Below, piece by piece: positions 1-23,940 of a stretch of 23,940 nt of DNA. The stretch lies in the IMG/VR virus record IMGVR_UViG_3300009702_000086, positions 1-23,940 of that record; one strand, given 5' to 3'. Below the pieces are notes generated by a model that saw only the letters and a program-made list of their open reading frames with translations, had not been told where the DNA came from and did not search any database. How positions within the stretch are numbered: position 1 is the first letter of the stretch; each line of letters starts with the position of its first letter. The translations under genes and the position numbers were made by a program. The stretch comes from a virus.

Positions 1-271
1 CAACCGTTCCCGCGCCCTTGAACTGGTTTATAATTCCCGCCTCAAAAGGCCAAGCCATATAAGTGGCAAATCCCCCTGAATGCACTGATATCCCTAAATC
101 TGTTGCCGTTTGAAATGTTGGGGACGTTGAAATAGCAGAGGGGAGATTCCCCGTAACAAGGTCGGCTCTATGCACACCCCCCGCGATATTGGCAAACATC
201 AACCCTTTGGAAAGGTTGTGACTCCAATCAACGTTTGCTGTGTGGTGCGGTTTTACTGTGATAATACTCAC
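1..271 (-). CDS. LamG-like (concanavalin A-like) phage protein, N-terminal part, cut by window edge
   Basis: A GTG codon at 271-269 overlaps by one base the TAG stop of the upstream gene and opens a frame that stays open for 90 codons to the left edge. The visible N-terminus includes HTANVDWSHNLSKGLMFA, followed by a short Gly-rich stretch and PFEAGIINQFKG. The pattern 'NVDWSHPLSKGL' near the N-terminus, followed by a small gap and hydrophobic strands, is a recurring start of phage and bacterial proteins with a LamG or concanavalin A-like jelly-roll, which often bind glycans. The position at the end of the tail-fibre block fits a virion or receptor-binding accessory. The 3' part is outside the window, so the domain assignment rests on the start motif only. 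Base composition is GC-rich like the next three genes and unlike the structural block. Confidence 0.72.
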   Translation of the reverse strand, partial: MSIITVKPHHTANVDWSHNLSKGLMFANIAGGVHRADLVTGNLPSAISTSPTFQTATDLGISVHSGGFATYMAWPFEAGIINQFKGAGTV

Positions 272-759
272 TACTGAACCTCAAGGGGTACTGGCGTCAA
301 TGAGAACCCGCTCAAATTGTTCGTGGCTTTCAAATTGTCCGCCGTATCGTTCCAGAAAACCGGCATAATATAGCGGGCATCCGTTTCTACAAACCCACTT
401 GCAACCATTTCAATGCTTGCCGTGGCTTGATCGACTGCTATCGACCCTAGAAACAATAAGTTGCTTAACTTATCTTTTGCGCTCACTGCGATGTTCCCGG
501 TTCCGTCGTCATTATCAGGGTGAGTCCCGTCCGAAGTTTTCAGATAGATATTGACTCTTTCATCGACTACCGGAGCCGTTGCAAACTGGACCCAAGCCCG
601 CCACATATACCGATTTGCTTTCGCCGTGGCTCCAAAGTCCTTTACCGCCCCCTGACGACCTGCCGCCGTTGCAAGATTGTTCAAGGTCATGGCAAGATCG
701 CCCGTGGTATCGGTCCATGTGATCGCTGTTTCTGCATTGCTGTAAACTTTATTTACCAT
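271..759 (-). CDS. Hypothetical tail-region structural protein, 162 aa
   Basis: This 162-aa protein has an ATG at 759-757 inside the TAATG overlap with the upstream 84-aa gene, so it is probably translated by coupling. The sequence is rich in Thr, Ala, Asn and Asp, has no signal peptide or membrane segment, and shows alternating hydrophobic strands (RAWVQFATAP, VNIYLKTSDG, ARYIMPVFWND) typical of a beta-sandwich. A segment around DGTHPDNDDGTGN looks like an acidic loop that could bind calcium. I do not recognise a named family. Its place between the distal tail proteins and the LamG-like gene suggests a virion component or adhesin subunit. Codons are GC-richer than those of the terminase-to-fibre block. 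Confidence 0.8.
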   Translation of the reverse strand: MVNKVYSNAETAITWTDTTGDLAMTLNNLATAAGRQGAVKDFGATAKANRYMWRAWVQFATAPVVDERVNIYLKTSDGTHPDNDDGTGNIAVSAKDKLSNLLFLGSIAVDQATASIEMVASGFVETDARYIMPVFWNDTADNLKATNNLSGFSLTPVPLEVQ

Positions 760-1013
760 TACGCATTCACCTCCGCTTCAAAAGTCGTTAAATCAGCATC
801 CGAAATGAAAGTTTTCTTTGCCAGAGCATCACTTCTCCTCGCAAGGTATTGTTTTTTAAACTCCGCCTTCACATCCAGCTTGGTTTCGCCTTGGTGAAAT
901 GAACCGCTGAATCGTTCAGCTCCGTCCACATTCCCATTGACGACACGCCGGACTGTGATAAACCGCATATTACTGCGTTCCGTATGACCCTCAATTTCCC
1001 AAACAATAGGCAT
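759..1013 (-). CDS. Small hypothetical protein, 84 aa, tail-fibre cluster
   Basis: The start ATG at 1013 is preceded by a clear SD (AAAGGAGA, about six bases upstream), and the stop overlaps the next start as TAATG. The protein is soluble and mixed alpha/beta: an N-terminal strand region (MPIVWEIEGHTERSNMRFITVRR) leads to a charged helical C-terminus. No family was recognised. The good SD, one of the few in the distal part of this operon, suggests it initiates independently and then feeds the 162-aa gene by coupling. Small genes between fibre genes are often assembly chaperones or minor tail parts, but nothing in the sequence proves that here. Confidence 0.78.
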   Translation of the reverse strand: MPIVWEIEGHTERSNMRFITVRRVVNGNVDGAERFSGSFHQGETKLDVKAEFKKQYLARRSDALAKKTFISDADLTTFEAEVNA

Positions 1014-1024
1014 GATATTCTCCT

Positions 1025-2662
1025 TTATGGTTCAGTTATCTTTAAACAAACGCTCAATCCCTTAGCTGCTGTTCCCGTCTGGATTGCATCTATATCAACG
1101 GTAATAATATCATCGTCAGTAACGGCAGTCGTTGTGAGCGTTGGTTGAGTTACGGCTGTCTTTGATGATTTTTCCGCCGTTTCAATGCTGATCTTATTCG
1201 TTGTCATTATCGTCGTGCCGTTCAAATTCAAATCAACGGTCATGGTTCCGGTTGTTCCTGCCGTATTCACATAGCCGCGAACCGATTGAATAGTTCCCGT
1301 CCAGGGTATCCTGAAATCTCCACCATTTGCCGTCGCAACCGTAACAGCCGTTGTATGGCCAACGACTCGAAAACAAGGGTGGTGTGTTAGAGTAGTGTGG
1401 GCTAGATCAGAGATATCACTCTCAGTAATCGGATCAACTGTTATGGCTTGACCCAATAAGGATAAATATGTACCTGTGCCGCCTAAGGTAACTAAAGACT
1501 GGTGTGCTTCAGATAAAGCCGCGTGAGTCGAGATAGCACTATCAATCTCTGTTGTGGCATCCGTACAAGACTCAGTCACCCCACTCGCATCGACTCCAAG
1601 GGGATACGACCCAGCCGCACAATTAGCCCCATTAGCTGCAAGAGCAGTTGCTGTTGGGGCATTCCCCACAACAAAATCCACATCCCCCGTCACGTCTTGA
1701 TAAGTTATAGTAATTCCTGTATGTGTTCCGGTTCCATCTCCTATTAATGCCCCAGCGAAATCCTCAACCTGTTCTTGTGATAACTGCGTATCAGTGTCAA
1801 CATCAGCGGTACATGATTCTACTGCTCCACTCGCATCAACTCCAAGCGGATAGTTGCCAGCCGCACAGTTCGCGCCATTTGCGGCAAGGGCCGTTGCTGT
1901 CGTGGCAAGGTCGATTGTGATATTATTTGCAACTTCGTTATCTGCCCAAGGATTCGTTGTATTAACCCAATTCCCCGTAATCGTTTCTACACCAGCCAAA
2001 TTTAAAGTAGTGTCTGTGGTATGCGCTCCTGGGAAAAACTCATAAGTAGCTATACCATCATCTCCAATTTTGACGGTCTCCGTAGTAGTATCCCACTCAA
2101 TATCTCCATCAACAGTAGGATCACTTACGCCTTGTTCCTCTAGAATAATATCACTTGTAGAGATTGCTCCTAATGCAATAGTAAGAGCGTCTGAAATTTG
2201 AGCATCTGCTATTTCCCCGACAGAGAAAAAACCAGTTGCAGAGTCTCCAGTAAGTGCCGCTCCAGCTTCCGCATCTCCAGCTGCATAATTCCCTGTTGTG
2301 TCTGTTGTGAGGGCAACAGAATTCGCTTGCACATCGCCTGAAATCGTATTAGCAGTATTAGTGAAGTTAATATCCCCTGTATCTGCAAAATCAGGATCAA
2401 CTACCGCAACTGTATCAACAGTAATACTATCTCCACCAGCTGCTCCAGGGCATGTTATATACTCAAATTTATTCGTATCGGTAGAGTCAACAGTTACACA
2501 CTCCCCCACTAATGGAGAATCAGTACCATCATCCAAAATACTTGTAGTAACTGAGTCAACTGTTAATGATCCTCCTCCTCTTCCTTGTGGAGGAGCTCCA
2601 GAGATGTCCCCAGTTATTAAAAGAAGACTTAAGACAAGTATCGATATGAGTTTATTTTTCAT
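1025..2662 (-). CDS. Secreted-looking repeat-containing tail-region protein (545 aa)
   Basis: A long Thr/Asp/Ala-rich beta-structured protein in the tail-fibre cluster. Residues 1-23 look like a Sec signal peptide: Lys at 2 and 4, a hydrophobic core over 5-16, then small residues. A Gly-rich stretch follows. Residues about 255-285 and 337-367 are two copies of a 31-residue repeat (ALAANGANCAAG then YPLGVDASG and ESCT) with 28 of 31 identities. The C-terminal part (about 430-545) looks like a beta-sandwich of the kind that caps phage fibres. There are eight cysteines (55, 71, 266, 284, 348, 366, 430, 539). The start overlaps the previous stop as TAATG. A role in host attachment is inferred from position and composition; an exported host-modifying protein is the main alternative. 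The 3' half of the gene is GC-rich and the 5' third is AT-rich, suggesting a chimera. Confidence 0.82.
   Translation of the reverse strand: MKNKLISILVLSLLLITGDISGAPPQGRGGGSLTVDSVTTSILDDGTDSPLVGECVTVDSTDTNKFEYITCPGAAGGDSITVDTVAVVDPDFADTGDINFTNTANTISGDVQANSVALTTDTTGNYAAGDAEAGAALTGDSATGFFSVGEIADAQISDALTIALGAISTSDIILEEQGVSDPTVDGDIEWDTTTETVKIGDDGIATYEFFPGAHTTDTTLNLAGVETITGNWVNTTNPWADNEVANNITIDLATTATALAANGANCAAGNYPLGVDASGAVESCTADVDTDTQLSQEQVEDFAGALIGDGTGTHTGITITYQDVTGDVDFVVGNAPTATALAANGANCAAGSYPLGVDASGVTESCTDATTEIDSAISTHAALSEAHQSLVTLGGTGTYLSLLGQAITVDPITESDISDLAHTTLTHHPCFRVVGHTTAVTVATANGGDFRIPWTGTIQSVRGYVNTAGTTGTMTVDLNLNGTTIMTTNKISIETAEKSSKTAVTQPTLTTTAVTDDDIITVDIDAIQTGTAAKGLSVCLKITEP
1562..1900 (-). 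repeat. Pair of 31-residue coding repeats inside the 545-aa protein
   Basis: Copy 1 lies at 1808-1900 and copy 2 at 1562-1654. The two encode nearly the same peptide (28 of 31 residues identical), but many codons differ at synonymous positions, for example GCC/GCT, GGC/GGG, AAC/AAT and CCG/CCC. Each copy carries two cysteines 18 residues apart. The 153-bp stretch between them encodes another Thr/Gly/Asp-rich segment (DTQLSQEQVEDFAG onward). Confidence 0.9.
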
Positions 2663-3036
2663 TATATATCACAATTAAAGGATTCAGTAATAAGACACAT
2701 AGGATTTTGTGTCCCAGTAAGATGTTGTAAATTATAAGTAAATCCCACATGAACTATAATATCAAATATATATATATTATTAGCTCCTAAACTTAAACCA
2801 TTATTAAGTTCAAGAGTTTTAGTAATACCCCCTAATGTTCCTATAACTTTAACAACAGATTCTGTTGGAACCATTATTTGAATAGAATGTTTAACAGGGG
2901 CGTTATAGTATTCCTGGAATCCTCTTTTTCCTGGACGTACTTCAGAACCTATATCGGAAGCAAACCAATCTGTATTTATAGCTACAGATACATTATCCCA
3001 TTTTTGAGCTTTTTGTATAGTAAATATTCCGTTCAT
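2662..3036 (-). CDS. Hypothetical virion-associated protein, 124 aa
   Basis: This 124-aa protein has no signal peptide or transmembrane segment. It contains strand-rich segments such as KHSIQIMVPTESVVKVIGTLGG, then IYIFDIIVHVGFTYNLQHLTGTQN and MCLITESF near the end. The layout (a Trp-containing N-terminus, a central strand region, and a closing region that begins with N-I-Y-I-F-D) suggests a single beta-sandwich domain. I do not recognise the family with certainty. The ATG at 3036 has no convincing SD, and the gap to the upstream 78-aa gene is about 40 bases with nothing obvious in it. The stop overlaps the start of the 545-aa gene (TAATG). The gene is AT-rich like the core structural block, so the composition change begins downstream of it. 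Confidence 0.8.
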   Translation of the reverse strand: MNGIFTIQKAQKWDNVSVAINTDWFASDIGSEVRPGKRGFQEYYNAPVKHSIQIMVPTESVVKVIGTLGGITKTLELNNGLSLGANNIYIFDIIVHVGFTYNLQHLTGTQNPMCLITESFNCDI

Positions 3037-3076
3037 GGTATATGATTTCCATTATCATCGAAATGTTTGAAGGTTT

Positions 3077-3313
3077 TTAACTTAAAGCAAGTTTTAAATC
3101 ATCAAAATCTATATCAGTTATATTTAATTTTGTTTTAATTTTTATTTTAGCCATATCTTTTAAATCTTTTTTAGATTTATTTAAATCTTGTCTATTTTTT
3201 TTTCTAATAAGATCTTCTGACTTATCTTGATCTAATCTTAATAATTCTTCAGAACTTAAAACAACTCTTTTTGTTTTTTCACCTGGCCTTGTGGCAATTG
3301 CTTTAGTTTCCAT
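3077..3313 (-). CDS. Small lysine-rich protein, 78 aa
   Basis: A small, highly charged, probably helical protein: Lys, Asp and Arg dominate residues 27-62 (DQDKSEDLIRKKNRQDLNKS and on), and it ends in DIDFDDLKLALS. The ATG at 3313 sits three bases after the tail-fibre stop codon, so it is likely coupled to fibre translation. No domain was recognised. A coiled-coil chaperone or fibre-associated role is possible by position, as small genes right after gp17-type fibres often have such roles, but this is only inference. Confidence 0.75.
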   Translation of the reverse strand: METKAIATRPGEKTKRVVLSSEELLRLDQDKSEDLIRKKNRQDLNKSKKDLKDMAKIKIKTKLNITDIDFDDLKLALS

Positions 3314-3315
3314 AA

Positions 3316-4587
3316 TTATTTTTTCACTCCGTAAAGTTTGAATTTTCCTGATGTAATATTCCCGGAATCCATAATTATCCTAAGGGCATCAATAGCATTG
3401 CTAGTCCCTTTGTAAGCAGCCGATCCAGAAACCTGTTGGAGCGTTCCGCCAGCATGAATATAACTTCCACAAACCTGAAACAATTTAGTTAATGATGTCT
3501 CGGAAGGATTGAAAATTTTGATAACTCCGCTAAAAGATTCACCGGCGGCGTTTCCCACATCTCCTCCAATTGAGTTACGAGTTAATAAAATGTGGCCTAA
3601 ATTTGGTTCTGTTTGGCTAATATATATATCATTACCTGAATCAATTGTAGAAATTGAAAGTTCATAATCAGATGCCCCTGTCTTAAAAGTTGAACCTCCA
3701 TCCTCAGAAACAACTAACCGAACCTCACTGTCATCTGTCGCCGGAACTAGATTTATAATATGAAGTTCATATTCTTCATAAGTTGAATCAATATTGGTTG
3801 TAAAATCAATGGAAGAGCTAGCTGAAGCAGTTGCTGTTAATAATAACGCTAATCCTTGTGGAGTTTTAGCAAGAGCCTCTATTCCGTCTAATTTCGTGCC
3901 GTCTGCTGTAATATCTCGACCATTAAGGTTTCCTGTTAAAGTTCCTCCAGCTAAAGGTAAATGACCAACAAGTCGATAGTCATTTACTAACTTCATAAGG
4001 TTATTAGAAACTAACTTATCTTTTGTAACATCTGTATCTGTTTCATCTACTCCTACTGAAGCAGAAAGAGCAGAAAGATCATTAAGAATTAAAGCACCAA
4101 GGGAATTGAATTGGAGAAATTTACTTGCTCTATCTGAAAGTTCATCAGTTATTTCTAATATTCCAGCATCTGAAACATCGGAAGAAAATTTAAATGATCG
4201 TCCTATAGCATCTTGTATCTGTTGAACTAACATTACAAGACGATCTTCAATAGTTTCTATATCATCTACAGGAAGATCTTGAGCTTCTGTTAAATCAGTA
4301 GTTTGAGTAACTGGAAGTATTCTTTCTACTGTTATTTTATGAGTAGATAATGGAGCTGTATTAAAGGTTATAGCTGTACTTAAAAAATCTCCGGCAACAA
4401 CCGCAGTATAATCATAAGTACCTGATCCATTTAATACAGAAGTAGTAATTGTATCTGGAGTTGTAGCAGTATCTCTTAAAGTTACAACTAATGTACTATT
4501 AAGAAAAGTTTTTTTGGTAAAAGAAAATAATACACTAGATCCATTACCTAAAAATCTTTGTATATTTTCTGTAGTAGCTAGTGTCAT
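3316..4587 (-). CDS. Tail fibre protein with T7 gp17-type N-terminal domain
   Basis: This 423-aa protein should attach to the tail tube and contact the host surface. Residues 1-140 match the T7 tail-fibre N-terminal domain pattern (Pfam Phage_T7_tail): a beta-rich start, then ERILPVTQTTDL at 88-99 and the helical signature IETIEDRLVMLVQQIQDAIG at about 110-129. The middle (about 140-240) is a short shaft-like region ending near DITADGTKLDGIE. The C-terminal 170 residues form a separate beta-rich module ending in GKFKLYGVKK, as in many podovirus fibres. The start is an ATGA overlap with the upstream ejection-protein gene, with a good SD (AAGGAGATAG). It is shorter than T7 gp17 (553 aa). Additional adhesin genes downstream may complete the receptor-binding apparatus. 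Confidence 0.9.
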   Translation of the reverse strand: MTLATTENIQRFLGNGSSVLFSFTKKTFLNSTLVVTLRDTATTPDTITTSVLNGSGTYDYTAVVAGDFLSTAITFNTAPLSTHKITVERILPVTQTTDLTEAQDLPVDDIETIEDRLVMLVQQIQDAIGRSFKFSSDVSDAGILEITDELSDRASKFLQFNSLGALILNDLSALSASVGVDETDTDVTKDKLVSNNLMKLVNDYRLVGHLPLAGGTLTGNLNGRDITADGTKLDGIEALAKTPQGLALLLTATASASSSIDFTTNIDSTYEEYELHIINLVPATDDSEVRLVVSEDGGSTFKTGASDYELSISTIDSGNDIYISQTEPNLGHILLTRNSIGGDVGNAAGESFSGVIKIFNPSETSLTKLFQVCGSYIHAGGTLQQVSGSAAYKGTSNAIDALRIIMDSGNITSGKFKLYGVKK

Positions 4588-7355
4588 TTAACTATCTCCT
4601 TACCTAATCTTGAAAGATTTTCTAATGGATTTCCTCCTCCTCTTTTCACTACGCTACTTGGTCTTATAAAGAAATCCTGTCCTGTTCTCTTTTTTAATGA
4701 TCGTTCCTGTTTTCTTAATGAACCTGGGTCAAACCATTCCTGAAGATTTTTAAATATAGCAGCATCTAAAGCAGCTTTTGTATAAAATAAATTAGAAAAA
4801 GGTGTCCAAGATAATAATAAACTATAAGCTTGTCTTCCTCTATCTTCTCCTGCTATAGCACTAGCTACTACTTCATTAATATCTACAAAAGAACTTAATA
4901 CAGGTCCTGCGGCTTGTTTAAGAGTATCAAATAACTCAGGATCTGCATATTGACCTAATATAAAATCACCATATATAGCGAAAGCTCCACCTTTAATCAT
5001 TGCATCTGTTATAGTACCAATATCAGTAAAATCTCTAGGTTTTTTCCCTTCAAACACATCAATAGCTGATTGACCTACATAACCAAGAACGGTCATACCA
5101 GCTATAAATTCTGCAAGAGCAAAAAAATCAGTAGGTCTTTTTCTTTGTAAAGCATTAGCTATTAAAGTGGATCCTGGACGAAGACCTATAGTTAAAGGAA
5201 ATGTTTTAAAAGTACCTACAAATCTCAAAAATTCTCCCATCTTAGTACCTCTTTGAGTACCTTGATGAATTATAGCTTTTTCTCTAGCTCCAGGAACAGT
5301 AATAAAAGAATCATTCCTATCTATAAACATAGTAGCTACTTTAGATTCTAATTTATCTCTAAAATTAGCTATAGTATTTTTACCTACTAATGCTTCTATA
5401 TCTTTATCTGTGAGAACTTTTACACCTTCTCGAGTTAATTTTCTAGCGGCTAATTCAGCTTCTATTCCAGATGCTGCCAAATTACGAGATTTAGCTGATG
5501 GATTAACAAGAGAAGCTCCTAAATCTTCTACCCTTTTTCTTATATTAGGATCAAATTTAAATAAATGCTGAGATATTGTTTTATCAGAAAGATTTCTAAT
5601 TTGATCAGATGTTATTCTTTTAACTCCATCAATATTAGTAACAGTAGATTTAATAAGATTCCAGTCACTTTTATCTATATTAAATAATCCTAATAATCTT
5701 TTCTTTTCAAATGAAAGATTATCAAAACTTAAATGAGCATTATTTCCTAAATCATGACTCATAATAGAATGAGCCATTACTTTAAGAGAATCATTCCACC
5801 AAGTCATTAAATTAACTCTAAGATAAGTTCTAGATAATCTAGAAGCATTAACTGTTAAAGAAGTTCCTAATCCTATTCTAGACATTAAATCTGCTATACT
5901 AGATTCTAATCCAACACCCATTACATGAGCAGATTCTTTATCTAATTGACTTATACCTCCACCAAAAAAATTTCTCACCATGCCATCTATAGCAGATCCT
6001 ATTGGTATACCTTGAAATCTAGCTTCAGATAAAATTGTTTGAAGATCTGTTACAGATCTAAGAACTCCTTTACCCATTAAAGACATAACTTTAACTTGTC
6101 TAGCTAAAGAAGAATAATTAGCTAATTGCATATTTGTTACTTGTCTTGTAGTACCATCTAATTCTTTAAAACGAGCAGAAATAAAAGGAGTTAATCCTTC
6201 ATTATTTAAATTAAAGTCTCTATTTAATATTTCTGGATTTTTAAGTTGTAATTTTCTTTGAACATCTCTAATAATATTAACTAACATATTTTTTGGATTA
6301 GGACCTAAAGCTTCCATAAGAGCTAAAGACCTTGCATCATATTCTAATCCAAATACAAAAGATTCAGATAAATGTCTTCCTGAAGAAGAAAATCTATCCA
6401 TATATTTTATATGAGATTCAGCATCTTTAAAAATAACTCTATTAACATTACTAACTTTATTTGCTATATTAACATTACTAGAATAACCAGCTGTAAGATC
6501 TATATTATCTTGAGATATATCTTGTTTTATATATTTTCCTGATCTTAAATCACGATGCAATTGTTTTAAATAAGCAGTTTTATCTACAATATCTTTAAAC
6601 ATATCATCATGAAACATAGGTTCGACTTCTTTTAACCATTCATTAAAATTTTCTGGTATTTTAGCTTGATCATGAGAACCTAATTTAAGCATATTAGATG
6701 GATGAGGATCTATAACAGCTCCTAATTTAGCATATCTTCTATTAACATCTCCTTTTATATCCATCAAAATTTTAGCAATTGCTTGCGATTCTTTAGATAC
6801 TTTGGATTTTATTTTATTTGCTCCAGGTTTTCTAGAAAAATATTCTTCATAAACTCCTTTAAGAATCTCATCATCTTTTTCAGAATTTTTAAAAATATCA
6901 AATAAGACATTATCTGCCATATCTGTATGAAGTCTTCTTTCCATATTTCCTCTGAATTGCTTATATAAAGCATCTCCAGTTGCAAATATAGATTTTCTAG
7001 AACCTGGAGTAAAGAAACCTGATTTCTTTAATTTTAATGGATTAGCTCCAACTAAATAAGAAACAATTGCTTCATGAAAATCATTAGGGTCAAAAGCTTC
7101 TAAATAATTATCAAATCCTCTTTTAACTCTTTTATTTACTAAATCTTGATAAGCTTTTTGTTTAATAGCTAATTTTCTTTTTTGAGACATCTTAGATACA
7201 AATATTTTCATATCATTAGATAAACCGACAGGAAAATTAGATTTGCCAGAATAAAATTGCATTATTCTTCCAAGACGCTCTTTTATAGATTTATCACTAG
7301 CGTTAGGATCTTCTTTTCTTAAAATTGCTAAACATGCTTTACTAAAAGAAGCCAT
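4584..7355 (-). CDS. Large internal virion (ejection) protein, 923 aa
   Basis: The C-terminus is the informative part: residues 850-858 (WTPFSNLFY), followed by an Ala-rich helix and 875-896 (WFDPGSLRKQERSLKKR, then TGQDFF). This 'P..NL.Y...D...NPG.LR..ER..K...GQ' pattern is the usual C-terminal signature of very large podovirus internal proteins thought to be ejected with DNA. About 115-190 residues from the end there are hydrophobic stretches (FALAEFIAGMTVLGYVG; DAMIKGGAFAIYGDFIL) that could insert into membrane. The N-terminal 600 residues are basic and helical. I see no lytic transglycosylase signature such as T7 gp16 carries. The ATG follows the previous stop as TAATG. Codons are strongly AT-biased. 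Its role in DNA translocation is inferred. Confidence 0.85.
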   Translation of the reverse strand: MASFSKACLAILRKEDPNASDKSIKERLGRIMQFYSGKSNFPVGLSNDMKIFVSKMSQKRKLAIKQKAYQDLVNKRVKRGFDNYLEAFDPNDFHEAIVSYLVGANPLKLKKSGFFTPGSRKSIFATGDALYKQFRGNMERRLHTDMADNVLFDIFKNSEKDDEILKGVYEEYFSRKPGANKIKSKVSKESQAIAKILMDIKGDVNRRYAKLGAVIDPHPSNMLKLGSHDQAKIPENFNEWLKEVEPMFHDDMFKDIVDKTAYLKQLHRDLRSGKYIKQDISQDNIDLTAGYSSNVNIANKVSNVNRVIFKDAESHIKYMDRFSSSGRHLSESFVFGLEYDARSLALMEALGPNPKNMLVNIIRDVQRKLQLKNPEILNRDFNLNNEGLTPFISARFKELDGTTRQVTNMQLANYSSLARQVKVMSLMGKGVLRSVTDLQTILSEARFQGIPIGSAIDGMVRNFFGGGISQLDKESAHVMGVGLESSIADLMSRIGLGTSLTVNASRLSRTYLRVNLMTWWNDSLKVMAHSIMSHDLGNNAHLSFDNLSFEKKRLLGLFNIDKSDWNLIKSTVTNIDGVKRITSDQIRNLSDKTISQHLFKFDPNIRKRVEDLGASLVNPSAKSRNLAASGIEAELAARKLTREGVKVLTDKDIEALVGKNTIANFRDKLESKVATMFIDRNDSFITVPGAREKAIIHQGTQRGTKMGEFLRFVGTFKTFPLTIGLRPGSTLIANALQRKRPTDFFALAEFIAGMTVLGYVGQSAIDVFEGKKPRDFTDIGTITDAMIKGGAFAIYGDFILGQYADPELFDTLKQAAGPVLSSFVDINEVVASAIAGEDRGRQAYSLLLSWTPFSNLFYTKAALDAAIFKNLQEWFDPGSLRKQERSLKKRTGQDFFIRPSSVVKRGGGNPLENLSRLGKEIVK

Positions 7356-9244
7356 TAAGCATTCCTATTTTTATTTAAACATTTTAAAACTTCTAAATTT
7401 GTTTTTTCTTCTGAATCTACTTTTTTTAATTTTTCTTCCATATTTTTTAAGAAATTTTCAGCTTGCTTATCCATCTTATTTTCTGGTTCTATTTTAGAAG
7501 CAAATGATTCAAATTCTTGAGCATCTTTAATTTCAAAATCAATACCATCATCAAAAGCTTTGTCAATTTCACTTATAGAATTATCTGCATAATTAATTAA
7601 AGGAGAATCTTCTTGTTGTAAAAATCCAGAATCTGTTTGTTCTTCTCTTGTTGCATTACTTTGAGAATTAACATCTGGATTATCTAATCTAGATTTTATA
7701 GAATCTTCTAAATCTTGAGCATTTTTTTGGATATTAGGTATATTATCTGTTTGAGTTAATTCTAAATTTAGTTCTTCACCTTTTAATTGATTTTTAAATT
7801 GAGCAATATTTTGTTCTCTAGATAAACCAGGTAAAGGTTCTTGTTTATTAGCTTCTAAAAGAGATATTTTCTTTTTTAAGAATTGTATTTTAGCAGTAAG
7901 ATTAACAAAAGCATTTTCTTTCTCTTTAGCTGGTGTAAGTAATTTTTCAAAATTAGGATTATTAGGATCTACAGCTGAAAAGAATTTTTTAATAGATCCA
8001 TCTGGTCTTAATTTAACATCAGCTATTCCTGGATGTATTTTAGTTACTTTAACTTTACTTTCTTTTTTTACTTCATTAGATCTATTTTTTCGTAAATCAG
8101 CAGATTCTTTTTCTAATAATCTAACTCGAAGTTTATCTAATCTAGCAAATTCTTTCTTAACTTCTTGTAATAGAATATTAGTTTTTTCTGATTTTTTAGG
8201 CAAAGCTTCAATATCATCTATTTCCCTAGATAATTCAGTTAATCTTTTATTAATAGTTTTAACATTATCTGGAAGTGCTTTAGATTTCTCAAATTTAGTT
8301 ATTCTTTCTGCTATAGTTACTTTACCTGTATCATTTAATTCAGATAAAGCACTTTTAAAAGCAACTTCATCAGCATTCCTAGAAACCCCTTGTATTGGAC
8401 TTTCAAGGGTATCAAGGGTTTTGAATAGGGCTTTATCTTCAGCTCCTATTTTTATATTTTTTGATAATGCTCTAGTAGTAAGAGCATCTGATATTTTACC
8501 TAAACCGACTCTAGCTCCCGCTCCAAAAGCACCTCCAAAAAGAACATTTAATCCTGCCTCTAAAGGACCAAATTCTGATTTAAGTTCTTTTCCCACTATA
8601 AATGTAGGAGCTAAAGCTAAACCAGTTCCTACAGAACCCTCTATAAATCCAGCTTTTAATCTACTTATTGCTCTAGCTTTTGTTAAACGAGCTGCTTGAG
8701 CTATTTTTATTGATGGAAAAAATAAAGTAGCAAAACCTACTGGATCGACTATTTCACGAAGAAATTCAGTACCAAAAGCAGCAAAATTATCAGCAAAACC
8801 TGTGACTCTTTCAGACATAAGTCTACGAGATATTTCTTCTTTTTTCTTTTTATTAAGAAGTTGAGCTTCTTCTATTGTTACAGGTTTATTAAAATTAAGT
8901 TCTCCTTCAATACCAAAATCCCTATTAGCTTTTTTTGCACTTATTTTATCAGTAGGAATTTTCTTTTCATCGAAAAATTGACCTACTCCTGGACCTGTAA
9001 TTCCTATAAAATCAGTAACATCTAATGCTGATTTAAATGCTCTATTTTTAATACCAGGTTCTTCTAAGGCTCCAGCAGCTCTTAATTTTTCTAGATTGGC
9101 TAAAGCACCTAAAGAAGATCTTTCTTTACCTTGTTGTATAAAAGGATCAATAAATTCCCCAGGAGTTGCTTGTACTAAAAGAGCCTCTGGAGTACGAGTC
9201 TCCGGGAAAATTTGTTTAGTTCCGAATCTAAGAGCAGGAGGCAT
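7355..9244 (-). CDS. Internal virion protein with hydrophobic N-terminal half, 629 aa
   Basis: The N-terminal half contains hydrophobic or Gly-rich stretches at about 162-186 (FLREIVDPVGFATLFFPSIK), 200-217 and 230-248 (GLNVLFGGAFGAGARVGLG). Such a set, including the 'DP.G...LFFPS' segment and several Gly-zipper-like repeats, recurs in podovirus proteins encoded between the gp15-like protein and the fibre, and suggests membrane insertion during DNA ejection. The second half (about 300-629) is rich in Lys, Glu and Leu and is probably coiled coil, with a very acidic C-terminal region. No enzymatic motif was seen. The start ATG follows the TAA of the upstream gene directly, with no SD, so translation is presumably coupled. 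Family assignment is by pattern and position, not by a unique motif. Confidence 0.82.
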   Translation of the reverse strand: MPPALRFGTKQIFPETRTPEALLVQATPGEFIDPFIQQGKERSSLGALANLEKLRAAGALEEPGIKNRAFKSALDVTDFIGITGPGVGQFFDEKKIPTDKISAKKANRDFGIEGELNFNKPVTIEEAQLLNKKKKEEISRRLMSERVTGFADNFAAFGTEFLREIVDPVGFATLFFPSIKIAQAARLTKARAISRLKAGFIEGSVGTGLALAPTFIVGKELKSEFGPLEAGLNVLFGGAFGAGARVGLGKISDALTTRALSKNIKIGAEDKALFKTLDTLESPIQGVSRNADEVAFKSALSELNDTGKVTIAERITKFEKSKALPDNVKTINKRLTELSREIDDIEALPKKSEKTNILLQEVKKEFARLDKLRVRLLEKESADLRKNRSNEVKKESKVKVTKIHPGIADVKLRPDGSIKKFFSAVDPNNPNFEKLLTPAKEKENAFVNLTAKIQFLKKKISLLEANKQEPLPGLSREQNIAQFKNQLKGEELNLELTQTDNIPNIQKNAQDLEDSIKSRLDNPDVNSQSNATREEQTDSGFLQQEDSPLINYADNSISEIDKAFDDGIDFEIKDAQEFESFASKIEPENKMDKQAENFLKNMEEKLKKVDSEEKTNLEVLKCLNKNRNA

Positions 9245-12200
9245 TTATTTCTTCTTAAAAGATTTTAAATAAGCATTAATTAATAATTGAGCATCTTCTG
9301 CAGTTACTTCATTATTTGGGTTTTCTAATTTACTTATTATAGAATTAATTCTCTTTAATTGATTTTTTGTTTCTTTATTTGAACTATTTTTCTCAAGAAA
9401 CCTTTTTAAGGGTTTAACTAATTGTTTTAAACTATTTCGAACTAATTGAAAAGTTATAAGTTCTTTTCTAGCAGTAGGACTTACTCCAGGAAATATTTCA
9501 AGGTTTAATTTATCATTACTTAAAGCATTTTTATTAACAACAGATTCTAATTCTTTCTTTATATTTTTAGCTTTTTCTAAAGTTATAGACCCTTTTGAAT
9601 CTATTTCTTTTTGACTATTAATGGATTTTTCTATTTTCTTTACTCCACTTTGTATTCCTTTAGAAGAAAAAGCTTCTACATCTTTAGTAAATTGTTCTTG
9701 AGATTTTTTTAAAGATTCAGATATTTTACTAATATGCTTTGAATCTGCTTTTATTTGTTCTGTTAACTTTTTATTTTCAAGTTCTCTCTTTTTTAATAAG
9801 TTATCTATTTTTGGTATAATTGGATTTTCATTTTGTTTAGGAGAAGATTCTTTGAGTTTATTAATTTGTTTCTGAACCTTATTAACTTGATCAAGAGATT
9901 TTTTATCTTCAGGAGAAAATATCTCAAATGCTTTTTTCATAAATTCAAAAGGTATACTTTCTGCATCAAGTCCCGGTTTAACTAACTTTTCTAATAATAA
10001 ATCAGTTACATCTTTTCCTGTTTGATCAGCTTCTTTTTTAGCTTGATTAACAATACCAAAAGATGCTTTATTTCCTAAAACATCAATTACAGATTGACGT
10101 TGAATAGTATCCTTAGGTCTATCAAAATTAAGAACATCTTCATACTTCATTTTTAATAAACCCTCATCTTTATTTAAAATTTCTTTAGTTCCACCATCGA
10201 CAGTAGGAACTTCTATATAAAATTCTGTACCATTTCCAACATCTCTATATACACCACTATTTGCAATTATATTTGCTGTTTCTTCTTGTGTAGAGGTTCC
10301 TTGAAGAAGAGCCAAATTTTCTTTTCCAAAATCATTTTTAATAAATCCAGGAGATCTTCCTAAAATATCCATCATATCTACAATTCCATTTTTACCTTCA
10401 ACAGGTAATTTATCCCCAGATTCTGCAAATCTAGGTATAAATACACTAGGATCTTCATTTCCTCTGGAAAAAGGAAAGTAAATCTCATCTATCATTTGTT
10501 TTTGGGCTTTTTCAAAAGCGTCATCTACATTACCACCATTTTCTACTAGATATGATTTAGTTACACTTATTAAAGCTTGTCTAAAATTAGAAACAGGACC
10601 TAAAGTATCTAAATTACCTTTAGTATGGGTTCTTAAAAATTGACTTACAAGACTTCCTTCTTCAAATAATTTAGCATTTATATCTTGTTTAAGTTCAGAA
10701 AAATCGGGAACTAAATTTGCAAATTCACTATCTTTTATTTGAGATCCTTTTATTATAGCTTTCTGTAAAGCAGGATTATTACTATATGAGAATGCTATAA
10801 TCACATTTTTATCTAATTTACCTTCATTTGTTAATTCATCTAAAGCTCTAGGAAAATGTTTTCCATATTCTTTTTCTAATTCAGACATTTGTTTAGATAA
10901 TTCTGTAGCATTCTTTTCATTTTCTAAACTAATAGTAGATTTAGTTCTATTAAGATTTTCAGCTATACTTTTTGCTTGAGAATCTGTAAATATTCTAAGA
11001 GTAGCTCCTCTAGCAGTTAATAATCGATCCATTTCATCTACATATTTTACAGCATTATGATCAGATTGAAAATTTCTAGCTGCTTCTCTGGCTAAAGGAT
11101 TATGCTTAAGTTCAGCTGCTACAGGATCAGAAGAAAATTCACTAATCATAGTAGAAGCGGTTCTTTTAGCTTTTATTAGTAATTTTCTATCTGAGGCTTT
11201 TCCAGAAGTATCTGCTTGATCAGAAAGTTTTTTTATTTCTTTAGAATAATCTTTAATAGAAGAAGTTTCAAATAATTTTTTTACTTCATGAGTTTTTTGA
11301 GCTACATTTATAGCTTCATTTACTTTAAACTTAATTCCAGGTAATTGTTTTTCAGTAATAGCATCAAAATTTAATTTAATATCAGAAGAACCTTTGTTTT
11401 CTATTTGTGAAATCATATCTACAAAATCTTGATCAAATTTAGCTCTATCATATGAATTAATAATATTACTAGAAGCTTTAGCTCTAGCCCTAAGAGTATT
11501 CATCTTAGATGGAGTTAAAAAAGAAGATAATTTTCCACCAGGTTCTAAATCCTTTAAGGCTTGTTTTGGATCAGATACTATAACAGAACTAACAGCTCTT
11601 TCAACTATTTGTTCTGAAGCTAGACTTCTCATCTGTTTTACTACTGTTGGACTAAAATCTCCAGATTCTAAATTTCCTAAAACAGTATTTGCTAATAAAA
11701 TACCTGCATCAGTACTTTTAGAAGCTCCTGCTACTTTAGCCGCAGATAAAATAGAATCTCTTAGTCTTTTTTGATTTATTTCATTTCTTACAGAAAATTG
11801 TTGTTGCTGCATTGCTACTGTTTGACTTATTTCATACTTTTGTAAAGCTTCTTCTACTCTAAAAGATGTTTCATTATCTGTAATTCCATTTAAAAAAGTA
11901 TCTTTTAATTCTGATGCTTTTTCTTGAAATTTAGGAACTAAATCCTGATAATTACCTGTTTTTCTTGCATCTTTTATAAGTTCATCTTTAGTTACAAGTA
12001 AGTTACCTAAATATTCACCACTGTTAGATGAAGCTAATAAAGCATCATCTTGATCTTTCATTTTCTGTTGAACTTGTTGTATTTGAAAAATTCTATTATC
12101 TGTTGTTCTTTTTAGATTTCTATTAAAAAGATTAGTACTATTCCTATTAATATCTCGTTTAGTTAATAAACCACCACCAGTTCCACCTTGACTAATAGGT

Positions 12201-12253
12201 TGTTTACTTCTAACATTAGATGAACCAAATCTTACTATTTTAGGTTTAGGCAT
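9245..12253 (-). CDS. Large coiled-coil internal virion protein (gp15-like position), 1002 aa
   Basis: This very long helical protein is rich in Lys, Glu, Ser and Gln, with heptad-like stretches near residues 830-930. It sits where T7 has gp15, just after the gp14-like gene, and its size is compatible with the core-channel proteins that are expelled into the host envelope. I set the start at the ATG at 12253 (MPKPKIVRFGSS), one base after the upstream stop. The frame could extend 13 codons further upstream (MIQYLFLIHLNNN), but that segment lies over the end of the gp14-like gene and reads like an out-of-frame shadow. There is no SD, so coupled initiation is likely. No lysozyme or transglycosylase motif was seen. 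Confidence 0.85.
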   Translation of the reverse strand: MPKPKIVRFGSSNVRSKQPISQGGTGGGLLTKRDINRNSTNLFNRNLKRTTDNRIFQIQQVQQKMKDQDDALLASSNSGEYLGNLLVTKDELIKDARKTGNYQDLVPKFQEKASELKDTFLNGITDNETSFRVEEALQKYEISQTVAMQQQQFSVRNEINQKRLRDSILSAAKVAGASKSTDAGILLANTVLGNLESGDFSPTVVKQMRSLASEQIVERAVSSVIVSDPKQALKDLEPGGKLSSFLTPSKMNTLRARAKASSNIINSYDRAKFDQDFVDMISQIENKGSSDIKLNFDAITEKQLPGIKFKVNEAINVAQKTHEVKKLFETSSIKDYSKEIKKLSDQADTSGKASDRKLLIKAKRTASTMISEFSSDPVAAELKHNPLAREAARNFQSDHNAVKYVDEMDRLLTARGATLRIFTDSQAKSIAENLNRTKSTISLENEKNATELSKQMSELEKEYGKHFPRALDELTNEGKLDKNVIIAFSYSNNPALQKAIIKGSQIKDSEFANLVPDFSELKQDINAKLFEEGSLVSQFLRTHTKGNLDTLGPVSNFRQALISVTKSYLVENGGNVDDAFEKAQKQMIDEIYFPFSRGNEDPSVFIPRFAESGDKLPVEGKNGIVDMMDILGRSPGFIKNDFGKENLALLQGTSTQEETANIIANSGVYRDVGNGTEFYIEVPTVDGGTKEILNKDEGLLKMKYEDVLNFDRPKDTIQRQSVIDVLGNKASFGIVNQAKKEADQTGKDVTDLLLEKLVKPGLDAESIPFEFMKKAFEIFSPEDKKSLDQVNKVQKQINKLKESSPKQNENPIIPKIDNLLKKRELENKKLTEQIKADSKHISKISESLKKSQEQFTKDVEAFSSKGIQSGVKKIEKSINSQKEIDSKGSITLEKAKNIKKELESVVNKNALSNDKLNLEIFPGVSPTARKELITFQLVRNSLKQLVKPLKRFLEKNSSNKETKNQLKRINSIISKLENPNNEVTAEDAQLLINAYLKSFKKK

Positions 12254-12254
12254 A

Positions 12255-12809
12255 TTATTGTTTAGGTGGATTAAGAATAGATATTGTATCAAGTATTTTA
12301 GAAGAAGCTGATTGAAAACCTTTAGTAATAGCTGATCTTCCTCTAAATTTTTCTAATGCTATATCTTGTTTTTTACCAAAAACAAATACTTCATTATTAA
12401 ATTTAGAAATAAGTTGTTCTAATTCAAAAGTCTGTGCATCATTATTAAAAACATCTTCAAATCCTGAAAGACCTGATCCAGCTGCAGCAGCTCTAGCCTC
12501 TTTTTGAACAGCAACAAATCTTTTTCTTTCTCTTAATCTATCTAATGCATTAGCCTCTGTGGCTAATTGAATTTCATTCTCTATAAAATTTACATTAGAA
12601 TCTCTTAAACTAGATTCTTGAAAACCTGAAAATACATCATTAACTGCTTGAAAACCTCCAGAAAGTAAACCTAATTTTTTTGGGTCATTAAAGAAATTAG
12701 TAAAGGAAAAACCACTTCCAGAACCTCCTGAAAAATCAGTAGCTCCAGAAAAAGCATTTTCAGAAAAACTAGTTCCTATACTAAATAAATTATTCCCACT
12801 ACTTTCCAT
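12255..12809 (-). CDS. gp14-like internal virion protein, 184 aa
   Basis: A small protein with a Gly/Ser/Phe-rich N-terminus (SGGSGSGFSFTNFF at about 28-41), a short hydrophobic patch (LGLLSGGFQAVNDVF), and a central amphipathic helical domain with an Ala-rich turn (ARAAAAGSGLSG at about 106-117). This design (flexible N-terminus, small hydrophobic segment, long helix containing an 'AAAAGxSG' block) is characteristic of T7 gp14-type core proteins, which help form the channel through which DNA passes into the cell. Position supports it: it lies between the GNAT-like gene and the gp15-like gene. It overlaps the GNAT-like gene by 11 bases and the following gene starts one base after its stop. 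Confidence 0.82.
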   Translation of the reverse strand: MESSGNNLFSIGTSFSENAFSGATDFSGGSGSGFSFTNFFNDPKKLGLLSGGFQAVNDVFSGFQESSLRDSNVNFIENEIQLATEANALDRLRERKRFVAVQKEARAAAAGSGLSGFEDVFNNDAQTFELEQLISKFNNEVFVFGKKQDIALEKFRGRSAITKGFQSASSKILDTISILNPPKQ

Positions 12810-13248
12810 AATAAGCCACTCTTACAACATCTCTTTTATCAGAAGTAAACATTTTCATAGTACCCTCTTGTTTAAATCCAAATAATTTAGCAAATCTAAT
12901 ACATTGATCACTTTCACTAGGAACGTAACCTTGCATTCTATGAAGTTTCATTTCATACATAAATGTATAAAGATAATTTTTCATTATTTTTATAGATTTA
13001 CGTATAGAATTAGAATTACTCCAACAACGTCTTCCTACATAAATATAAATTTCTCCAACACCTTTCCACATTCTATAAGAACCAGCAGATAAAACAGGAA
13101 TATTATTCTCAAGAATAGTGTAACATTTAAAATTATCATTTACCCATAAATAATTCATAATATCTGTAGTTTCGCACAAAATTCCAGGTCTAGATTTATC
13201 TAAATCCATTAATCGTAAATGACTTATATTAAAAGGAACTACTCTCAT
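12799..13248 (-). CDS. GNAT-like protein in the T7 gp13 position, 149 aa
   Basis: The C-terminal third (about 102-131, beginning LHRMQGYVPSESDQC, then IRFAKLFGFKQEGTM) matches the closing part of GNAT acetyltransferases: 'H R ... V ... S ... LF GF K EG ..'. The central beta region (GVGEIYIYVGRRCW at 63-76) fits strand four and the following loop, but the usual acetyl-CoA binding motif (Q/RxxGxG/A) is degenerate here, so catalysis is uncertain. In T7-like phages the gene between tail tubular B and gp14 is gp13, an internal virion protein, and GNAT-like folds are known from this slot in related phages. The ATG overlaps the tail tubular B stop by four bases, and the end overlaps gp14-like by eleven. 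Confidence 0.8.
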   Translation of the reverse strand: MRVVPFNISHLRLMDLDKSRPGILCETTDIMNYLWVNDNFKCYTILENNIPVLSAGSYRMWKGVGEIYIYVGRRCWSNSNSIRKSIKIMKNYLYTFMYEMKLHRMQGYVPSESDQCIRFAKLFGFKQEGTMKMFTSDKRDVVRVAYYGK

Positions 13249-15287
13249 ATTTCTTGTATTTCTACATGAGGCATAATAGCCAATAATGTAAAAGGTAATG
13301 GAAGACTCTGTTCTATTCTTATTCTAGCTTCTGTATCAGAATCTCCTTCAAAATCAACTGAAATATCTTCACTTCTTAAAGGAGGTTCAATACCAGTTGG
13401 GTCTCCTACTCTACGAGCAGGAATAATTTCATTAAAATCATTATCTTGAGGAGATCTAACTAAACCTCCTATTGATTCAAAAACTCTTAAAATTACTTTA
13501 TTTATATCTTTAGTTCTACCCTGAGATGATCCATTTTTTTGAGCTATTTCTAAAGGTAAAGTTTCTACAAAAGCGGTATATCCTAAACCAACATGGGCTT
13601 TTGTAACATCAGAGCGATCAAGGGTTATGGACCCACCAGAAACAACTTTTGAAGGATGAGTGGAACCGTTTGTTAAAATAGTTACAGTTTCTCCTTCTAA
13701 ATGATTTAATCCTGATATAACACCTGTAGCTACCCCAGAATAGGTTAAACCTGAATCAACAAAAAAAGCATTATCATGCTGAGTTATATCAGTAGGAACA
13801 TATGCTTCTTCAAAAAATTCTACATATTGCTTAGTAACACCATTTATTGTACGAGAAGCTATTAGATAAGTGGTATCTGATTTTGCATCAACAGAAGGTA
13901 TAGTAGCTTGGGATTTTATTAAAATATTTGTTCCACCTAAAACATGTTTATGCCAAGCAACTACCTCTTGTTCTTTTAAATAAGTTACTAATATATGAGA
14001 ACCATTAGATAATATACAAGATACTTTATCATCAGGTTCTTCTACATAAGAAATATTTTTTATACCACTATTTTCTGTTATAGATTCAGAAAGAAGAGTA
14101 AGGTCAGTAGAAACTCTTTTATCTTTTTCAAAAGAAAAACTTAATTCTCTTAATTTTAAAGTAGACCTAGATACATATAAAAGTTCATCTGTTTGAACAA
14201 CGTCTACATCAGCAACTCCTCGTCTATTTTGTTTTTTAGCTGTAATATTAGAAGGTCCAAAAGCAGAAGAAGTGTTTGCAGCTTGTATAGACCAAGGTCC
14301 ACCACTTGTTCCAGCAACTAAAATATCTTCAGAACTTAACCAAAAAATAGCATTTACTTGATTATCTGAAAGAACCCTTCTAATTCCATTAGTAGCTCCT
14401 ACTGAAGAATCTGCATCTGTAGGACTAAATTTAGTAAAATCTTCTGATTCTGACATCCAAAAAGTATTTGGTTCTGCACTAGTATTTGCAAAAACAAGTC
14501 TTTCTTCAAAAAAGGTAGGTTGAGCAGAAGGCCATCCAACTGTATCAGACCATCCAGGAAGTCTAAATGTACCAGAAGCTGTAGCAGATGCAAAAGGAAA
14601 ATCAGCATGTACAGTAGCTACTACAACTGTTGAACTAGTATATGAAGTAATCTGAGCAGCACCCCAAGTAGCCCCATGTCTCATTCTTATCCATCCATTT
14701 ACATCAGTAGATGCAAATAGAGCAGAAGAAGCTGTTATATTAACAGAACCCGTTGTACCACTTGGAGTTAAAGTAGTGGATGTTTTATTTAAAGCTCCAT
14801 ATGGTCCATCCTGAAAATCAAAATCAGTTAATGTCCAGGAAGTATCTCCTGTTCTTGTTAATTCCTTAGGTCTAACATCTGGATGAACTAAATATAAAAC
14901 ATCAGCAGATTGAGTAAATCTTATTTTATCTACTTGAGCCGCTGTATAAGGAGATACTATTTCATAAGCTACAGTTCCAGATAATATTTGACCTTCTTCT
15001 TTATAAAATCTAATATAAAGATCTCCAAACTCTAATATATAAGGTTGAGTTGTAGAAAAGATAAATGGAATTAATCTTGTATTCTTAGTAGAATCTTTAA
15101 CCTCATTTATATAGCGAGTTCCAGATCTTTTTGATATTCCACCATGAGCTAGTATATTAAAATTTTGAATATCTCTTATAGCATTAAAATATTTTGCTAA
15201 ATCTACACGACCATATAACCGAGGACTAAATTTCCCAGCGGTCATATTTGTTTGTATAGGAGTAAAAAATTTAGTACGTTGAGGCAT
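13245..15287 (-). CDS. Tail tubular protein B (gp12-like nozzle protein), 680 aa
   Basis: The N-terminus carries the family signature: GKFSPRLYGRVDLAKYFNA at residues 18-36, a run with NF and GG, then RSGTRY at about 54-59 and RLIPFIFS at 72-79. These 'SPRLxGRxDxxxY', 'RSGT' and 'RLIPF' blocks are found in podovirus tail tubular B (nozzle) proteins, which form the lower tail tube and hold the fibres. Length is in the family range (T7 gp12 is about 794 aa), slightly short. The protein is beta-rich throughout and without membrane segments. It overlaps tail tubular A by the TAATG motif and the GNAT-like gene by ATGA. Confidence 0.95.
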   Translation of the reverse strand: MPQRTKFFTPIQTNMTAGKFSPRLYGRVDLAKYFNAIRDIQNFNILAHGGISKRSGTRYINEVKDSTKNTRLIPFIFSTTQPYILEFGDLYIRFYKEEGQILSGTVAYEIVSPYTAAQVDKIRFTQSADVLYLVHPDVRPKELTRTGDTSWTLTDFDFQDGPYGALNKTSTTLTPSGTTGSVNITASSALFASTDVNGWIRMRHGATWGAAQITSYTSSTVVVATVHADFPFASATASGTFRLPGWSDTVGWPSAQPTFFEERLVFANTSAEPNTFWMSESEDFTKFSPTDADSSVGATNGIRRVLSDNQVNAIFWLSSEDILVAGTSGGPWSIQAANTSSAFGPSNITAKKQNRRGVADVDVVQTDELLYVSRSTLKLRELSFSFEKDKRVSTDLTLLSESITENSGIKNISYVEEPDDKVSCILSNGSHILVTYLKEQEVVAWHKHVLGGTNILIKSQATIPSVDAKSDTTYLIASRTINGVTKQYVEFFEEAYVPTDITQHDNAFFVDSGLTYSGVATGVISGLNHLEGETVTILTNGSTHPSKVVSGGSITLDRSDVTKAHVGLGYTAFVETLPLEIAQKNGSSQGRTKDINKVILRVFESIGGLVRSPQDNDFNEIIPARRVGDPTGIEPPLRSEDISVDFEGDSDTEARIRIEQSLPLPFTLLAIMPHVEIQEI

Positions 15288-15880
15288 TAATCTTGGCCCC
15301 CTCTACCTATTCCAAAGCCTCTTCCACCACCACGAGATTCTAACCAACCTTCTACTGATGGTTCTATTAATCCTCCTGATTGAGATGAAATAGAACCAGC
15401 AATTGCTATTCTTTGACTATAAATAGCAAATAATTTTTCAGATAAATTTACATCTAAAGCTAAAGATAAAGCAAAATCTACAGCTAAACGAGTTCCTAAA
15501 GTAGTAATAAAAGTAGGACTATATTTATTAGGATCATCTTGCAAAAAAATATATTGTATCTTCATTGTATTATCATTAGATAAAAGAAGATTATTTTCTT
15601 CTACATAAGGAATATTATCTTGAACCTCAACTAATTTAAGATAATCACCAGGGAGTACAAAACCAAAATCCCAATCATAAGCAGGAGTACTGCCATCTAA
15701 AGATAACGCAACTCTTTTCTTTGCAAATCCCCAATTTCTTGAAGATAAAACTTCTTTTAAAACTAAATCATATATAGATTTAGCTGTTCTGGCTCTTTTA
15801 TTATCTTCATCAATATCAAATATCTTTTTTTGATGAGCTAAAATAAGACCATAATTTATTGCTTTAATAGATGTAGCCAT
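15287..15880 (-). CDS. Tail tubular protein A (gp11-like), 197 aa
   Basis: Gp11-type proteins are the adaptor ring between portal and nozzle. This one has the family hallmarks: INYGLILAHQKKIFD at the start, then RNWGFAKKR (48-56, the 'W-x-FA-x-xR' motif) and VLPGDYLKL at about 75-83. The C-terminus is Gly/Arg-rich (RGGGRGFGIGRGG). I chose the ATG at 15880 because the SD-like GGAAGGA lies six bases upstream; the longer frame from GTG at 15895 would place the SD inside the coding sequence. The gene is preceded by a strong hairpin and followed by an overlap with tail tubular B. Confidence 0.95.
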   Translation of the reverse strand: MATSIKAINYGLILAHQKKIFDIDEDNKRARTAKSIYDLVLKEVLSSRNWGFAKKRVALSLDGSTPAYDWDFGFVLPGDYLKLVEVQDNIPYVEENNLLLSNDNTMKIQYIFLQDDPNKYSPTFITTLGTRLAVDFALSLALDVNLSEKLFAIYSQRIAIAGSISSQSGGLIEPSVEGWLESRGGGRGFGIGRGGQD

Positions 15881-15894
15881 AATGGTTCCTTCCA

Positions 15895-15923
15895 CCCCAC
15901 CGGTTCACTACTACCCGGTGGGG
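15895..15923 (-). promoter_or_regulatory. Strong intercistronic hairpin before tail tubular A
   Basis: A perfect 9-bp GC-rich stem (CCCCACCGG at 15895-15903 with CCGGTGGGG at 15915-15923) and an 11-base loop lie in the short gap between the stop of the 143-aa gene and the SD of tail tubular A. On the minus strand it is followed by GGTGGAAGGAACC, not a T-run, so it is not a canonical intrinsic terminator. It may stabilise the 3' end of the capsid cassette, act as a processing site, or tune tail-gene expression. In T7 the terminator T-phi occupies the corresponding place after gene 10. Confidence 0.85.
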
Positions 15924-15932
15924 CGAAAAGGG

Positions 15933-16364
15933 TTAATCAAGCATATAGAAAGTAGCAAGAGCAATACTACCAGTAATAGCAGCACCCCCCGTTGTTATAA
16001 CTATATCTGTTTCCTCAGTCGTAACATAGCCCATACCAGTAATTGCATTAAGACGTGCACTACCAGCAGCTGCTGAAGATGTTGATGTAATATACCTATT
16101 GGCATCTAAAACAACTCCATCTTTATCCATATCTCCAACTTGAAGAGTTGAAGAAGTACCAAGGGCATCGAAAAACAAGAGCATATCAACTACTCTTGAA
16201 TCGGTAAGTAATTTACCCATGTGGATAGTAGAGCCAGATGTTAAAGCAGTTGCTTCATAAGTATCGTACTGACATCGAACACGACCATGCCAAGTATTAG
16301 CTAATACTTGATCCCGAGGAGTATTTTGAGTTTTGGTATACTCGACACCATTAACATCACCCAT
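15933..16364 (-). CDS. Probable capsid decoration or head-associated protein, 143 aa
   Basis: This small beta-rich protein sits directly after the major capsid gene, where podoviruses of this type usually encode a decoration or head-fibre-like protein. The start is MGDVNGVEYTKTQNTP, followed by a conserved-looking 'GRVRCQYDTYEA' segment and then repeated Ser, Ala, Gly and Thr with short hydrophobic strands. The ending (IALATFYMLD) is compact and hydrophobic. The ATG at 16364 has an SD (AGAGGAG) eight bases upstream. The stop is followed by the 9-bp hairpin. A function as a surface stabiliser of the head is inferred from position and from the match to the short 'head decoration'-type pattern, not from an enzymatic motif. 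Confidence 0.78.
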   Translation of the reverse strand: MGDVNGVEYTKTQNTPRDQVLANTWHGRVRCQYDTYEATALTSGSTIHMGKLLTDSRVVDMLLFFDALGTSSTLQVGDMDKDGVVLDANRYITSTSSAAAGSARLNAITGMGYVTTEETDIVITTGGAAITGSIALATFYMLD

Positions 16365-16380
16365 TAGATATCTCCTCTAG

Positions 16381-17271
16381 TTAGGATTCATCCGCAATAA
16401 TATCACCAACACGGAACTCTTCCATACGAACAGCACCATAAGTGTTAGAAACATATACTTGCGTTGAATTACGTTTATCTCGCCTAGGACCAATATCTAC
16501 ATTGATCTCTTCGCCAGATGCGAATAACATCCCCGACTTAATCCAGAAAGGACAACGTCGTTGATTAGCCGCGATTGTGGTAAGACGATTACTTTCAATG
16601 AATGTAAAACCCATGAAAGAATTTACCTCACCTTGAACAAGAGCTTTGATTGTATTGAAATCAGAACTCGTAACAGAAGTTGTTTGCAATAAATCCTGAA
16701 TTTGTTCAGGGGACATAGCAACATACCAGGGGTCATCTTTCTGTACCTCTCTAGTACGTAACAGGGTACGTGCTTTACGCAATTTTGCAATGGTCATACC
16801 ACTGTTTACTGCAGAGCCAGATTCAACATAATTGATAGCTACATGCATGTTAGCAGTATCAAAAGCTGCAGAACCTGTACCTGTTTTACCTGTCTGTGCT
16901 GTAGCATAAAAAGCTTCGATGATAATATCATCTTGCTTTCTCTGAGCTGCCCAGGCTGCATTAATAGCATACGGGCTGGTAGGATCGATAAGAGTACGAA
17001 TTCTATCTTTCTTATCAATTAGATCTGCCCAGTCGAAATCTCTCAATGAAAGACGTCGTCTGTCGTGTGGAGTGAAAACAAGAGGAGTATCTCCATGGCG
17101 AGAAGTATTCTCAACCATTTCAGTAGCTCCGATTCTCTCATAATAATCAAATTCAGCAGCTTGAATTGTATTCATAACTGCTTCTCTGAAAAGAGAACCT
17201 TTCTGTTGCAGCAAAAACGTAACATTATTACGATATTGCTGCACAAAAGCAGTAGTTATTTGGTCGGACAT
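16381..17271 (-). CDS. Major capsid protein (296 aa)
   Basis: The N-terminus (MSDQITTAFVQQYRNNVTFLLQQKGS) and the regions that follow (FYER-like YYERIGATEM, RHGDTPLVFTPHDRRRLSLRDFDWAD) match the phage major capsid family of the Phage_capsid_2 type (Pfam PF19821) seen in many podoviruses; the fold is of the HK97 kind. I prefer the ATG at 17271 because GGAGG is at the correct spacing upstream. A longer frame from 17310 (MFEIVLIHYGGPA) runs through that SD and is unlikely. Codons are visibly GC-richer than in the flanking scaffold and portal genes (26 of 60 bases in 16861-16920 against 16 of 60 in 17701-17760), consistent with a highly translated gene. It is followed within 17 bases by the decoration-type gene. 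Confidence 0.95.
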   Translation of the reverse strand: MSDQITTAFVQQYRNNVTFLLQQKGSLFREAVMNTIQAAEFDYYERIGATEMVENTSRHGDTPLVFTPHDRRRLSLRDFDWADLIDKKDRIRTLIDPTSPYAINAAWAAQRKQDDIIIEAFYATAQTGKTGTGSAAFDTANMHVAINYVESGSAVNSGMTIAKLRKARTLLRTREVQKDDPWYVAMSPEQIQDLLQTTSVTSSDFNTIKALVQGEVNSFMGFTFIESNRLTTIAANQRRCPFWIKSGMLFASGEEINVDIGPRRDKRNSTQVYVSNTYGAVRMEEFRVGDIIADES

Positions 17272-17397
17272 AGCTGGTCCTCCATAATGAATTAACACTA
17301 TTTCGAACAAGCTCCCCGCTACTCACGGACCCGCTCTTCCTTTTAACGTCCTAGGTAATGACGCCGGACCAGAAACTGGCTCCCCGAAGAACTACGA
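17272..17397 (-). promoter_or_regulatory. Structured leader region upstream of the capsid gene
   Basis: The 126-base gap is GC-rich for this genome. On the minus-strand RNA, CUGAAGAA (from 17408-17401) and UUCUUCGG (17391-17384) can form an 8-bp hairpin with one G-U pair, whose nine-base loop contains the scaffold UAG stop at 17400-17398. Next comes a bulged hairpin in GGAGCCAGUUUCUGGUCC, and then CGUC/GACG. Two GCTCCCCG octamers (17311-17318, 17379-17386) are repeated. The GGAGG of the capsid SD is at the end. I could not identify a sigma70 promoter here. The pattern suggests an mRNA-level element that isolates or boosts capsid expression. Confidence 0.55.
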
Positions 17398-18282
17398 CTA
17401 TTCTTCAGCCGTAGGATAAGCTTCTGAGAAAAGTTTTTGCATTTTCTCTGTAGCTTCCTTATGTAATATTGGATTAGAACTACTCATATAATTTTTCATA
17501 AACTGAGGATCTGATTCTAATCTAGTTATCTCTCCTTTAGCTTGCTCAGGGGTAAGGATAAAGTTAGAACCTCCTGGTTTTCCACCATTTAATCCTGAAT
17601 GTTCCACAGTATGTTTACCTACATTATAACAAAATTTAATCATCTCAGGATGATTAGTAAGACCAGTACTATTTAGCATTTCAATAAATTCTGGAGTTCC
17701 ATTATTTTTAACAAACTGACGAGCAATATCTATATTTTGATCATAAGCAGAACCAAATTCCTTTTTTATATTTTCATCCCAGTCCTGTAAAGTCTTTTCA
17801 TTTGTCTCAGACGATTTTTTAGAAGATGAACCCTGAAATTCCATAAAATCTTCATACATACCGCGAGCTTGATTTTGAGATAAACCTCTATTAAAAGATA
17901 TCTCTTTAAACCAAGATTCCATTTCTTCATCTCTAGTAACCCCTTCAGGGAGTTTAGGAGTTTCTCCTTCAAATAATATATATCCAGAACCTTTATCCCC
18001 ATCAGGGCGTCCTCCTGATTTATAATAAGAGTTCCAATCTTCGGGAGAAGCCCCTTCACCCGGAATTTCCATTCTAGAAGTTCCGATCATACGTTGAGCA
18101 TGATCATGACTATCAACCAATTTTTCTATAGTATCTATATCTTTTATAGTACTAAAAGACTTCTGTCGATCCGGAAGGTCATCTTTAAAGTTATTAAATT
18201 TTGTTTCTTCAGGTGGGGCTGTAACCCCTCCAGCATTACCTGCATCACCCTCATCAGGACCGAATAAAAGCGTCATTTTCAT
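17398..18282 (-). CDS. Scaffold (capsid assembly) protein, 294 aa
   Basis: It lies immediately before the capsid gene, as scaffolds do in T7-like phages. The protein is acidic, hydrophilic and probably mostly helical: a flexible Gly/Pro/Glu N-terminus, then EKLVDSHDHAQRMIG, KPEG-like and MESWFKE segments, and a helical C-terminus (HKEATEKMQKLFSEAYPTAEE). A Gly/Pro-rich link (GGKPGGSNF) precedes the C-terminal helix. These are typical features of a scaffold that is removed after assembly. The ATG at 18282 has GAGGAG seven bases upstream; the 5' end overlaps the Bbp19-like gene by 29 bases, which is the longest overlap in the operon. Function is inferred from position and composition. Confidence 0.85.
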   Translation of the reverse strand: MKMTLLFGPDEGDAGNAGGVTAPPEETKFNNFKDDLPDRQKSFSTIKDIDTIEKLVDSHDHAQRMIGTSRMEIPGEGASPEDWNSYYKSGGRPDGDKGSGYILFEGETPKLPEGVTRDEEMESWFKEISFNRGLSQNQARGMYEDFMEFQGSSSKKSSETNEKTLQDWDENIKKEFGSAYDQNIDIARQFVKNNGTPEFIEMLNSTGLTNHPEMIKFCYNVGKHTVEHSGLNGGKPGGSNFILTPEQAKGEITRLESDPQFMKNYMSSSNPILHKEATEKMQKLFSEAYPTAEE

Positions 18283-18529
18283 CTTGAATCTCCTCTAGTT
18301 TAGATTTAAGATCTCCAGTGTTCATTCTTAATTGTTTTATTATAGCTAATACTAATCGTCTCATTCCTTCTCTATGAGCCGTCTCATTAGGATCTCCCGG
18401 GGCATAGGAAGTTTGAGTCATATAAGCAGTATGCATTAAATGTTTAAGAACCCTTTGTCCATCAGGATTATTAAACACAACTTTATAAGATTCCTCTATT
18501 TTATAAAAAGGAGGTTTTAAATTAATCAT
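18254..18529 (-). CDS. Bbp19-like phage protein, 91 aa
   Basis: The segment NNPDGQRVLKHLMHTAY (residues 20-36) followed by YAPGDPNETAHREGMRRLVLAI (42-63) matches the small Bbp19-like family seen between portal and scaffold in several podoviruses, with its 'N-x-x-G-x-x-VL' and 'F/Y-x-PGDP-x-x-TA-x-x-G-x-R' blocks. The molecular role is not established. It is all-helical by appearance and lacks membrane segments. The ATG overlaps the portal stop by four bases (ATGA), and its end overlaps the scaffold start by 29 bases, so the three are probably co-translated. Confidence 0.85.
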   Translation of the reverse strand: MINLKPPFYKIEESYKVVFNNPDGQRVLKHLMHTAYMTQTSYAPGDPNETAHREGMRRLVLAIIKQLRMNTGDLKSKLEEIQDENDAFIRS

Positions 18530-20154
18530 TGATTAAGTAAATTTTGAGCTTTAGCTGCATTAACACCAGTTTGACTAGCCAAATTTGCTTGATCATTTAT
18601 TTGAGCTAATTGCTGTTGTTTATTTCTAGATTCTCTAATTTGCTGAACTTCTTCATCAGAAAAAAGTATTTTTTCAGGAGCATCAAGAAGATCATGACTC
18701 CATTTAACATATTCATCTGTATTAAAACGATCTCCGGTTTCTGGTTTAATATCAAGTAATGGAATAAATGTTTCCATCCAACGAGTAACATTATTAATTT
18801 GACTTGATTTTTGAGCTCTTTGAACAGGAGAAATATATTTAATTCTTATAGGAACATCTAAACCAGTAGGAGGAGATTCAATATTACCTCTTCTTAATTG
18901 TATATTATAAGTTCTCTGTATTAAAGGAGTAAGGTATTCTAATTGAAGTCTTCCAGTCATTGGAGAAATGTTTCTCATTTTATCTTCTTGCTGTATTAAA
19001 ACCTCCGCCCTTGTTTTCTCAACTTTAGAAGGAGTCATCCTTGTAAGATCTACAAAAAAGGTACGAAGGATTTGTTCAATTCTATTTTGTATAAAATCCA
19101 ATCCTATATCTGCTCTAGCTTCAACAGGAAGTTTTTCTATTCTATCCTGACTCCCGGCTCTATAAAAATTGACACCCCATTGGCTAAATCTTAAAGGACC
19201 TAAAAATCCTTCATCTGGAACTTGTAATGGAGGAGCTACTTGAAGTTGAGCTGCTTTTATAGTAGTTTTCATTACTTCATTGATCATCATAATATCAGGT
19301 AGAGCATTCATAGCAGGAGAACGACCATACCATTCTTCTGGAGAACGTTTCCATCTAGGAACTACATAAGGAAATTCATCGAATCCACTTTCCTCTAATA
19401 TACGATTTTCTTCTTGTTCAAATAGAACAAAAATAGATGACCAGGGTTTATTTATGGCCAATGGGGACTCTTGTAGGAATCTATCATTAGGTTCTGTAAA
19501 ATGGAAAATTTCAAATTCTTTATAAGGATCTTTTTCAATATTTTTAATAAATTGAGGAGATAACTTTTCTTTATAGTTATTTATAAGATGACGCCCTGTC
19601 ATATTAAAACGTCTATATAAAGTATCTACTCTACCTCTATCATTTTCTGCAATCCAACAATTATTTAAACTAAAGGTTCTATATTTTAAAACATCTCCTG
19701 GAGGATCTTCTATAAGCATTGGGGATGTTCCAAAAGCACCAAGATCCATAAATAATTCATGATTTTGAGAATTAAAATCTGATCTAGGAGCGTTGAAAAC
19801 ACCATCATATAAAACATTAGTAGTATCCTCTAAATGCTGTCTCATCCTACGAGACTTCATATCATTAGGATCTAATGTCTCTAAACTAAACCATCTCTCT
19901 GTAGGAGAAGTTAAAAAACTAATTAATCCAGATGCAAATTGTTCATTAGCCCATGGAGCTGTTCCATCGTAAACTAATCTAGTTGTTATTCGACCTTTGC
20001 GTGTTATAGAGGAAAAATCTCCTCTATCAGGAGCTACATAATTTACAATATTTTGCCAATTCTGTTCCCATGGCATTCTTCTTGCTTGAAGAGATTTTAA
20101 TTTACTTCTGAGTATTTTTACTCTATTTTGTTCTTCTATAGGAACGTCTATCAT
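18526..20154 (-). CDS. Portal (head-tail connector, T7 gp8 type), 542 aa
   Basis: The N-terminal region (RRMPWEQNWQNIVNYVAPDRGDFSS at about 26-50), FYDGT-like RLVYDGTAPWANEQFASGLISFLTSP and the later RSPAMNALPDIMMINEVMK correspond to the head-tail connector family (Pfam PF12236) that forms the dodecameric portal of T7-like phages. The length (542) matches T7 gp8 (536). The C-terminus is Gln/Asn-rich, as in other members. The protein gates DNA entry and links head to tail. The ATG has no good SD and starts right after the stop of the upstream 90-aa gene (TAAATG), so coupling is likely. The downstream Bbp19-like gene overlaps by four bases. Confidence 0.95.
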   Translation of the reverse strand: MIDVPIEEQNRVKILRSKLKSLQARRMPWEQNWQNIVNYVAPDRGDFSSITRKGRITTRLVYDGTAPWANEQFASGLISFLTSPTERWFSLETLDPNDMKSRRMRQHLEDTTNVLYDGVFNAPRSDFNSQNHELFMDLGAFGTSPMLIEDPPGDVLKYRTFSLNNCWIAENDRGRVDTLYRRFNMTGRHLINNYKEKLSPQFIKNIEKDPYKEFEIFHFTEPNDRFLQESPLAINKPWSSIFVLFEQEENRILEESGFDEFPYVVPRWKRSPEEWYGRSPAMNALPDIMMINEVMKTTIKAAQLQVAPPLQVPDEGFLGPLRFSQWGVNFYRAGSQDRIEKLPVEARADIGLDFIQNRIEQILRTFFVDLTRMTPSKVEKTRAEVLIQQEDKMRNISPMTGRLQLEYLTPLIQRTYNIQLRRGNIESPPTGLDVPIRIKYISPVQRAQKSSQINNVTRWMETFIPLLDIKPETGDRFNTDEYVKWSHDLLDAPEKILFSDEEVQQIRESRNKQQQLAQINDQANLASQTGVNAAKAQNLLNQ

Positions 20155-20427
20155 TTAAGCCCCGAGAGTTAATTTGGGTCTATTTATCTGAGTATCCGAA
20201 GTAAGAACCTGTTTCTTTCGTGTAGATTCTCTACCAGCTCGTTTTCTATTAGCTTCATCTTGTTTCTTAATAGCATCTGCATTATTAGCAGCTTGATCTA
20301 TAGTAGGAACAGAAGGTCGAGGAGGAGTTTTAGGTCCTCCACTAGTTAAACCTTTAATAGTAGAAGCTGTGGAAGCAGCTGCTGAAAGACCTGTAAATAT
20401 AGCAGCAAATGATACAGGATCTGCCAT
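20155..20427 (-). CDS. Small hypothetical protein between terminase and portal, 90 aa
   Basis: The N-terminal third is small-residue-rich and mildly hydrophobic (FAAIFTGLSAAASTASTIKG at about 7-26), and the rest is polar and basic (RKRAGRESTRKKQVLTSDTQ). A small protein of this composition, with a weakly hydrophobic N-terminal part and a Pro-rich link, is common beside portal genes in podoviruses, but its role is unknown. The ATG at 20427 has AGGTGA six bases upstream, close to the TerL stop. The stop directly precedes the portal start. Confidence 0.8.
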   Translation of the reverse strand: MADPVSFAAIFTGLSAAASTASTIKGLTSGGPKTPPRPSVPTIDQAANNADAIKKQDEANRKRAGRESTRKKQVLTSDTQINRPKLTLGA

Positions 20428-20435
20428 TATTTCAC

Positions 20436-21770
20436 CTAATAATAAGTGTTAAAAGGATCATCATCTATAATAACTTTATGTTGTTCTGGAAGATGCATTC
20501 TTCTGCGTTTTCCAAATCTACGTAAAGCTAATGACATTAAACGAATTGCATCTGCATAATCAGATGTCCAGTCATGATACGGTTTATCTGTAAAACATTT
20601 TTTCTTTTCATCCCAAGTTTTCTTATATTGTTGCATAGCATCTATTAAACGACGACATTCTTTCATATCATCATTCCAATAAATGCGGGACATCACTGCT
20701 CTTGCAGCTTCAATCCCATCTTCAATTGTAGTTTTAGGTACAATCTTAAAATGAATACCAAGAGTTCTAGCTATTTCTAAACGACTCTTTCCATCATTAA
20801 GGGATCTAACGTTTATATCATGAGGGGCGAAATGATCGTCATAACAATATTCCGCTCTATGATCCTCTCTAAGAACTTTAGCATAGTGAGGAATACCCCG
20901 ATCTGTATTTGCATAACAATCGATTATTCTTATTTCATCATTATTTAATTGAAAAAAGATAATTACTACTTGATCACCAATACCTAAATCCCATGCAGTA
21001 TGTACGTCTAATAAAGGATCAAAAGGTACAGGTCTAATTCTTCCAGAAGCAAGAGCATGGTTCATATATTCTCCGTAATATGAACCAACCAAAGATGCAT
21101 CAAAAGAGCAATAGAACTCTTGCTTTATCATTGCCTCTGGCATCCCCGCTTTTCTCTCTTCTTCTACATCTTCCTCTGTTACAACTTTTGTCTTATCGAT
21201 ATCAAGGGTTTCGGATAACCACCTTTCATTCTTTTTGGCCATCTGAATCATCTGGTATCCATGGTTTCTCCCACGAGGAGTATAGATAAATACCGCCCAA
21301 CCTTTATTCTCTACTAATATAGGTCTGATGTAATCCCAAGCTCTAGGATCTTGTAGAGCGTACTCACTAAAAATAACACCAATAGGATTAGCACCAACCA
21401 GTCGATCCGGATTATCCGACCCCACAACTTGATAGACGCTACCGTTTTTGAACGAAACCCGCATATCAGTGTTATTACGGCCAGCAACAAGATCAGGATG
21501 AAAATGATCAAGAAATTTCCTACCGTCACGAGTCATTCCCTCCCATGCTATCTTTCTCCCTTGGTTATATGTAGGAAATAAATGCCAATAAAGACCAACT
21601 CTTAAGGGAATAGATCGTGATATCCAGTTGATCATTGTTAGATCTTTTCCAGCACGTCGATGCCATACGCAAGCGGCTCTTAATCCTCCTTGTTCTAGAT
21701 ACTTCCATAAGGTTAATTGATAGGGTCGAGGGGTCCACTTATATGGAAGTTTTATTTTTTGTTTAGCCAT
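20436..21770 (-). CDS. terL: Terminase large subunit (DNA packaging ATPase and nuclease), 444 aa
   Basis: The protein has both terminase domains. The N-terminal ATPase shows a deviant Walker A, WHRRAGKDLT (residues 36-45, K42), Walker B with catalytic acid in GVIFSE (131-136), and a coupling-type motif YTPRG (163-167). The C-terminal nuclease shows AWDLGIGD (259-266, D261) and HDWTSDYADAIR (399-410) with acids expected for metal binding. It pumps DNA through the portal and cuts concatemers. The start (MAKQKIKLPYKWTPRPYQLTLW) is typical of the family and is fixed by the 'W-PR-YQ' motif. There is no SD; instead a hairpin ends three bases before the ATG. The gene order terS-terL-portal differs from T7, where terminase is at the other end of the late region. 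Confidence 0.97.
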   Translation of the reverse strand: MAKQKIKLPYKWTPRPYQLTLWKYLEQGGLRAACVWHRRAGKDLTMINWISRSIPLRVGLYWHLFPTYNQGRKIAWEGMTRDGRKFLDHFHPDLVAGRNNTDMRVSFKNGSVYQVVGSDNPDRLVGANPIGVIFSEYALQDPRAWDYIRPILVENKGWAVFIYTPRGRNHGYQMIQMAKKNERWLSETLDIDKTKVVTEEDVEEERKAGMPEAMIKQEFYCSFDASLVGSYYGEYMNHALASGRIRPVPFDPLLDVHTAWDLGIGDQVVIIFFQLNNDEIRIIDCYANTDRGIPHYAKVLREDHRAEYCYDDHFAPHDINVRSLNDGKSRLEIARTLGIHFKIVPKTTIEDGIEAARAVMSRIYWNDDMKECRRLIDAMQQYKKTWDEKKKCFTDKPYHDWTSDYADAIRLMSLALRRFGKRRRMHLPEQHKVIIDDDPFNTYY

Positions 21771-21773
21771 TAT

Positions 21774-21840
21774 GCAGAAATTTTAATTTCGCAAGTAATT
21801 AGAATAATTTAGATACCTTACCGAAATTCGGGGAATTTCG
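21774..21840 (-). promoter_or_regulatory. Two related hairpins in the terS-terL gap
   Basis: A perfect 8-bp stem, CGAAATTC (21822-21829) and GAATTTCG (21833-21840) with a three-base loop, lies just after the terS stop. A second hairpin of 8 bp with one bulged base, made from GCAGAAATT and AATTTCGC, lies at 21774-21792 and ends three bases before the TerL ATG, which lacks an SD. Both share a GAAATT/AATTTC core. Neither is followed by a convincing T-run on the minus strand. They could modulate translation or mark a terminase recognition site. Confidence 0.6.
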
Positions 21841-21844
21841 TCAA

Positions 21845-22117
21845 CTAATTAACAAGGGCTTTTTCCTTTGGTGGTTTCTCTTTACTGAACTGAACGATCT
21901 CTACTCCCATATCTGTAGCGGCATCTGATTTTGCTGGTTCGATCGATTTTAACTTAGGAGCTGCATAACAAGCCAATTCTTTGTGAATTGCTATTTTATT
22001 ACCGGGAGTTATATCTTGATCGCGTGAGAGAAGGATCAGTTCTCGGATAGGATCATAATCCAATTCCCTCATTAACTTAAGAACTTTGAGATTTTTTACC
22101 GTAACTTTATTTGTCAT
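21845..22117 (-). CDS. terS: Terminase small subunit (DNA-recognition), about 90 aa
   Basis: The central part DPIRELILLSRDQDITPGNK followed by KELACYAAPKLKSIEP is the characteristic pattern of small terminases of this kind ('DP..ELI....K...ELA.Y..PKLKSIE'), which select the phage DNA for packaging and bring TerL to it. It lies directly upstream of TerL, as usual. I place the start at the ATG at 22117 (MTNKVTVKNL); the frame can be extended 12 codons to an ATG at 22153 (MYIINELYYNNI), but this extension is AT-rich and unlike protein, and it overlaps the promoter-like sequence. Neither start has an SD. A -10 hexamer six bases ahead of 22117 suggests a leaderless message. Confidence 0.82.
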   Translation of the reverse strand: MTNKVTVKNLKVLKLMRELDYDPIRELILLSRDQDITPGNKIAIHKELACYAAPKLKSIEPAKSDAATDMGVEIVQFSKEKPPKEKALVN

Positions 22118-22123
22118 AATATT

Positions 22124-22152
22124 ATTATAGTATAGTTCATTAATAATGTACA
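22124..22152 (-). promoter_or_regulatory. Candidate sigma70-type late promoter ahead of terS
   Basis: On the minus strand, TGTACA (22152-22147; four of six positions match TTGACA) is separated by exactly 17 bases from TATAAT (22129-22124). The -10 ends six bases before the terS ATG at 22117, so transcription would begin at or within a base or two of the start codon. This would drive the whole structural operon. No experimental support; AT-richness lowers specificity. Confidence 0.5.
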
Positions 22153-22168
22153 TATTTATTTTTATAGG

Positions 22169-22235
22169 GCTATGTGCTGTATATCGAGATCTATCCGATA
22201 TACGGTACTGCTATTTATCACTGCTATGTGCTATA
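22169..22235. promoter_or_regulatory. Divergent control region with inverted and direct repeats
   Basis: This gene-free stretch separates minus-strand terS from the plus-strand early genes. It has a perfect 8-bp inverted repeat, GTATATCG (22179-22186) and CGATATAC (22196-22203), with a nine-base centre, and two 13-base direct repeats GCTATGTGCTGTA (22169-22181) and GCTATGTGCTATA (22223-22235) differing at one base. The repeats straddle the inverted repeat, as operator sites might. No confident plus-strand sigma70 promoter was found in 22154-22382. Confidence 0.5.
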
Positions 22236-22310
22236 GGATTACGTTTACTGTATATATGATAGAGGTTCATGGGTAGAAGGCGGGGGTTGTATGAGGAAAA
22301 GAGAAAACGT

Positions 22311-22334
22311 AAAAAGGCCCCCCAGGGCCCCTTT
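22311..22334 (-). terminator. Terminator-like hairpin (minus strand) in the early leader
   Basis: On the minus strand a GGCCC/GGGCC stem with a four-base loop (22316-22329) is followed immediately by TTTTT (22315-22311). It could stop transcripts coming from the right. On the plus strand the same bases form a stem in the leader before the 28-aa gene, with a second hairpin GAAACGA (22340-22346) and TCGTTTC (22355-22361) next to it. Confidence 0.4.
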
Positions 22335-22382
22335 AACGGGAAACGACTGGGATTTCGTTTCTCAAAGTTAGTGAGGTGTACT

Positions 22383-22469
22383 ATGGTAGATAAGTTTCTT
22401 GAAGTGGTAGGTTGTTTCTTAGTATTCGTTATCATAAGTGTGGTAACGATCTTATTAATGTGTCTATAA
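22383..22469 (+). CDS. Single-pass membrane microprotein, 28 aa
   Basis: A 28-residue frame begins MVDKFLEVVGCFL and is almost wholly hydrophobic after residue 5, ending in LLMCL. It is long enough for one transmembrane helix. An SD (GAGGTG) is positioned six bases from the ATG at 22383. A longer frame from 22269 would add a very basic stretch encoded by the leader hairpins and has a poorly spaced SD, so I do not favour it. It may belong to a small early operon with the 56-aa and 166-aa genes. Function unknown: tiny membrane proteins of phages can be host-inhibiting or exclusion factors, but nothing here shows it. Confidence 0.55.
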   Translation: MVDKFLEVVGCFLVFVIISVVTILLMCL

Positions 22470-22485
22470 TCTTAGGAGTAAGATC

Positions 22486-22656
22486 ATGACTACCAAAGAG
22501 AGATTAAAAGAGTTAAAGGTTAATCAGAGTTGGCATGTGCCAATGAGTATGAAGGAAGCACTGAGATATGCACGAAGGTGCTTATCACAGACTGGATTAT
22601 GGTGGGAGATTAACACCATAAATACTAATGAGTTAAGAATAAGGAGGGTCAAGTGA
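22486..22656 (+). CDS. Small basic early protein, 56 aa
   Basis: A short frame with a clear SD (TTAGGAGTAAGATC ahead of the ATG at 22486), located 16 bases after the microprotein stop. The protein starts MTTKERLKELKVNQSWHVP, continues with a helix SMKEALRYARRCL, and ends in a strand and the basic tail RIRRVK. The general plan, VP...S.R.A....G...R.....L.IRRV, resembles a family of small phage proteins of unknown function that end in a 'R-x-W/R-R-V' motif. The stop overlaps the next start as TGATG, so it is co-translated with the following 166-aa gene. Function is unknown. Confidence 0.72.
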   Translation: MTTKERLKELKVNQSWHVPMSMKEALRYARRCLSQTGLWWEINTINTNELRIRRVK

Positions 22657-23156
22657 TGAAAAAGATCATGAGTAATGAAGATAGTAAGAAGCTGGAAACC
22701 GTTAACAACAATGTTAACGGTAATTTAAATGGGAGTAAGACCATGACTAATGCAGAGATGATGAAGATGATTGAAGACCTCTCTAACAAGGTAGCAGAGT
22801 TAGAGAAGAAGAAGAGTACTGGTAAACAGTCTACTGATGCTCAGACCTTCACTATATCAGGTAAGGTGAAGTTGAGTGATGTAGATGATATAATCATCGA
22901 TGTAGGGGATAAGAAGAAGTTCTTAGCACCACAGGCCAAGCATAGCTTAAGAGCTATCATAAAGTTAAGAGATGCTGCCAGTGGCACCATGACCTTTACT
23001 AGAAAGGAATGGGCTGAGGCTACTGAAGCTGAAGTCGATGATTGGTCTAACAAGTACAGACAGACTGGTGATAGAATAAACCAGTGGTATCACCATCAGA
23101 ATAACGATTATGTCTTCGAAGAGATGACAGTAAATGGCGAACCGTTATTCTCGTAA
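22656..23156 (+). CDS. Early-region protein with coiled-coil N-terminus, 166 aa
   Basis: The N-terminal 70 residues are polar and Asn/Lys-rich, with a short coiled coil (MKMIEDLSNKVAELEKKK). Residues about 75-166 form a compact mixed domain (FTISGKVKLSDVDDIIIDVG, then FTRKEWAEATEAEVDDWSNK and a C-terminal YVFEEMTVNGEPLF). I do not recognise the family. The ATG at 22656 has AGGAGG eight bases upstream and overlaps the previous stop. A second in-frame ATG at 22743 has its own GGGAG, so an N-terminally shortened form is possible; a perfect 9-bp palindromic hairpin (ACCGTTAAC at 22698-22706 with GTTAACGGT at 22713-22721) lies between. The gene is followed by an intrinsic terminator nine bases later. 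It is the largest gene of this early cluster. Confidence 0.85.
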   Translation: MKKIMSNEDSKKLETVNNNVNGNLNGSKTMTNAEMMKMIEDLSNKVAELEKKKSTGKQSTDAQTFTISGKVKLSDVDDIIIDVGDKKKFLAPQAKHSLRAIIKLRDAASGTMTFTRKEWAEATEAEVDDWSNKYRQTGDRINQWYHHQNNDYVFEEMTVNGEPLFS

Positions 23157-23164
23157 CATTAACC

Positions 23165-23191
23165 GGAGGGGCTTCGGCCCCTCCATCTTTT
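23165..23191 (+). terminator. Intrinsic terminator with UUCG tetraloop
   Basis: An 8-bp GC-rich stem, GGAGGGGC (23165-23172) and GCCCCTCC (23177-23184), closed by the very stable TTCG loop, is followed by ATCTTTT. It lies nine bases after the stop of the 166-aa gene and should end its transcript. Any read-through would serve the 27-aa frame, which has its own strong SD. Confidence 0.92.
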
Positions 23192-23206
23192 AAAGGAGGT
23201 GAGATC

Positions 23207-23290
23207 ATGACACATGTTAGAGATGCTTGGTTTATAGCAGGAGTAGGTATTGGGTTTGTACTTGGATGGTTATTAGGATATCTATCATAA
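23207..23290 (+). CDS. Gly-rich membrane microprotein, 27 aa
   Basis: The frame begins MTHVRDAWFIAGVG and continues with a 19-residue hydrophobic stretch containing several regularly spaced glycines (GVGIGFVLGWLLG), which could pack like a GxxxG helix in the membrane. The SD is nearly perfect (AAAGGAGGTGA, spacing about six). It sits directly after the terminator, so it is either a read-through product or served from elsewhere. No family was recognised. Because of its length, the call relies on the SD, the coherent membrane composition, and the tandem arrangement with other small genes. Confidence 0.6.
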   Translation: MTHVRDAWFIAGVGIGFVLGWLLGYLS

Positions 23291-23317
23291 GTTAACAAGG
23301 GTTTATTAAAGGAGGTG

Positions 23318-23347
23318 ATGCCTATGATTGTAGTAATTACATTATAA
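23318..23347 (+). other. Nine-codon frame with a very strong SD
   Basis: After AAAGGAGGTG, a frame MPMIVVITL ends at TAA (23345-23347); an alternative ATG at 23324 sits at better spacing and gives MIVVITL. It is too short to call a gene. A leader peptide or a decayed remnant of a small gene is possible. Confidence 0.25.
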
Positions 23348-23354
23348 GATAAAT

Positions 23355-23465
23355 CAAAGCCCAATGAGTCGGGAGGCCCGGGTTGTGCACTTTCCATGAA
23401 CGATCGACTACCCGCGTGCGCGTGTTATCTGACGATCTCCCAATATCAATTGTTCTGCGATCGTT
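23355..23465. promoter_or_regulatory. GC-rich intergenic island with CGATCG sites
   Basis: Between the nine-codon frame and the next promoter lies a GC-rich stretch that stands out from the AT-rich surroundings. It holds CGGG-AGG-CCCG (a small hairpin around 23370), CGCGTGCGCGTG (23413-23424, alternating pyrimidine-purine), and two CGATCG palindromes (23401-23406 and 23458-23463) embedded in the inverted pair AACGATCG/CGATCGTT. A third CGATCG is within the promoter spacer at 23491-23496. The island may hold operators or a structured RNA. No tRNA or gene was seen. Confidence 0.4.
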
Positions 23466-23476
23466 GATCTTTATAG

Positions 23477-23505
23477 TTTACAATCGGATTCGATCGTAGT
23501 ATAAT
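23477..23505 (+). promoter_or_regulatory. Sigma70-type promoter for the 59-aa gene
   Basis: TTTACA (23477-23482) and TATAAT (23500-23505) are separated by exactly 17 bases, with the -10 matching the consensus fully and the -35 at four of six positions (TTTACA against TTGACA differs at the third base, and the first, second, fourth, fifth and sixth agree, so five of six). The expected start is near 23512 and the gene begins at 23543 after a good SD. The spacer contains CGATCG, which also occurs twice upstream, so repression by binding over the promoter is plausible. Confidence 0.75.
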
Positions 23506-23542
23506 TAATATAAATGAAGATCATTTATCAAAGGAGACGATT

Positions 23543-23722
23543 ATGGAATCTGTACTTAGGCGTAACAAGAATGGGATCTGTGGTAAGAAGTATTGCGAGA
23601 TGTCGTTACATGAAAAGAAACAACAGAAAGAGGCTTACAGGGAATATTATGAAGAAAATCGGAAAGAAGAGAAAAGTTATCTGACCAAAAAGAGAAGTCT
23701 GGAGGCAATATACAAAGAATAG
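23543..23722 (+). CDS. Small highly charged protein, 59 aa
   Basis: A strong SD (AAAGGAGA) and a good sigma70 promoter precede this 59-codon frame. The product starts MESVLRRNKNGICGKKYCEM, with two cysteines five residues apart (13, 18), and then is a highly charged helix rich in Lys, Glu, Arg and Tyr (EKKQQKEAYREYYEENRKEE). A helical nucleic-acid-binding or host-interaction protein is possible, but no family is recognised. It is the rightmost gene, and its own promoter suggests it opens a further early unit, though nothing coding is evident after it in the window. Confidence 0.72.
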   Translation: MESVLRRNKNGICGKKYCEMSLHEKKQQKEAYREYYEENRKEEKSYLTKKRSLEAIYKE

Positions 23723-23940
23723 TGGTAAAGAATACGAAAATATATATAAACACATATATAAACTGTTACATCCACTATCAGTCCATTTTTGGATTTGTTG
23801 ATAATTAAAAAAATAACTCCTAACCCCTTTCTAATCAATGAGTTAAAATTTCTAATAATAACCCCAATATTATTTCTATCTTCTAACACCTTTCTTTACA
23901 AGGGTTTAGAAAATAATATTAGGTTATTATATATATAAAA
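23723..23940. other. Gene-free AT-rich right edge with a long imperfect palindrome
   Basis: No frame with an SD was found here. It is very AT-rich. The main structure is an imperfect inverted repeat with arms 23855-23878 and 23907-23930 (TAATAACC, AATATTATTT and CTA on the left; TAGAAAATAATATT and GGTTATTAT on the right) and a 28-base centre that itself has CCTT/AAGG. Tracts of TA follow at the edge. It may be a terminator, an origin-associated element, or a regulatory region for genes beyond the window. Confidence 0.5.

Follow-up and report, generated by a model that had tools for sequence, protein, structure and literature searches.

A 545-aa protein encoded at the end of the tail module of an HTVC010P/T7-like podophage is probably a tail-fibre-derived adhesin that is exported and oxidised outside the cytoplasm. 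Taken separately, export with oxidation is very likely on the sequence evidence, and the assignment as a fibre-type adhesin is likely. The leader, the cysteine pairing pattern, the fibre modules and the conservation of their combination were computed directly, and ~75 further proteins, almost all of them from uncultivated viruses, have the same combination of leader and paired cysteines.

Gene start, leader and genome setting

The window, a 23.9-kb virus record, carries on its minus strand a T7-like structural cluster, with terminase and portal at one end, a tail fibre at the other and capsid, tail tubular proteins and internal virion proteins in between; the record belongs to an HTVC010P/T7-like podophage. 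Among cultured relatives of its tail tubular protein B, HTVC010P-type Pelagibacter phages rank at the top with ~42% identity. Past the tail fibre follow a 78-aa ORF, a 124-aa ORF and the 545-aa ORF (Table 1). Elsewhere in the window (12799-13248), a 149-aa protein is weakly related to phage acetyltransferases, and its position matches that of the annotated acetyltransferase of Pelagibacter phages, e.g. HTVC035P.

Table 1 Features of the 545-aa protein and its neighbourhood in the window.
Feature	Position	Strand	
Tail fibre, separate, with podophage tail-protein N-terminus and without leader	3316..4587	-	
124-aa gene upstream of the 545-aa ORF; stop overlaps ATG (TAATG); 62% identity to the L264 counterpart	2662..3036	-	
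545-aa fibre-type protein, predicted exported, cysteine-paired (CDS)	1025..2662	-	
Sec-type leader, residues 1-23; ...GAPPQG also in the L264 leader at this locus	2594..2662	-	
Cysteine pair 1, residues 55-71	2450..2500	-	
Cys-repeat copy 1, residues 257-285 (Cys266/Cys284)	1808..1894	-	
QLSQEQVEDFAGALI...TYQDVTGDVDFVV segment, residues 285-333, common to leaderless phage fibre-type proteins	1664..1810	-	
Cys-repeat copy 2, residues 339-367 (Cys348/Cys366)	1562..1648	-	
C-terminal jelly-roll (C1q/TNF-like knob), residues 426-544; Cys430 on first strand, Cys539 on last	1031..1387	-	

The protein begins with MKNKLISILVLSLLLITGDISGAPPQGRGGG, and its leader is MKNKLISILVLSLLLITGDISGA. We regard its ATG start as firm: there is an in-frame TGA three codons before it, the preceding 124-aa gene has a stop that overlaps the ATG, and the next ATG occurs only at codon 474. 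A start downstream of the leader would need TTG43 or GTG52, the sole early alternatives, and is less plausible than the coupled ATG. Leaders were scored with a home-made heuristic (positive n-region, hydrophobic core, and small residues at -3/-1 or a lipobox) and not with SignalP. By this test the Sec-like leader that a sequence-only reading had noticed on this tail-cluster protein is present at the true start, with n-, h- and c-regions, and none of the other window ORFs of at least 90 aa passed. The heuristic prefers cleavage at 18/19; two other possible sites are 22/23 (G|A) and 23/24 (A|P), the latter with proline at +1, which is unfavourable. A lipobox cysteine is absent after the leader, the first cysteine being residue 55.

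The nearest relative of the window by its gp16-like protein is the contig L264, which has the same order of fibre, 125-aa gene and leader-bearing protein; its 125-aa gene is 62% identical to the 124-aa gene of the window. The L264 leader MKCYIVYVLIFLLTTVSAYGAPPQGAG aligns to that of the window through GAPPQG, while the 238-aa L264 body is unrelated and found nothing when searched in cultured phages. The heuristic scores of the two leaders are 3.07 in the window, among the lowest in the family, and 4.06 in L264. Receptor-binding proteins typically exchange their bodies, and by this analogy we infer that the difference between L264 and the window may be a body exchange of the receptor-binding type. 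GC content gives a similar picture: the leader (36%) lies between the upstream structural genes (~30%) and the gene body (46%), consistent with a resident leader to which a body from outside was joined. The rise from ~30% to 46-49% occurs near window position 2600 and continues through the following genes to the contig end, and suggests that window 1-2600 may be a recently acquired block of fibre-type genes. In the cultured HTVC010P-like relatives, no leader-bearing protein was found at this locus. In L264, the gene after the exported protein (L264:15090-15521) encodes 143 aa with a strong leader (MKIFLSFLFIVSISVPSFA) and two cysteines, and is followed by a 93-aa protein with a hydrophobic C-terminal stretch; these two are possibly lysis genes.

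Cysteine pairs and fibre modules

The eight cysteines of the protein lie at residues 55, 71, 266, 284, 348, 366, 430 and 539 and group as 55/71, 266/284, 348/366 and 430/539. The two pairs within the repeats are both spaced by 18, and the positions agree with the earlier description of spaced pairs, one in each repeat. At 14.7 per 1000 aa, cysteine density far exceeds that of the other window structural proteins, which hold 8 cysteines in ~5,340 aa (~1.5 per 1000; binomial P ~2e-6).

Neither Pfam nor PHROGs gave a match to the whole 545-aa protein, with no adhesin, surface-anchor or enzyme domain, and a sequence search of solved structures also found nothing. The N-terminal tail-attachment domain of podophage fibres (T7 gp17 type) was likewise not detected in it by PHROG or Pfam, whereas the neighbouring tail fibre carries such a domain. 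The C-terminal knob, in contrast, recurs without a leader in 61 distinct phage proteins of the fetched loci and also occurs in cultured phages. An AlphaFold monomer model of the knob (71 sequences) is a confident jelly-roll with a pLDDT of 85. In structure it comes closest to the tail fibre of Agrobacterium phage 7-7-1, namely to that fibre's C-terminal part (Z 9.6); next are a phage baseplate-cup protein and C1q/TNF folds (Z 7-9). The matching viral structures (BFVD) are tail fibre, minor tail and collagen-like proteins. The modules of the 545-aa protein are phage tail-fibre modules.

None of the 61 leaderless knobs has cysteines at both the 430- and 539-equivalent positions, which only the window copy combines. 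A Cys430-Cys539 disulfide is plausible in the modelled knob because the first and last strands adjoin in C1q/TNF jelly rolls. L005/L149 has a leader, yet its knob lacks the cysteine pair, and the link between the two is therefore not absolute.

The motif family across virus contigs

Relatives were sought by protein, with a degenerate DNA pattern for NGxNCxAGxYxLG and by motif alignment; leaders had no part in the last two. The motif NGxNCxAGxxPLGVDxxGxxExC was found on ~60 IMG/VR contigs. Leaving the cysteine codon free in the DNA pattern gave 61 contigs instead of 60, the extra one an unrelated chance match, and the cysteine therefore belongs to the motif. As a suggestive point only, the cysteine motif may be a W-to-C version of a common fibre hairpin. 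The motif was absent from 50,697 cultured phage records, and the L014 protein found nothing in phages and plasmids. Among 84,980 bacterial and archaeal genomes there was one relative, on a 57-kb contig under a Nanohalarchaeota MAG (L047, DAOWAN010000002.1), where two large leader-bearing, cysteine-rich proteins lie side by side; this is possibly a misbinned phage contig.

Leaders accompany the motif almost throughout. Among distinct, N-terminally complete motif carriers, 52 of 55 scored as signal peptide or lipoprotein by the heuristic, whereas the other ORFs of 250 aa or more on these contigs did so in 99 of 596 cases (OR 87, P 6e-33, a value that overstates independence, the distinct family proteins being related sequences). 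The three that did not score (L073, L097 and L102) also show a leader when inspected, which in L102 lies far inside the longest ORF. In the wider motif family, 64 of 78 scored directly; inspection showed a hydrophobic N-terminal stretch in 11 of the remaining 14 and none in L131, L143 and L178, possibly owing to frameshifts or wrong starts. The proteins vary in length from ~200 to 2,600 aa and have different leaders; the family is thus not one recent gene copied many times. A chance leader was rejected in view of this family-wide co-occurrence of leader and motif and of the leader retained in L264.

Cysteine parity points in the same direction as export. Mature exported proteins have an even cysteine count in 29/39 motif carriers and 60/81 others (74%), against 169/357 (47%) of non-exported proteins on the same contigs (pooled Fisher P ~3e-7, again overstated by relatedness), and the median density per 1000 aa is 15.0 in exported non-motif proteins versus 6.1. 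Even counts are what disulfide pairing would favour.

Around motif carriers, the upstream genes have matches among tail fibre, tail, head-tail adaptor and head families and the downstream genes among virion structural, minor tail and baseplate families. A leader is also present in the next gene downstream in 19 of 34 cases and in the next gene upstream in 8 of 46; exported proteins thus occur a few in a row where the tail module ends. Two genes past one Cys-motif protein, L126:12100-14220 encodes a leader-bearing right-handed beta-helix (Pfam Beta_helix), a possible exported tailspike-like enzyme. Several leader-bearing proteins (L014:9781-11958, L027:10731-12008, L090:7074-7901 and L181:1338-2135) end in similar tails such as RRIIIIE, EVIIIE, SVIIIE or AVVIVE, which may serve as a sorting signal or form a terminal strand. 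Bacterial contamination was rejected: the window holds a T7-like module from terminase to fibre, the neighbours of the motif family are phage genes, and Terminase_6N was matched on 16 of 50 contigs and a T7-type portal on 4. Against the preferred reading stand the fragmentary state of many family contigs and the limited share with a Terminase_6N match.

Several exported members continue, immediately behind the predicted cleavage site, with a sequence matching the Met-start of leaderless phage fibres (L014/L220, L141/L226, L146/L207 and L096/L128). The mature start of L014 is ATRGIVPRAGGEGTIGTAAKHW and L220 starts (M)ATKSIVPRANGEGSLGTSAKGW; that of L141 is ADVAISALTALT...ELVIVDVSE and L226 starts (M)ANKKITALTALT...VLAIVDASE. 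Similarly, L007/L009 have the mature start (A)DWxFNPFTxxLD, compared with five proteins starting MxxxFNPxTGxxD. By analogy with the usual role of fibre N-termini, those of the exported members may attach fibres to tails; if they do, their retention favours a virion role. The mature N-terminus of the 545-aa protein matches no leaderless fibre start.

Destination of the exported protein and known systems

From these features we infer a course of cleavage, disulfide formation, trimerisation, timing, destination and binding. The infected cell would export the tail-fibre-derived adhesin via Sec, expressing it late from the end of the virion-gene cluster. The leader would be removed and the mature chain would fold outside the cytoplasm, where its cysteines would pair, clipping the repeats into hairpin-like units; in the jelly-roll knob, probably a trimer, a disulfide would join the first strand to the last. 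The mature protein would then act outside cells as a receptor- or surface-binding fibre. Our preferred destination, held tentatively, is the progeny virion, with the fibre meeting and decorating particles at lysis; a counterpoint is that the window phage already has a separate tail fibre. Receptor masking takes a sizeable minority share beside it, the extracellular matrix a small one and any other destination a slighter one. Extended to many uncultivated tailed phages, the proposal that one fibre class is built via host Sec, with periplasmic folding, disulfides and virion attachment at lysis, is a conjecture that we put forward with more doubt than confidence.

Export of this tail-cluster protein, one of two explanations in the sequence-only reading, finds support in the conservation of leader and cysteines over dozens of contigs, in the L264 leader with its swapped body and in cysteine parity. 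The exported protein may serve in surface modification or superinfection exclusion, the two roles offered there. The remark that a signal peptide would harm assembly applies if the protein is assembled in the cytoplasm and falls away otherwise. It is quite unlikely that the protein is an ordinary cytoplasmic virion protein whose leader-like start arose by chance or is a membrane-interacting N-terminal segment used inside the virion. Its heuristic score is indeed modest, and the test is likewise passed by ~17% of the remaining long ORFs on related contigs; against this, leaders occur in almost all motif carriers and are absent from proteins with the knob alone, the leader was retained while the body was swapped, and the even-cysteine excess is confined to leader-bearing proteins. 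The other explanation, a leader recruited from a bacterial adhesin, was not supported. Capture of such a gene or of its leader alone is very improbable: the high GC of the gene body and following genes relative to the structural cluster does indicate a body probably acquired from elsewhere, but the leader itself, at 36% GC, matches that of L264, a single relative turned up in the 84,980 genomes, neither an adhesin nor a surface-anchor domain was found in the protein, and its relatives and modules are those of phage tail fibres.

In superinfection exclusion by receptor masking, the exported knob would occupy the receptor that the phage itself uses, both on the infected cell and on debris, and protect progeny without ever entering the virion. 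The gene lies two short genes past the tail fibre and carries fibre-type modules, and SIP-1 (PMC12124388) and lambda Lom (PMC12309495) are exported phage proteins encoded beside receptor-binding genes. We nevertheless consider masking rather unlikely, since the leader lacks a lipobox, the protein is far larger than Llp-type proteins, and several relatives retain fibre N-termini behind the leader that a masking protein would not need. Moreover, the protein has no similarity to the phage's own tail fibre; a receptor domain shared with that fibre was accordingly rejected, and a common receptor is not indicated. Improbable, too, is a secreted adhesin or enzyme that binds or cuts extracellular polysaccharide around the infected cell. 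The leader-bearing genes that follow Cys-motif genes (19/34 vs 8/46 before), one of them a beta-helix, speak for it, whereas no enzyme domain was found in the 545-aa protein and no beta-helix in the window.

The usual view is that the fibres of tailed phages are made in the cytoplasm and attached there. Here a large fibre-type group carries Sec leaders and paired cysteines, with a motif not found in cultured phages. This implies one of two things: in some phages the virion fibres mature in the host periplasm, or such phages often export fibre-module copies that act on the infected cell. If the reading as a Sec-made fibre is true, not all of a tailed virion is built in the cytoplasm. Either outcome would change the annotation of receptor-binding proteins in viral metagenomes, where a leader may pass as a sign of a host gene. 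The literature searched, with most subscription journals outside its reach, yielded no description of exported tail fibres.

Several known systems share part of this picture. T5 Llp, a superinfection exclusion protein, masks receptors on the infected cell and debris. SIP-1 of phage IsaakIselin is a predicted exported protein whose gene lies beside receptor-binding genes (PMC12124388). Both are exported, as predicted for the 545-aa protein, and like it are encoded next to receptor-binding genes; unlike it, they are small, TonB-like or lipoproteins, and have neither fibre modules nor Cys repeats. Lambda Lom bears a signal peptide and is encoded between tail spike and tail fibre genes (PMC12309495), but is an outer-membrane beta-barrel and not fibre-type. 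Porphyromonas gingivalis phages (Nixviridae) encode proteins of unknown function with host-adapted Sec leaders (PMC10367356); these are not described as tail-fibre-type or cysteine-paired. Secreted endolysins with Sec or SAR signals (fOg44 Lys44, P1 Lyz) are also Sec-exported phage proteins, and P1 Lyz uses disulfides (PMC6116005), yet these are lysis enzymes and not adhesins. The target proteins of phage DGRs are reported to lack signal peptides (PMC6199706), in contrast to the 545-aa family. The same C-terminal jelly-roll, also near tail genes, occurs in leaderless fibre or virion proteins of Rhodobacteraceae phage LS06-2018-MD05 (annotated 'virion structural protein'), Sphingomonas phage Carli and Microcystis phage Mwe-JY26, from which the 545-aa protein is set apart by its leader and by the cysteine pair on the first and last strands.

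Follow-up and report, generated by a model that had tools for sequence, protein, structure and literature searches.

A CGATCG-clustered intergenic island of a podovirus as a possible cis-regulatory region with a micro-ORF, a small hairpin and putative operators

Operator arrays over the sigma-70 promoters of phage regulators consist of repeated palindromes, and iteron-type replication origins carry direct repeats beside AT-rich DNA. At the RNA level, lambda bar represents a two-codon minigene. PMC8708949 describes that minigenes with a Shine-Dalgarno (SD) sequence change mRNA stability and the translation of their neighbours, and that two-codon minigenes are present in the axe-txe and LEE1 leaders.

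We analysed an IMG/VR virus record of 23,940 b with a GC content of 0.34, which is called the window throughout. Its source is a podovirus. The head-tail adaptor (phrog_332), the major head protein, the tail protein (phrog_394) and TerL are all encoded on the minus strand of the window, while positions 22269-23722 are packed with small rightward ORFs. Two of these (22653-23156 and 23543-23722) flank an island at 23355-23505. A search for DNA relatives in 50,697 phage records yielded 250 records matching at E<=10, none of which covered 80%; among the 20 matches listed, coverage was at most 7%. The island and its surroundings contain the following features.

22653-23156, plus strand: 167-aa ORF belonging to a small phage family, a candidate for DNA binding (ORF list, family alignment, winged-helix-like prediction)
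23165-23184, plus strand: terminator-like hairpin, called as terminator-like behind the 167-aa ORF
23308-23319, plus strand: strong SD sequence AAAGGAGGTGAT, identical in the relative L002
23324-23347, plus strand: micro-ORF MIVVITL-stop; none of the other four strong-SD starts in the window opens an ORF of 9 codons or fewer
23360-23373, plus strand: hairpin CCC-AATGAGTC-GGG with three of the four family pairs
23374-23382, plus strand: conserved AGGCCCGGG behind the hairpin
23401-23406, no strand assigned: CGATCG site 1 (hexamer count)
23413-23424, no strand assigned: alternating tract CGCGTGCGCGTG, read in the sequence
23458-23463, no strand assigned: CGATCG site 2 (hexamer count)
23477-23505, plus strand: sigma-70-like promoter TTTACA-17-TATAAT, a consensus match only (11/12)
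23491-23496, no strand assigned: CGATCG site 3 (hexamer count), within the promoter spacer
23543-23722, plus strand: 59-aa ORF (ORF list), putatively served by the promoter

By eye, a 27-aa hydrophobic ORF is seen at 23207-23290; its SD stretch TTAAAGGAGGTGA recurs at the micro-ORF. Near terS lies another non-coding stretch of a similar kind, GGCCCCCCAGGGCC...AACGGGAAACGACTGGGATTTCGTTTCTCA (22316-22364), with a counterpart in L002 at about 9536-9488 on the minus strand, both again recognized by eye. Near the end of the record, at 23855-23930, lies an imperfect inverted repeat with 24-nt arms (71%).

An initial annotation of this DNA had drawn attention to CGATCG sites clustered in a GC-rich island and had taken them as a sign of a repressor-operator array or a structured RNA. 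The hexamer was located where it had been placed, at 23401, 23458 and 23491 and once more at 21940. Four copies in the 23,940-b window compare with an expectation of 0.74 and were reached by 0/100 dinucleotide shuffles. Three copies within 100 b did not occur in any of 1000 shuffles of the window, and among the 6-mers with at most five copies CGATCG alone has three in 100 b. This clustering is beyond chance. The inverted AACGATCG/CGATCGTT pair described for the first two sites was found at 23399-23406 and 23458-23465, with extended inverted arms at 23396-23406/23458-23468 (91%), and the alternating tract CGCGTGCGCGTG was present at 23413-23424. By eye, this tract was not seen in the L002 island. 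With a GC content of 0.47 (23355-23505) or 0.59 (23360-23430), the island is indeed GC-rich compared with the window, but ORF stretches near 570 and 1546 are richer. The tetramer GATC occurs six times in 121 b (23402-23522), six in 125 b being reached by 1/1000 shuffles; with 112 copies in the window as a whole against 85 expected, GATC is over-represented there too. A Dam- or pac-like role has been considered for this cluster.

The third CGATCG sits in the 17-b spacer of TTTACA/TATAAT and thereby between the -35 and -10 elements, as had been described. This pair is the best promoter match of 21700-23940, a region in which promoter-like matches as a class are not enriched (6 found, 8.6 expected). 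Neither the 59-aa ORF behind it nor the 66-aa, 56-aa, 102-aa and 167-aa ORFs matched a PHROGs family at E<=0.001, weak matches appearing only at a laxer limit, and a Pfam scan of the ORFs, including the 59-aa ORF, gave nothing above the cut-off.

A TerL scan with a single protein led to one locus, L002, the nearest relative found, with a TerL 73% identical to that of the window. At the matching place, L002 contains three CGATCG in 101 b, which was reached by 0/1000 shuffles of L002, and these lie within three exact 17-bp copies of GCGATTGTCTGCGATCG. Only one further CGATCG (four in total) is present in its 38,739-b record. An even spread of the hexamer, which would speak against a special role of the cluster, is thus found neither in the window nor in L002. 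The AGGCC motif precedes the first CGATCG at nearly equal distance, by 27 b in the window and by 26 b in L002. In ungapped comparison, the flanks of the window sites did not match the L002 17-mer significantly, the best score being reached by 2451/5000 shuffles. A gapped match, chosen post hoc, was reached by 2/5000 shuffles, and one window site has TCTGCGATCG in common with the 17-mer, with ATTGT one base further out, which was also found post hoc. On the matching strand of L002 the only promoter called lies at 8259-8231, and none was called at the island.

Of the 54 TerL-related loci examined, L002 alone has the cluster, which the other 53 lack. Among 125 loci compared, three CGATCG in 110 b were otherwise found only in copies of the window or L002 and in L010, a contig retrieved using the L002 17-mer. 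In viral contigs this 17-mer was detected in 12 stretches, and three copies occur only in L011, which is the record of L002. The other 11 stretches are single-copy, which we estimate, from the size of the collection, to be about what chance would give. In our reading, the CGATCG part of the island is lineage-specific and the RNA part described below is shared.

Alignment of the window and L002 islands revealed a common block, AAAGGAGGTGATGCCTATGAT, just upstream, which had not been mentioned in the initial annotation. It reads as a strong SD sequence followed by a micro-ORF that spells MIVVITL (window) or MIV (L002), each with a stop codon, and the spacing between the SD sequence and the ATG is 7 b in both. 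The island represents, in the window, an element that is more widespread among podoviruses and consists of the SD sequence with the micro-ORF, a small hairpin showing compensatory changes and AGGCCCGGG. At the same genome place, 20 of the 54 TerL-related loci have a version of this element. A profile of three TerL proteins had found 580 relatives, of which the best 80 were kept, and the 54 loci are those of these 80 whose match is preceded by more than 1500 b, plus L002. Seven were assigned to class I or a mixed form (L002, L018, L021, L023, L024, L025 and L028) and 13 to class II (L027, L029, L030, L031, L032, L033, L034, L035, L036, L038, L039, L041 and L044). The 20 include the near-identical pairs L021/L023, L030/L031 and L032/L033, and L038/L039 have most of the element in common; L026, with a similar but divergent arrangement, was left out of the count.

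The class I form is composed of a stem, a TTAAGT-type loop, a stem and AGGCYNGG (L018, L021, L023, L024 and L025). Further class I loci were recognized by DNA pattern (L099, L101 and L102) or by protein (L106 and L107). The class II form has a micro-ORF, reading M-I-V, M-H, M-D or M-E, and stem-TAYAG-stem with a GGGCG tail. The class I hairpin is combined with a micro-ORF in the window, L002 and L028, and in all loci compared the hairpin, an AGGCC-type motif and an upstream micro-ORF come together only at this place in these three. By eye, L028 with its class I hairpin is a close neighbour of the class II loci L027 and L030. We abandoned the idea that the class I hairpin of L021 and its relatives is coding sequence, as the frame is broken in L018 and L024 (by eye). 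Other conspicuous sequences were noticed as well. L036 and relatives carry two TGTATATAAATCAAT.ACTTAGG blocks about 70 b apart, after the element and before a winged-helix-like gene. About 350-700 b upstream of TerL, L026, L037, L050 and L060 have blocks of very high GC content (66-81% over 100 b), which by eye have a CCCGCAGA-type sequence in common; L092 is also GC-rich and lacks this sequence.

For counting, a strong-SD start was defined as an SD string 4-9 b from an ATG and a micro-ORF as an ORF of at most 9 codons. One micro-ORF was found among the five strong-SD starts of the window, and the corresponding figures are 1/2 in L002, 1/6 in L033, 1/5 in L036, 1/3 in L041 and 1/5 in L044. L027 and L030 gave 0/8 each, their SD sequences being shorter than the strings sought. 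Over all loci compared, copies included, 30 of 352 strong-SD starts open micro-ORFs. The micro-ORF comprises seven codons in the window, three in L002 and two to three in 11/11 listed class II loci. Two to three codons in the relatives, and differing ones, argue for a role of ribosome loading itself and not of the peptide. The SD and micro-ORF string GAGGTGATGCCTATGATTGTA was also detected in five Clostridia contigs (L121-L125) in unrelated contexts, with a micro-ORF in three of the five, and was set aside.

Folding of the whole island was no better than that of shuffled sequences (z 0.26, plus strand). What stands of the structured RNA proposed at the outset is the short hairpin with compensatory changes just behind the conserved SD sequence and micro-ORF. 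In the class I hairpin (n=9), three of the four pairs change on both sides and one pair shows all four Watson-Crick types. The fourth pair (14-25) fails in six of the nine class I sequences, the window included. The covariation score of 0.500 was reached by 0/500 shuffles, and with the partner slid by +3, 78% of the cells still pair, without covariation. Helix 2 of class II (n=10) is paired in all cells with double changes in three of four pairs, and helix 1 (n=10) in 85% of the cells. We weighed the pair types above the shuffle counts because related sequences can inflate such scores.

Covariance model R1, built with the window, matched only its own members and near-identical copies in 90 sources. 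R2 (10 class II sequences) and R3 (6 class I sequences) provide a fairer test, the window and L002 being left out of their training. R2 recognized the window island with 18.1 bits as its only match in the window (E 0.0034 there), and within L002 the element was its best match. Across 95 sources (1.15 Mb) the window island came next after the members, near-identical copies and L028, with an E-value of 0.16. For R3 the island was the top match in the window (17.0 bits, E 0.0048) and, across the same 95 sources (1.15 Mb), the best outside the training sequences and near-identical copies (E 0.23). The margin is small, as the best unrelated matches reached 15.3 bits (L099, R2) and 15.8 bits (L080, R3). 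R3 reported neither L002 nor L028. Both models gave no match at E<=10 in the whole of ZP6, MW202742 and MW202510, in 50,000 of the 50,652 b of phiAX1 and in 30,000 of the 65,237 b of MW202615. Rfam scans by E-value, covering 23150-23940 and five relatives, returned only matches far below the gathering scores.

The initial annotation had suggested looking for a small DNA-binding protein. The adjoining 167-aa ORF, 57% identical to its L002 counterpart (170 aa), is the candidate, on the strength of its winged-helix-like prediction. The predicted structure (pLDDT 68) shows helix-strand-helix-helix-strand in residues 93-160 and a further short helix, an order that would fit a winged helix. Structural matches were weak, of a size rated as common by the comparison tool, and by title mostly winged helices: Fur with Z 6.2, ORC1 with 5.1 and the OmpR/PhoB type with about 3 to 4.5. 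The model of a relative from L036 (pLDDT 79) gave weaker, mixed matches (best Z 4.7), and Foldseek returned no match at E<=0.001 for the 167-aa prediction. We did not take such weak structural matches as grounds for assigning a function. No known repressor family was matched. Tblastn of the 167-aa protein against the phage records gave no match at E<=0.1, and a scan of viral contigs with it left none confirmed. The 167-aa ORF lies upstream of the element in the window, and in L002 an 84-aa ORF separates its counterpart from the element. In class II loci, ORFs aligning with the 167-aa protein follow directly downstream of the element, 9/13 being flagged by motif; L027, L028, L030 and L044 join the family in a 17-sequence alignment, in which Q, A, Q, I and Y are invariant. 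For the gene upstream of the element in class I loci (L018, L021, L025, L099 and L103), hhalign did not show homology with this family (probability 0.7%, E 0.083).

Our best reading, to which we assign a rough probability of 0.45, is that this intergenic island, set between two podovirus gene blocks that both run rightward, has a cis-regulatory role, and that an RNA part is joined in it to CGATCG operators over a promoter. It starts from observed sequences, their clustering, their recurrence in relatives and the compensatory changes. We infer from these that the region is transcribed and the micro-ORF translated. At the end of the upstream block, the SD-driven micro-ORF followed by the conserved hairpin and AGGCCCGGG would then most likely act as an RNA signal, by which a ribosome would be loaded at the operon end and transcript stability or read-through set. 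The three CGATCG palindromes, the last within the sigma-70-type promoter, would most likely serve as operators for a phage DNA-binding protein. Once bound, this protein, for which the putative winged-helix 167-aa protein is a candidate, would repress or time the promoter from which the 59-aa ORF and anything behind it would be expressed. The operator array of the initial annotation is supported indirectly, because the cluster overlaps the top promoter match, is found again at the corresponding place in L002, there as exact 17-bp repeats, and adjoins the winged-helix-like gene. On the other hand, L002 alone of the 54 loci shares the cluster and its flanks resemble those of the window about as chance would have it without gaps. 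If true, this reading identifies, at the border of two gene blocks, a control point common to a group of uncultured podoviruses, and supplies an otherwise unannotated family of phage proteins with a target site and a candidate protein.

The main rival to this control-region reading is a replication origin, in which CGATCG or the L002 17-mer would be iterons, the AT-rich stretch behind them would permit strand opening and the winged-helix-like neighbour would be the initiator. AT-rich DNA does lie behind the island in the window and L002, L002 has three direct repeats, and the ORC1 winged helix is among the weak structural matches of the 167-aa protein. Moreover, shared 9-mers are in excess in the 600 b from the hairpin in L002, L044, L018, L021, L106 and L024 (0/300 shuffles each). 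However, no such excess exists in L027 (281/300) and L028 (212/300) and little in L035 (37/300), and part of it is made up of A-tracts and TA runs, as in the window too (3/300). With no initiator family matched and a window record ending 435 b past the promoter, we consider an origin unlikely. An equally improbable alternative is that the RNA part, micro-ORF and hairpin, functions alone and that the CGATCG cluster arose by chance or is lineage-specific, without a regulator. That the RNA part occurs in 20/54 loci and the cluster in one, and that the CGATCG flanks of window and L002 are not alike, would be expected from it, but 0/1000 shuffles produced the cluster in each of two phages, where it has the same place and offset.

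Termination of transcription was weighed as well, since the hairpin was called terminator-like on the minus strand (23373-23360) and such calls are enriched in 21700-23940 (8 found, 1.1 expected). It could end leftward transcripts, or the region could insulate two operons as a bidirectional stop. In 23355-23505 no plus-strand call was made, and in L002, L024 and L028 the hairpin has, by eye, no T run behind it on either of the two strands, which makes such a role very unlikely. We regard it as slightly less probable still that the island is nothing more than a common intergenic spacer, containing a cluster due to chance and what is left of a gene start. The ordinary folding and the weak model scores would suit such a spacer; the clustering in two phages, the compensatory changes and the two to three codons of the micro-ORF in 11 listed relatives would not.

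A bolder extension of the control-region reading, which we hold to be doubtful, is that of an uncatalogued class of podovirus regulatory RNAs, in which a strong-SD micro-ORF is coupled to a short hairpin. Its two forms, stem-TTAAGT-type loop-stem-AGGCC and stem-TAYAG-stem-GGGCG, would swap at one genome place near the gene of a small DNA-binding-like family and act as a switch between two gene blocks that is gated by the ribosome, the CGATCG array serving as its lineage-specific DNA operator. None of the papers listed in a literature search, PMC8708949 and PMC9004378 among them, reports this phage element, which is no proof of its being unpublished.

Compared with known systems, the locus has no likeness to Rfam 15 families, with no match at the gathering score in the window. 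Like iteron-type origins, L002 has direct repeats adjoining AT-rich DNA and a winged-helix-like gene; unlike in these, there is no repeat excess in L027 and L028 and the window copies are degenerate. With the operator arrays of phage regulators the island shares repeated palindromes, one of them in a promoter spacer, and an adjoining DNA-binding-like gene, whereas in the window the CGATCG core alone is repeated and the neighbour matches no known repressor family. Two-codon minigenes resemble the element in their SD sequence, few codons and stop codon. In contrast to these, the window element closes a gene block and has a conserved hairpin behind it, and 195 b separate the micro-ORF stop from the next listed start.
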